From: a virus
DNA length: 45,075 bases
Strand: one strand, 5' to 3'
IMG/VR virus record: IMGVR_UViG_3300020411_000001
Coordinates: 1 to 45,075 of that record
Part shown: in pieces, positions 1 to 45,075 of the stretch
Numbering within the stretch: the stretch's first letter is position 1
How the letters are laid out: each line of letters starts with the position of its first letter
The notes under the pieces: model-generated
What the model was told of the DNA's origin: nothing
Database searches by the model: none
Seen by the model: the letters and a program-made list of their open reading frames with translations, nothing else
Program-made: the position numbers and the translations under genes

Positions 1-77
1 AACTTGGCTTTTGGTGCTTTCTTGCCGATCATAGGAATGTTAGGCAAACACTGGTTTGAAACAGCACACGATGAGCC
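1..77. repeat. Terminal overlap of circular contig (left copy)
   Basis: These 77 bases are identical to 44999-45075. One open reading frame continues smoothly across the join. A repeat of this length lying inside a gene is what a k-mer assembler leaves when it closes a circle, so I read it as an assembly overlap and not as the phage's real terminal repeat. Confidence 0.93.
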
Positions 78-138
78 AGAACATAACCCAGAACCCACTA
101 AACCGAAAGAAGAAGATGCTACCAGCGTTACTCCTTAA
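1..138 (+). CDS. Holin-like two-TM membrane protein, C-terminal part (continues from 44804)
   Basis: This is the 3' part of the gene that starts at 44804; the whole protein is 110 residues. This part holds the second hydrophobic segment (LINLAFGAFLPIIGMLG) and a charged tail rich in Pro, Glu and Lys, and stops with TAA at 136-138. A basic and acidic N-terminus, two membrane segments and a charged C-terminus just before an endolysin gene fit a class II holin, which would permeabilise the inner membrane to release or activate the endolysin. The role is inferred from topology and neighbours. No holin family signature was recognised. Confidence 0.75.
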   Translation, partial: NLAFGAFLPIIGMLGKHWFETAHDEPEHNPEPTKPKEEDATSVTP

Positions 139-304
139 TGTAGTCCAGTCATTAGTATTGGACCAAGCACAGTCGTTAGCTAAAGAACACGTTGCTGACG
201 CAATTGAAAGAAACCTGGATGATGACCAGAAGAAAATGTTAGATGATGTTGTGGATATGATGCCTGACAACCAGTTTAAGACATTTAAGGAATTTCTTGG
301 ATGA
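116..304 (+). CDS. Small helical protein of unknown function in lysis cluster
   Basis: The protein is 62 residues, beginning MLPALLLNVV and ending in an acidic, amphipathic helix region. I chose the ATG at 116 because the purine-rich stretch AAAGAAGAAG lies directly upstream. Earlier in-frame starts (TTG at 56, ATG at 71) would overlap the membrane protein gene more deeply and lack a good ribosome site. The end overlaps the endolysin start by four bases (ATGA), so the two are probably translationally coupled. The hydrophobic N-terminus is too short and too polar afterwards to call a membrane segment with confidence. It might be a lysis accessory, but nothing in the sequence shows that. Confidence 0.6.
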   Translation: MLPALLLNVVQSLVLDQAQSLAKEHVADAIERNLDDDQKKMLDDVVDMMPDNQFKTFKEFLG

Positions 305-759
305 AACTAAGTAAAAACTTTAGTCTCAAAGAGCTTACCAAGTCTACCACAGCAGTTAGACATAACATTAACAATACTCCAGACCAAGAGCAACTCATTA
401 ACCTAGCGGTACTCGTGAATTGCGTGTTACAGCCAGTTAGAGATGCTCATGGTCGTGTTGATGTCAACTCTGGGTTGAGGGTACTTGAGTTAAACCGTAA
501 GATCGGAAGTGGGGATTCAAGTCAGCACGTGCAAGGCATGGCGGCAGACATCGAGTGTCCTGCTATCAGCAACATGGAGTTAGCTGAGTGGATTCGGGAT
601 AACCTTGAGTTCGATCAGTTAATCCTAGAGTTTTACACACCTCAAGACCCTGCTTCTGGTTGGGTTCATGTGTCCTATAACAAAGAAGAAAATAGGAAAC
701 GTGTGTTAAGAGCAGTTAAAAATGATGGAAAAACTGTGTATCAAGAGGGACTTACGTAA
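301..759 (+). CDS. Endolysin, peptidase M15 family (zinc D,D-peptidase)
   Basis: This 152-residue protein has the metal-binding signature of the M15 peptidases: SQHVQGMAAD supplies His76 and Asp83, and WVHVSY near residue 121 supplies the second His (His123). The family cleaves peptide cross-links in peptidoglycan, so the protein is the likely cell-lysis enzyme. It has no signal peptide and would need the neighbouring holin-like proteins to reach the wall. Its start overlaps the preceding small gene by four bases and its TAATG end overlaps the next. The phage also encodes an amidase at 12679, so there are two wall hydrolases. The length matches stand-alone phage M15 endolysins. Confidence 0.9.
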   Translation: MKLSKNFSLKELTKSTTAVRHNINNTPDQEQLINLAVLVNCVLQPVRDAHGRVDVNSGLRVLELNRKIGSGDSSQHVQGMAADIECPAISNMELAEWIRDNLEFDQLILEFYTPQDPASGWVHVSYNKEENRKRVLRAVKNDGKTVYQEGLT

Positions 760-1067
760 TGGCTAAACCAAAGTCAAAAAAGATTCTACCTAAGACAACC
801 ACAGGTGAAATAATAGAAAGTTTTGGACCTGGGGGTGGACCTAGGGGGATGTCTAGGAAAACTGGTTACAAGATAATGAATAAGTTCTTCAAAGATAACC
901 CAAGTCAAAAACCAGGAGGAAAGAACCCTGCTAACTGGACAAGTAAGCCTCATAGCAAACAAGCTATTAGAAATGACCCAACTAGAAATGACCCTAGTTG
1001 GAAAGAGTTTCATAGCACTTTAAGAGCTAGAAAAGAAAGACTAAAGGTTTCAACAAATGAAAGCTAA
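759..1067 (+). CDS. Basic hypothetical protein
   Basis: This is a 102-residue, Lys/Arg/Pro-rich protein with a glycine patch (FGPGGGPRGM) and Asn-Asp-Pro repeats (RNDPTRNDPSW). It starts at the A of the endolysin TAATG stop-start and overlaps the small terminase gene by 11 bases, so it sits inside a tight late operon. I do not recognise a family. The composition suggests a disordered, possibly nucleic-acid-binding protein, but that is only inference. Confidence 0.75.
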   Translation: MAKPKSKKILPKTTTGEIIESFGPGGGPRGMSRKTGYKIMNKFFKDNPSQKPGGKNPANWTSKPHSKQAIRNDPTRNDPSWKEFHSTLRARKERLKVSTNES

Positions 1068-1281
1068 AAAAGAGGTACTAGAGGAACTGCATGGTTCGGT
1101 AGCACTTGAGCTACTTCGCAGGATTAGAAGTGGTGAAGCACTCCCTGCTGACATAGCGAACTCCATAAAGTTCCTCAAGGATAACAATATAGAAGGACTA
1201 GCAACTGAAGGGTCACCTCTTGGCAATTTAGTCAATAGTATGCCTTTCCCTTCTCGTGAACAATTACGTGAAATCAATTGA
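1057..1281 (+). CDS. terS: Terminase small subunit (DNA maturase A)
   Basis: The protein is 74 residues. The segment LEELHGSVALELLRRIRSGE followed by PADIANSIKFLKDNNIE resembles the short small-terminase or DNA maturase A proteins of T7-like podoviruses. It would bind concatemeric DNA at the packaging site and hand it to the large subunit. The position fits: lysis genes precede it, and the large terminase follows after a cluster of small genes. It overlaps the preceding gene by 11 bases and the next by 26. T7 gp18 is slightly longer (89 residues). The call rests on recalled family resemblance and position, not on a catalytic motif. Confidence 0.75.
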   Translation: MKAKKEVLEELHGSVALELLRRIRSGEALPADIANSIKFLKDNNIEGLATEGSPLGNLVNSMPFPSREQLREIN

Positions 1282-1714
1282 GTTTGGTAACCCTATAATT
1301 ATTACTCTGGTAGGGTTGGTTGTCTTTTACATTGGTCTAAAGATGTTTGCTGGTGGTATGAAAGCTATGGGCAACATTGAGCACCTACAGTATTTCATGG
1401 GTAATCCTTACTGGATGTTCCTTGGTGGTATTGTGTGTACATTGCTGTGGCAATCTAGTTCACTCAGCACTACTGCTATCGTAGGTTTGGTAGCCAGTGG
1501 TGCCCTACCACTACCATCTGCTATAGCCGCTGTACTAGGTGCTAACATAGGTACCACGGGTACAATCTGGCTTGCAGGACTCATGGTATCCGATGGAATA
1601 CCAACGGGTACAACAAAGCATATAGCACTTGTGCATACAGGTGTGAACGCATTAATGGCAGTTACACTGCTACCCTTTATTCAACCAATAGCTAAATTTA
1701 TATCGAGATTCTAA
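1256..1714 (+). CDS. Na+/Pi-cotransporter-like membrane protein, single repeat
   Basis: This 152-residue, very hydrophobic protein has about four membrane segments. It carries two hallmarks of the type II Na/phosphate cotransporter domain (Na_Pi_cotrans): a QSSS motif at residues 66-69 followed by STTAIVGLVASG, and GANIGTT at 95-101. A later KHIALVHTGVNALM stretch matches the family's conserved His/Asn helix. Cellular members have two such repeats, whereas this has one, so it might act as a homodimer or modify a host transporter. A GTG at 1256 (or 1268) starts it inside the small terminase gene, with a weak ribosome site. Its place between terminase genes is unusual. Transport activity is inferred from family motifs. 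Confidence 0.8.
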   Translation: MNNYVKSIEFGNPIIITLVGLVVFYIGLKMFAGGMKAMGNIEHLQYFMGNPYWMFLGGIVCTLLWQSSSLSTTAIVGLVASGALPLPSAIAAVLGANIGTTGTIWLAGLMVSDGIPTGTTKHIALVHTGVNALMAVTLLPFIQPIAKFISRF

Positions 1715-1715
1715 T

Positions 1716-1874
1716 ATGTCTAAACCTGGACTCTATGCAAATATCCACAAAAAACGTGCTCGTATCAAGGCAGGTAGTGGAGAGAAAATGCGTAAAGCGG
1801 GTGACGAAGGTGCACCCAGTAAGCAAGACTTTGTGGACTCAGCAAAAACCGCAAAATATAAGAAGTCAACATGA
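1716..1874 (+). CDS. Small basic conserved marine-phage protein (52 aa)
   Basis: ATG at 1716 begins MSKPGLYANIHKKRARIKAG, followed by SGEKMRKAGDEGAPSKQDF and a Lys-rich end. I recognise the GLYANIH/GSGEKMR pattern as a small protein common in marine phages, with no known function. It starts one base after the membrane protein stop and ends in an ATGA overlap with the next gene, which supports real coupled translation. The strong positive charge suggests nucleic acid contact. Confidence 0.75.
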   Translation: MSKPGLYANIHKKRARIKAGSGEKMRKAGDEGAPSKQDFVDSAKTAKYKKST

Positions 1875-2143
1875 GTGGCTCAACTCCTGCTTGGCAAAGA
1901 AGTGAAGGAAAAAATAAGTCTGGAGGACTCAATGAGGCAGGACGTAGATCCTATGAGAGAGAAAATCCTGGTAGTGATTTAAAACCTCCAGCACCTAATC
2001 CTAAGACTAAAGAAGCCAAAAATAGGAGAAAATCTTTTTGTGCTAGAATGAAAGGTATGAAAGCAAAGCTGACCTCTAGCAAAACGGCACGTGACCCAGA
2101 TTCACGTATTAATAAATCACTAAGAAAATGGAATTGTAACTAA
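1871..2143 (+). CDS. Conserved small marine-phage protein (DUF6321-like)
   Basis: The protein is 90 residues and begins MSGSTPAWQRSEGKNKSGGL, followed by NEAGRRSYERENPG and later KSFCARMKGMK with SLRKWNC at the end. This pattern recurs in many marine phage genomes (I recall it as DUF6321) and has no assigned function. It has two cysteines and is strongly basic. It overlaps its upstream partner by ATGA, and the two families tend to occur side by side, as here. They may form a functional pair. Confidence 0.75.
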   Translation: MSGSTPAWQRSEGKNKSGGLNEAGRRSYERENPGSDLKPPAPNPKTKEAKNRRKSFCARMKGMKAKLTSSKTARDPDSRINKSLRKWNCN

Positions 2144-2190
2144 TGCCTGGACATTACAATAAACCGCAAAAGAAAAAGAAAAAGAAGTGA
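2143..2190 (+). CDS. Tiny poly-lysine peptide ORF (15 aa)
   Basis: ATG overlaps the preceding TAA stop (TAATG) and encodes MPGHYNKPQ followed by six lysines and TGA. Short peptides of the MPGHY...KKKK type recur next to DUF6321-like genes in marine phages as I remember them. The stop-start overlap and composition are the only evidence, so translation is uncertain. Confidence 0.4.
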   Translation: MPGHYNKPQKKKKKK

Positions 2191-2247
2191 TCACGTATAT
2201 GCCTATAAGGAGGGTGAGGCGTGATCCTCATCGAAGAAAGGTAACTT

Positions 2248-2580
2248 ATGATACGCTATATAATTATTCATATAGCCCTCGTGATGGCATTATTGATGCC
2301 TACATCTACTTGGGGTATTAAAACCAAAGGTTCTTTCACTACACAGCAGATTAGAATGCTCTGGATGGGTTGTTTTCAGGGTGCTAACATGAAAAGCCCA
2401 CAGACTCAGCAAGTCAATGGTATGGTGTGTGATTGTATCCTAGATAAAACTAGAACACTATATACTTATAAAGAAATCCTAAAGAAGTCAGGTAAACCTA
2501 TGCAAGACGAATATAGCAGGTTAGCTGATGTTTGCGTGGATGAACTTGGGTTAATGCCTAAGTCAAGAATAAATATATAG
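2248..2580 (+). CDS. Exported small protein with signal peptide and four cysteines
   Basis: This 110-residue protein has an N-terminal hydrophobic stretch (IIIHIALVMALLM) after MIRY and a plausible signal-peptidase site around TSTWG. The mature part contains cysteines in MGCFQG, MVCDCIL and DVCVDE, so disulfides in the periplasm are possible. AAAGG precedes the ATG at a suitable distance. It lies just upstream of the large terminase, in a slot where T7 carries lysis accessory genes. I do not recognise the family. An envelope role during lysis or infection is plausible but not shown. Confidence 0.7.
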   Translation: MIRYIIIHIALVMALLMPTSTWGIKTKGSFTTQQIRMLWMGCFQGANMKSPQTQQVNGMVCDCILDKTRTLYTYKEILKKSGKPMQDEYSRLADVCVDELGLMPKSRINI

Positions 2581-2605
2581 TAATTCATACAACGGACGTA
2601 GACGA

Positions 2606-4279
2606 ATGGAAACGATAGTAGATGACCTAAGAGACTTCCGTAACTTTCTTTTTGTCGTGTGGTCCCATTTAAACCTTCCAGAGCCTACTCCAGTACAGTA
2701 TGATATGGCTGAATATCTTCAGTCGGATGAAAAACGTATTGTTATAGAGGCATTTCGTGGTGCAGGGAAATCTTACATTACCTCTGCTTACGCATGTCAC
2801 CAATTATACCTCAACCCTGAAGTTAAAATACTCGTAGTATCTGCAAGTAAGATAAGAGCAGATGACTTCAGCACCTTTACTATGCGGCTTATTCAGGAGA
2901 TGCCGCTTCTTCAACATCTCATTCCTAGAGACAACCAGCGTCAATCTAAGATTAGCTTTGACGTTGGTCCTGCCAAAGCATCTCACAGTCCTTCTGTGAA
3001 GTCTGCTGGTATTACTGGTCAGTTGGCTGGTAGTCGTGCAGACTTGATTATTGCAGATGACATAGAGATACCTAATAACTCCATGACACAAACTATGAGA
3101 GACAAGATAGCAGAAGCTGTTAAAGAGTTTGATGCTGTCTTGAAACCTGATGGTCGTGTAGTCTATCTAGGTACACCACAGACTGAAATGAGTTTGTATG
3201 AAGTATTACCTGAACGTGGATACAAAGTTAAAATATGGCCCGCTAGATACCCAAAGGATACTATTAAGTACAATGGTAGACTAGCGGATACGTTAGTTAG
3301 ACAGGTAGACACTGATCCTACCATAGTCGGACAACCTACTGACCCACAACGCTTCGGAGACCATGATCTCTTAGAACGTGAGTTGTCCTATGGTAGATCA
3401 GGGTTTAGTCTACAGTTTATGCTAGACACGAGTTTAAGTGATGCCAATAGATACCCACTTAAACTTGAGGATTTGATTGTAATGGATGTGGATAGTGAAA
3501 AGGGACCAGAGAAGATTATTTGGGGAAGAGATAAGGATAAGATTGTTGACATTCCTAATGTCGGTCTTCCTGGTGACTTTTATTATAAGCCCTTGGATAC
3601 TGTTGGAGATTACATTGATTACACGGGTTCTCTCCTGGCTATAGACCCTAGTGGTCGTGGTCAAGACGAGACAGCATACGCTGTAGTTAAGATGCTGAAT
3701 GGTTATCTTTATGTCGTAGACTTTGGTGGCATAGAAGGTGGTTATGGAGAACGTGTACTAAAGACCATAAGCATGATTGCGAAGCAGCATAAGGTAAACT
3801 ATGTACTTTTGGAATCTAACTTTGGTGATGGTATGTTCACTGAGTTGCTTAAACCTGTGTTGACTAAGGTTCACCCTGTGACGATAGAAGAAGTCAGACA
3901 CAACATCCAGAAAGAAAAAAGGATTATTGATGTCTTAGAACCTGTGATGAATCAGCATAAGCTGGTGATCGACAGGAAAGCACTTGAGAAAGACTATAGT
4001 TCAGTACAACACTACCCACCAGAAAAGCAACCTAAGTATATGTTAGCTTACCAGATGACTAGGGTAACTAAAGAACGTGGGGCTTTAGCACATGACGACA
4101 GACTGGATGTGTTGTCTATGGCAGTAGCATACTGGGTAGAACAAATGTCTGCTGATGTAGATCGTGAGATGAAGACAAGGAAAGATGAGTTACTAGATAA
4201 GGAACTTGAGATATTCATGCAGAATGCCATTAGTGTAAATAAGTTTACTGAAGTAGAACCTAGATGGTTTAGTATATAA
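2606..4279 (+). CDS. terL: Terminase large subunit (DNA maturase B, T7 gp19-like)
   Basis: This 557-residue protein has a packaging ATPase domain with Walker A FRGAGKSY (residues 50-57) and Walker B DLIIADDIE (146-154). A C-terminal RNase-H-fold nuclease follows, with acidic residues in AIDPSGRG (Asp347), LLESNFGDG (Glu403) and HDDRLD (Asp497/498/501). It would pump DNA into the prohead through the portal and cut the concatemer. The length is close to T7 gp19 (586). It is the last gene before the long non-coding region, exactly as in T7, which supports placing the physical genome ends downstream. Confidence 0.97.
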   Translation: METIVDDLRDFRNFLFVVWSHLNLPEPTPVQYDMAEYLQSDEKRIVIEAFRGAGKSYITSAYACHQLYLNPEVKILVVSASKIRADDFSTFTMRLIQEMPLLQHLIPRDNQRQSKISFDVGPAKASHSPSVKSAGITGQLAGSRADLIIADDIEIPNNSMTQTMRDKIAEAVKEFDAVLKPDGRVVYLGTPQTEMSLYEVLPERGYKVKIWPARYPKDTIKYNGRLADTLVRQVDTDPTIVGQPTDPQRFGDHDLLERELSYGRSGFSLQFMLDTSLSDANRYPLKLEDLIVMDVDSEKGPEKIIWGRDKDKIVDIPNVGLPGDFYYKPLDTVGDYIDYTGSLLAIDPSGRGQDETAYAVVKMLNGYLYVVDFGGIEGGYGERVLKTISMIAKQHKVNYVLLESNFGDGMFTELLKPVLTKVHPVTIEEVRHNIQKEKRIIDVLEPVMNQHKLVIDRKALEKDYSSVQHYPPEKQPKYMLAYQMTRVTKERGALAHDDRLDVLSMAVAYWVEQMSADVDREMKTRKDELLDKELEIFMQNAISVNKFTEVEPRWFSI

Positions 4280-4829
4280 TTAGTATATAGTGTAGTGGTA
4301 TTACTATTGTATACTAATGTATGTATCTAATGTCCTGTTAGTCATATTTTGGTAAAAAAATATGAGACCATTAGCTATCGACAGGGATACGAATTACCCC
4401 CTTCGGGGGTACCTGGGGGTACTGGCTTGGCACAACTTTTGCATTCCTGTGTGTACCTGTGTGGGTGTCCGTGGGTAACGTGGGTATAATGTGTGCATAC
4501 CTGTGTGTACGTGAGGATTGATTGGGTATATAGGTATTCATTGGTTTGATTAGCTATATATCCAATTGCATCTGTTTTTTTAACGTAGTTAAACCAAAGT
4601 GCCAACGTCACCTGTGTTGCCGTGTGACGACCGTAGGTCGTTGCGTGTGTTAGCAACGTGATCACGGCTGCCCAAGTGTACGCACAGCATCTTCGATGCC
4701 AGAGAGACCCCAAACTTGACATTTGCGTTCTGGCCGTTATACTAATTGGCGAGCTTGAGACAAGCCATCTGACAGATCAGTTCTTGAGTTCACACAAACG
4801 CAAACACAAACGCAAACATAGGAGCATGT
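4280..4829. other. Non-coding region with clustered dyads; probable genome-end/packaging region
   Basis: I see no credible gene in these 550 bases. Dyads seen: CATATTTT/AAAATATG (4343-4364); ACCCCC/GGGGGT with a 3-base loop (4396-4410); a 12-bp stem of 4521-4532 with 4555-4566 including one G-T pair; TTTAAC-gta-GTTAAA (4579-4593); CGTCAC/GTGACG (4606-4629); ACGACC-gta-GGTCGT (4627-4641); CGTTGC/GCAACG (4639-4658); and the palindrome CGTGATCACG (4657-4666). GTGGGT recurs at 4461, 4471 and 4480, and CCTGTGTGTAC at 4446 and 4500. Lying between the large terminase and the first early gene, it corresponds to the ends of T7-like genomes. The packaging or replication role is inferred. Confidence 0.7.
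4716..4743 (+). promoter_or_regulatory. Sigma70-type promoter, first early gene
   Basis: TTGACA at 4716-4721 and TATACT at 4738-4743 with a 16-base spacer. It lies at the end of the long non-coding region, about 90 bases upstream of the first early gene, like the host-polymerase promoters at the T7 left end. Confidence 0.7.
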
Positions 4830-5006
4830 ATGACACAACGTGAGAAACTATTGGCACAAGGTATCAATCCAGACCGTCTTGTACCAGTGAGCACAGACGG
4901 GCCAAAGCGGGTAGATGTATGCCCAGACGGACCCAAACGTAGGTCCACAGGTGCATTCCGTAAACGTGAGCAATTTACAATTGCTAAATGGTCATGGGCC
5001 AGGTAG
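4830..5006 (+). CDS. Early hypothetical protein (58 aa)
   Basis: ATG at 4830 is preceded by ATAGGAG at 4818-4824 with a 5-base gap, an excellent ribosome site. The product begins MTQREKLLAQGINPDRLVPV and is basic, with a repeated GPKR motif (DGPKRVDV and DGPKRRST). A competing ATG at 4826 gives only five codons. It is the first gene after the non-coding region and promoter 4716, the place where T7-like phages put host-takeover genes. No family was recognised. Confidence 0.65.
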   Translation: MTQREKLLAQGINPDRLVPVSTDGPKRVDVCPDGPKRRSTGAFRKREQFTIAKWSWAR

Positions 5007-5008
5007 TC

Positions 5009-5037
5009 TTGACAGTTGTAAAACCGTGTGGTATACT
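5009..5037 (+). promoter_or_regulatory. Sigma70-type promoter with extended -10
   Basis: TTGACA (5009-5014), 17 bases, TATACT (5032-5037), with TGG just before the -10. Predicted transcription start is near 5044, where a 13-bp hairpin begins. Confidence 0.75.
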
Positions 5038-5041
5038 GAAA

Positions 5042-5092
5042 GTAACACAGGTACACAAGCGATCTTGAGTGATCCATAGGTACTTGTGTTAC
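5042..5092 (+). promoter_or_regulatory. 13-bp stem-loop at predicted 5' end of an early transcript
   Basis: GTAACACAGGTAC (5042-5054) pairs with GTACTTGTGTTAC (5080-5092), with one G-U pair and a 25-base loop. There is no T-run, so it is not a simple terminator. It could be an operator dyad on DNA, a 5'-end stabiliser, or an RNase III site as between T7 early genes. Confidence 0.6.
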
Positions 5093-5109
5093 ACAAGTAG
5101 ACCACGGAC

Positions 5110-5138
5110 TTGACAAACCCAAACTAAGGTGTTATAAT
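5110..5138 (+). promoter_or_regulatory. Consensus sigma70 promoter (TTGACA-17-TATAAT)
   Basis: TTGACA 5110-5115 and TATAAT 5133-5138 with a 17-base spacer and a TGn extended -10. The -10 box overlaps the ATG of the gene at 5137, so transcripts from here would lack that start codon. Confidence 0.8.
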
Positions 5139-5370
5139 GTTAGTCAAATTGCGGGGCTTGAATCAACATCTAAAACAGCGTATCCGTCAGCACGGTGACA
5201 CGTGGCACGTAGATACAAAGTTATTAGAATCACATGGCGTAGCCATGAATCAAGAATTGCAAGGTATGTTCAGTGATAATCAGGAATGGATTCCAGTGAT
5301 TAGTGTTAAAACTAATCATCACAGGTGGGTAGCACCTGATTGGAATGTGGACTTGACAATCATCAAATGA
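5137..5370 (+). CDS. Early hypothetical protein (77 aa)
   Basis: The product begins MLVKLRGLNQHLKQRIRQHG and contains many His and Trp residues (HGDTWHVD, TNHHRWVAPDW). I do not recognise it. The annotated ATG is embedded in the -10 box of promoter 5110, so either it is made only from the upstream promoter at 5009, or translation begins at an in-frame TTG (5149) near the predicted mRNA 5' end. No clear ribosome site is visible. Its 3' end contains the -35 box for the next gene. Confidence 0.6.
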   Translation: MLVKLRGLNQHLKQRIRQHGDTWHVDTKLLESHGVAMNQELQGMFSDNQEWIPVISVKTNHHRWVAPDWNVDLTIIK

Positions 5371-5381
5371 TGTGCTATAAT
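5353..5381 (+). promoter_or_regulatory. Consensus sigma70 promoter with extended -10
   Basis: TTGACA 5353-5358, 17 bases, TATAAT 5376-5381, preceded by TGC. It drives the gene at 5408, which has AGGAG in its leader. The -35 lies inside the end of the preceding gene. Confidence 0.85.
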
Positions 5382-5407
5382 ATAGACAAACGAACACAGG
5401 AGCTAAC

Positions 5408-5650
5408 ATGTTTCAAAAATACTTACACAGTCCAAATGTGCATGTTCACATGTGTACCAATGATCTTGTTTGCCTGAGTGGTTATTGTAGGTCAGGCAAG
5501 TATCATGAATTTACCGTAGGTAAAGAGAATCTCAAAGATTACAATAGTGGTTCTTTGATTCAGGATGCCTTTCCAGGCTTGAGTGCAAGTGAAAGGGAAT
5601 TCCTGATGACGGGCATGTGTTGTGATCCCTTATGGGATCTCGATGAGTAG
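5408..5650 (+). CDS. Early conserved phage protein (80 aa)
   Basis: The C-terminal half (LIQDAFPGLSASEREFLMTG, then MCCDPLWDLDE) matches a small family I remember as widespread in phages, with a loading or quaternary pattern of AFPxLSAxEREFLxxGxCxxCW. Here the usual second Cys is shifted. The N-terminal half is rich in His and Cys (HVHMCTNDLVCLSGYC), which could bind zinc. AGGAG at 5399 precedes the ATG. It follows promoter 5353 directly. Function unknown. Confidence 0.7.
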   Translation: MFQKYLHSPNVHVHMCTNDLVCLSGYCRSGKYHEFTVGKENLKDYNSGSLIQDAFPGLSASEREFLMTGMCCDPLWDLDE

Positions 5651-5653
5651 CAC

Positions 5654-5682
5654 TTGACAAACTTGATTTTGTGTGCTACTAT
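5654..5682 (+). promoter_or_regulatory. Sigma70-type promoter
   Basis: TTGACA 5654-5659, 17 bases, TACTAT 5677-5682, preceded by TGC. The predicted start near 5690 coincides with the left arm of a 9-bp hairpin. Confidence 0.7.
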
Positions 5683-5686
5683 GATA

Positions 5687-5724
5687 AGCATCACGTTGGT
5701 CTGCATGGTGGTCAGCGTGATGCT
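5687..5724 (+). promoter_or_regulatory. 9-bp stem-loop in leader of gene 5764
   Basis: AGCATCACG (5687-5695) pairs perfectly with CGTGATGCT (5716-5724) around a 20-base loop. It sits at the predicted transcription start of promoter 5654 and about 40 bases before the next ATG. No T-run follows. It may be an operator or an mRNA stability or processing element. Confidence 0.6.
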
Positions 5725-5763
5725 CAAACTAAAACCATGTATCATTGACATAATGAGGTCAAT

Positions 5764-6057
5764 ATGTTGTACTTAAACGCAATCGAGGGTCTGCAAGGCC
5801 AAAACGTAACCGCAGGTCAGACGTTTCATCCTGGGCAGTGGATACGTGAAGGGTACGGTGACAAGGTTGTACGCAAAGGTGTATACCTAGGCCGTATAAA
5901 GTCCACTGGGGAGGATATAATCCTCTGGGACTTAGGTCAACCCCGTCCGGAATTTTGTCACCAGATGAAGGTGATGCGTCAGTTTGTCAAAGAGTCTAAT
6001 CTTCCAGGTAGGAAGATGAAAGACTTATTCGGATACCTTGCACGTATCTTCGGATAG
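5764..6057 (+). CDS. Early hypothetical protein (97 aa)
   Basis: The protein begins MLYLNAIEGLQGQNVTAGQT and has a predicted small beta-rich centre (KGVYLGRIKSTGEDIILWDLG) followed by a basic helical C-terminus (KMKDLFGYLARIFG). TGAGGT precedes the ATG. It is expressed from promoter 5654 through a leader containing a hairpin. I do not recognise the family. Confidence 0.65.
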   Translation: MLYLNAIEGLQGQNVTAGQTFHPGQWIREGYGDKVVRKGVYLGRIKSTGEDIILWDLGQPRPEFCHQMKVMRQFVKESNLPGRKMKDLFGYLARIFG

Positions 6058-6075
6058 CAGGAAACCATGCAGGGC

Positions 6076-6104
6076 TTGACAAGTCCATCAAGTCCTGCTA
6101 TACT
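6076..6104 (+). promoter_or_regulatory. Sigma70-type promoter with extended -10
   Basis: TTGACA 6076-6081, 17 bases, TATACT 6099-6104, preceded by TGC. It is followed by AGGAG and the ATG at 6135. Confidence 0.8.
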
Positions 6105-6134
6105 ATAGTCAATCGCAATCATACAGGAGCTATT

Positions 6135-6767
6135 ATGGAAGCTACACGTAAGCATTATTTGCAACACAATGGGTACACACGTGCCTTCGGTCAGACAAGT
6201 GCAAAGCACTTAGAGCAGCTTATTGCCTTTGTCTTTGCCAGTATCAGAGTACAGACTTTTCTCTTGCCAAAGTTTATGCAAGAGTGGCGTAGGCGTGGTC
6301 TCAAGTCATCATGGATATGGGGCAACAAACGTACAGGCTTGACCTATGTACGTAAGCACCGTGATGACCTATATGCCCGTGCTATGTCCATCATCAAGGC
6401 CAAAAAAGCCGATGCAGACCATGATCTTATCATGTTGTTCTTAGAGGTGCCAGGCTTAGGTATACCTAAGTCTGCCTTTGTTGTCCAGTTGTTGACTGGC
6501 AAAGCAGGTTGTATGGATGTGCATAACATCAAGCGTTACATGCCAGAGGTGGATGCGTCCAAGGGTACACCTGCCATGTTTCAAACAGCAGGTAACAACC
6601 TTGACACAAAGTCTCGCAAGGTATACCAATACCTTGACATAGTAGATGAGGCTGGTGGTTCTGTCAACATGTGGATCAATTGGTGTAACCTTATAGGTCT
6701 CAAGCAGGACTGTCATTTTACAGGTGGTGCTGATGTATCAGCATTACATCAGGAGTGTTTGCAATAA
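6135..6767 (+). CDS. HhH DNA-glycosylase-like protein
   Basis: This 210-residue protein contains LEVPGLGIPKSAFVVQLL followed by TGKAGCMDVHNIKRY. This resembles the helix-hairpin-helix plus Gly/Pro-Asp region of base-excision DNA glycosylases, where the hairpin PGLG-K-A binds DNA and the later Asp (here in CMDVHN) is catalytic. Related proteins with the IPGMG...GCxDxHN pattern occur in marine phages. It lacks the large N-terminal domain of cellular enzymes and no iron-sulfur cluster cysteines are evident. AGGAG lies before the ATG. An early DNA-repair or host-DNA-damage role is possible, but glycosylase activity is unproven. Confidence 0.65.
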   Translation: MEATRKHYLQHNGYTRAFGQTSAKHLEQLIAFVFASIRVQTFLLPKFMQEWRRRGLKSSWIWGNKRTGLTYVRKHRDDLYARAMSIIKAKKADADHDLIMLFLEVPGLGIPKSAFVVQLLTGKAGCMDVHNIKRYMPEVDASKGTPAMFQTAGNNLDTKSRKVYQYLDIVDEAGGSVNMWINWCNLIGLKQDCHFTGGADVSALHQECLQ

Positions 6768-6776
6768 CGTAACCAC

Positions 6777-6835
6777 GGGGCACTACATGCAGGACAAACG
6801 CATTATGCTCCGTGCGTTGCATGTCAAGGTGCCCC
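6777..6835 (+). promoter_or_regulatory. Long three-tier RNA hairpin between early genes
   Basis: Three nested stems are present: GGGGCAC (6777-6783) with GTGCCCC (6829-6835), ACATGC (6785-6790) with GCATGT (6819-6824), and AACGCA (6797-6802) with TGCGTT (6813-6818), closing a 10-base loop. That is 19 pairs with small internal loops and no T-run. It lies 20 bases before the ATG at 6855. Its size and position resemble the RNase III sites between T7 early genes. Confidence 0.75.
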
Positions 6836-6854
6836 ATTCATTCAGGAGTATACG

Positions 6855-7028
6855 ATGACTAGAACTTATGTTACACAGACAAAAAAGTGGACATACGAGG
6901 AAGCAAAAAAACAGTACAGGAGTGGTAAATGGTCGATGAACGTACCACCAGTCAATACTGACTTGTGGGATGAAGATGCGTGGATCATGTGGATCTTTGG
7001 TGTGAGCAATCCAAACAAAGGAGCTTGA
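6855..7028 (+). CDS. Early hypothetical protein (57 aa), Trp-rich
   Basis: ATG at 6855 is preceded by CAGGAG (6843-6848). The product begins MTRTYVTQTKKWTYEEAKKQ and has six Trp residues with an acidic, aromatic second half (TDLWDEDAWIMWIFG). It stops at 7026-7028, two bases before the next ATG. It is expressed from a leader with the long hairpin at 6777. No family was recognised. Composition and tight spacing support a real gene. Confidence 0.65.
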   Translation: MTRTYVTQTKKWTYEEAKKQYRSGKWSMNVPPVNTDLWDEDAWIMWIFGVSNPNKGA

Positions 7029-7053
7029 CAATGTACTGTCACAATGTTAAAGT
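7025..7053 (+). promoter_or_regulatory. Weak sigma70-like promoter
   Basis: TTGACA 7025-7030, 17 bases, TAAAGT 7048-7053. The -35 is perfect but the -10 is poor. It overlaps the stop of one gene and the start of the next, so it could serve only genes from 7225 on. Confidence 0.4.
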
Positions 7054-7225
7054 AAGTATCCAGGACTTCGATGGTCCTGACGGTGGTAGAGATGAAGTTG
7101 CATCTTTGCACTTTGATGGTATTGACAGTGATACCTTATCGAGTGTAATTATGTCCGTAATTCAAGACGAGTGCGGATTCTTTGAAACTGCAATAGCAGA
7201 AGTAACCTTTACAGTGGAGCCATAA
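7031..7225 (+). CDS. Early hypothetical protein (64 aa)
   Basis: ATG at 7031 follows AAAGGAG (7017-7023) by seven bases, a strong ribosome site. The product begins MYCHNVKVSIQDFDGPDGGR, is acidic and predicted beta-rich, and ends FTVEP. It is joined to the next gene by TAATG overlap. I preferred this start over an upstream GTG because of the ribosome site. No known family was recognised. Confidence 0.65.
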   Translation: MYCHNVKVSIQDFDGPDGGRDEVASLHFDGIDSDTLSSVIMSVIQDECGFFETAIAEVTFTVEP

Positions 7226-7440
7226 TGGTAGAATTAGGAAAACCTAGAATTGAGTACCTGAGTAAATCAAAAAACCAGTACATTGACATAGAGTCAATGA
7301 ATGAACGTCACCTCATAAACGCCATACGCAAGATGGTCATGGATGCCAGAGGTGCAGAGTTTCGCATAGTACACAAAGACTATGCCGAGAAATCGTATGT
7401 AACAAATACGATTACAGAGGTGGAGATTGTCACAGAATGA
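7225..7440 (+). CDS. Early hypothetical protein (71 aa)
   Basis: The product begins MVELGKPRIEYLSKSKNQYI, has a helical middle (NERHLINAIRKMVMDARG) and a beta-rich end (TITEVEIVTE). Start and stop overlap both neighbours by one to four bases (TAATG, ATGA), so it belongs to a coupled early operon of small proteins. Function unknown. Confidence 0.65.
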   Translation: MVELGKPRIEYLSKSKNQYIDIESMNERHLINAIRKMVMDARGAEFRIVHKDYAEKSYVTNTITEVEIVTE

Positions 7441-7613
7441 TGGATGAGTACGCTCAGAAAGCACTGTTCAGGTTCTTACACTTGACATTTCGACAACAAC
7501 GTGATACAATAGATGGCATATTGAGCACGATTGCTGATTACGAGAATGGTCTTGTGTCAGAACCTAAGATAAAAGACAAGAGTGCTAACCCTGAGAACAT
7601 GTATCACCAATGA
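7437..7613 (+). CDS. Early hypothetical protein (58 aa)
   Basis: ATG at 7437 overlaps the previous stop and its own TGA overlaps the ATG at 7610. The product begins MMDEYAQKALFRFLHLTFRQ and is mostly helical with a polar C-terminus ending ENMYHQ. The precise double overlap supports it despite its small size. A sigma70-type promoter lies inside it at 7482-7510. Confidence 0.6.
   Translation: MMDEYAQKALFRFLHLTFRQQRDTIDGILSTIADYENGLVSEPKIKDKSANPENMYHQ
7482..7510 (+). promoter_or_regulatory. Sigma70-type promoter inside early gene
   Basis: TTGACA 7482-7487, 17 bases, TACAAT 7505-7510 with TGA before the -10. It lies about 100 bases upstream of the gene at 7610. Confidence 0.7.
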
Positions 7614-8086
7614 ATATATTCTATTTGCAACGTGAGCCAGAGGCTTGTGCACATGACCATTGTGACAAGCATGTACCCAAGATGATCTTAGAGTACGCAC
7701 AACTTATGTCTACCGCACATCGTGAACTCGATGGGGACGAATGTTTCGACCAGTTGTACAAAAGTACACACAAGAATCATCCAAGTGCTATCTGGACACG
7801 CAGTTCAGATCAGCATTACATGTGGTTGTACGAGTTGTTCTGTGCATTGTCAGAAGAGTACCAAGTACGTTATGGTAAAGAGCACTTGACATTTACCAAG
7901 CTACATGGTATACTACAGTATCTGCCACACAACATACGTGCTAATGGATTTACAGATCCACCACAATGTATGCCTGACATGTACAAGCATGACGATTGCA
8001 TAACTGCATACAGGTCATTCTATCGTCATGACAAATCCAGGTTTGCTAAGTGGCAGTATACAGATGTACCTACATGGTACACCTGA
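7610..8086 (+). CDS. Conserved marine-phage protein of unknown function (158 aa)
   Basis: The product begins MNIFYLQREPEACAHDHCDK followed by HVPKMILEYAQLMSTAHREL. Later it has THKNHPSAIWTRSSDQHYMW and MPDMYK. I recognise this pattern (MNIFxLxxxPxxCAxxHCDKHVxKMxLE... HP..W....Y.WL) as a family frequent in marine phages. The invariant His, Asp, Lys and Glu residues suggest an enzyme, possibly metal dependent, but no function is assigned. It is coupled to both neighbours by overlapping start/stop codons. Promoter-like sequence lies inside at 7886. Confidence 0.8.
   Translation: MNIFYLQREPEACAHDHCDKHVPKMILEYAQLMSTAHRELDGDECFDQLYKSTHKNHPSAIWTRSSDQHYMWLYELFCALSEEYQVRYGKEHLTFTKLHGILQYLPHNIRANGFTDPPQCMPDMYKHDDCITAYRSFYRHDKSRFAKWQYTDVPTWYT
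7886..7914 (+). promoter_or_regulatory. Sigma70-type promoter inside gene 7610
   Basis: TTGACA 7886-7891, 17 bases, TATACT 7909-7914, preceded by TGG. It would transcribe the small membrane protein, the structured RNA and the tRNA downstream. Confidence 0.7.
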
Positions 8087-8253
8087 TGGTTATCTTAGCG
8101 TTAGTCTTGCAATTGTCTGTGTTGTGTGTTACAATGTATGTAATTGTGTTGTTCTCGTTGAGTCTGAGAAAACCTAAGATCATGCACAATACATGCCATA
8201 CAGACAACATGCAAATATCGGATTTACATGGGCACACTGAGCCACATGTATAG
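8086..8253 (+). CDS. Small membrane protein (55 aa)
   Basis: ATG at 8086 overlaps the previous TGA (TGATG). Residues 2-25 form one long hydrophobic segment (VILALVLQLSVLCVTMYVIV), followed by a His-rich polar tail (HNTCHTDNMQ...HGHTEPH). An upstream in-frame start at 8050 would add ten residues but overlaps more. Small early membrane proteins are common in phages. The role is not known. Confidence 0.6.
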   Translation: MVILALVLQLSVLCVTMYVIVLFSLSLRKPKIMHNTCHTDNMQISDLHGHTEPHV

Positions 8254-8262
8254 AATATAGTA

Positions 8263-8345
8263 CACCTAAGTCAACTGAGGTGGATGGTTTGGATAGCTGA
8301 TGCCCACGGAGTTCGCTATCTCCCTCGGCATAGGGTTGGCTACCC
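8263..8345 (+). ncRNA. Structured intergenic RNA candidate with possible pseudoknot
   Basis: The 174 bases 8254-8427 have no gene but clear folding signals: CACCT/AGGTG (8263-8282); ATGCC/GGCAT (8300-8304 with 8327-8331) enclosing GGAG/CTCC (8307-8310 with 8320-8323); and GGGT/ACCC (8333-8345). GATAGC at 8292-8297 can pair with GCTATC at 8315-8320, in the loop of the ATGCC hairpin, giving an H-type pseudoknot. It ends about 80 bases before the tRNA. I could match no known ribozyme or riboswitch consensus. Confidence 0.5.
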
Positions 8346-8427
8346 GTTCAGCAGGTAGGTTGATTATGTGCAGGTGCGTACAGGGTGATTGCAAGCCCAG
8401 GACTTGACTGCATGGTGTACTATACAC

Positions 8428-8501
8428 ACCTCATTGGTGTAGTGGCAACATGACTGATTCCAAACCAGTAGACATGAGTTCGATTCTTATATGAGGTGCC
8501 A
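8428..8501 (+). tRNA. tRNA-Trp (anticodon CCA)
   Basis: A full cloverleaf can be drawn. Acceptor ACCTCAT (8428-8434) pairs with ATGAGGT (8491-8497). The D stem GTGT/ACAT has a 7-base loop AGTGGCA. The anticodon loop TTCCAAA sits on ACTGA/CCAGT, with one A-C mismatch at its top. The variable loop is 4 bases. The T arm ATGAG/CTTAT carries TTCGATT. Discriminator G and an encoded CCA end at 8501. It reads UGG Trp codons. A coding gene starts two bases after it, so maturation probably releases the downstream mRNA. Confidence 0.88.
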
Positions 8502-8502
8502 C

Positions 8503-8721
8503 ATGGATATTACAAAGGTGGTCTTGACATTTGTCACACTATGTGTTATAGTATGGCTAACATTTAGCATACATGTTTCTTTGAAACTTCATGAGTTGAC
8601 ATGGAGTCAACGTGTGATTCAATCTAAGATTGACACGTTAATTCTAAAGCAAGAACTATATCTCAAAAGGTTAAACCATGAAAGGTATAAAGAACAGAGG
8701 GTCACAGGCCCACAGGGTTAG
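8503..8721 (+). CDS. Small membrane-anchored coiled protein (72 aa)
   Basis: The ATG at 8503 comes one base after the tRNA CCA end. The product begins MDITKVVLTFVTLCVIVWLT with one membrane segment (about residues 6-26), then a charged helical domain with heptad-like leucines. There is no ribosome site other than the tRNA 3' end, so the leader would be almost absent after tRNA processing, which is odd. Start by way of promoter 8524 is impossible because that lies downstream of the ATG. Function unknown. Confidence 0.55.
   Translation: MDITKVVLTFVTLCVIVWLTFSIHVSLKLHELTWSQRVIQSKIDTLILKQELYLKRLNHERYKEQRVTGPQG
8524..8552 (+). promoter_or_regulatory. Sigma70-type promoter upstream of the RNAP region
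   Basis: TTGACA 8524-8529, 17 bases, TATAGT 8547-8552 with TGT before the -10. It lies inside gene 8503 and would transcribe 8678, 8793 and the RNA polymerase gene. Confidence 0.7.
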
Positions 8722-8833
8722 AACCAAGTACACACGTAACCCAAAACACAAGGGTCTTGTGTATGACCGTAATGTATGTACAGAGGACACAGATGATGAA
8801 CCTGAACCAGATGCCCGACTTGACAAGAGATGA
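8678..8833 (+). CDS. Small basic early protein (51 aa), overlaps both neighbours
   Basis: ATG at 8678 is preceded by AAAAGG. The product begins MKGIKNRGSQAHRVRTKYTR and ends in an acidic run (TEDTDDEPEPDARLDKR). It overlaps gene 8503 by 44 bases and gene 8793 by 41 in other frames. The ordered basic-to-acidic layout looks like protein, not noise. The region to 9068 otherwise would have a 70-base gap. Confidence is moderate since no family is known to me. Confidence 0.5.
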   Translation: MKGIKNRGSQAHRVRTKYTRNPKHKGLVYDRNVCTEDTDDEPEPDARLDKR

Positions 8834-9068
8834 CTTACGTGATAAGATGGGACTCACAGAGAGTGAGATCCTGACTTTAGATCGTGAAGCTCAAAATATT
8901 TTAGGTAAGACCATTATGATGGTGGATACTGCATTGCGTGATGCCAGTCTTTCAGAAAGTGAAAGGATTGAAGCAGGTCTTAACTTCATACACATGGGAA
9001 TGGCTTTGATAGAGAATAACTTAGAGGTCATGGTTGACTCTAAGATTGACAAATCTAAACTTAATTGA
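8793..9068 (+). CDS. Early hypothetical protein preceding RNA polymerase (91 aa)
   Basis: I chose ATG 8793 because AGAGGA (8782-8787) is five bases upstream; a TTG at 8757 opens the frame earlier. The product is helical and acidic (LTRDDLRDKMGLTESEILTL, then SESERIEAGLNFIHMGMALI). Its stop overlaps the TTG start of the RNA polymerase gene (TTGA), suggesting coupled translation. It may be a regulator, but nothing beyond the helix pattern supports that. Confidence 0.65.
   Translation: MMNLNQMPDLTRDDLRDKMGLTESEILTLDREAQNILGKTIMMVDTALRDASLSESERIEAGLNFIHMGMALIENNLEVMVDSKIDKSKLN
8820..8848 (+). promoter_or_regulatory. Weak sigma70-like promoter before RNAP
   Basis: TTGACA 8820-8825, 17 bases, TAAGAT 8843-8848. 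It shares the invariant CTTGACA of the series but has a poor -10. Confidence 0.35.
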
Positions 9069-11500
9069 ATCTAAAACTTGAGCAGGAACAGATAGAACAT
9101 GACATGAATGCACTTGGTATCGAGAGGTACCACAAGAACATTCGTGATGCAAAGAATAAAAGCCGTGAGTCTACCACCCTATATGGTGTGACTCTGATGA
9201 AAGAGGCGTTGGATGTCGTTTGTGATGGGATCAATGCTTTTCTTGATGATGCCTTGAGTGGCAAGCCAGGAAAACACCAGACCTCAGTACAGACTCTGAT
9301 GCTTCTTGACCCAGAGGTATGTGCGTATCTTACGCTTAAATACACTATTGATGGTGTGTCTACTCGTAGTCCATTTACCAGAGTTGCCATGAAATTGGCT
9401 AATGGACTGGAGGATCAGTTTAAGTTTGACCTCTGGCAAAACTCTGAAGATTCCAGTACCATGTTTCGATTGTTAAAGAAACGTGTGAACAGTAAGACAA
9501 CCAATCGTGTGTACCGTAGGTACAATCTGATCCGTCAGATGTCTAAGGTTGAAATGTTGGATCATGAACCTTGGTCAAAACGTGAGAAGTTGCACCTTGG
9601 TACCAAGTTGATTGACATACTGATTCAGACCACTGGTCTCATGGAAGTTAAGACAGTTCAATTCAAACGTAAGCAACGTATCTTGTATTTACAAGCTAAT
9701 GATGCTACAATACATTGGATTGATCAGCTTAACAAAGAGGGTGAGACAGTACATCCGTACTTTTACCCGTGTGTGATACCACCGAAAGACTGGAGTAATC
9801 CGTACAACGGAGGGTACCACAGTGACAAGTTGAACCCATTTCCCATGATCAAGACTCGTAATAGAGAGTATCTTGAGGAAATGATGAACCATAGTATGCC
9901 ATTAGAATATGGTGCTATTAACGCTTTACAAAGGACACAATGGAAAGTTAATGAAAGACTACTAAAAACAATCCGGGAATGTTGGGATACTGGTGAATCC
10001 TGGGCTAACTTACCTCCACGAGAGGACTACAAAGTTCTACCTAGTCCAGTTAAAGGGACTAAAGCTACGATGACAGAAGAGGAACTTGATAAGTTTATCA
10101 AATGGAAGAAGAAGGCCACTGTCGTTTACGATCTGAATGCCAAGATGACCTCAAAGAGAATACAGTTGGCACGTACATTGCAAATGGCAGAAAGGTTTGC
10201 TAAGTATCCTGCACTTTATTTTGTATACCAGTGTGACTTTCGTGGTCGCAAATACACAGTGAACTCGTTTCTTACACCACAGGGTCCAGACTATGCAAAG
10301 TCTTTACTCTATTTTGCTAAGAAACTACCTATCAAAACAGATGAACAGGAGATGTACTTTGCAGTACATGGTGCCAACTGTTTTGGCTATGATAAGGTGT
10401 CTTATAATGAAAGAGTCGAATGGGTCCACGCTCATACGAAAGAGATTTGCGAATCGGCTAAGTCACCTCTTGACTATCGATGGTGGACAAAGGCAGACGA
10501 ACCTTGGTCCTTTCTTGCGTGGTGTAACGAGTGGGCTGAGTTTGTTGTTGAGGGTCTCGGCTACATGTCACAAATACCAGTTTGTCTGGATGGGTCGAAT
10601 AATGGATTACAGCATTTTTCTGCTATGCTCCGTGACCCTGTGGGTGGTAAAGCCACAAACCTGACACCAGAGGATGTCCCACAGGACATCTACCAGATGG
10701 TAGCAGATGTGGTCTTGACAAAGGTGAACGAAGATGCTATAATAGGGGTACCTTATGCACAGGCTTGGCTTGACTTCGGGATTGATCGGAAGATAACCAA
10801 ACGTCCAGTCATGGTTGTGCCATACGGAGGTACACGATACTCGTGCCGTGAATATGTGGAAGAGGCTATGCACGACCGCATACTTGCAGGTGCTCGCAAT
10901 CCTTTTAGTGAGCAAATCTACGAGGCTTCTTTGTACCTATCCCAACATGTATGGGATGCAATTGGCGAAGTTGTTGTTGCCGCACGTGATGCTATGGCAT
11001 GGTTACGAGATATAGGCAGAGAGATGTCTGATCGTAACCTGCCTATCACATGGGAGACACCTACAAACTTTGTAGTCAATCAGGTCTACAAAAGTATGAA
11101 GGGACGTAGGGTGACAACTCACATTGATAACGTATTGATAAAACCGTCAGTGTTAGAAGAGACAGATCGTATCGATAAACGAAGGGCAACCAATGGGTTG
11201 AGTCCTAATTTTGTCCATAGTATGGATGCTTCTGCCTTGACATTGACCATCAATCAGTGTATACTAGAAGGCATCAGTGATTTCGCTGTTGTTCATGACT
11301 CGTATGGTGTACATGCAAATCATACACCACGTATGGCTGAAGCTATACGAGAGTCATTCCATAAGATGTACTCGTCAGAGAGTGTACTTGACATTTTGCA
11401 CGATAACGTGTATAATGTTATACCGAACATAGGTGATCCACCAGCACAAGGGTCACTTGATATAAATGGTGTGCTACAATCTAAATACTTTTTCTCATAG
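9065..11500 (+). CDS. T7-type single-subunit DNA-directed RNA polymerase
   Basis: This 811-residue protein (T7 gp1 has 883) carries all catalytic landmarks: DFRGRKY (391-397), the first metal Asp in CLDGSNNGLQHFSAM (Asp509), KITKRPVMVVPYGG (Lys579 and Tyr587, equivalent to T7 Lys631 and Tyr639), NGLSPNFVHSMDAS, and VVHDSYG with the second Asp745. The N-terminal EQEQIEHDMNALGIERY matches the family, so translation should start at TTG 9065 (overlapping the previous stop as TTGA) and not at ATG 9104. It would transcribe middle and late genes. Three consensus host-type promoters lie inside its 3' half. Confidence 0.97.
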   Translation: MNLKLEQEQIEHDMNALGIERYHKNIRDAKNKSRESTTLYGVTLMKEALDVVCDGINAFLDDALSGKPGKHQTSVQTLMLLDPEVCAYLTLKYTIDGVSTRSPFTRVAMKLANGLEDQFKFDLWQNSEDSSTMFRLLKKRVNSKTTNRVYRRYNLIRQMSKVEMLDHEPWSKREKLHLGTKLIDILIQTTGLMEVKTVQFKRKQRILYLQANDATIHWIDQLNKEGETVHPYFYPCVIPPKDWSNPYNGGYHSDKLNPFPMIKTRNREYLEEMMNHSMPLEYGAINALQRTQWKVNERLLKTIRECWDTGESWANLPPREDYKVLPSPVKGTKATMTEEELDKFIKWKKKATVVYDLNAKMTSKRIQLARTLQMAERFAKYPALYFVYQCDFRGRKYTVNSFLTPQGPDYAKSLLYFAKKLPIKTDEQEMYFAVHGANCFGYDKVSYNERVEWVHAHTKEICESAKSPLDYRWWTKADEPWSFLAWCNEWAEFVVEGLGYMSQIPVCLDGSNNGLQHFSAMLRDPVGGKATNLTPEDVPQDIYQMVADVVLTKVNEDAIIGVPYAQAWLDFGIDRKITKRPVMVVPYGGTRYSCREYVEEAMHDRILAGARNPFSEQIYEASLYLSQHVWDAIGEVVVAARDAMAWLRDIGREMSDRNLPITWETPTNFVVNQVYKSMKGRRVTTHIDNVLIKPSVLEETDRIDKRRATNGLSPNFVHSMDASALTLTINQCILEGISDFAVVHDSYGVHANHTPRMAEAIRESFHKMYSSESVLDILHDNVYNVIPNIGDPPAQGSLDINGVLQSKYFFS
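10715..10743 (+). promoter_or_regulatory. Consensus sigma70 promoter inside RNAP gene
   Basis: TTGACA 10715-10720, 17 bases, TATAAT 10738-10743, with TGC giving an extended -10. Every element matches consensus although the bases also encode RNA polymerase residues. Confidence 0.7.
11237..11265 (+). promoter_or_regulatory. Sigma70-type promoter inside RNAP gene
   Basis: TTGACA 11237-11242, 17 bases, TATACT 11260-11265. It sits in the codons for the catalytic SMDAS region. Confidence 0.6.
11388..11416 (+). promoter_or_regulatory. Consensus sigma70 promoter before SSB gene
   Basis: TTGACA 11388-11393, 17 bases, TATAAT 11411-11416. It lies about 100 bases upstream of the SSB ATG and could give host-driven expression of the replication genes. 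Confidence 0.75.
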
Positions 11501-11508
11501 GAGATATT

Positions 11509-12126
11509 ATGGCAAAATATAACGTAACACCAAAAGGTCAATTTCACTGGGCACACGTGGGTACCCCAGACACAACCTTCAAAGCTGAAGGTCAGTTCCA
11601 CATCAAACTCCAGTTGTCTGGAGAGGATGCTGAACAGATGAAGCATCTTGTGGACACAACCCACAACAATTGGAAGTCAGAGGTCAATAAGACCAAAGGT
11701 CAGAAGCAGTACCAGGAGTTCATGCCATACAAGTCTGTATTGGATGACGATGGTATGGAGTCAGGTATCCAGTTTCATTTCAAGATGAAAGCATCTGGTA
11801 TCAACTCACGTACTGGTCAGGCTTTTACTCAGAGACCAATGGTTGTTGGTCCTGATAAGAAACCTTTACCATCTGAGATCAAGATTGGTAATGGTAGTGA
11901 GGGTAAGGTTGCATACGAGTTGGCACCTTATCAACATGGTGCATCTTTAGGTGTACAACTCAGGTTACGTGGAGTACAGGTTCTCTCTCTCATCGAGTAT
12001 CATGGTGACTCTGGTGGTGACGATATGTTCAACGTAGAGGACGGATACGAGGTGAAGGTGAATGTCGAAAGCACAAAACCACAAGCGGAAGAAATCTTTC
12101 CCGACCAGGACAACGGAGACTTCTGA
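11509..12126 (+). CDS. Single-stranded DNA-binding protein (T7 gp2.5-like)
   Basis: This 205-residue protein has the OB-fold type of T7 gp2.5. Recognisable parts are GQFHIKLQLSGEDAEQM near the start, FHFKMKASG in the middle and LGVQLRLRGVQVLSLIEY near residue 150. The C-terminus is acidic and ends DNGDF. In T7 the acidic tail with terminal Phe binds the polymerase and helicase. It would coat single strands and coordinate the replisome. TAGGAG precedes the ATG. The gene overlaps endonuclease I by 65 bases. Confidence 0.92.
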   Translation: MAKYNVTPKGQFHWAHVGTPDTTFKAEGQFHIKLQLSGEDAEQMKHLVDTTHNNWKSEVNKTKGQKQYQEFMPYKSVLDDDGMESGIQFHFKMKASGINSRTGQAFTQRPMVVGPDKKPLPSEIKIGNGSEGKVAYELAPYQHGASLGVQLRLRGVQVLSLIEYHGDSGGDDMFNVEDGYEVKVNVESTKPQAEEIFPDQDNGDF

Positions 12127-12556
12127 GACCCTTCAGGGTTACAGGTCTAAGTTTGAGTTAAGCGTTGCCAATAACCTTGAGCAACGCAAGATACCTTTTC
12201 AGTACGAGAGTGAGATCATTAGGTATGTGTTGGAGTGCAGGTACACACCTGACTTCATCCTGCCTAATGGGATCATTATAGAAACCAAAGGCCGATTGTT
12301 ACAAAAGGATGCTAGAAAGCACCGAGCAATCAAGAAACAACACCCTGAGTTAGATATAAGGTTTGTCTTTACTGACAGCAATAAACGTGTTGAGAACAGT
12401 AAGTTCACAAACTATCAGTGGTGCCAAAAGTATGGCTTTGAGTATTCAGAACGTGTTATACCACAAGAATGGATAGAACATGGCACTAATAAAAGCAACA
12501 GAAAACGTGTGGATAAACCCAGACAACATCGCACACGTAGAGCAAAAAGGAAATGA
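12062..12556 (+). CDS. Endonuclease I, Holliday junction resolvase (T7 gp3-like)
   Basis: This 164-residue protein aligns along its length with T7 endonuclease I. The catalytic set is visible: Glu32 (RSKFE), Asp64 (YTPDFILPNG), Glu74 and Lys76 (IIIETKG). QHPELDIRFVF and IPQEWIE are further matches. It cuts four-way junctions and branched DNA and helps degrade host DNA. The start at 12062 lies inside the SSB gene (another frame), adding a basic 25-residue leader. A Lys/Arg-rich tail ends it. Confidence 0.95.
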   Translation: MSKAQNHKRKKSFPTRTTETSETLQGYRSKFELSVANNLEQRKIPFQYESEIIRYVLECRYTPDFILPNGIIIETKGRLLQKDARKHRAIKKQHPELDIRFVFTDSNKRVENSKFTNYQWCQKYGFEYSERVIPQEWIEHGTNKSNRKRVDKPRQHRTRRAKRK

Positions 12557-12701
12557 TCCTATTACATACAGCATTGTCTATAATGCAGGATCTACGTTTA
12601 CCTTTATTATTAATAGACAGGATGCAACTAAAGAGTTCTTAGAACTTATCGATCCACCTACAACAAAAAGGAACACAGGTGTCAAGACGAAAGACAACTG
12701 A
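12480..12701 (+). CDS. Small conserved protein, FlbD-like pattern (73 aa)
   Basis: The product begins MALIKATENVWINPDNIAHV and continues with YSIVYNAGSTFTFIINRQDA. This is the two-strand, INPDxIxxVE layout of short FlbD-like proteins seen in phages. It overlaps endonuclease I by 77 bases in another frame and the amidase by 23. The overlap with endonuclease falls in the basic tail. Function in phages is not known to me. Confidence 0.65.
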   Translation: MALIKATENVWINPDNIAHVEQKGNDPITYSIVYNAGSTFTFIINRQDATKEFLELIDPPTTKRNTGVKTKDN

Positions 12702-13137
12702 TTTCATAGTCATTCATTCCACAGGTACTCCACCTGCAATGGAGCACGTGGATATTAAACTTGTGGATGACTGGCACAGGAAACGTGGTTGGTTAAAGAT
12801 AGGATACCATTATCTGATTAAGAAAGATGGTACCATTGAGACAGGACGTAACCCACATGAGGTGGGTGCACATTGTAAAGGATACAATGGTAAGTCCGTC
12901 AGCGTTTGTTTGGTCGGAGGTGTAGATGAGAATGGTAACCCTGACCCATATTACACTGCTTTCCAATGGGAAGCACTATTCAGTCTGACTAATGCCTTGA
13001 CATTTATGTTCAAAGGTGCTAAAGTAGTAGGGCATGGTGAGTTGGTCGGATCTAATTGTCCAGGCTTTTCTGTAAAGAAATGGTGGGCACAAAACGGAGA
13101 GATACTATATGGAAAAACAGGGTACAGGAATGGATAA
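12679..13137 (+). CDS. N-acetylmuramoyl-L-alanine amidase (T7 gp3.5 lysozyme-like)
   Basis: This 152-residue protein aligns with T7 lysozyme. Zinc ligands are His13 (VIHSTGT), His119 (VVGHGE) and Cys127 (SNCPGF), and Tyr43 (IGYHYLI) matches T7 Tyr46. The Lys two residues before the Cys ligand, important for catalysis in T7 (Lys128), is Ser here, so amidase activity may be altered. T7 lysozyme also inhibits its RNA polymerase, and that role could be kept. Translation starts at GTG with AAAGGA upstream. The endolysin at 301 is a second wall enzyme. Confidence 0.93.
   Translation: MSRRKTTDFIVIHSTGTPPAMEHVDIKLVDDWHRKRGWLKIGYHYLIKKDGTIETGRNPHEVGAHCKGYNGKSVSVCLVGGVDENGNPDPYYTAFQWEALFSLTNALTFMFKGAKVVGHGELVGSNCPGFSVKKWWAQNGEILYGKTGYRNG
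12997..13025 (+). promoter_or_regulatory. Weak sigma70-like promoter in amidase gene
   Basis: TTGACA 12997-13002, 17 bases, TAAAGT 13020-13025. It has the CTTGACA of the series but a weak -10. Confidence 0.35.
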
Positions 13138-13441
13138 GGTTGTAAACCTTGCTGACAAGAGATGGGAAAATGTGTTCTCTAATGACCTACAAAAAGCCTT
13201 TGAGCAGGTGATGGGGGTATTAGATGAGAACCTCCCACCCAACGTAGGTAAAGCAGTTGGTCTTGCTATTGCTGAGTGCATGTATATAATAGGAGATCAT
13301 CTGACTGAGAAGTATGATGACGATGAGGTAGAAGGTGCAGAGATCATCTTTCAACCTGATTGGCATGAAGGACACGAACCACAGGAAGGTGGTCGTACTC
13401 TAACAGAAGAGGAATTAGCTAACCTAAGAGGTGGTCAATGA
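13109..13441 (+). CDS. Hypothetical acidic protein in replication cluster (110 aa)
   Basis: The start ATG 13109 has GGAGAG six bases upstream and overlaps the amidase by 29 bases. The product begins MEKQGTGMDKVVNLADKRWE and is helical with an acidic C-terminus (EKYDDDEVEGAEIIF ... LTEEELANLRGGQ). It sits between amidase and primase-helicase. I do not recognise a family. The acidic tail might mimic the tails that bind the replisome, but this is speculation. Confidence 0.7.
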   Translation: MEKQGTGMDKVVNLADKRWENVFSNDLQKAFEQVMGVLDENLPPNVGKAVGLAIAECMYIIGDHLTEKYDDDEVEGAEIIFQPDWHEGHEPQEGGRTLTEEELANLRGGQ

Positions 13442-15092
13442 ATCAATGGAGACAGAAAGTACATTTGTAAGACATGAACCTTGTCCCTCTTGTGGGTCAA
13501 GAGATAACTTAGGAAGGTTTTCTGATGGGCATGGATATTGCTTTGGGTGTCACTATCGTGAGTCTGGTGACTCTGATGGTGATACATTTTATCAACAACA
13601 AAATGAGGTAAAGTTTTTGGATCTAATTGATGGTGAGGTGATCTCTCTACCTGCACGTGGGCTTACTGAGGAAACATGTCAGAAGTGGGATTATCGTGTA
13701 GGTGAGATGGGTGGTCAGAAGGTGCAGATTGCAAACTATCGTGACAAGAATGGTACGAGAGTTGCACAGAAGATCCGTTTCAGGAACAAAGACTTCACAG
13801 TTCGTGGAGACATGAAGGAAGTGGGTCTTTATGGTGAGCACCTATGGTCTGGTAAAGGCAAGAAAGCTATCATCACAGAGGGTGAGATAGATGCTCTGTC
13901 TGTATCTCAGACACAAGGTAACCAGTGGCCTGTCTACTCTGTACCTACGGGTGCAGGTGGTGCAGTCAAAAGTATTCGTAAGTCTCTTGAGCTTCTATCT
14001 GGGTATGAGGAAGTTGTCTTCATGTTCGATAGTGACGAAGCAGGTCAGAAAGCTGCACTGGAGTGTGCACAATTGCTACCTCCAGGTAAAGCTAAGATTG
14101 CCAAGTTGCCACTGAAGGATGCAAATGAGATGCTTGTACAGGATCGTGTACAGGATCTGATCAACTGTATATGGCAAGCCACAGTCTTCAGACCTGATGG
14201 TATTATATGTGGGACTGAGTTATGGGACATCGTGAATGCAGAGGACTCCATGTCTTCTGTGTCCTACCCATACAATGGTCTCAACCAGAAGACTCTTGGC
14301 ATACGAAAGGGTGAGATTGTAACAGTCACAGCAGGTTCAGGTATTGGTAAGTCACAGTTATGCCGTGAGTTTGCCAATCACATACTGAACCAAGGTGAGA
14401 CTATTGGTTATATTGCTCTTGAAGAGAACAACAAACGTACTGCTCTTGGTTTCATGGGCATCTACCTGAACCAACCTTTGCACCTTGGTAACATCGAGGT
14501 TGACAAAGATGACTTCAAAGAAGCATTTGATGCTACTCTGAACACAGGCAGAGTCTATTTGTACGACCATTGGGGTTCTCTTGAGTCAGACAATCTACTG
14601 AACAAGATCCGTTATATGGTACGTGGGTGTGGTTGCGACTACATCTTTCTTGATCATATATCTATCGTAGTGTCAGGTATGGAAGGTGGTGATGAACGTA
14701 GAGCCATTGACAATATGATGACAAAACTACGGGGCTTGACAGAAGAGGTGAATTGTGGTATGATATTGGTATCACATCTGAAGAGACCACAGGGTAACAA
14801 AGGCCACGAGGATGGTGCACGTACATCTATGGCACAACTACGTGGATCTGCGGCTATAGGTCAACTATCTGACATCGTTATTGGTGCAGAGAGAGACCAA
14901 CAGGGTGAACTACCAGACCGAACTACTGTTCGCATATTGAAGAACCGATGGACTGGTGAAACTGGAGAGGCATGTTTTCTTGACTACAACAAAGACACAG
15001 GTAGATTACACGAGGTGGATCACCATGTTGACTTTGATGAGGATGAGGATACAATACCTTTCCCAATCGAAGAGATGAAAAAGGATTTCTAA
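13431..15092 (+). CDS. Primase-helicase (T7 gp4-like)
   Basis: This 553-residue protein has, in order: a zinc ribbon (CPSCG at 18-22 and CFGC at 37-40); a TOPRIM primase core with ITEGEIDAL (Glu150) and FMFDSDEAGQ (Asp200, Asp202); and a RecA-like hexameric helicase with Walker A GSGIGKS (302-308), IFLDHI and LVSHLKRP. An acidic tail ends KKDF, the terminal Phe being typical of T7 gp4. It unwinds DNA and makes primers. GTG 13431 opens the frame; ATG 13446 (METESTF) is an equally good start. It overlaps the previous gene by 11 bases. Confidence 0.96.
   Translation: MVNESMETESTFVRHEPCPSCGSRDNLGRFSDGHGYCFGCHYRESGDSDGDTFYQQQNEVKFLDLIDGEVISLPARGLTEETCQKWDYRVGEMGGQKVQIANYRDKNGTRVAQKIRFRNKDFTVRGDMKEVGLYGEHLWSGKGKKAIITEGEIDALSVSQTQGNQWPVYSVPTGAGGAVKSIRKSLELLSGYEEVVFMFDSDEAGQKAALECAQLLPPGKAKIAKLPLKDANEMLVQDRVQDLINCIWQATVFRPDGIICGTELWDIVNAEDSMSSVSYPYNGLNQKTLGIRKGEIVTVTAGSGIGKSQLCREFANHILNQGETIGYIALEENNKRTALGFMGIYLNQPLHLGNIEVDKDDFKEAFDATLNTGRVYLYDHWGSLESDNLLNKIRYMVRGCGCDYIFLDHISIVVSGMEGGDERRAIDNMMTKLRGLTEEVNCGMILVSHLKRPQGNKGHEDGARTSMAQLRGSAAIGQLSDIVIGAERDQQGELPDRTTVRILKNRWTGETGEACFLDYNKDTGRLHEVDHHVDFDEDEDTIPFPIEEMKKDF
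14736..14764 (+). promoter_or_regulatory. Sigma70-type promoter inside primase-helicase gene
   Basis: TTGACA 14736-14741, 17 bases, TATGAT 14759-14764, with TGG before the -10. It would drive DNA polymerase and genes beyond it. Confidence 0.5.
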
Positions 15093-16873
15093 TGTCTTCA
15101 TGCGTGTTTGACATAGAGACCAATGGTCTTGACGAAAAGCTAACCAAGGTACACTGTATTGTTATCTATGATATTGAGAGTCAGGAGTATCACAAATATG
15201 CTCCTAATGACGTACCAGATGGGATTGCTAAGTTGTCTGAGTATGACAAACTCATTGGTCACAATATCATATCATTTGATATACCTGCTTTAGACAAGGT
15301 ATTCAACTGGACACCTAGACCTGAAGTTCAGATTCAGGACACACTAATCATGTCAAGGCTCATGTACCCTGACATGAAAGAACGTGACTTTGCTGAACGT
15401 AGGATCATGCCAAATCTCTATGGTAGACACTCACTGGAATCATGGGGTGAGAGACTAGCATTCCAGAAGGGTAAGTTTGGTGAAGGTGAGCAGATATTCA
15501 ACAACTTCAGTGTTGACATGCTCAACTACTGTGCACGTGATGTTGAATTGAACTACAAATTATACGACTTACTGTGCAAGCGTAACTTCTCTAGTTCATC
15601 TATTGAATTAGAACACGATATTTATCGTATATGTGAAAAACAGAAGGAAAATGGCTTTCCATTTGACTCCTTAAAAGCCGCTAGGTTTTATGCTATCTTG
15701 TGCGAACATCGTGTTCTACTCCATAAACAACTGAAGAAGAAGTTTGGAACGTGGACTGTACCTGATGGTCCACCTTTTATTCCACGTGTGAATAACAAAC
15801 GTCTAGGTTATGTAAAAGGTAAAGAAGTTCAGAAACTTAGGACTGTTGAGTTCAATCCTAATTCAAGACAACACATAGCCAAGAGACTGAAGGACATTCA
15901 CGGTTGGGAACCAAAGGAATTTACACCATCTGGTGAAGCAAAGATTGATGAGTCAATCCTAGAATCTCTGCCATACCCTGAAGCAAAGATGATGGCAGAG
16001 GCGTTCCGTACTAATAAAATGATTGGTCAATTATCAGAAGGACAAAATGGCTGGTTACACATGGAGAAACAGGGCAAGCTACATGGGACGGTCCATACTA
16101 TGGGCACAATCGCCTCTCGTTGCTCTCACTCGCACCCTAACTTGGGTCAAGTACCGAATATCCACTCACCCTTTGGGAAAGAATGTAGACAACTCTTCTA
16201 CGCTCCAGATGGTTATAAACTTGTGGGATGTGATGTCTCAGGTCTTGAAGCTAGGGTTGTTGCTCATTACCTTGCTAGGTATGACAACGGGTTATTTGGT
16301 GATACTGTTCTCAAGGGAGACATACACACTGACAATCAAAAAGCCTTGGGCTTACCTAGTCGAGAACTTGCGAAAACATTTTTATATGCTATACTTTATG
16401 GGGCAGGTGTACAGCGACTCGGTGAGATTGTGGGCAAGGGACCAGCGGAAGGTTCTAAACTCAGGGATAGATTCTTTAGAAAGTTACCTGCGTTCAAGAG
16501 ACTCAAAGAGGACTTGAATGCACGTGTTGAGGAACTAGGGTATATCAAAGGTCTTGACGGACGTTGGATACCAGTTCGTTCAGCACATTCAGCAATCAAT
16601 ACGCTATGTCAATCAGCAGGTGCTATCATCTGCAAGCGTTGGGTTGTTGAGTTCCACAAACTGTTGAAAGAAGCAGGTCTTCAAGAGGGGACTGACTATC
16701 AACAAGTTGCATTTGTACATGATGAAATACAAGTTCTAGCCAAAGAGGGATATGAGCGAACAATCGGAGAAAAAGCGGTTCAAGCAATTGGAATTGCCAG
16801 GGATGTCTATGACCTGCGAATCGAGCTTGACGCAGAATATAAAATTGGGAACAACTGGGCTGAAACTCACTAA
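15092..16873 (+). CDS. DNA polymerase, family A (T7 gp5-like)
   Basis: This 593-residue protein has a 3'-5' exonuclease with Asp7 and Glu9 (FDIETNGL), GHNIISFDIPAL and NYCARDVELNY. The polymerase motifs are A (GCDVSGLEARVVAHYLA), B (RELAKTFLYAILYGAG) and C (VAFVHDEIQV). The residue equivalent to E. coli Phe762 / T7 Tyr526 is Tyr, as in T7. It starts one base into the primase-helicase stop (TAATG). It is shorter than T7 gp5 (704), as is usual for marine relatives. A thioredoxin-binding insertion is not evident by eye. Confidence 0.97.
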   Translation: MSSCVFDIETNGLDEKLTKVHCIVIYDIESQEYHKYAPNDVPDGIAKLSEYDKLIGHNIISFDIPALDKVFNWTPRPEVQIQDTLIMSRLMYPDMKERDFAERRIMPNLYGRHSLESWGERLAFQKGKFGEGEQIFNNFSVDMLNYCARDVELNYKLYDLLCKRNFSSSSIELEHDIYRICEKQKENGFPFDSLKAARFYAILCEHRVLLHKQLKKKFGTWTVPDGPPFIPRVNNKRLGYVKGKEVQKLRTVEFNPNSRQHIAKRLKDIHGWEPKEFTPSGEAKIDESILESLPYPEAKMMAEAFRTNKMIGQLSEGQNGWLHMEKQGKLHGTVHTMGTIASRCSHSHPNLGQVPNIHSPFGKECRQLFYAPDGYKLVGCDVSGLEARVVAHYLARYDNGLFGDTVLKGDIHTDNQKALGLPSRELAKTFLYAILYGAGVQRLGEIVGKGPAEGSKLRDRFFRKLPAFKRLKEDLNARVEELGYIKGLDGRWIPVRSAHSAINTLCQSAGAIICKRWVVEFHKLLKEAGLQEGTDYQQVAFVHDEIQVLAKEGYERTIGEKAVQAIGIARDVYDLRIELDAEYKIGNNWAETH

Positions 16874-16940
16874 TGACTTTGGGTTTGAGACTGCGTTGAA
16901 TGCAAAAGGTTTTAGTAGTGAAAGCGAAGCCAAAGATTGA
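16752..16940 (+). CDS. Possible overlapping small protein (62 aa)
   Basis: ATG at 16752 follows AAAGAGGG closely and opens a frame inside the last 122 bases of the polymerase gene, running 40 bases into the exonuclease gene. The product begins MSEQSEKKRFKQLELPGMSM and ends in an ordinary-looking sequence (FGFETALNAKGFSSESEAKD). The 26 bases between polymerase stop and exonuclease start are covered by it. It could be a shadow frame. The ribosome site and clean composition keep it open. Confidence 0.35.
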   Translation: MSEQSEKKRFKQLELPGMSMTCESSLTQNIKLGTTGLKLTNDFGFETALNAKGFSSESEAKD

Positions 16941-17697
16941 GCAGTTGCTTATTGATGGTGATATTCTGATATATAAGAATACATCAGCGGCTGAGAATGA
17001 GATACATTGGGGTGATGACTTTTGGACACTCCATGCTGACTTTCAAGAAGTCAAGACAATGATAGACTCTGAGCTTGGTAATCTACAGAGAGACTCAGGT
17101 GTACATGAGCTATCCATTTGTTTCTCAAGTCCGAATAATTTTAGGAAAAAAATTTTTAAGGAATACAAACAACACCGTTCAGGAATTAGGAAACCATTAT
17201 GCTTTAACAATGCAAAAGACTACGTAAGAGAAAAGTATGATGCCTTTGAGTCTAACTGGCTAGAGGCCGATGATCTATTGGGTGTGAAGAACACTATGTT
17301 TCCAGATCATTGTTGTATTGTCTCTGTTGATAAGGATCTTCTTACAGTTCCAGGTTACCATTGGGACTTTGAGAAGAAGGAGATGTTCTATGTTGACGAG
17401 GGTCTAGCAGACTACAACTTCTATATGCAGACGTTGACAGGTGATGCGACCGATGGGTACAAAGGGTGTCCTGGTGTCGGCCCAGTCAAAGCCAAACGTA
17501 TACTTGACAAAGCAATAGAGGAAGACATAGATATGTGGGATGCTGTTGTTGATACGTTTATCAAAGCTAAACTAAGTAGAGATGAGGCTATACTACAAGC
17601 ACGTATGGCATACATTCTACGTAAAGACCAGTACGATGGTCTTGACAATTACCCTAAGTTATGGTATCCTTATGATGAAATCGTTGAAACAGCGTGA
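16900..17697 (+). CDS. 5'-3' exonuclease (T7 gp6-like)
   Basis: This 265-residue protein of the FEN/5' nuclease type has metal-binding acidic motifs in order: LIDGDILIYK, WLEADDLLG, SVDKDLLT and TGDATDGYKG, followed by the helix-hairpin-helix CPGVGPVKAKRIL. It removes RNA primers, takes part in recombination and helps degrade host DNA. It follows the polymerase as in T7. The length is near T7 gp6 (300). A promoter-like element lies in its last 60 bases. Confidence 0.95.
   Translation: MQKVLVVKAKPKIEQLLIDGDILIYKNTSAAENEIHWGDDFWTLHADFQEVKTMIDSELGNLQRDSGVHELSICFSSPNNFRKKIFKEYKQHRSGIRKPLCFNNAKDYVREKYDAFESNWLEADDLLGVKNTMFPDHCCIVSVDKDLLTVPGYHWDFEKKEMFYVDEGLADYNFYMQTLTGDATDGYKGCPGVGPVKAKRILDKAIEEDIDMWDAVVDTFIKAKLSRDEAILQARMAYILRKDQYDGLDNYPKLWYPYDEIVETA
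17642..17670 (+). promoter_or_regulatory. Sigma70-type promoter before DUF3310 and RNR genes
   Basis: TTGACA 17642-17647, 17 bases, TATCCT 17665-17670, with TGG before the -10. Predicted start near 17677 favours the ATG at 17702 for the next gene. Confidence 0.5.
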
Positions 17698-17701
17698 ACA
17701 G

Positions 17702-18103
17702 ATGGCAGACTACAACAGAGATCAGATGGAAAGAGATGAACGAACGGGAAGAAGAGTCTTAGGTCAGTACGACCCAGAGATGAGGTACGTTGAGAAGTTA
17801 GGTCTTGAACCAGAGACTTTTCCTGACAATGTTAGACCTAAGAACACTGAGGAACTTGTTAAAGACCTAAGAGACTTTGCTAATCGTCAGTACGATGATA
17901 TAACAAAGCCTGAACATTATTGTGCAGGGTACAACATAGAGCCTTTGGATTACATCCAGAAGAATGGGCTTGACTTTTTAGAGGGAAACATTATAAAATA
18001 TGTATCTCGCTATGACATGAAGGGAGGAGTTAAGGACTTGGAGAAAGCTAGGTTCTACTTAGATCGTCTAATAGAACGAGAAAAAGAAAAGCGTGACTCC
18101 TGA
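17702..18103 (+). CDS. DUF3310 protein (T7 gp1.7 nucleotide-kinase-related)
   Basis: The C-terminal half has the DUF3310 pattern: PEHYCAGYNIEPLDYI, then FLEGNIIKYVSRYDMKGGVK and DLEKARFYLDRLI. T7 gp1.7, a nucleotide kinase, contains this domain, so a role in the dNTP pool next to ribonucleotide reductase is attractive but inferred. I take ATG 17702 (MADYNRDQMERDERTG); upstream in-frame starts reach back to 17582 but overlap the exonuclease. Its end overlaps the RNR start by 11 bases. Confidence 0.8.
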   Translation: MADYNRDQMERDERTGRRVLGQYDPEMRYVEKLGLEPETFPDNVRPKNTEELVKDLRDFANRQYDDITKPEHYCAGYNIEPLDYIQKNGLDFLEGNIIKYVSRYDMKGGVKDLEKARFYLDRLIEREKEKRDS

Positions 18104-20033
18104 GTTCCGTGATTATATATTAACCAAATTCAATGAGTATGTATACGTGACACTACCAACGCAATACCAACAACTTATTCATCTGTCTCGCTACTCTCGG
18201 TGGGACTATGAGAAGAACAGAAGAGAGACATGGGAAGAGACAGTAAACAGATACTTCAACTTCTTTAGTAAAAAACTAGATATTGACTTTACGTCTACAC
18301 AGACACTACGTGATCTTGTGGATGCAGTCAAGAACCTGGATGTCATGCCAAGCATGAGGTGTCTCATGACAGCAGGACCAGCGTTAGAAAAAGAGAATGT
18401 AGCAGGGTACAACTGTTCCTATGTTCACATAGATTCTCCACGATCCTTTGATGAGATTGTGTACATTCTTATGAATGGTACTGGTGTAGGCTTTAGTGTA
18501 GAAGAAAAGTTCACAAGTAAACTACCTGTGATACCAGACAAGCTACACAAGACTGACACAAAGATCACAGTTAGGGATAGTAAACTTGGGTGGGCAAAAG
18601 CATTCAAGGATCTGATTGCTCTGTTGTATGCAGGTGTTATACCTGAGTGGGACACGAGTAAAGTGAGACCTGCTGGGTCTGTGTTAAAAACATTTGGAGG
18701 CAGAGCCTCTGGACCAGAGCCACTAGAGTCTCTATTTAATTTTACAGTACGTACATTTGAATATGCAAGAGGAAGAAAACTCAAGCCAATCGAATGCCAC
18801 GACATCGTTTGCAAAGCAGCGGAGGTTGTGGTCGTTGGTGGGGTTCGTAGGTCTGCTCTTATTAGTATCAGTGACCTTGGCGATGAACAAATGCGGAAGG
18901 CGAAAAGTGGAAGATGGTGGGACGAGCACCCACACAGAGCACTCGCAAACAATTCAGCAAACTATCACTCCAAGCCTGACACGGGAACATTCCTTAATGA
19001 ATGGACTTCCCTTTACGAGTCGAAGTCTGGAGAACGTGGTATCTACTCGTCAAAAAACTCTCAGACTCACACAGAAAAACTTGGAGATAGAAGAGATGCT
19101 AGAGAAGACTTCGGTACCAATCCATGTTCCGAAATCATTCTACGTTCCAGACAATTCTGCAATCTATCAGAAGTAGTTATTAGAGAAAAAGATACCCAAG
19201 CAAATATAAAAGACAAGATTAAATTTGCAACAATACTGGGTACCATGCAGTCTACATTGACTGACTTCAAATACCTCAGTGCAGAATGGAAGAAGAACTG
19301 TGAAGAAGAAAGATTGCTTGGTGTCTCTTTGACTGGTATCATGGATAATGAGTTGACAGCATTTCCTGAACCTAAGATGCTAGAGGACTTCAAGTCAATT
19401 GCTATCAAGACAAACCAGGAGTGGGCTAAGAAACTTAACATCAACCCATCTTCTGCAATTACTTGTGTCAAACCTTCGGGTACTGTGAGTCAACTCTGCA
19501 ACTCAGCATCTGGTATTCATGCTAGACACTCATGGTACTACATACGTAGAATTAGAATGGATAAGAAAGATCCATTGTGTAAGTTTATGGAAGCAAAAGG
19601 GTTCCCGTGTGAAGAGGATGTGATAAACAAGTCCAACATGGTGTTCTCCTTTCCAATGCAAAGTCCTGAAAGATCCGTGATGAGAGATGAGTTAGATGCT
19701 GTAACTCAGCTTGAGACATGGAAGATGTATGCTGAACATTGGTGTGAACATAAACCTTCAGTGACTATTTCAGTCAAAGAAAATGAATGGGTAGACGTAG
19801 GTGCATGGGTGTACTATAATTTTGATAGTATATCTGGCATATCTTTTCTACCACATAGTGATCACAGTTACCAACAAGCTCCATACGAAGAGTGTGATGA
19901 GAAAAAATTTATCGAACTCGCAAGTATGGTACCTATGGTAACATGGGGTGAACTTAGTGACTACGAAAAAGAGGACTACACCACATCCAGTCAGGAATTA
20001 GCTTGCACTGGAAACGCATGTGAAGTCATATAA
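18093..20033 (+). CDS. nrdJ: Ribonucleotide reductase, class II, adenosylcobalamin-dependent
   Basis: This 646-residue monomeric class II enzyme makes dNTPs from NTPs with B12. Key residues are in place with the spacing of the Lactobacillus enzyme: Cys108 (YNCSY), the NPCSEIIL loop (Asn343, Cys345, Glu347), Cys356 eleven residues later, and the C-terminal redox pair Cys638/Cys643 (ACTGNAC). VKPSGTVSQ is also present. No intein or break was seen. GTG 18093 starts it inside the DUF3310 gene. It depends on host or environmental cobalamin. It closes the DNA metabolism block, as in many marine T7-like phages. Confidence 0.95.
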   Translation: MTPEFRDYILTKFNEYVYVTLPTQYQQLIHLSRYSRWDYEKNRRETWEETVNRYFNFFSKKLDIDFTSTQTLRDLVDAVKNLDVMPSMRCLMTAGPALEKENVAGYNCSYVHIDSPRSFDEIVYILMNGTGVGFSVEEKFTSKLPVIPDKLHKTDTKITVRDSKLGWAKAFKDLIALLYAGVIPEWDTSKVRPAGSVLKTFGGRASGPEPLESLFNFTVRTFEYARGRKLKPIECHDIVCKAAEVVVVGGVRRSALISISDLGDEQMRKAKSGRWWDEHPHRALANNSANYHSKPDTGTFLNEWTSLYESKSGERGIYSSKNSQTHTEKLGDRRDAREDFGTNPCSEIILRSRQFCNLSEVVIREKDTQANIKDKIKFATILGTMQSTLTDFKYLSAEWKKNCEEERLLGVSLTGIMDNELTAFPEPKMLEDFKSIAIKTNQEWAKKLNINPSSAITCVKPSGTVSQLCNSASGIHARHSWYYIRRIRMDKKDPLCKFMEAKGFPCEEDVINKSNMVFSFPMQSPERSVMRDELDAVTQLETWKMYAEHWCEHKPSVTISVKENEWVDVGAWVYYNFDSISGISFLPHSDHSYQQAPYEECDEKKFIELASMVPMVTWGELSDYEKEDYTTSSQELACTGNACEVI

Positions 20034-20050
20034 CTGACATTTATGGACTA
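20031..20050 (+). promoter_or_regulatory. Candidate phage-RNAP promoter, start of head genes
   Basis: GACATTTATGGA (20036-20047) directly follows the RNR stop and shares 11 of 12 bases with the motif at 38363-38374, the other late-block boundary. Late blocks of a phage with its own polymerase need such signals. This is a two-site comparison only. Confidence 0.35.
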
Positions 20051-20238
20051 TGGTTACACGAGAATTACTAAACTATTTAGATAGGTACTATCCAAACACC
20101 ATACCAATGGGAGATGTAAACGCTAGTCAGTTGTCCTTCCTTCAGGGTCAGCAAAGCGTTATACAAAAATTAAAACAAATACACGAGGATGACAATGGGG
20201 GGATTACTGAATCCGAGTCCATCGATGCCCGATATTAA
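20050..20238 (+). CDS. Small conserved phage protein before head genes (62 aa)
   Basis: The product begins MVTRELLNYLDRYYPNTIPM, with SFLQGQQSVIQKLKQ later. A protein of this design (LLxxLDRxYPN..., then a helical QQxVIxxL) regularly precedes the MGG-type protein in T7-like marine phages as I recall. It overlaps the next gene by 44 bases. It is the first gene of the morphogenesis block. Function unknown. Confidence 0.65.
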   Translation: MVTRELLNYLDRYYPNTIPMGDVNASQLSFLQGQQSVIQKLKQIHEDDNGGITESESIDARY

Positions 20239-20434
20239 GATGCCACCTCCTCCTCCACCTCCTGCCCCGATGGATAAACCAGAAATGGCAGAGGCAGAGT
20301 TAGAAATGGCTACAGGAGATAATCCTGTAAAAGAGAACACAGGTTCCAAAAGAAAATACAGGGTTAGAAACAAAGGTACTGGTAAAAAAGGTGGGCACAA
20401 AAAGTATAAAGGTGGTGGATTAAGTGGTCTCTAG
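20195..20434 (+). CDS. Proline-rich small protein with basic tail (79 aa)
   Basis: ATG 20195 has GAGG six bases upstream. The product begins MGGLLNPSP and has a run of seven prolines, then an acidic helix and a Lys/Gly-rich end (NKGTGKKGGHKKYKGGGLSG). It is probably disordered. Similar MGGL...PPPP proteins precede portal genes in marine podoviruses. An in-frame ATG at 20189 is less likely because its ribosome site would be too close. Confidence 0.65.
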   Translation: MGGLLNPSPSMPDIKMPPPPPPPAPMDKPEMAEAELEMATGDNPVKENTGSKRKYRVRNKGTGKKGGHKKYKGGGLSGL

Positions 20435-20807
20435 TCTCCTCGACCTTGAGGTAAAACCTATCAATACTGAAGAAGAAAGGGAACTTTTGATACAAGTGTG
20501 TCAAGAGAAAGGAGGTGTGTATCCTATTTTTCCTACCCATTTAGTATGTAAGCATAATAAGATTGTGGGGTGCTTTAGTATATCTAGCCCTACAGTCTAT
20601 TGGTGGATGGCACCTAATGAAGTAACTATCAGAGAGTCTCTACCAGCGTTCCAAGCATGTGATACACTCATGACCCAACGAGGTTATGGAAGTTATATTA
20701 TTCCATGCGAACCTGAGTCACCATTTTTTGACATCTTGTCTAAAAGACTAGATACAGTACAAACTGCTGGTGGTGACGATTTTAAACTATTCTTAAATAA
20801 AGTATAA
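20424..20807 (+). CDS. Conserved phage protein, possibly acetyltransferase-fold (127 aa)
   Basis: Translation probably starts at GTG 20424 after AAAGGTGG. The product has HNKIVGCFSISSPTVYWWMA followed by ESLPAFQACDTLMTQRGYGS and a beta-rich end. The strand-helix order and the IVGCFSIS core resemble the GNAT fold as seen in T7-like gp13-family proteins, but acetyl-CoA-binding residues are not clear. It overlaps its upstream gene by 11 bases. Function unknown. Confidence 0.65.
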   Translation: MVSSLLDLEVKPINTEEERELLIQVCQEKGGVYPIFPTHLVCKHNKIVGCFSISSPTVYWWMAPNEVTIRESLPAFQACDTLMTQRGYGSYIIPCEPESPFFDILSKRLDTVQTAGGDDFKLFLNKV

Positions 20808-20808
20808 C

Positions 20809-21192
20809 ATGGGTGGTACAGTTGGAGAAAGGCTTGGTACTAAAGATGCCGCTGAAGGTGCTCAACGTAGAGCACAATCTTACTACCATGAGAAGATAGC
20901 CAAACCTGCGGCTGAAGCAGGACTACACGCAGGTCAACAAACTGGTTTAGCAATGGATGGGTTTACCCACGGTATGAATCAAATAGCTGATACCATTGAT
21001 AGGTCAGATTTTAATCTTACTAAATATGGTCGAGATGATAGTGGTGGAGATGGAACCACCACCTCAGTAGGTGAATACAGTTCACAAAAGACTGGTGCAC
21101 AGAAAGCATCAGGCACAAAAAAGGGAGACCTGAGTGAAAAGAAAAAAGGTAAGAAAAAAGGATTATCACAACTACAAGTGAGGAAAAACTAA
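20809..21192 (+). CDS. Virion-region protein, basic tail (127 aa)
   Basis: The product begins MGGTVGERLGTKDAAEGAQR, has a helical centre (HAGQQTGLAMDGFTHGMNQI) and ends in a Lys-rich, disordered tail. It lies one base after the previous stop and overlaps the next start by TAATG. The MGG start and basic tail resemble the next gene and T7 gp7.3 in style, a tail assembly protein located just before portal. The similarity is compositional only. Confidence 0.65.
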   Translation: MGGTVGERLGTKDAAEGAQRRAQSYYHEKIAKPAAEAGLHAGQQTGLAMDGFTHGMNQIADTIDRSDFNLTKYGRDDSGGDGTTTSVGEYSSQKTGAQKASGTKKGDLSEKKKGKKKGLSQLQVRKN

Positions 21193-21638
21193 TGGGTGGA
21201 AGCACAAAAAAAGTACAGAAATATGTAGCAGATAGGACTGGGTACTCTGGGTCTGACGCTGAAAAAGCGGTTAATAAAGTTACAGAGGAAGGTTCTAAAG
21301 TTACTGAAAAAATAAAAGAAGAAGGTGGAAAGATAGCATCTGGAGATGTTAATCTTAAACGTGCTGTCTCTGGTACAATAAAAGGTGCTGAAGAAACATT
21401 TAAAAAGTCTGACCTTGGTGTAAAAGCGGCTGAGTTCCAGAATTATGTAATGGAAAGGTTTGGTAGAGGTAAGAAAGACGATGACGATGATACTCCTGGA
21501 GCTAGTGCTACAGTAGGTCAATCAGCTACTATGGGACAAGGTGCTACAGAAGGTATGAAGGCAGGTGCAAACCTATCCTCTGGTCGAGATCGTGTTAGAC
21601 AGAACAAACGTAAACTTAGAGCAACTAAGACTGCATAA
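21192..21638 (+). CDS. Virion-region protein preceding portal (148 aa)
   Basis: The product begins MGGSTKKVQKYVADRTGYSG and is helical and charged, with an acidic run (KKDDDDDTPG), Ala/Thr/Gly repeats (SATVGQSATMGQGATEG) and a basic end (GRDRVRQNKRKLRATKTA). Its place immediately before portal and its basic end resemble T7 gp7.3. No family motif was found, so the role is inferred from position. Confidence 0.65.
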   Translation: MGGSTKKVQKYVADRTGYSGSDAEKAVNKVTEEGSKVTEKIKEEGGKIASGDVNLKRAVSGTIKGAEETFKKSDLGVKAAEFQNYVMERFGRGKKDDDDDTPGASATVGQSATMGQGATEGMKAGANLSSGRDRVRQNKRKLRATKTA

Positions 21639-23257
21639 TGGAATACAGCAATGAAACATCCATTGCAAGCATGTATCAAAATTGCTTTGGAGAACGTGAA
21701 GCCTACTTAGATAGGGCACGTGAGTCTGCAAGGCTTACGATACCTGGGTTAATCAGAGACCAAGGTGGTACCTACTCCACAGTATATGATACTCCGTTCC
21801 AGTCAATAGGAGCACGAGGTGTTAATCATCTTGCTTCTAAGTTATTACTAACATTACTCCCACCCAACTCTCCTTTCTTTAGGCTGACAATAGATGACTT
21901 TGATATTGAGTCTCTTGTCGGCCCAGAACAAAGGGGACCAGTGGAAGAAGGACTAGCTAAAGTAGAACGTGCTACTCTAGCAGAGATAGAGACACAAGCC
22001 TATCGTGTACCTGTGTTTGAAGCACTTAAACACTTGATTGTCACAGGTAATTGTCTATTGTACATACCTGATGGTGGTGGTATGCGTGTGTTCCATTTGG
22101 ATCGCTATGTTATCAAACGTGATCCTATGGGTAACGTACTGTATATGATTACCAAAGAATCATTGAATGCTAAGACACTAACTGAGGACGCTAGAAAGAC
22201 TCTTGGTCTACCAGAACCTAGTGAGATAGCACCAGAGACACCACACAAACCATACGACCTTTACACATACATTTGTGACAAAGGTAAATACTGGCACGTA
22301 CACCAGGAAGTACAAAATGTACCAATACCAGACAGTTATGGTAAATACCCCAAAGATAAGAACCCATTTATACCACTTAGGTTCAGTCGAGTTGACGGAG
22401 AATCTTATGGTCGTGGTCTCGTGGAGGAGTACATTGGAGATTTACGATCCCTTGAAGCTCTTACACAAGCAATTGTAGAAGGCTCTGCGGCAGCCGCTAA
22501 AATACTATTCTTAGTGAGACCAAATGGCACTACACGTATTAACACACTTGCTAAGTCTCCAAGTGGAGCAATTGTACAAGGGGATGCAAATGATGTATCT
22601 ACATTACAACTACAAAAAAGTCAAGACTTTCGTATTGCACTTGACACAATCACACAAATTAGAGATAGGTTATCATTTGCTTTCTTATTAAACTCTTCTG
22701 TACAACGTAATGCTGAAAGAGTAACAGCAGAAGAAGTCAGGTTCATGGCACAAGAACTAGAGTCTGCTCTAGGTGGTGTGTACTCAGTCTTGTCACAAGA
22801 GTTCCAGTTGCCTTTAGTCAACATACTCCTAGACAAAATGACTAAAGCAAAGAAGATGCCTAAGTTTCCAAAGGAAGTGGTCAAACCACAGGTCATCACA
22901 GGTATTGAAGCTCTTGGTCGTGGACAGGATCTTAACAAGTTATCTCAGTTTCTACAATACCTCAGTCCTCTTGGACCAGAGGCAATCATGGGTAACTTGA
23001 ATCTTGATGATTATATTGATAGACTTGGTGCTTCTCTTGGTATTGATACAAGTGGTCTGATAAAGACAGCAGAACAGAAACAAGCAGAGCAACAAGCTCA
23101 GATGGAACAGCAACAGCAGATGATGCAACAGCAACTCATGGGAGATGTTGTTAAAGGTGCAACACCTGCTATGGCAAAAGGTATGTCAGAATCTGCACGA
23201 GAAAATCCTGAAATGGCTCAGGAGATGATTAATGCAGTTATGCAACAACAACAATAA
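21638..23257 (+). CDS. Portal protein (head-tail connector, T7 gp8-like)
   Basis: This 539-residue protein has the T7-like connector layout. An N-terminal segment contains ESARLTIPGL and FQSIGARGVNHLASKLLLTL with LPPNSPFFRL, then FALLNSSVQRNAERVTAEEV-like signature (FAFLLNSSVQRNAERVTAEE) near residue 360. A Gln/Met-rich C-terminus follows (EQQAQMEQQQQMMQQQ). Twelve copies form the channel through which terminase packs DNA and to which the tail attaches. Length equals T7 gp8 (536). It overlaps both neighbours by TAATG. Confidence 0.96.
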   Translation: MEYSNETSIASMYQNCFGEREAYLDRARESARLTIPGLIRDQGGTYSTVYDTPFQSIGARGVNHLASKLLLTLLPPNSPFFRLTIDDFDIESLVGPEQRGPVEEGLAKVERATLAEIETQAYRVPVFEALKHLIVTGNCLLYIPDGGGMRVFHLDRYVIKRDPMGNVLYMITKESLNAKTLTEDARKTLGLPEPSEIAPETPHKPYDLYTYICDKGKYWHVHQEVQNVPIPDSYGKYPKDKNPFIPLRFSRVDGESYGRGLVEEYIGDLRSLEALTQAIVEGSAAAAKILFLVRPNGTTRINTLAKSPSGAIVQGDANDVSTLQLQKSQDFRIALDTITQIRDRLSFAFLLNSSVQRNAERVTAEEVRFMAQELESALGGVYSVLSQEFQLPLVNILLDKMTKAKKMPKFPKEVVKPQVITGIEALGRGQDLNKLSQFLQYLSPLGPEAIMGNLNLDDYIDRLGASLGIDTSGLIKTAEQKQAEQQAQMEQQQQMMQQQLMGDVVKGATPAMAKGMSESARENPEMAQEMINAVMQQQQ

Positions 23258-24084
23258 TGGAAGAATTACAAACTGGTCAAGCTGAAGGTGTACATCAGGC
23301 AGGATCACCAGAGCACATCAATGAGATGATAGCAAAGGTTGACAATCCTGTTGAGGTTAGTGATGTGGGTGAAGAACTTGTGTTACAACAGGCTCCAGAG
23401 AGAAGACCTGAGTGGCTACCTGAGAAGTTTGGTACACCACAGGATTTACTGAACGCTTACAATCAGCTAGAACAGCAGTATACAGAAGTATCTCAACAAC
23501 AACAAGACTACCAAGAGTCTCAAATAAGTGAGCAAGAGGTCGCTGATATACAAAATACAAGTGTACCTCAAGTTGCTCAGTTGTTAGATGAGAGAAACTT
23601 AGATATAAATGTGTTCCAACAGGAATACAATGAACTAGGAGGACTATCTGACGATGCTTACCAAGCATTAGAAGAAGCAGGAATCTCCAATGAGATGGTT
23701 AATACTTGGTTGGCAGGACAAGAAGCAATTGCTGACCAAAGTATTGCTCAGATATACCAGTCAGTTGGTGGTGAAGAAAATTACAATGCCATGTTAAGGT
23801 GGGCTGGAGACAATTTAGAACAGTGGGAATTAGATGCCTTCAACAACTCAGTTGAGAACCTTGATCCTAATGCGATGTTTGCTGTACAAGGTCTTATGGC
23901 GAGAATGCAAAATGCCGAAGGTATCCCACCCAGACTCATGACAGGTGAATCATTACCATCGACTGCACCAAGATTTGAATCTCTAGCCCAGGTTACACAG
24001 GCTATGAGAGATCCTAAGTATTCTAGTGACCCTGCTTACAGGGCACAAGTAGCACAAATGTTGGGAAACTCAACAGTGCTGTAA
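23257..24084 (+). CDS. Scaffolding/capsid assembly protein (T7 gp9-like)
   Basis: This 275-residue, acidic, Gln-rich protein begins MEELQTGQAEGVHQAGSPEH and has a helical middle (AYNQLEQQYTEVSQQQQDYQ). WLPEKFGTPQDL is a pattern shared by many podovirus scaffolds. It lies between portal and capsid, as the family always does. It would direct capsid shell assembly and leave before DNA packaging. It overlaps portal by TAATG. The sequence is low complexity, so position is the main support. Confidence 0.92.
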   Translation: MEELQTGQAEGVHQAGSPEHINEMIAKVDNPVEVSDVGEELVLQQAPERRPEWLPEKFGTPQDLLNAYNQLEQQYTEVSQQQQDYQESQISEQEVADIQNTSVPQVAQLLDERNLDINVFQQEYNELGGLSDDAYQALEEAGISNEMVNTWLAGQEAIADQSIAQIYQSVGGEENYNAMLRWAGDNLEQWELDAFNNSVENLDPNAMFAVQGLMARMQNAEGIPPRLMTGESLPSTAPRFESLAQVTQAMRDPKYSSDPAYRAQVAQMLGNSTVL

Positions 24085-24156
24085 ACTAATAGCTAAAATA
24101 GTAATCATTGCCCCATGCGTGGGATAACTCTGGTGAACTTTCAAGCATCATTAGTT
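24084..24156 (+). promoter_or_regulatory. Dyads in capsid gene leader
   Basis: AACTAAT (24084-24090) is complementary to ATTAGTT (24150-24156), enclosing a small CCCA-tgcg-TGGG hairpin (24112-24123). The 101-base gap before the capsid gene is one of the longest in the late region. It may hold a late promoter or an RNA-stability structure. I saw no recognisable promoter. Confidence 0.4.
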
Positions 24157-24185
24157 AAGTAGTAAAGCCAAAATAGGAGATTATT

Positions 24186-25415
24186 ATGGCTGTTACCAAT
24201 TACGCTACCGAATCTGGTAGTGCAATACATCGTTCTGGTCAAAATTTAGGTACTGGTGACGTTAGGTCACTATATCTAAAATTGTATGCGGGCGAGGTTC
24301 TTACTGCTTTTCAGTCTAAGAATATTATGATGCCTTTGCATCGTGTGCGTACTATCTCAAAAGGAAAGTCTGCACAATTTCCGATGACAGGAAAGTACCG
24401 AGATGCTTCCTACCATACTCCGGGGGCAGAAATTCTGCCATCTGCGTCAAAGCAGAGTGAACGAATTGTAACCATTGATGACTTGCTCATTAATGCACAG
24501 TTCATTCCAAACATCGACGAAGCAATGTCCCATTTTGACATTCGTTCCGTCTACACTCAAGAAGCTGGTTTTGCTTTATCAAAAGTAGCTGATGAGAACA
24601 TTTTACGTATGGCAATCAAAGCTGCCTTATGTGAAAACAGTACAATTGCGGCTGTATCTGGCATGATCCAGGATTACGCAGGACAGTTTGCTGACGAGGA
24701 TTTTACTGGAAACGTAACTATTGGTTCTTCAGCGGCTAACGCTCGTGATCCAAAGTTCATTGCTCAAGCAATTATCGATGCTAAGAGAGTATTCGATACC
24801 AACTTTGTTCCAGGTGATCCTTTTGTGGTTATGAACACTGACATGTATTATGACTTGTTCAAAGTGTCAGGAACTAGCAACCTTAATGACCTTGCTATCT
24901 TCAATAGGGATATTGGAGGATCAGGAAGTGTTTCTGGTGGGCAGGTACCTACTATTATGGGTATGCCTATCTACGTCACACCACACATAGGTTACTATAC
25001 CACAACCACTGGTACCACATGGGTATCTAACTTGTTCTATCAATCATCAACCAATGGTAATGCGTTAGCTGGAAGGCCCGCTACCCATAGAGATGAGGAT
25101 GGTACAAATGCTCATGACGCTCCAACGCCTCTTGCTAATACAGCAGGATCTGGAAGGGCTACTATTTATGATGTACCTGCTGGGGCTTCGTCCACCATTG
25201 CAGGACAATCATCACAGTATGCCTCCACCGTTGCGGCTACCAAGGTTCGTGCACTTGTAATGACTCAAGATGCAGTTGCCACGGCAAAGTTAATGGATAT
25301 GTCTGTTGAATCAGAGTATCAGATTAACCGTCAGGGTACACTCATGGTGTCCAAGTACGCTATGGGTCACAACATCTTGCGACCTGCGTGTGCTGTAGCA
25401 CTTTGTAGTGCGTAA
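24186..25415 (+). CDS. Major capsid protein (T7 gp10A-like)
   Basis: This 409-residue protein begins MAVTNYATESGSAIHRSGQN, contains LYLKLYAGEVLTAFQSKNIM and ends with IMGMPIYVTPHIG and TAKLMDMSVESEYQINRQGT. These are typical of the T7-like HK97-fold capsid. TAGGAG precedes the ATG by eight bases, a strong ribosome site as expected for the most abundant protein. A terminator follows at 25436. No frameshift signal for a gp10B-like minor form was noticed. Confidence 0.96.
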   Translation: MAVTNYATESGSAIHRSGQNLGTGDVRSLYLKLYAGEVLTAFQSKNIMMPLHRVRTISKGKSAQFPMTGKYRDASYHTPGAEILPSASKQSERIVTIDDLLINAQFIPNIDEAMSHFDIRSVYTQEAGFALSKVADENILRMAIKAALCENSTIAAVSGMIQDYAGQFADEDFTGNVTIGSSAANARDPKFIAQAIIDAKRVFDTNFVPGDPFVVMNTDMYYDLFKVSGTSNLNDLAIFNRDIGGSGSVSGGQVPTIMGMPIYVTPHIGYYTTTTGTTWVSNLFYQSSTNGNALAGRPATHRDEDGTNAHDAPTPLANTAGSGRATIYDVPAGASSTIAGQSSQYASTVAATKVRALVMTQDAVATAKLMDMSVESEYQINRQGTLMVSKYAMGHNILRPACAVALCSA

Positions 25416-25435
25416 GTAGTATTGTAACTCCGCAT

Positions 25436-25472
25436 AGGGAGGACTCTTTAACTAGGGTTCTCCCTTTTTTTT
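25436..25472 (+). terminator. Intrinsic terminator after capsid gene
   Basis: AGGGAGGAC (25436-25444) pairs with GTTCTCCCT (25457-25465), including one G-U, around a 12-base loop, and is followed by eight T. It corresponds in position to the terminator after T7 gene 10. Genes from 25477 on would depend on read-through or a separate promoter. Confidence 0.9.
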
Positions 25473-25476
25473 CATC

Positions 25477-27369
25477 ATGTCTGACAAATACCTCAAAAGA
25501 CCCATAGAAAACCAACCACAACGTAAAACATTTTCTATTATACCTCTTGAAGATAGATTGGATTTGGAACGTGCCCATTATGGACAAAGAGGGCACACAC
25601 CTACAAAAGAAGGTGCTCGTGAAGCTCTTAGAAGATTAGAAGAAATTTACGTTGAGCAGGGAGGAGGTAGTAATATTGTAGACCACCCCACTGCTAATTG
25701 GGAAGATACTATTAATGCCTCACGTAATATAAGAAATACAGTACCTACCGAAAAATCCAAACTATCACCAAAATTAGGTAAAGTACCTGATGCTATGCTA
25801 AAAGCGTTCCAGAGAAAAACTGGATATTTGTTTAGAGCATTAAGAGGTGGTAGTGGTATTGGTTTACTTTTTGATCCTTTGGTCCAAGAAGGTATGAAAA
25901 TGAAAGAAGATTTTGATCTTAGGGCTATGATTGTTTCTGCTTATGCACTTAAAAACCCAAAAGGTGCATGGGACAATAAAGGGGAACTAATCGACTTTCT
26001 ACTAGACAACAAAGATACACTAGAGAATTTAAAAAGAACAGATCAACAAGCCTATGAAGCTGCTTTGTACGGCTATATTACAGATTGGCAAAAGTTAAAT
26101 CAATACGACATGTTACCAGAGCAACTTGAGGCTCTGCATCAGCAAGACCTTTGGGACTACTTGGGATCTCCTAGTCAACTATCTTCCCATCCTAACTTGC
26201 AAGGTCCGTCTGTAGTTATGGATTTAGACTGGGGGCTACCTAAGTTTGTAGCACATGGATCAAAAGGAATGGCTCCGATCACAGAATTTACACAACAAAG
26301 AAAGCAATGGAATGATGGTCCTGGACAAGAGTTTGGTGCAGGGTTTTTTGGTACATCAGGACAAGCATTAGATATTACATCCAGATTAAGATCAGAGTTT
26401 GATCCTGTTAGTGGTGAACCCACAGAGGCTGAAGGGTATGTGCTACCTGGAGTTAAAGGTGTAAGGAACGAAGTAGCCAGAGCAAAGGCAAGAGAAGCTC
26501 AAGGTGCCACGAGCACTACGGGTCAAGGTGGTATACAGAGAGAAGGGAGATCAGCAGAAGGAACAAAACCATTTGCAGGAGTAGTACGAGGAAAGCAGAT
26601 TGATCCTAAGTATTACATGGGTGTCCTAGATATAAAAAATCCTATGATTGTATATGGAGATGTAGGGTGGTGGACCCCTTCTAATATTTTAGCATACATG
26701 GCTAATGACCAAGAGTTTGTAGCACCTCAAACATATCATGATGATCATGTTGGAATTAATGTTTTCATGGGACCACGAGAAAATCTTTTAGCTAAAGCTA
26801 ATCCTTCCTTTACTTACTCATCACAAAAAAGCGACCCTTCAGGAAAAGGGCCAGATTTTTCCGTACTAAATGACAAGTATAAAATACCAGACTCTCAACA
26901 AAGTGAATACGGATCTGGAACTGTACTAGAAATGTTACTTGAGTATGCCCAGGTACATGCAAAAAAAGATGGACAAACTTTACTAAGATCAGAACTAAAA
27001 GGAAAAGAAGAATCTGGATTATCAGAAGAAGACTTGTTTTATCTACAACAAGCTGGAGGAGATGATCTTGACCTTGATGCAATGGCTGATCAAATTTTAG
27101 ATGAGAATAAAGATGAAGAAGAAGAACGATTTAATTACTATATGAATTTAGCGTTAAAAGACTTCTTCCTAAATGATCTAGGTTACGATGGTATACAATT
27201 CTTCAACTCAGTAGAAGACAAACAACAAGGAGACTGGTCTTATATTATATTAGACGGTTCTCAGTTTAAAAACATAATGCAGAGAAAACCTACAGGAACA
27301 GGATACTCTAAAGACGATAAACGTCACATGTCTAAAAGAAACACAGATAGATTCAAAAAGGTAGCATGA
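25477..27369 (+). CDS. Putative ADP-ribosyltransferase-like protein, possible virion effector
   Basis: This 630-residue protein sits between capsid and tail tubular A, where T7 has no large gene. The N-terminal 250 residues are helical and unrecognised. From residue 255 there is a pattern typical of phage ART/polyvalent domains: FVAHGSKG (His260, Gly261), ITEF, GAGFFGTSGQALD (289-298), YMGVLDIKNPMIV (380-392), LGYDGIQFF (568-576) and YIILDGSQFKNI (589-600). A long acidic insert (470-555) separates the last parts. It has no ribosome site beyond the terminator T-run. If packaged it could act like T4 Alt, modifying host proteins at entry. The fold call is inference. Confidence 0.6.
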   Translation: MSDKYLKRPIENQPQRKTFSIIPLEDRLDLERAHYGQRGHTPTKEGAREALRRLEEIYVEQGGGSNIVDHPTANWEDTINASRNIRNTVPTEKSKLSPKLGKVPDAMLKAFQRKTGYLFRALRGGSGIGLLFDPLVQEGMKMKEDFDLRAMIVSAYALKNPKGAWDNKGELIDFLLDNKDTLENLKRTDQQAYEAALYGYITDWQKLNQYDMLPEQLEALHQQDLWDYLGSPSQLSSHPNLQGPSVVMDLDWGLPKFVAHGSKGMAPITEFTQQRKQWNDGPGQEFGAGFFGTSGQALDITSRLRSEFDPVSGEPTEAEGYVLPGVKGVRNEVARAKAREAQGATSTTGQGGIQREGRSAEGTKPFAGVVRGKQIDPKYYMGVLDIKNPMIVYGDVGWWTPSNILAYMANDQEFVAPQTYHDDHVGINVFMGPRENLLAKANPSFTYSSQKSDPSGKGPDFSVLNDKYKIPDSQQSEYGSGTVLEMLLEYAQVHAKKDGQTLLRSELKGKEESGLSEEDLFYLQQAGGDDLDLDAMADQILDENKDEEEERFNYYMNLALKDFFLNDLGYDGIQFFNSVEDKQQGDWSYIILDGSQFKNIMQRKPTGTGYSKDDKRHMSKRNTDRFKKVA

Positions 27370-28022
27370 GCCTAAGTCCCACATCTAAACTAGAAGCAGT
27401 CAATACCATGTTGACTAGCATAGGAGAGCAACCTGTGCAAACAGAAGATTTCGCAGGTCTGTCCGATGCTGCTATTGCGGCTCAGATACTTGATAATGTT
27501 TCTCGTGCTGTACAATCCAGAGGTTGGATATTCAATACAGACTTAGACGATGAATTAGTAGCAGATAACAGTCTTGGTGACAAAGGTGTTATTAATATAC
27601 CTAACAATGTATTAAGAGTAGACGTAACATCCAGGGTTAGAGATGGAGCTACTGATATAGTAGAACGTGGTAGGCAACTATATGACAGGCAAACAAACAA
27701 TAACCTTTTTGACGCAGGTACTAAAGTAAAAGTAAATCTAGTCAAATATCTAGTATTTGAGGCTCTACCAGAACCTGCACGTAGATACATTGCTATAAGA
27801 TCGGCCCGAATATTTCACGATAGAGTTGTAGGGTCAGGTGAATTACATAGATTCTATCAAGAAGATGAGATGCAAGCGTGGCACACGTTGTTAGAATATG
27901 AAGGAGATGTGGCTGACTACAATATATTTGACAACTATGATGTGTATAGAGTTGTGGATAGGTCAATAAACTCTCAGTTTGGTCTAAAAAGAAATCTAGT
28001 TGACTCAGTAGAAACAGAATAA
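27366..28022 (+). CDS. Tail tubular protein A (T7 gp11-like)
   Basis: This 218-residue protein begins with KLEAVNTMLTSIGEQPVQT, then ARYIAIRSARIFHDRVVG-like (PARRYIAIRSARIFHDRVVG). These are hallmarks of the T7 gp11 adaptor that joins portal to nozzle. The start overlaps the ART-like gene by ATGA and the end overlaps gp12 by TAATG. Length is close to T7 gp11 (196). Confidence 0.95.
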   Translation: MSLSPTSKLEAVNTMLTSIGEQPVQTEDFAGLSDAAIAAQILDNVSRAVQSRGWIFNTDLDDELVADNSLGDKGVINIPNNVLRVDVTSRVRDGATDIVERGRQLYDRQTNNNLFDAGTKVKVNLVKYLVFEALPEPARRYIAIRSARIFHDRVVGSGELHRFYQEDEMQAWHTLLEYEGDVADYNIFDNYDVYRVVDRSINSQFGLKRNLVDSVETE

Positions 28023-31000
28023 TGCCTTTAATATCTGGAACTATACCTAGTCTTATAAATGGAGTATCACAGCAACCTGCTACTCTACGTATGCCCACCC
28101 AAGGTGAAGTACAGGAAAATGGGTTTTCCCATATTACACGTGGGTTAGAGAAGAGACCATGTACTGAACATGTAGCAAATGTAGGTGTTAATTCTACAAA
28201 CGCTAACGATGTGTATATTCATACGATACGTAGGTCAGAGGACGAGGCTTATGCTTTTATTTGTAAAGGTGGTGAGTTAAATGCAGATGGTAGTGGAACA
28301 GGAATGACTACCGAACCTTCGTTCAAGCTAATAGATTTAACTGGGTTTGCTACAGGTACTGCTGGTAATGAGGTTTTTATCCAGCCAGATAATGTAGCAT
28401 CAGGAACAAATGTAACTCAAAACGGAACAATAGTCGATGATGTAAAAAAGTATTTGTGTATGGATAATGGTGTTACTTTTACACCTAACAAGTTCTCCAC
28501 AACTACAGTTGCTGACTTTAGTTTTATCCTAAACAAAGACAAGAAGGTAAAGAAAGCTACAGACACTCATGCTGACCAGCCTTACGAGTCAATGGCTTTT
28601 GTTAAAATAGGTGACTATGATGCTAACTATAAAGTAGTTGTCACTCAGTACGATGTAGATGCTGACGGTGAAATAGATCATCTTAAACCAATATGGCAAT
28701 ACGAAGTAAACTACAAAACACCTAACAATAATACTGAAAGTAGAACAGATACTACAAGTCAAAACACATTAAGCATAAATAACCAAGCAGGTGTTGTTGT
28801 TAGTACCATTGCCAAAACATTGTATGAAGGAGCAATACAAACACAAAAAGTACATATTGTTAAACAAGGTGGAACTACTGAGCCTGATAAATTAATAATA
28901 AGCACTACATCCACAGATGGAACTTCTAGTGGGACAGCAAGAACAGCATACACTGGTAAATTTGGAGTACGAGATCATGGTGAAATAACTACCAGGAAAA
29001 GGACGTATAACTCAGGTAATAGCACATGGTCTTCATGGTCAACTTTATCAGGAGCATCTAATGTGGGGCTTAAAAATATAGAAAATGCTAGACCCAGTTC
29101 AGGAAATGGAAGTGCAACAGATTGGACAATATCTGATCCTGACAACGGAAGTGTACTGTCATTACAAGCTGACTACCACGAAACAAACTCTTACCCATTT
29201 ACTATAGAGTGTACTGATGGTAAAGGTGATTCTAACATAGTAGCAATCAATGGATCTGACGAGGTGCCTAGCTTTGGTAAACTTCCAGGAACAGGTATTC
29301 CTGAAAACTTTGTAGCTAAAGTATCTGGAGATCGTGGGTCTGGACAAGATGACTACTACGTAATATGGAATGGTAGTGTTTGGAAAGAGACCTTTAGACC
29401 TAAGTATTCTCAGATACCTGTTAAAAGAGCACGTAGCAAAGTAGACAACAAAACAATGCCTATACAATTGTATAAGGCTTTTGATGCTAGTAACGATATT
29501 TACTTTGTTATGAAACTCATTGACTACCCAGGTAGAACGGTAGGAGATGATTTAACAAACCCATTCCCATCATTTGCAGATTATGAAGAAGGTACTAATA
29601 ACGTAGACGATGCTCTTTACACTATTAACGATATATTCTTTCATAGGAACAGGCTTGGATTTATTTCTGACGAGAATGTTATACTTTCTGAAGCCGCTAA
29701 TTACTTTAATTTCTTTGCTAATACTGTACTTTCTGTTCTTGACACCAGTGTTATTGATGTGGCTGTATCTAACAACCAAGTAGCTATATTGAAATCAGCT
29801 ATACCATTTCAAGAGAGTTTACTACTGTTCTCTGACTTACAGCAGTTTAAACTTACGTCAGATGATTTCCTAACTCCTACTTCTGTAGCTGTTGACGTTG
29901 CTACAAACTTTGAAACATCGACAGAAGCAAAACCTGTGCCAGCAGGTAAGACCATATTCTTCCCATTTCAACGTGGAGCTTTCTCAGGTATACGTGAGTA
30001 CATGATTGATGTAGCCTCAGAGACAAACGATGCTAACGAAGTAACATCTCATGTACCTGAGTTTATCACAGGAACAGTAAAGAAAATGGCTGTATCTTCT
30101 AACGAAGAGTTGCTATGTGTATTGTCTGACACAGATAGAAGAGATTTATTTATCTACAAATACTACTACAACGATCAAGAAAAACTACAGTCATCATGGT
30201 CTAAGTGGAAGTTTGATGGTCAAATTGTAGACATGGAGTTTATTGGGTCTACAGCATACATATTATTTAGACGAGGTGTTGCTGGAGCTAGTGCACCTAT
30301 ATACCTTGAAAGACTTAACCTGTCTACAGATAATGCCACAAGTATTATGGATGACCGCATTGGTGTAAGGTTAGACAGAAGAGTTAAGTTAGAGTGGGGA
30401 GGAACTACTGACAGTAATGGAAACCCAACAAATGTACCAACAGTTGATAGCTATTATACAGATGAAAACTTTGATGTTGTAGGTACAAATGTTTTAACAA
30501 ATGGAGCAGACCAAAAAGGTGACAGACTCAGCATAGATGGTGTTACAACTCCACCAAGATTAGGACAAACTTTTACAATTGATGGGAGAGCCAATATCAC
30601 GTACACCGTTACAAATGTAGGACCATTATCAGGAAATGCTCTTGATATAGAATTTACACCTACTATACCCGCTGTAGAAAACCTTGATAACAACCAAGCA
30701 GGCCCAGTGGGAGATAATGTTGCTCTAACCTTTGAACAAAGGAAACTTGAGTATGTAACAGAAACAGGAGAAGTTGTAGATGAATCTAAAGTAGCTACAA
30801 TACTAACCGAAGGTACAACCTTCTCACAAGGTAAAGGAAATACTTCACCAATTATATTTGCAGGTATACCCTATGATTTTAAGTATACCTTTTCAGAACA
30901 GTTTGTTAAAAGTGGAGATGACTCTATAAACTCAGGAAGACTACAAATGAGAAACTTTGAAATATCCTATGACAAAACAGGATTCTTTGAAATAGAGGTT

Positions 31001-31237
31001 GCTCCAAAACCTTTTGATGACAGACAAAGAAAAATATTTACTAGACAATTTACAGCGAAACAGGTAGGATCATTGGTACTAGGTAAGCAACCATTGTTGA
31101 CAGGTGTATTTAGAGTACCTGTGTATGTCAGCAGTAAGGATGTAAGGATTACTGTATCATCAGATTCATGGTTGCCTTTATCTCTGCAATCAGCAGACTA
31201 TGAAGCCTACCAAGTATTACGAAACCAACGTATATGA
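28022..31237 (+). CDS. Tail tubular protein B, nozzle (T7 gp12-like), enlarged
   Basis: This 1071-residue protein begins MPLISGTIPSLINGVSQQPA, followed by TLRMPTQGEVQENGFSHITR, the typical gp12 opening. DIFFHRNRLGFISDENVILS and FLTPTSVAVDVATNFETSTE are conserved core parts. T7 gp12 has 794 residues. The extra length lies mainly in residues about 220-450, a Ser/Thr/Asn-rich, beta-predicted stretch, and near 800-900. Both could be surface decorations on the nozzle. It overlaps both neighbours by a few bases. Confidence 0.95.
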   Translation: MPLISGTIPSLINGVSQQPATLRMPTQGEVQENGFSHITRGLEKRPCTEHVANVGVNSTNANDVYIHTIRRSEDEAYAFICKGGELNADGSGTGMTTEPSFKLIDLTGFATGTAGNEVFIQPDNVASGTNVTQNGTIVDDVKKYLCMDNGVTFTPNKFSTTTVADFSFILNKDKKVKKATDTHADQPYESMAFVKIGDYDANYKVVVTQYDVDADGEIDHLKPIWQYEVNYKTPNNNTESRTDTTSQNTLSINNQAGVVVSTIAKTLYEGAIQTQKVHIVKQGGTTEPDKLIISTTSTDGTSSGTARTAYTGKFGVRDHGEITTRKRTYNSGNSTWSSWSTLSGASNVGLKNIENARPSSGNGSATDWTISDPDNGSVLSLQADYHETNSYPFTIECTDGKGDSNIVAINGSDEVPSFGKLPGTGIPENFVAKVSGDRGSGQDDYYVIWNGSVWKETFRPKYSQIPVKRARSKVDNKTMPIQLYKAFDASNDIYFVMKLIDYPGRTVGDDLTNPFPSFADYEEGTNNVDDALYTINDIFFHRNRLGFISDENVILSEAANYFNFFANTVLSVLDTSVIDVAVSNNQVAILKSAIPFQESLLLFSDLQQFKLTSDDFLTPTSVAVDVATNFETSTEAKPVPAGKTIFFPFQRGAFSGIREYMIDVASETNDANEVTSHVPEFITGTVKKMAVSSNEELLCVLSDTDRRDLFIYKYYYNDQEKLQSSWSKWKFDGQIVDMEFIGSTAYILFRRGVAGASAPIYLERLNLSTDNATSIMDDRIGVRLDRRVKLEWGGTTDSNGNPTNVPTVDSYYTDENFDVVGTNVLTNGADQKGDRLSIDGVTTPPRLGQTFTIDGRANITYTVTNVGPLSGNALDIEFTPTIPAVENLDNNQAGPVGDNVALTFEQRKLEYVTETGEVVDESKVATILTEGTTFSQGKGNTSPIIFAGIPYDFKYTFSEQFVKSGDDSINSGRLQMRNFEISYDKTGFFEIEVAPKPFDDRQRKIFTRQFTAKQVGSLVLGKQPLLTGVFRVPVYVSSKDVRITVSSDSWLPLSLQSADYEAYQVLRNQRI

Positions 31238-31698
31238 ATTATTATATTAGATCGTCAAAGCGTAATGATTGTTATGAATTATCTAAAACTTTAAGACAGC
31301 AAGATGCACAAGAGGTATTTGCATCTGGTGGTCGTAACCCTGCTCAAGCGTTAATTAGGGCATACTTGACATCTCACCTACATTGTTATACAATAATACT
31401 AGACAATGAGGTTGTAGGTATGTTTGGTATATCAAAGATACGTGATGGTGTGGGGTCACCTTGGTTACTTGGGTCTGACAAATTGACAGACTACAAGTTT
31501 GAGTTCCATAAACATGCTAAAGAGCATATAGATACATTTATGGACGAGTATAACGTATTATTTAACTATGTAGACAAACGTAATACTCAGGCTATCAAGT
31601 GGATAAAAAGCCTTGGGTTCACTTTTACCAAGCTAGTGGACAACTTTGGCTACGAACAAAAACCATTTTACGAATTTGTAAAGGCAAATAATGTGTGA
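31234..31698 (+). CDS. Gp13-like protein, GNAT-fold (DUF2833)
   Basis: This 154-residue protein lies directly after gp12, as T7 gp13 does. NEVVGMFGISKIRDGVGSPW and NVLFNYVDKRNTQAIKWIKS followed by LGFTF fit the acetyltransferase-like fold of gp13/DUF2833 proteins. T7 gp13 is needed for internal core assembly, and enzymatic activity is not established. It overlaps gp12 by four bases and the next gene by eight. A promoter-like sequence lies inside. Confidence 0.85.
   Translation: MNYYIRSSKRNDCYELSKTLRQQDAQEVFASGGRNPAQALIRAYLTSHLHCYTIILDNEVVGMFGISKIRDGVGSPWLLGSDKLTDYKFEFHKHAKEHIDTFMDEYNVLFNYVDKRNTQAIKWIKSLGFTFTKLVDNFGYEQKPFYEFVKANNV
31366..31394 (+). promoter_or_regulatory. Isolated sigma70-like sequence in late region
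   Basis: TTGACA 31366-31371, 17 bases, TACAAT 31389-31394, preceded by C like the early series. It is the only good match seen after 18 kb, so it may be chance. Confidence 0.35.
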
Positions 31699-32329
31699 TC
31701 CTGTTGTAATGGCTGGTGTTATGATAGTGCAAGCCAATCAAGCTCAAGAAGCTCAGATGGCGGCTGCTAGAGCAACTAATAAGGCATTTGAGGACAACCA
31801 GAAACTCCAGAATGATGCGTACACAAAAGATATGGAAGCATTCTGGAATGAAGAAGTCGCTATACAGAGACAAATGTACCAAAATGCTGAAGATGCGGCT
31901 GATGCTAAGATCGATATGTTAATAGAAGATCAGGCTAGACGAGCACAATTAACTACAGCTAACCTAGAGTCTGGTGCACTAGGTGCTTCTTCTAACAGAA
32001 CACTAGCAGTGCTACGTAGACAAATGGCAGACAGGTCATTTGACCTAGACCAGTCATACCAACGTGGTGTTGAAGCACTACAAGCAGAAGGAAAGGCACT
32101 AAAGCTAGACAAAGTACAACGTAGGTACAGTGCTATGGGTGCTATCAACTCAATGCAACGTGATCCTGGGTTATCTAGTACAGACAGAGCAATGGGCTTA
32201 TTTGCCGCTGGTGCTTCTGGGTATGCTACAGGTAAAAGTATGCAGTCAAAAGGGGGTACTCCTTGGTATAGTAAAAAAGGTGCTCCTGAATTAAAACGTA
32301 GTGGCAGTTCTCACGGATTATCCTATTAA
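31691..32329 (+). CDS. Internal virion protein (T7 gp14-like)
   Basis: This 212-residue, helical, Ala/Gln-rich protein begins MCDPVVMAGVMIVQANQAQE. LESGALGASSNRTLAVLRRQ and a Gly-rich hydrophobic stretch (AMGLFAAGASGYATG) are typical of gp14 relatives, which are ejected into the host outer membrane to start the DNA channel. It sits between gp13 and gp15-type genes as expected. It overlaps its upstream neighbour by eight bases. Confidence 0.85.
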   Translation: MCDPVVMAGVMIVQANQAQEAQMAAARATNKAFEDNQKLQNDAYTKDMEAFWNEEVAIQRQMYQNAEDAADAKIDMLIEDQARRAQLTTANLESGALGASSNRTLAVLRRQMADRSFDLDQSYQRGVEALQAEGKALKLDKVQRRYSAMGAINSMQRDPGLSSTDRAMGLFAAGASGYATGKSMQSKGGTPWYSKKGAPELKRSGSSHGLSY

Positions 32330-32334
32330 ATACT

Positions 32335-33333
32335 ATGGCATCAAGAGCAGAAATACTAGCTTCTAACAGAGGTAGAGAACCCAAGTCACCTGCAATATAC
32401 AGAAGGGGCAGAGTAAACAACTCAGCGGCTTACTATCGAGCCGCAAAGCCCCAAATGGATAAAGCAGGTAGGCAGTCAAAAGCACTTGCTGATTTTATTG
32501 GTGCTGTAGCTAAACCTATTGGAGAAGCAGTTAAAGCAGAGCAAGAAGAATTTATTGAAGCAGAGAAAAACGCAGGTATTGCGTCATTCACACGTGCCAC
32601 ACCAGAACAACGTGCAAAGATGCGTTGGGCTATTAAGCATGGTATCATTTCAGAGTCAGAGTCGCCATACTTTAGAGAAGGCGTAAGTATCGCATATACT
32701 CAGAATTTACTGAGTAAATACAACCAAGACCTGTTTCAAAGGTACGAAGCATGGGAAAAGAAAAATGATCCTAATAGTGGTACATTTGACGAGTTCTTAG
32801 ATAATTTTGATGCAGAGTATGCACCTCATTTTGAAACAATACATGAAGAGGTTCTTGCTAATCATTTTGTCCCAGGTCAGATGGGCATACGTAGACAGTT
32901 ACAGCAACGACACACAGAGCATCTAAACAAAAATTACAGAGAAGATGCTGAAGCTCAACTACAAGGTATTATGTTTACTGCTGTCAATGACAGAGCAAAT
33001 GAGGTTACAGCAGAAGCAGTAACTGGTGGTCTCAAATATGGAGAAGCTGTAAAACAAGGTAAAAAGAATAATGCTGTTGAACTTGATCACCTTATATCTA
33101 TTAGGCAAGGTGTAGAGGATAAATTAACAGCAGACGAGTTTGATAAGAAAGAACAAAAGAAAAAACCTGTTGGTCCTGATATTACTAAAGTGCAACCAGA
33201 GCCAGGAGAGGGAGCAGATAAATTTGCTAAAAGATTAGGATATAAAGGAGGCTGGAAGCAAATGGCTAAAAAACTTGGTCTTAAAGGAGATGGTCCTAAA
33301 AAGGGTGAATTTTATAAAAGAAACGTAAAATGA
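32335..33333 (+). CDS. Internal virion protein, N-terminal half of gp15 equivalent
   Basis: This 332-residue, helical protein begins MASRAEILASNRGREPKSPA and contains LADFIGAVAKPIGEAVKAEQ and KYNQDLFQRYEAWEKKN, typical of the start of gp15-like proteins. It ends with a Lys-rich linker and a small repeated motif (FAKRLGYKGGWKQMAKKLGL). The following gene continues as the remainder: the combined length (821) is near T7 gp15 (747). The ATGA overlap at 33330 keeps the two in coupled translation. The split is probably real since the frame breaks cleanly, but a sequencing error cannot be excluded. Confidence 0.75.
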   Translation: MASRAEILASNRGREPKSPAIYRRGRVNNSAAYYRAAKPQMDKAGRQSKALADFIGAVAKPIGEAVKAEQEEFIEAEKNAGIASFTRATPEQRAKMRWAIKHGIISESESPYFREGVSIAYTQNLLSKYNQDLFQRYEAWEKKNDPNSGTFDEFLDNFDAEYAPHFETIHEEVLANHFVPGQMGIRRQLQQRHTEHLNKNYREDAEAQLQGIMFTAVNDRANEVTAEAVTGGLKYGEAVKQGKKNNAVELDHLISIRQGVEDKLTADEFDKKEQKKKPVGPDITKVQPEPGEGADKFAKRLGYKGGWKQMAKKLGLKGDGPKKGEFYKRNVK

Positions 33334-34799
33334 AAGAACTAACAGAAAAAGAACAGGGACAAAAAGAGTTACAAGAGAGATACCTACTTCTGCAAGGTGA
33401 GCACGAGAATAACAACCCTTCATTCAAATTAAGTCGTCAGATCAACACTATCTTGGCAGATGCTCGTGAACAAGGGTTTCACGATATGGGCAAACTTAAC
33501 AAGATGATGGCTGAAACGATAGCTAATCGTGCTCTTGTTACTAAAGACAAAGAGTTCCTTGACTTTATATACGAGATAAAAACTCATGGAGGGTCTAACT
33601 ACGGTCAAACAACTGCTGGTCAAAATTTGATAAATGGTGTTGGTTCACAGATAGATACTGACCTAGAGCAAGATGAAGATCGTGCTTGGACAGAAAGTCA
33701 GAGAGCAAAGGCTAGACAGCTAGAAGCGTTTAACATAGAGATAGGACAATTAAGAAAAGACCGAGGTAGTGAAAATTATAATGAGAACCTGGGAAGCATT
33801 ATTCAGAGAATGAATGACGCAGGATTCATAAATCAAACAGAAGCTATACTAACTTTTGAAGATCAGGTTAAAAAGAGGGAGAGGATAGATGAAACTATAA
33901 CTTTAGGTGACCCCAGAGCAAAGAAGTATCTTACAATATTCCAGGAAGATGGTAAACAGGCTATGCTTAGAGCACTAATAGAAGATAATGTCTCTATGGA
34001 TAGTCAGGTTATTAGTGTTATTACAAGTTCTGATGAGGCACTAGATGACCTTACTACTAATAAATATTACACTTCTTCTCTAGGTATGTTTGAGGAACGT
34101 CTTAGAAACTTTGCTAACAAAAAGCTACAAGGTTTATTAGCTGAAATGAAGTCAATGCTGACTCCAGAACAGATTAGAAAACCTGAAGCATTTTTTATTA
34201 AACTTCAGGAAATAATGCTAAATGTGCAAGAGAGATTAAAAGACCAGTATTATGGGATAGCATTGATGAAAAACGGTAGAAGGAGTTTTGACAACTTTAA
34301 CAGAGATCAACAAGAAGCATTCTTTAATATGCTACGTCCTGACTACAATAGTAAAGAGGAAGACAGTCTTGGATTTATTTTAAGGCAGGGTGGTGAGGAT
34401 CTTGAAGAAATAATGAGAACACACCTACATACAACTCCTTTAGCTGGTAATCTGAGTATTGAGCAACAGGAAACACTTAAAGAAACTCAAGCTGTGTACA
34501 AAATACTACATGGTACAGATGCTCCTACAGGTGCTGATAATCTACCTATTCCAGAAATACTGTTAATGCAATATGACAAGCTAGTAAAAGAACTAGAGGC
34601 TACTGGAGGTGTTAAAGATTGGGTAACAGGTGCTCTTGATATAGAAAATCCTTTAATTGACTATGTAGAAAAGCAAGTAACAGGTCTAAGTTTTAACACA
34701 TATACAAATTTAGACGACGATGAAAAAGACATGGTAAATTTAGTTTTAGAAAAATTAGAAGATAGAATTATAAAGCTACAACCAGGAGGAACTAGATGA
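33330..34799 (+). CDS. Internal virion protein, C-terminal half of gp15 equivalent
   Basis: This 489-residue helical protein begins MKELTEKEQGQKELQERYLL and continues with MAETIANRALVTKDKEFLDF, as found in the middle of gp15 proteins. Later parts include LFFNML-type and LLMQYDKLVKELEATGG. It would form part of the ejected core tube with gp16. Its ATG overlaps the stop of the first half and its end overlaps gp16 by four bases. The start of this half is short and polar, as expected of a new N-terminus. Confidence 0.75.
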   Translation: MKELTEKEQGQKELQERYLLLQGEHENNNPSFKLSRQINTILADAREQGFHDMGKLNKMMAETIANRALVTKDKEFLDFIYEIKTHGGSNYGQTTAGQNLINGVGSQIDTDLEQDEDRAWTESQRAKARQLEAFNIEIGQLRKDRGSENYNENLGSIIQRMNDAGFINQTEAILTFEDQVKKRERIDETITLGDPRAKKYLTIFQEDGKQAMLRALIEDNVSMDSQVISVITSSDEALDDLTTNKYYTSSLGMFEERLRNFANKKLQGLLAEMKSMLTPEQIRKPEAFFIKLQEIMLNVQERLKDQYYGIALMKNGRRSFDNFNRDQQEAFFNMLRPDYNSKEEDSLGFILRQGGEDLEEIMRTHLHTTPLAGNLSIEQQETLKETQAVYKILHGTDAPTGADNLPIPEILLMQYDKLVKELEATGGVKDWVTGALDIENPLIDYVEKQVTGLSFNTYTNLDDDEKDMVNLVLEKLEDRIIKLQPGGTR

Positions 34800-37700
34800 A
34801 TTTATGGCAAATAGAAGACTTATATAAAGATGCAGATGAACGAGATAAGAGAGCAACAATAGCAGAAGGTCTAAGTAGGTCGCAACTAAGGTTTAGAGAA
34901 AAACTAAAAGCCAGAGGATTAGAAGTTCCTACATCGATACCAGAAGTAGAACAAGAATTTAACATTGATGATGTCAAACCCACAGAAACAGAAACCACAG
35001 TACGAGAGGCTGTAAAAGGAGCCGCACAGGGTTACCTGTTTGACACAACAGAAAACATCTTGACCTCAGTAGAAGACTACAGACCTGATGTTATACCAGA
35101 TGACATGCTTGTGTTTAACATTCCTGGACTAAAGAACTATGACGAAAAGAAACCTTTTATTGACATTATAAGTAGAGAAGACTTTAATAAAATGAAGGAG
35201 AAAAAGCAGATTAGCTATCTCCCTCAGATGATGAACGAAGGTTCTGCTACATTTGAATTCACTAGAACTATGGGTAAGGTTATCCAGAGTTTGCAAATGG
35301 GAGGTGTAGTTACAAAACCTTTTACTTCTGTAATGCCACAGGCTTTAGGTGTACAAAAAGGCTTAGAGATAATAGCCCCAGGTGCTGTAGCTTCTCAACT
35401 AGCTTTTATGCCCTACGAGGAAAGATTCTCTAACATGATGACAGAGGTAGTGCAAGATACACCTTTTGATCTTACTCAGCCTTTCTTTGAGTGGTTACAA
35501 GCTGACGACAACAACAGCATAGCTGAAGAACGATTTAAGATGGCACTAGAGTCTATTGTACTCGATGCTGCTTTTGGTACTGTGTTTAAGTTATACAAAG
35601 CTAGGCGTGATATTATGAAGGGCATTCTTAACAAGAAATCACCAGAAGAACTAGCAGAAATAGAGACTCAAGCAGTCGCTAGAATTAACGACACTAAGCA
35701 CACAAAAAAAGAGTTACCTTCGTCAGATAAAGGACTAAAGCCTTCGGCACAAGTTCTTAACGCTAAACCAGATAATCAAGATGTATTTACAAGTGCAGAG
35801 GCAGCAGAAGGACTTATTGACACATTAGTAAATGGTAATCTAAAAGAAGTAGAACCTGGAAGTGCATACAAGGTATTTAATACAAAGTTCCTAGAGGATA
35901 CAGAGGCTTCTGATGTTGTGGGTTTGATTTCTAAAATGCTCAAGCCTGAGATGACCCAGAGGTACAAAGATATACCAAAGGGACCAAAGACTTTAAAAGA
36001 GCTAGAAGAAAAAGGAATAAAACTACAGGATACACTGCAAGGTCAAAGCATCGTTAATAATCTTGATGACATAGCTAGTCAGATGGGAATGGATCGGGAC
36101 TTGCTTCTTGAGAACATGACCAAGAACTTTGACGAAAGCATTGCAGACTTAGATATTAAAGTGTTGGCATACAGAGGGGCCATAGGTCAGTATGGAACGG
36201 AACTTGCACAAATTGCAAAAGCTATTGTAAATAACCCTGATGGTATGGCAAACAAGCTATTACGAGCCAGGTTTATTAAAACATTTGAAAGAGCAAAAGA
36301 TGCTGAAGTTTTATTTGGTGAGACAAAAAGGATTATAGCTCGATCTACAACTGTACAAAGAATACCTTTTAAAACTAAACCTGCTACAGCAGAAGAGATG
36401 CAAGCCTTAGATGATGTACTCAAGGCTTACAAGCTAGACACAGATGGAATGCAGATTCTTGCAAAATCTATAGAAACTGCAAAGGGACCACTTCAGTCAT
36501 TACGTATTGCTGAGTTAGGAACTGAGACTCTTGCAAAACGTGGTGGACGAGCAATGATTGAGTTTTACAGAGGATTGCTACTTGCCAGTGCAAAGACTCA
36601 TGTAACAAACATTGTTTCTGGGTTTGCTGAAACACTTATTACACCTGCTACTAGATATGCTGGTAGTATATGGACAGGAGATAAAGAAGTACAAAAAGAA
36701 GTAGCTAGACACTTTGGAGGTCTTGGGTATGGGTTTCTTGAGTCTGGTAGAATGATGTTAAAATCTATATTCAAAGAGCAAAATATATTGGACCCTATGG
36801 GCACAAAGTTAGATGGACTCATATCCCCACATGGTAATGCTATTGCCATGAAAAAACTAAATCCAAACAAAGGCGAGTGGCATCCAGTAAACTGGGTTAG
36901 CCAAGCAGTCAACTACACTGGTAAACTAGCACGTGGTTCTATGAGGATATTAGGTGGAGAGGACGAGTTCTTTAAACAATGGAACTACAGAGCACAAGCG
37001 TATGCCAAGATAACAAAAGATTTACCTGAGTTTTCATCACGAAAACAACGTAAAGCATTCATCGATAAAGAAATGGACAAGTATTTCGATGAGCTTGGAA
37101 GAGGTACAAATGATAGCATGATGGAGTACGCTAAGAAAGTAACTTTTACAGAAGAGTTAAGACCTGGGTCATGGGCCGCAGGTTTGCATAAATTAGCTGT
37201 AAAGAACCCACCAGTTCAACTATTCTTTCCTTTTGTACGGACTCCTGCTAATATCTTTACAAGAGCTTTCCAAAGAACTCCTATATTTAACAGGTTATCG
37301 AAAACTCATAGAGAAATGATGGAGTCTTCTGATCCTGCAATCAGAGCACAAGCGGCTGGTAATACTGCACTAGGAGTTGTTTTATATGGTGGGGCTTTGT
37401 CATTTGTAATGAGTGGTAGAGTTACTGGTCCAGGACCGTTAGACCCTGATAGAAACAAGGTGTGGAGGCAAGCAGGGAATCAACCATACTCTATTAGAAC
37501 CAATGATGACAATTGGGTATCTTACAATCGTTTAGATCCTACGTTCTTACCTCTTGTTATACTAACGTCAGCCGTAGAGAATGCAGACACTTATGCACAA
37601 GTAGAAGATAGTTTTGCAAAAACTGCTAGTCTTGCAGTTATGGGATTTATTAGAGCAGTATCAGATCGTACCTATTTACAAGGTCTTCAAACAATGTTAG

Positions 37701-38359
37701 AGACTGTTACAATGTACACCTCTGGTAATGCAGATCGAATGTGGGAACCTGTGCAAAACCTAGCTTCTAACTTAATCCCAGGTGCAATTAGTCAATTTGA
37801 TGGTGATGATGCTTTTCATGAGGCACTTAGCTTTCAAGAAAGGCTAATGAGAAGGGCACCAGGAGTTACAGGATACAGTGCTCCTAAACATAGTTGGCTC
37901 ACAGGAGAAGCAATTGTAACACCATTAGGATATAACACTGGTATTCCAGTGGAGCAAGGTTCTCCTAACCCTTATCTGATGGAAATCGTCAGGATGGGGA
38001 GGTCTATAAGTCCTCCAAATACCTACATAGGCAACGTACCTTTGACTGGCCCACAGTATGCTGAGTTAAACAAACTAATAGGTAATACTGAAATAGGTGG
38101 AAGAACTTTGCTTGAAACACTAGGTCAACTCATGGAATCACCACAGTATGACTTTGATCCTAGACGAAAGTACAATCCTGACTATGACGATTTTAGAGTT
38201 AAAGCAGTTAAAGATGTCATTAGAGGATACAAAAGTGCTGCTCAGAAACTCTTGTTAGCTCAAGACCAATCATTGCTTCAACAAGTGATGGAAGACAGGA
38301 TGAATGCAATATCAGTAGGCACAGGAGGTCAACAGCTATTTGAGTTGAACCAAAGGTAA
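34796..38359 (+). CDS. Large internal virion protein (T7 gp16-like), no transglycosylase domain
   Basis: This 1187-residue protein ends the internal core gene set. ASAKTHVTNIVSGFAETLIT and FFKQWNYRAQAYAKI (about residues 600-730), then PPVQLFFPFVRTPANIFTRA and GNTALGVVLYGGALSFVMSG (about 800-880), match the C-terminal region of marine gp16 proteins and related polyvalent proteins. T7 gp16 (1318) has an N-terminal lytic transglycosylase, but the N-terminus here (MNLWQIEDLYKDADERDKRA) shows no such motif. It would span the host envelope during DNA entry. It overlaps the previous gene by ATGA. Confidence 0.88.
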   Translation: MNLWQIEDLYKDADERDKRATIAEGLSRSQLRFREKLKARGLEVPTSIPEVEQEFNIDDVKPTETETTVREAVKGAAQGYLFDTTENILTSVEDYRPDVIPDDMLVFNIPGLKNYDEKKPFIDIISREDFNKMKEKKQISYLPQMMNEGSATFEFTRTMGKVIQSLQMGGVVTKPFTSVMPQALGVQKGLEIIAPGAVASQLAFMPYEERFSNMMTEVVQDTPFDLTQPFFEWLQADDNNSIAEERFKMALESIVLDAAFGTVFKLYKARRDIMKGILNKKSPEELAEIETQAVARINDTKHTKKELPSSDKGLKPSAQVLNAKPDNQDVFTSAEAAEGLIDTLVNGNLKEVEPGSAYKVFNTKFLEDTEASDVVGLISKMLKPEMTQRYKDIPKGPKTLKELEEKGIKLQDTLQGQSIVNNLDDIASQMGMDRDLLLENMTKNFDESIADLDIKVLAYRGAIGQYGTELAQIAKAIVNNPDGMANKLLRARFIKTFERAKDAEVLFGETKRIIARSTTVQRIPFKTKPATAEEMQALDDVLKAYKLDTDGMQILAKSIETAKGPLQSLRIAELGTETLAKRGGRAMIEFYRGLLLASAKTHVTNIVSGFAETLITPATRYAGSIWTGDKEVQKEVARHFGGLGYGFLESGRMMLKSIFKEQNILDPMGTKLDGLISPHGNAIAMKKLNPNKGEWHPVNWVSQAVNYTGKLARGSMRILGGEDEFFKQWNYRAQAYAKITKDLPEFSSRKQRKAFIDKEMDKYFDELGRGTNDSMMEYAKKVTFTEELRPGSWAAGLHKLAVKNPPVQLFFPFVRTPANIFTRAFQRTPIFNRLSKTHREMMESSDPAIRAQAAGNTALGVVLYGGALSFVMSGRVTGPGPLDPDRNKVWRQAGNQPYSIRTNDDNWVSYNRLDPTFLPLVILTSAVENADTYAQVEDSFAKTASLAVMGFIRAVSDRTYLQGLQTMLETVTMYTSGNADRMWEPVQNLASNLIPGAISQFDGDDAFHEALSFQERLMRRAPGVTGYSAPKHSWLTGEAIVTPLGYNTGIPVEQGSPNPYLMEIVRMGRSISPPNTYIGNVPLTGPQYAELNKLIGNTEIGGRTLLETLGQLMESPQYDFDPRRKYNPDYDDFRVKAVKDVIRGYKSAAQKLLLAQDQSLLQQVMEDRMNAISVGTGGQQLFELNQR

Positions 38360-38376
38360 TACGACATTTACGGATT
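38357..38376 (+). promoter_or_regulatory. Candidate phage-RNAP promoter before fibre genes
   Basis: TAATACGAC at 38357-38365 is identical to the upstream half of the T7 promoter and runs into GACATTTACGGA (38363-38374), shared with 20036. It lies in the 31-base gap before the first fibre gene, a likely late transcription start. The downstream half differs from T7. Confidence 0.4.
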
Positions 38377-38390
38377 GAACTTAATTAAAT

Positions 38391-39971
38391 ATGTCTTCAT
38401 TAACGAGTTTTACACTAACAGTATCTGGGTATAGCTCAGGTACTATAGACTTATCTTATGATGGTCTTGATTTTACACCTTCAGCCACAGATTCTTACAA
38501 GTCTACAAGTGGTGACGTATTTAAGGTGTTTATTAATGGTGTAAGAATTTATAGACAAGATGACTCGATCTATGCTAGTGGTAATGGTTTCCTAGAATCT
38601 ACCGACAATCAAACTGGTAACACATTAAATGGTATTACGGATACTGGTACTACAAATTGGGGAAGAACCAGTAACACAGTTTGGGTTATCAACACAACAG
38701 CAAACAAAGTTGTTCTAAATCCTACCCAAATAGCCGCTACAACTTTATATGGATCAGCATCACCAGGATTAGGCATTACTGTCTCTAACGGAGATGTTAT
38801 TGAATTACGTAGAGCAGTACAAGACCTAAAGACACCAGCAGTAGACTTTAGTAACGCATCAATCCTGACAGAACAAGATTTAGACAACTCTGCTAAGAAC
38901 GTATTCCACGTAGCACAGCAAGCGGTAAGTGATGTAGGAGATGCCTTAAAATATAACACAGGTACTTCATCATTCCAAAGTTATGTTCCAGGTACCTCTA
39001 GTAATGCTAAAATATCTAATGTTGCTACACCTACAGCCGCAAATGATGCCGCAAATAAGACCTATGTAGACGGAAGTAGTAACACAGTTACAGTTGCTAA
39101 TAATATAACAAATGTCAATACTGTAGCTGGTATCTCTGGTAATGTAACTACAGTTGCGGGTATAGCATCCGATGTAACCGCAGTAGCAAACGATGCTACA
39201 GATATTGGTGCAGTAGCGGGTAAGGCAACTGAAATTGGACGTTTGGGTACTGCTGATGCTGTAGCTGACATGGCTATACTTGGTACTGCCGATGTAGTAG
39301 CCGATCTAAATACATTAGGTACTGCCGATATAGTTGCTGATATGAATTTACTTGCAACAAGTTCTAATGTAGCGGCAATGGCTCTACTAGGTACATCAGA
39401 TGCTGTAGCAGATATGAATACTCTTGGTACTTCTGATATAGTTGCTGACATGAACTTGTTGGCTACCACAGATAACGTATCTAACATGGATACTTGTGCT
39501 GACAATATTACTAATGTAAATGCTGTTGCCTTGTCGATTGCAGGATCACAAACTTACACAGTTACAGTGACTAATCCAGGGTCAGGTAATGTATTTGTAT
39601 TAGATGGTAACAACAACCCTGCTATTACCTTGACAAAAGGTTTTACCTATACGTTTGATCAGTCAGACTCTAGTAACGCAGGTCACACTTTAAAAATTAG
39701 AGATGATGATGACAACGAGTACACCAATGGGGTTACATTAACAGGAACTCCAGGTTCCGCAGGTGCAAAGACTGTATTTGTAGTACCTGCTAATGCTCCA
39801 ACAACAGGACTTAGGTATTACTGCGTAGCACATGGAGAAGGTATGGGTAACACAATTACAACAGCAAACAATGACTTAGGAGAAGTAGCTTCTATTGGAG
39901 CATCTAACCTTAATACAGTAGCAACCAATGCAGAATCAACATCAATCGTTATGGGAATAGCTTTAGGATAA
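38391..39971 (+). CDS. Tail fibre with tandem repeats and cupredoxin-like domain
   Basis: This 526-residue protein follows gp16 as T7 gp17 does. The N-terminal 180 residues include FKVFINGVRIYRQ and ELRRAVQDLKTP, a virion-binding fibre region. Residues 225-285 are helical-coil repeats (NITNVNTVAGISGNVTTVAG). Residues 285-363 are a tandem repeat of LGTADxVADMNxLxT type. Residues 388-490 form a cupredoxin-like beta domain with a complete type 1 copper ligand set: His432 (AGHTLKI), Cys478 and His481 (YYCVAHG), Met485. The C-terminal coil is short. It probably anchors the more distal fibre proteins that follow. Confidence 0.85.
   Translation: MSSLTSFTLTVSGYSSGTIDLSYDGLDFTPSATDSYKSTSGDVFKVFINGVRIYRQDDSIYASGNGFLESTDNQTGNTLNGITDTGTTNWGRTSNTVWVINTTANKVVLNPTQIAATTLYGSASPGLGITVSNGDVIELRRAVQDLKTPAVDFSNASILTEQDLDNSAKNVFHVAQQAVSDVGDALKYNTGTSSFQSYVPGTSSNAKISNVATPTAANDAANKTYVDGSSNTVTVANNITNVNTVAGISGNVTTVAGIASDVTAVANDATDIGAVAGKATEIGRLGTADAVADMAILGTADVVADLNTLGTADIVADMNLLATSSNVAAMALLGTSDAVADMNTLGTSDIVADMNLLATTDNVSNMDTCADNITNVNAVALSIAGSQTYTVTVTNPGSGNVFVLDGNNNPAITLTKGFTYTFDQSDSSNAGHTLKIRDDDDNEYTNGVTLTGTPGSAGAKTVFVVPANAPTTGLRYYCVAHGEGMGNTITTANNDLGEVASIGASNLNTVATNAESTSIVMGIALG
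39243..39479 (+). repeat. Tandem 12-14-residue repeats in tail fibre gene
   Basis: Units of LGTADAVADMAI / LGTADVVADLNT / LGTADIVADMNL / LATSSNVAAMAL / LGTSDAVADMNT / LGTSDIVADMNL / LATTDNVSNMDT follow each other without gaps. They would build a regular fibre shaft and are a natural place for repeat number to vary. Confidence 0.9.
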
Positions 39972-39974
39972 CAC

Positions 39975-40319
39975 ATGGCAAACACATTTAATAATCAAGT
40001 CACATCAGCTATCAATACAACTAGCACTGAGATATACACAGGTACTAACTTAGATGCTAGTGGTGACGTAGGTATTGTTATTGGTCTTATAGTATCAAAT
40101 GACCATGCTACTGATGATACCCAGGTCACTATAATGCACAAAGCATCAGATAATACTGAAACCGAAGTAGCAAAGCTGGTCAAGATACCAGTAAATACAT
40201 CAATAGAATTTTGTAGAGGCAATAAGTTTGTAGTAAAGAATGGTGAAAAACTTACAGCACTACGTTCATCAAGCGGCACTGCTAATGCTATGGTGTCCAT
40301 CTTAGAGATTACTTCATGA
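39975..40319 (+). CDS. Small beta-rich tail/fibre-associated protein (114 aa)
   Basis: The product begins MANTFNNQVTSAINTTSTEI and continues with VGIVIGLIVSNDHATDD and VKIPVNTSIEFCRGNKFVVK. It is predicted beta sandwich, like small decoration or fibre-associated proteins found in this position in marine podoviruses. It is three bases after the first fibre gene and overlaps the next by ATGA. Function unknown. Confidence 0.7.
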   Translation: MANTFNNQVTSAINTTSTEIYTGTNLDASGDVGIVIGLIVSNDHATDDTQVTIMHKASDNTETEVAKLVKIPVNTSIEFCRGNKFVVKNGEKLTALRSSSGTANAMVSILEITS

Positions 40320-41056
40320 GTTCTGATTTACATAACTATGGTATTATCGGATTTACCTCGGATAACGTAGGTATTGACCGAAGGATATACACAGGTCTAA
40401 CTAGCACAGACCCTGTGTTAAACGTATCGTACAATGGTGGACGAGTAGATGTCTATTTAAATGGTATTAAACTCGTGGGTGACCATAGTGAAATGCCTAG
40501 TGGTACTCGTGACTACACATTTACACAAACTGGTAGTGGTTCTAGCATACAGTTGAGAACTGGTGTTGCCTTGGTTAGTGCTGATGTAGTCGAGTGTATT
40601 GGTCATGTAGGACTTGGTAGTAATACTATTACAACGTACAACTATACTGCTACAAGTAATCAGACTGCATTTACTGCTAATAATGTGTCTTCTGATTTAG
40701 TCAATGTGTTTCTTAATGGTGTACTATTAGATTCCTCAGATTACAATTTAAACACAAGTAACACTGTTACACTAGCATCTGGTGCTTCTACCAGTGACAT
40801 AGTGCATATACAAGTCATAGGTGCCTTAGACAACAGCAACTTTGTCCCTGTTGGTGGTGGGACGTTTACTGGAGATGTTTCCTTTGGTGATAACAATATT
40901 ACAAATGTTGGGTCAATAGCACTCGATAGTATATCAGCAGATGCCACAAGTATTACCATAAGTAGTGATATGGAGACTGCAACAAACAAAAAGATAAAAC
41001 AAAAAGGAGCATTCATGCAAAGCTCAACACATCAAGCACTTTTTTTAGGATATTAA
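40316..41056 (+). CDS. Tail fibre protein with duplicated NGV domain (246 aa)
   Basis: The product has two copies of a domain with a VDVYLNGIKLVGDHSE / VNVFLNGVLLDSSDYN core, each about 90 residues, then a short shaft (FVPVGGGTFTGDVSFGDNN). The domain is frequent in marine phage fibres. It shares the FINGVRIY theme with the first fibre gene, so these genes probably arose by duplication. It ends with IKQKGAFMQSSTHQAL and is followed one base later by the next gene. Confidence 0.75.
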   Translation: MSSDLHNYGIIGFTSDNVGIDRRIYTGLTSTDPVLNVSYNGGRVDVYLNGIKLVGDHSEMPSGTRDYTFTQTGSGSSIQLRTGVALVSADVVECIGHVGLGSNTITTYNYTATSNQTAFTANNVSSDLVNVFLNGVLLDSSDYNLNTSNTVTLASGASTSDIVHIQVIGALDNSNFVPVGGGTFTGDVSFGDNNITNVGSIALDSISADATSITISSDMETATNKKIKQKGAFMQSSTHQALFLGY

Positions 41057-41057
41057 C

Positions 41058-41456
41058 ATGGCTATACCAAGCGGATCAGGAACAGAGGTTTTAAAACGAC
41101 ATGCAGTTAAATCAACTTCGGCAGGATGGACTACAATTCGTTGGACTCAAGATGTAACAGCACAAGGAAATACGAGTGCAGGAGGAGAAGCAGTACCGAC
41201 AAATGTGATTCTCATAATTTTAAGTATAAGTATGTATAACAATGATAGCGGAGGCACTATGGGTTTTGCTATGACACAAGATGTAGGAAGTACAACCGAC
41301 CTACACCTTTTGTCTAATGTTAGTACACTTATACAACCAGTCTCAACTTATGTCTACTCTGACAAAATTGTTCTACATCCTACGGATAAGTTAAAAGTTT
41401 ATGCCAGTAGGTCACATCATTGTATTATTAACTACATTAAACAAGATTGGACTTAA
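41058..41456 (+). CDS. Fibre-region protein (132 aa)
   Basis: The product begins MAIPSGSGTEVLKRHAVKST and has WTTIRWTQDVTAQGN and KIVLHPTDKLKVYASRS, a beta-rich, jelly-roll-like composition. Proteins opening with AxPSGSGTEVLKR are found next to fibres in marine phages. It may be a fibre tip or trimer-forming part. It starts one base after the previous stop. Confidence 0.65.
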   Translation: MAIPSGSGTEVLKRHAVKSTSAGWTTIRWTQDVTAQGNTSAGGEAVPTNVILIILSISMYNNDSGGTMGFAMTQDVGSTTDLHLLSNVSTLIQPVSTYVYSDKIVLHPTDKLKVYASRSHHCIINYIKQDWT

Positions 41457-41457
41457 A

Positions 41458-41829
41458 ATGGCTTCTCTTATTGGTTTAAATTCAAAGTCAGGACATCCTG
41501 GAGGTAGAGTAAAGTCCAAAACCTACAGCGTAGGCCTTACTCATGGAAATTGGGGAACACTTTTTAATGTTGAAACTGAATTTCCAACAAGAGGACTTTA
41601 TCTTTGGCAGACAAATCACAATGAAAATTACACTTATTCAGCAGGATTTATTTTTAATGGCAATGCAGGTGGTGGAAATAGAAGATTCTTTAATAGAATC
41701 CAATCTGGATCTTATACAGATACACGATTAAACGGTAATGATTTCCAAGTTTATCATGGTATATCTTGGGCAGGAAGTTTAACTTTCTATGGTAGGTGGG
41801 AACTTATTTCAGAATTAGACGGAAGTTAA
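41458..41829 (+). CDS. Fibre-region protein, aromatic/Gly-rich (123 aa)
   Basis: ATG 41458 directly follows the previous stop; the frame is open from 41401 but that would overlap. The product begins MASLIGLNSKSGHPGGRVKS and is rich in Gly, Asn, Phe and Tyr (AGFIFNGNAGGGNRRFFNRI), typical of receptor-contacting beta folds. It precedes a tail chaperone gene, which fits a fibre tip served by that chaperone. No family was recognised. Confidence 0.65.
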   Translation: MASLIGLNSKSGHPGGRVKSKTYSVGLTHGNWGTLFNVETEFPTRGLYLWQTNHNENYTYSAGFIFNGNAGGGNRRFFNRIQSGSYTDTRLNGNDFQVYHGISWAGSLTFYGRWELISELDGS

Positions 41830-41830
41830 T

Positions 41831-42088
41831 ATGGAAATAATGAATTTTGACGATCTAGTATCAGCGACAGCACAACATAAACCAATAGCTGATCTAAGGT
41901 TAGAAAGAAATAAAAGACTTGCTGAAACCGATTGGTGGTGTTGTTCGGACCAAACTCCTACTCAGGCACAATTAGATTACAGGCAAGCTCTTCGTGATCT
42001 TCCTGCTAACAGTTCCCCTAGTTTAGATGAATGGGACCAATTAACAAATGTTGAATGGCCTGTTAAACCAACGGAGGAAAATGAGTAG
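41831..42088 (+). CDS. Tail fibre assembly chaperone-like protein, copy 1
   Basis: This 85-residue protein has the sequence pattern of the phage tail assembly chaperone (APC) family: LRLERNKRLAETDWWCCSDQ followed by YRQALRDLPANSSP and WPVKP at the end. Such proteins assist the folding or attachment of fibre tips and are found next to them. A second copy is at 44188. It overlaps the next fibre gene by eight bases. Confidence 0.88.
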   Translation: MEIMNFDDLVSATAQHKPIADLRLERNKRLAETDWWCCSDQTPTQAQLDYRQALRDLPANSSPSLDEWDQLTNVEWPVKPTEENE

Positions 42089-43241
42089 GGCAAGGGAATT
42101 AGCAGATTTAGGTAATAACGCTGGTGGTTTAGAAACACTTACTGTTTCTGATATTACTGATATTACTGCTACGGCTGACGAAATAAACCTAGTAGATGGC
42201 AGTGTTACTGGTCCGTTAAGTCATAGGAATATGATTATTAATGGAGGAATGACTATTAATCAAAGAAGCATTAGTAGTCTTGCACAAACCTCATCAGCCC
42301 AGTACACAGTTGATAGATTTACAACAGTAGTAGGTAGTTCTTTTAATTTAGACACTACAATCAATCAAATTGATTTGACAGGGAGTGATTTTGCGACAAC
42401 AGGACAATCAAAAGCACTTAAGATTGAAGCTGATACCACACAGACACCTTCTGGTAGTCATAACGGAGGAATAGGAACTTTTTTAGAAGGTCAAGACGTT
42501 CAAAGATTATTATATGGCACATCATCTGCTAAAGATTCTGTTTTGTCATTTTGGGCAAAAGGTAGCACTAACTCAGTAGGAACTTACACTTGTCAAATAG
42601 ATTATGTTGATTCGTCAAGTAATCACTATTCACAATATCACACTTTTTCTCTTACAACTTCATGGACTGAATACACTATAAATATAGGTGGTAATGGTAC
42701 AGCAACTTCATCTGCCCCTCCTAACACCAATGCAGTAGGTTTTAGAGTAACTTGGTGGTTAGCTTCTGGCCCAGACGATTTAGTATCAGCGACATCTACT
42801 TGGGTTTCAAACCCTAGTCCTACTTATCATGGTGTAACAGGAATGTCCAATTTTATGGATGATGATAGTAATGAATTTTACCTCACAGGTGTCCAACTAG
42901 AACTCGGCAGTGTAGCAACTCCGTTTGAGCATAGGAGTTATGGGGATGAGTTAGCTAGGTGTCAAAGGTATTATTGTCGAGGCAGAGGATCGTCTAATGA
43001 CATAGAAGATGCTTCAGCGCCAACAGTAGATTTTCCAGTGGCAATGCGAGCAAGCCCCAGTGTTGTAAATATTTCTGATTACTCTGGTAATGCTGATAAG
43101 ATGTCACGATATGCTGGAAATCAATGTAATGTTTCTTCAGCAACAGCAAATACTGGTGGGATATATTTAATTCAACATGATGCTGAGTCAGCAAATCGTG
43201 TTTGGTTTTTACAATATGTAGCAGATGCGGATTTTTATTAG
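42081..43241 (+). CDS. Tail fibre/receptor-binding protein, carbohydrate-binding-like
   Basis: ATG 42081 has a strong ribosome site (GGAGGAAA). The 386-residue product starts with a short shaft (LTVSDITDITATADEINLVD), then HRNMIINGGMTINQR, YTVDRFTTVVG, FWAKGSTNSVGTY and GVQLELGSVATPFEHRSYGD followed by ELARCQRYYCR. This is a typical marine-phage fibre domain with a galactose-binding-type jelly roll. It is the best candidate for host receptor recognition. Confidence 0.88.
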   Translation: MSRARELADLGNNAGGLETLTVSDITDITATADEINLVDGSVTGPLSHRNMIINGGMTINQRSISSLAQTSSAQYTVDRFTTVVGSSFNLDTTINQIDLTGSDFATTGQSKALKIEADTTQTPSGSHNGGIGTFLEGQDVQRLLYGTSSAKDSVLSFWAKGSTNSVGTYTCQIDYVDSSSNHYSQYHTFSLTTSWTEYTINIGGNGTATSSAPPNTNAVGFRVTWWLASGPDDLVSATSTWVSNPSPTYHGVTGMSNFMDDDSNEFYLTGVQLELGSVATPFEHRSYGDELARCQRYYCRGRGSSNDIEDASAPTVDFPVAMRASPSVVNISDYSGNADKMSRYAGNQCNVSSATANTGGIYLIQHDAESANRVWFLQYVADADFY

Positions 43242-43250
43242 AACTCTAAA

Positions 43251-43439
43251 ATGTTAAATAAAATGAAAATTGAAAATGCAAAATATGCTGAATATGCAGG
43301 AGAGAAAATATCAATTACTGCAACTATTGATGGTAAAACAAAGTTTGTTCCACTAGATCCAGCAAACACACACTACGCAGAAATCATGCGACAAGTCAAA
43401 GCAGGTGAATTAACAATACAAGAAGCGGATAGTGAGTAA
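43251..43439 (+). CDS. Small conserved fibre-cluster protein (62 aa)
   Basis: The product begins MLNKMKIENAKYAEYAGEKI, followed by TIDGKTKFVPLDPANTHYAE and IMRQVKAGELTIQEAD. I recall short proteins with the VPxDPxNxxYxEIMRQVxxGELTIxxAD pattern beside fibre genes in many phages. It may act in tail assembly like the chaperones around it. ATG 43263 is an alternative start. Confidence 0.75.
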   Translation: MLNKMKIENAKYAEYAGEKISITATIDGKTKFVPLDPANTHYAEIMRQVKAGELTIQEADSE

Positions 43440-43441
43440 AC

Positions 43442-44191
43442 ATGGCAACAACTAAAGCGACAACATTAGCACATACATTAGGTGGTATTTCGTCTGACAT
43501 TAGTACGGCTGAAATCAATAGACTTGATGGATTGACAGGTGATATACAAACGCAGATTACTGCTCTTGATAATGCTAAAGCACCCAAAGCATCGCCTACG
43601 TTTACTGGAACAATAACAGCACCAAATGATTCTATAAGTGGAGATGCTGTGTCTGGTGGAACTATAGGTGCTGGAACTTTTAGTGGAACTTTATCAAGTA
43701 ATGCGACTTTACCTGCTGGAACAGTTTTGCAAGTAAAAAGTCATATATCGACACACACACAAAATCACACAGGTGGTAGCACAGATTATTATGTTCAATC
43801 TAACGGAAATTGGGGGACGGGTACTACATCACCTTGGTCAAATATCACAATAAAAAAAGCGAATTCAACTTTAGTTTTTACAGTACATGCGTATGTTTTC
43901 TTTAATAGAAACACCGTTAATGGTAATTTTGGTTCAATTAATTGGTATATACGATACTCAACAAATTCTAATTTATCTTCTTCGACTGATACTGCTCGTT
44001 TAGGTAATATATACCAAGATTGTAGGTGGTATAACTATACTTCTGAACAAGAAAAACTAGGGGGATCAGGTACATTAGCTGTTACAACATCATACGCAAA
44101 AGACACAGTAGTTTACTATACAGTTAAAGCTACTGCTCAATATGCCTCAATTTATCCTGCATCATTGCAAGTTTTGGAGTTAGCAACATGA
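43442..44191 (+). CDS. Second tail fibre protein (249 aa)
   Basis: The product begins with DISTAEINRLDGLTGDIQTQ and KASPTFTGTITAP, both standard fibre shaft motifs, also seen at 42081 in related form. The C-terminal 130 residues (VLQVKSHIST ... YYTVKATAQYASIYP) are a Tyr/Thr-rich beta domain, likely the binding tip. It is followed by the second chaperone paralogue, giving a fibre plus chaperone pair like 42081/41831. Confidence 0.85.
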   Translation: MATTKATTLAHTLGGISSDISTAEINRLDGLTGDIQTQITALDNAKAPKASPTFTGTITAPNDSISGDAVSGGTIGAGTFSGTLSSNATLPAGTVLQVKSHISTHTQNHTGGSTDYYVQSNGNWGTGTTSPWSNITIKKANSTLVFTVHAYVFFNRNTVNGNFGSINWYIRYSTNSNLSSSTDTARLGNIYQDCRWYNYTSEQEKLGGSGTLAVTTSYAKDTVVYYTVKATAQYASIYPASLQVLELAT

Positions 44192-44430
44192 TTAATATAC
44201 CTAATATGCCGACCTGTATGGAAGTTTTAAGAGGTAGAAGAACGGGGCTTTTACAAGAATCTGATTGGACACAATTTGCAGATTCTCCGTTGTCAGACTC
44301 TAAAAAAGCTGAATGGGCAACTTATAGACAGCAATTGCGAGATTTACCTGCAAACAATCCAAATCCAGAATGGGAAGACGGAGATAATACAAAATTACCA
44401 GACATAACTTGGCCCGCCAAACCTGAGTAA
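44188..44430 (+). CDS. Tail fibre assembly chaperone-like protein, copy 2
   Basis: This 80-residue protein has RGRRTGLLQESDWTQFADSP followed by YRQQLRDLPANNP and ITWPAKP at the end, the same chaperone pattern as 41831. Only the SDWT...YRQ.LRDLPAN...WP.KP frame is shared, so the two copies are well diverged. It overlaps the fibre gene by ATGA. It probably serves the fibre at 43442. Confidence 0.88.
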   Translation: MINIPNMPTCMEVLRGRRTGLLQESDWTQFADSPLSDSKKAEWATYRQQLRDLPANNPNPEWEDGDNTKLPDITWPAKPE

Positions 44431-44482
44431 CCTAAAATAAAATGCACGTATCTTTTAGTTTATGAAAGTATCTTAAATTAAC

Positions 44483-44803
44483 ATGAGTGGACATCATCCA
44501 AACCCAGCGGATCAATATTATAACTATCCAACACAAGCAACAGAAGTTATGCCAGAAGTAAGCACATTATATCAGATGGTTATGGACTTAGGCATACCAG
44601 CCTGTGTTATCATAGCCGCATTTTGGTTCATTAGGTATCAGAGTGAACTAGCAAAGAAAGAACGAGAGGAGTTCTGGAAGAAAGACGAAGAGCACGATAG
44701 TAGACTCTTGGACATGATTGAAAAGTCTTCAGATGCTATTCTTCAGATTAAACTAGCATTGGATGCTAACACACAAGCAATCAAAGAAATTACACGAAAG
44801 TAG
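44483..44803 (+). CDS. Holin-like/BhlA-type membrane protein with coiled coil
   Basis: This 106-residue protein has one membrane segment at about residues 37-51 (IPACVIIAAFWFIRY) followed by a charged helix (KKEREEFWKKDEEHDSRLLD) with coiled-coil character to the end. The layout resembles BhlA/UviB-type holin-like proteins. It stands just before a second membrane protein and the endolysin, so a lysis role is reasonable. The spacing to the next gene is zero. Spanin or superinfection-related function is an alternative. Confidence 0.7.
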   Translation: MSGHHPNPADQYYNYPTQATEVMPEVSTLYQMVMDLGIPACVIIAAFWFIRYQSELAKKEREEFWKKDEEHDSRLLDMIEKSSDAILQIKLALDANTQAIKEITRK

Positions 44804-45075
44804 ATGGAAACAGTAACAGAAAAAACAACTATAAAGAATGGCGGGAAACCCAAGGATGACCCACATATACAATTAATGAAACTTAGATTTTGGGCAAGGT
44901 TTCTTATATCGTTACTTGCCTTTGGTCTTTTTGGTTGGCTTGTGTTTACTATGGTAAACAAGCCTGACGAACTAGCTCAATCTAGTAAAGACCTTATAAA
45001 CTTGGCTTTTGGTGCTTTCTTGCCGATCATAGGAATGTTAGGCAAACACTGGTTTGAAACAGCACACGATGAGCC
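44804..45075 (+). CDS. Holin-like two-TM membrane protein, N-terminal part (continues at 1)
   Basis: The gene starts directly after the previous stop and runs off the contig; it continues in frame at base 78 (the overlap being counted once) and stops at 138. The N-terminus is polar (METVTEKTTIKNGGKPKDDP). The first membrane segment is FWARFLISLLAFGLFGWLVF (residues 29-48) and the second begins near residue 64. Topology and location before the endolysin support a holin-like role. Confidence 0.75.
   Translation, partial: METVTEKTTIKNGGKPKDDPHIQLMKLRFWARFLISLLAFGLFGWLVFTMVNKPDELAQSSKDLINLAFGAFLPIIGMLGKHWFETAHDE
44999..45075. repeat. Terminal overlap of circular contig (right copy)
   Basis: Identical to bases 1-77; see that entry. 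The unique genome is 44,998 bases. Confidence 0.93.

Follow-up and report, generated by a model that had tools for sequence, protein, structure and literature searches.

The window analysed here is a 45,075-nucleotide stretch of viral DNA (positions 1 to 45,075 of IMG/VR record IMGVR_UViG_3300020411_000001), and the named genes discussed below lie on its plus strand. The window edge cuts a small membrane protein, of which the C-terminal part remains (1–138); by sequence it belongs to group c9 and is identical over most of its length to the C terminus of the c9 protein encoded at 1929–2261 of a related locus (L002). No PHROGs holin family matched this product, which we regard as a candidate holin. 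It is followed by an endolysin of the peptidase M15_3 family (301–759), identified by profile matches, and by the small terminase subunit TerS (1057–1281; Pfam PF11123), which overlaps the start of the gene that is our subject, encoding a single-repeat Na/Pi-cotransporter-like protein (1268–1714). Downstream lie a possible 52-aa ORF (1716–1874), a DUF6321 protein (PF19846; 1871–2143), a 110-aa ORF (2248–2580), and the large terminase subunit TerL of the T7 type (2606–4279), assigned by profile matches and terminase comparison. The initial annotation had placed the transporter gene between the two terminase genes; TerS and TerL do flank it, but TerL is not directly adjacent, the DUF6321 gene and the ORFs intervening. 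The phage is marine and T7-like. The nearest relatives of its TerL are found in roseophages (65%) and pelagiphages (about 60%), which makes an alphaproteobacterial host likely. In CRP-125 and HTVC021P, isolates with near terminases, the annotated stretches name no PF02690-type gene beside TerL, and tblastn found no close match to the transporter in any phage isolate. Elsewhere in the window (25477–27369), a 630-aa protein without a Pfam, PHROGs, or PADLOC match is encoded right after the major capsid gene; to our knowledge, a gene of this kind is unusual at that place in T7-like phages.

The open reading frame with the PF02690 match extends from a GTG at 1256 to 1714 (plus strand, 152 codons). 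The 152-residue protein originally proposed is therefore present as a frame, but relatives point to a shorter product: in L003 there is an in-frame stop at codon 4, and in L004–L006 a stop stands immediately before codon 5, which is itself GTG or TTG. Because of these stops, the real, conserved start is most likely the GTG at 1268, giving 148 aa, and the window has this short start only. Three of these relatives, L004 (at 1560–1994), L005, and L006, have a gene for an Hsp20 small heat-shock protein inserted after TerS and ahead of the transporter gene. The two motifs singled out earlier, QSSS (residues 66–69 in the numbering of the 152-codon frame; 1451–1462) and GANIGTT (residues 95–101; 1538–1558), both lie in the frame.

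Membership of the Na/Pi cotransporter family, which had been proposed from these motifs, is upheld by profile search. The Pfam profile PF02690 (Na_Pi_cotrans) matches the protein over one stretch with E = 3.5e-16 and 59.9 bits, well above the curated cut-off of 29.1, and hence this is not a chance motif match; QSSS and the GxNIGT motif are both present. When only viral sequences are used to build the profile, zebrafish SLC34A2 is recovered with E = 7e-19 and an alignment to each of its two repeats; in 24 two-repeat NptA-type proteins, some cellular and some from contigs, this profile likewise aligns twice, to distinct regions. The scores fall below every NCBIfam cut-off (NF037997, 47.5 of 50 bits; TIGR00704, 49.2 of 210; TIGR01013, 37.5 of 306) because half of the profile is missing. 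PHROGs gave no family for the protein at E ≤ 0.1, holin families included, and PADLOC gave no match. The two inverted repeats in one chain that mark NaPi-II and NptA proteins are absent, there being one matched stretch in 148 aa and one match per virus record, and intact cellular members have two repeats, as the initial annotation had stated. The window gene codes for a single repeat of NaPi-II (SLC34/NptA) type and is no fragment; the repeat is probably a whole unit of that fold.

Structure prediction yields an order of elements compatible with one such repeat. The AF2 monomer model (51-row alignment; pLDDT 85.1, pTM 0.73) has a predicted transmembrane helix 1 (residues 13–37; 1292–1366), a predicted re-entrant hairpin with QSSS at its tip (residues 51–65 and 68–80; 1406–1495), a predicted transmembrane helix 2 carrying GANIGTT (residues 86–111; 1511–1588), and a predicted transmembrane helix 3 that contains H127 and N131 (residues 119–150; 1610–1705). 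The same order of elements has been modelled for one NaPi-II repeat (PMC6325988), and the predicted topology fits a single repeat in having an odd number of spans, three, as half of an inverted repeat needs. Some rows of the alignment were segments taken from the first or second repeat of two-repeat proteins encoded on IMG/VR contigs, and because homologous repeats are thus mixed in, the model serves as a consistency check and not as independent proof. A model from 20 viral rows alone was discarded (pLDDT 62.9). A Foldseek search of the better model against PDB and BFVD returned nothing significant from a library that may lack the NaPi-II entries (the 9z60 series, matched by sequence).

Equivalent site residues were located by transferring human numbering to the viral protein by offset from QSSS, an offset checked on the zebrafish alignment and not on the human sequence. 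The Na3 site of hNaPi-IIa comprises Q417, S418, S419, T451, and T454 (PMC6325988). Among 105 unique viral cores, in which QSSS is kept in 104–105, the equivalent Q66 is present in 104, and S67, S68, T100, and T103, the last two in and near GANIGTT, are present in all 105. D113, the equivalent of D209, is D in 100 of the 105 and E in 4, and N131, the equivalent of N227, is kept in 104. Three NaPi-II residues are lost, S447 being replaced by A96, T200 by W105, and D224 by T128. With the Na3 equivalents kept and these three lost, the ion-binding element near QSSS appears intact and part of the electrogenic NaPi-II machinery appears to be gone; the loss of the D224 equivalent argues against an electrogenic 3 Na+ mode.

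Conservation among phages is extensive. A scan of IMG/VR with the viral alignment recovered at least 560 relatives, carried by T7-like, T4-like, and other phages, and the relatives inspected are single-repeat. Most of the first 80 loci listed share little with the window beyond the transporter, and the terminase and lysis genes of the window are jointly present, among those 80, only in L001–L008 and L012. Profile search of genome contigs yielded two loci only, both on MAG contigs with IMG/VR-like gene content. Each of 30 virus records, with sizes up to 177 kb, holds exactly one PF02690 gene, so that a transporter split into two genes, with the other half encoded at a distance, is rejected. A loose DNA pattern for two-repeat proteins matched only 12 IMG/VR contigs, and two of these, L170 (63% identity) and L177 (36%), again encode single-repeat proteins; in L177, a T4-like contig, the gene adjoins one for a phosphoribosyltransferase. 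The cellular survey for single-repeat forms covered Bacteroidota and Chloroflexota, and in these 239 genomes all intact cellular PF02690 matches lie in ORFs of two-repeat length (355–721 aa). Specifically, PF02690 occurs in 47 of 118 Bacteroidota genomes, in ORFs of 370–715 aa that come in twos or fours per genome, the exceptions being a viral contig and one interrupted 252-aa frame, and in 23 of 121 Chloroflexota genomes, in ORFs of 355–721 aa save for a 165-aa viral contig. With respect to the cells sampled in these two phyla, the half-size gene is virus-restricted, a putative auxiliary gene. Matches in INPHARED (about 33–41% identity; Listeria, Staphylococcus, and faecal) come from unannotated records, three of which, on inspection, were marked UNVERIFIED; they are probably host DNA rather than phage genes of the half-size kind, because the two ORFs inspected are two-repeat and of NptA length, one with a confirmed PhoU domain.

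The viral gene is under strong purifying selection where this can be measured, with dN/dS of 0.03–0.11 against relatives whose synonymous change is unsaturated. Between the window and L007, dS is 0.48 for the transporter gene and about 2.8 for TerL, and the gene precedes the endolysin in L007 whereas it follows TerS in the window; it therefore moves between phages as cargo. A single-repeat tree built on 54 rows and 103 columns resolves three groups: cellular repeat 1 (support 96/84), cellular repeat 2 (99/95), and the viral sequences (99/95). The viral lineage is therefore not a recent half of any sampled NptA; the tree is unrooted, short, and long-branched, and is silent on whether the viral lineage split off before or after the duplication.

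How could half of a transporter work? NaPi-II models place the ions and phosphate between two repeats of opposite orientation (PMC6325988). Since the site lies between inverted repeats and the viral protein has one repeat and no second gene, an antiparallel self-dimer would be needed; the homodimer envisaged in the initial annotation should thus, if it forms, have dual topology, a point that annotation did not make. Given the AF2 topology, the K/R bias of the short form is −3 to 0 over 104 unique sequences (−1 in the window), a near-neutral balance that would allow insertion in both orientations. The long form found in many T4-like relatives has a K/R-rich N terminus and a bias mostly of +2 to +8, and would tend to insert in a single orientation if the short form were not produced as well. 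Most of these long-form relatives have a Met at position 8 after a Shine–Dalgarno-like stretch. Predicted anti-SD pairing at Met8 averages −5.52 kcal/mol versus −3.71 kcal/mol for synonymous randomisations (55 distinct sequences), an effect present in both N-terminal families separately, with z-scores that overstate the evidence because the sequences are related. As controls, Met30 and Met38 deviate in the opposite direction, Met54 gives no signal, and at Met35 the effect has the sign seen at Met8 but is small. Where ACA or ACT stands in place of the Met8 ATG, as in L011, L032, L034, L049, and further relatives, a TTG one codon earlier is preceded by AGGAGC, a strong Shine–Dalgarno-like stretch. 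An internal start giving a short, uncharged N terminus is apparently kept by selection in many T4-like relatives. In L009, L014, L028, L047, L084–L137, and similar T4-like relatives, one internal start, with a Shine–Dalgarno stretch that looks selected, seems to be common to the long and short forms.

The explanation that we favour, and to which we give about an even chance, is that the gene encodes a virus-restricted single NaPi-II repeat acting as an antiparallel dimer in Na+/Pi import for phage DNA synthesis. Two copies would pair with one N terminus in and the other out and so restore the inverted-repeat core, for which cells use a single fused polypeptide. Such a dimer would move inorganic phosphate (or a related anion) together with Na+ through the inner membrane of the host during infection, and the imported phosphate would feed phage DNA synthesis. 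The profile matches to both cellular repeats, the kept Na3 equivalents, the purifying selection, the single copy per record, and the near-neutral short form speak for this proposal; the lack of a significant Foldseek match, the three altered site residues, the frequent location of the gene in lysis cassettes, the charged long N termini of T4-like relatives, and the scarcity of other phosphate genes in carrier records speak against it. Within this proposal, we infer the antiparallel dimer, the Na+ coupling, the phosphate substrate, the direction of import, and the benefit to the phage.

Gene neighbourhoods bear on this role. The gene had been described as far from other metabolic genes, which is true of the window; in relatives, however, it often stands beside genes for ribonucleotide reductase, phosphoribosyltransferases, OMP decarboxylase, a GMP-reductase-like enzyme, a PnrA-like nucleoside-binding protein, or an ammonium transporter. 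Isocitrate lyase, a protein resembling class II tRNA synthetases, and ribosomal protein S21 are also among the products of adjacent or nearby genes. On a short MAG contig (L083, 85–2885), genes for an ammonium transporter, a PnrA-like nucleoside-binding protein, and the half-size Na/Pi protein are consecutive, likely a phage nutrient-uptake cassette. Near the transporter gene of L056 (3919–5052), a 377-aa protein without a Pfam match has, by eye, permease-like hydrophobicity. NifU/IscU-like genes lie near the transporter gene in L012, L023, and L024, with an IscA/ErpA-like Fe-S gene also in L012; PMC9038755 reports iscU, erpA, and PF02690 genes in HMO-2011-type phages. The metabolic neighbours in relatives fit nutrient and nucleotide supply, and by profile it is Na/Pi symporters that come closest among characterised proteins, both of which weigh against the unlikely alternative that the antiparallel half-unit architecture is retained for another substrate or for phosphate export. 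In favour of that alternative are the changed equivalents of S447, T200, and D224, the inclusion among cellular relatives of YjbB, whose E. coli K-12 annotation is that of a putative phosphate exporter, and the genomic context: in 30 carrier records a PstS-type protein (PF12849) was found in none and PhoH in one. Amt was likewise found in none of the 30. With PstS-type proteins and PhoH so scarce, no wider phosphate programme backs phosphate as the substrate.

It is unlikely that the protein is no transporter by itself but a half-unit that inserts into, pairs with, or blocks the two-repeat NptA of the host or some other target in the membrane, and so changes the host's phosphate uptake or keeps other phages out. 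A lone repeat cannot form the modelled substrate site (PMC6325988), the gene is present in a single copy per virus record, and some site residues are changed, all as such a modulator would have it. However, a mere binding partner would not need the residues aligned with the Na3 site, which are almost invariant; the carrier phages are very diverse; and a PF02690 partner is lacking in 71 of 118 Bacteroidota and 98 of 121 Chloroflexota genomes, although the sampled genomes may not be real hosts.

A lysis function, in which a holin, antiholin, or spanin-like protein has borrowed the transporter fold and dual starts time its action on the membrane as in lambda S, seems quite improbable. The gene does lie directly before the M15 endolysin in L007, L008, and L012, between a PHROGs holin and the endolysin in L170, and next to a lysozyme-like gene in L052, L055, and L060, and the two starts of T4-like relatives differ in N-terminal charge. 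Yet L170 has that holin of its own, a different small membrane protein is encoded ahead of the endolysin in the window, and many T4-like phages place the gene by nucleotide or nutrient genes; we also know of no holins that need strictly conserved ion-site residues. Finally, although the gene is half the length of cellular homologues, a functionless captured fragment of a host two-repeat transporter or an assembly artefact is refuted, and a frameshifted or truncated host gene ruled out, by its conservation (at least 560 viral relatives, dN/dS 0.03–0.11), by the separation of the viral clade from both cellular repeats, and by its presence, whole, in many records with differing surrounding gene order.

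For most inverted-repeat folds, we know of no single-repeat relative. Inverted-repeat transporters are thought to derive from small dual-topology proteins by duplication and fusion (see also PMC6805155). We tentatively propose, as a possibility short of the favoured explanation in likelihood, that a living single-repeat lineage survives in viruses apart from both cellular repeats, that it works as an antiparallel homodimer of the kind proposed for the pre-duplication ancestor, and that in many T4-like relatives the two starts would make both halves, a long positive form with its N terminus in and a short neutral form capable of N-out insertion. A half-size NaPi-II homologue in hundreds of marine phage genomes would make the duplication-fusion step directly testable, and would do so in a fold of phosphate transporters to which human proteins (SLC34) also belong.

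Compared with the NaPi-II/SLC34 and bacterial NptA proteins (PF02690, TIGR00704, NF037997), the viral protein shares the fold of the repeat unit as judged by sequence, the QSSS and GxNIGT motifs, and the residues aligned with the Na3 site, but it has one repeat in 148 aa, without a PhoU domain, whereas they have two repeats in about 355–720 aa. A PF02690 gene was described in 2022 in eight HMO-2011-type viral genomes and, as here, proposed to aid phosphate uptake during infection (PMC9038755). Those genes are likewise phage-borne, but they belong to another podovirus group, the window phage being T7-like; we found no discussion there of repeat number, of restriction to viruses, or of how a dimer would be built, and those proteins may or may not be single-repeat. 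A phage-borne PF02690 gene is thus already known, whereas we found no report of the single-repeat architecture or the virus restriction in the open-licence literature searched. The cyanophage phosphate genes pstS and phoH have the purpose that we propose for the half-size transporter but act by another mechanism, and the half-size gene points to a possible further route of phosphate acquisition in marine phages. Closest in the proposed architecture are the EmrE/SMR and Fluc proteins, which are small antiparallel dimers with weak K/R bias (PMC6805155, PMC3755343), as the viral unit would be; they have another fold, and the viral protein differs from them in its predicted re-entrant hairpin and in a dual topology that is, for now, proposed.
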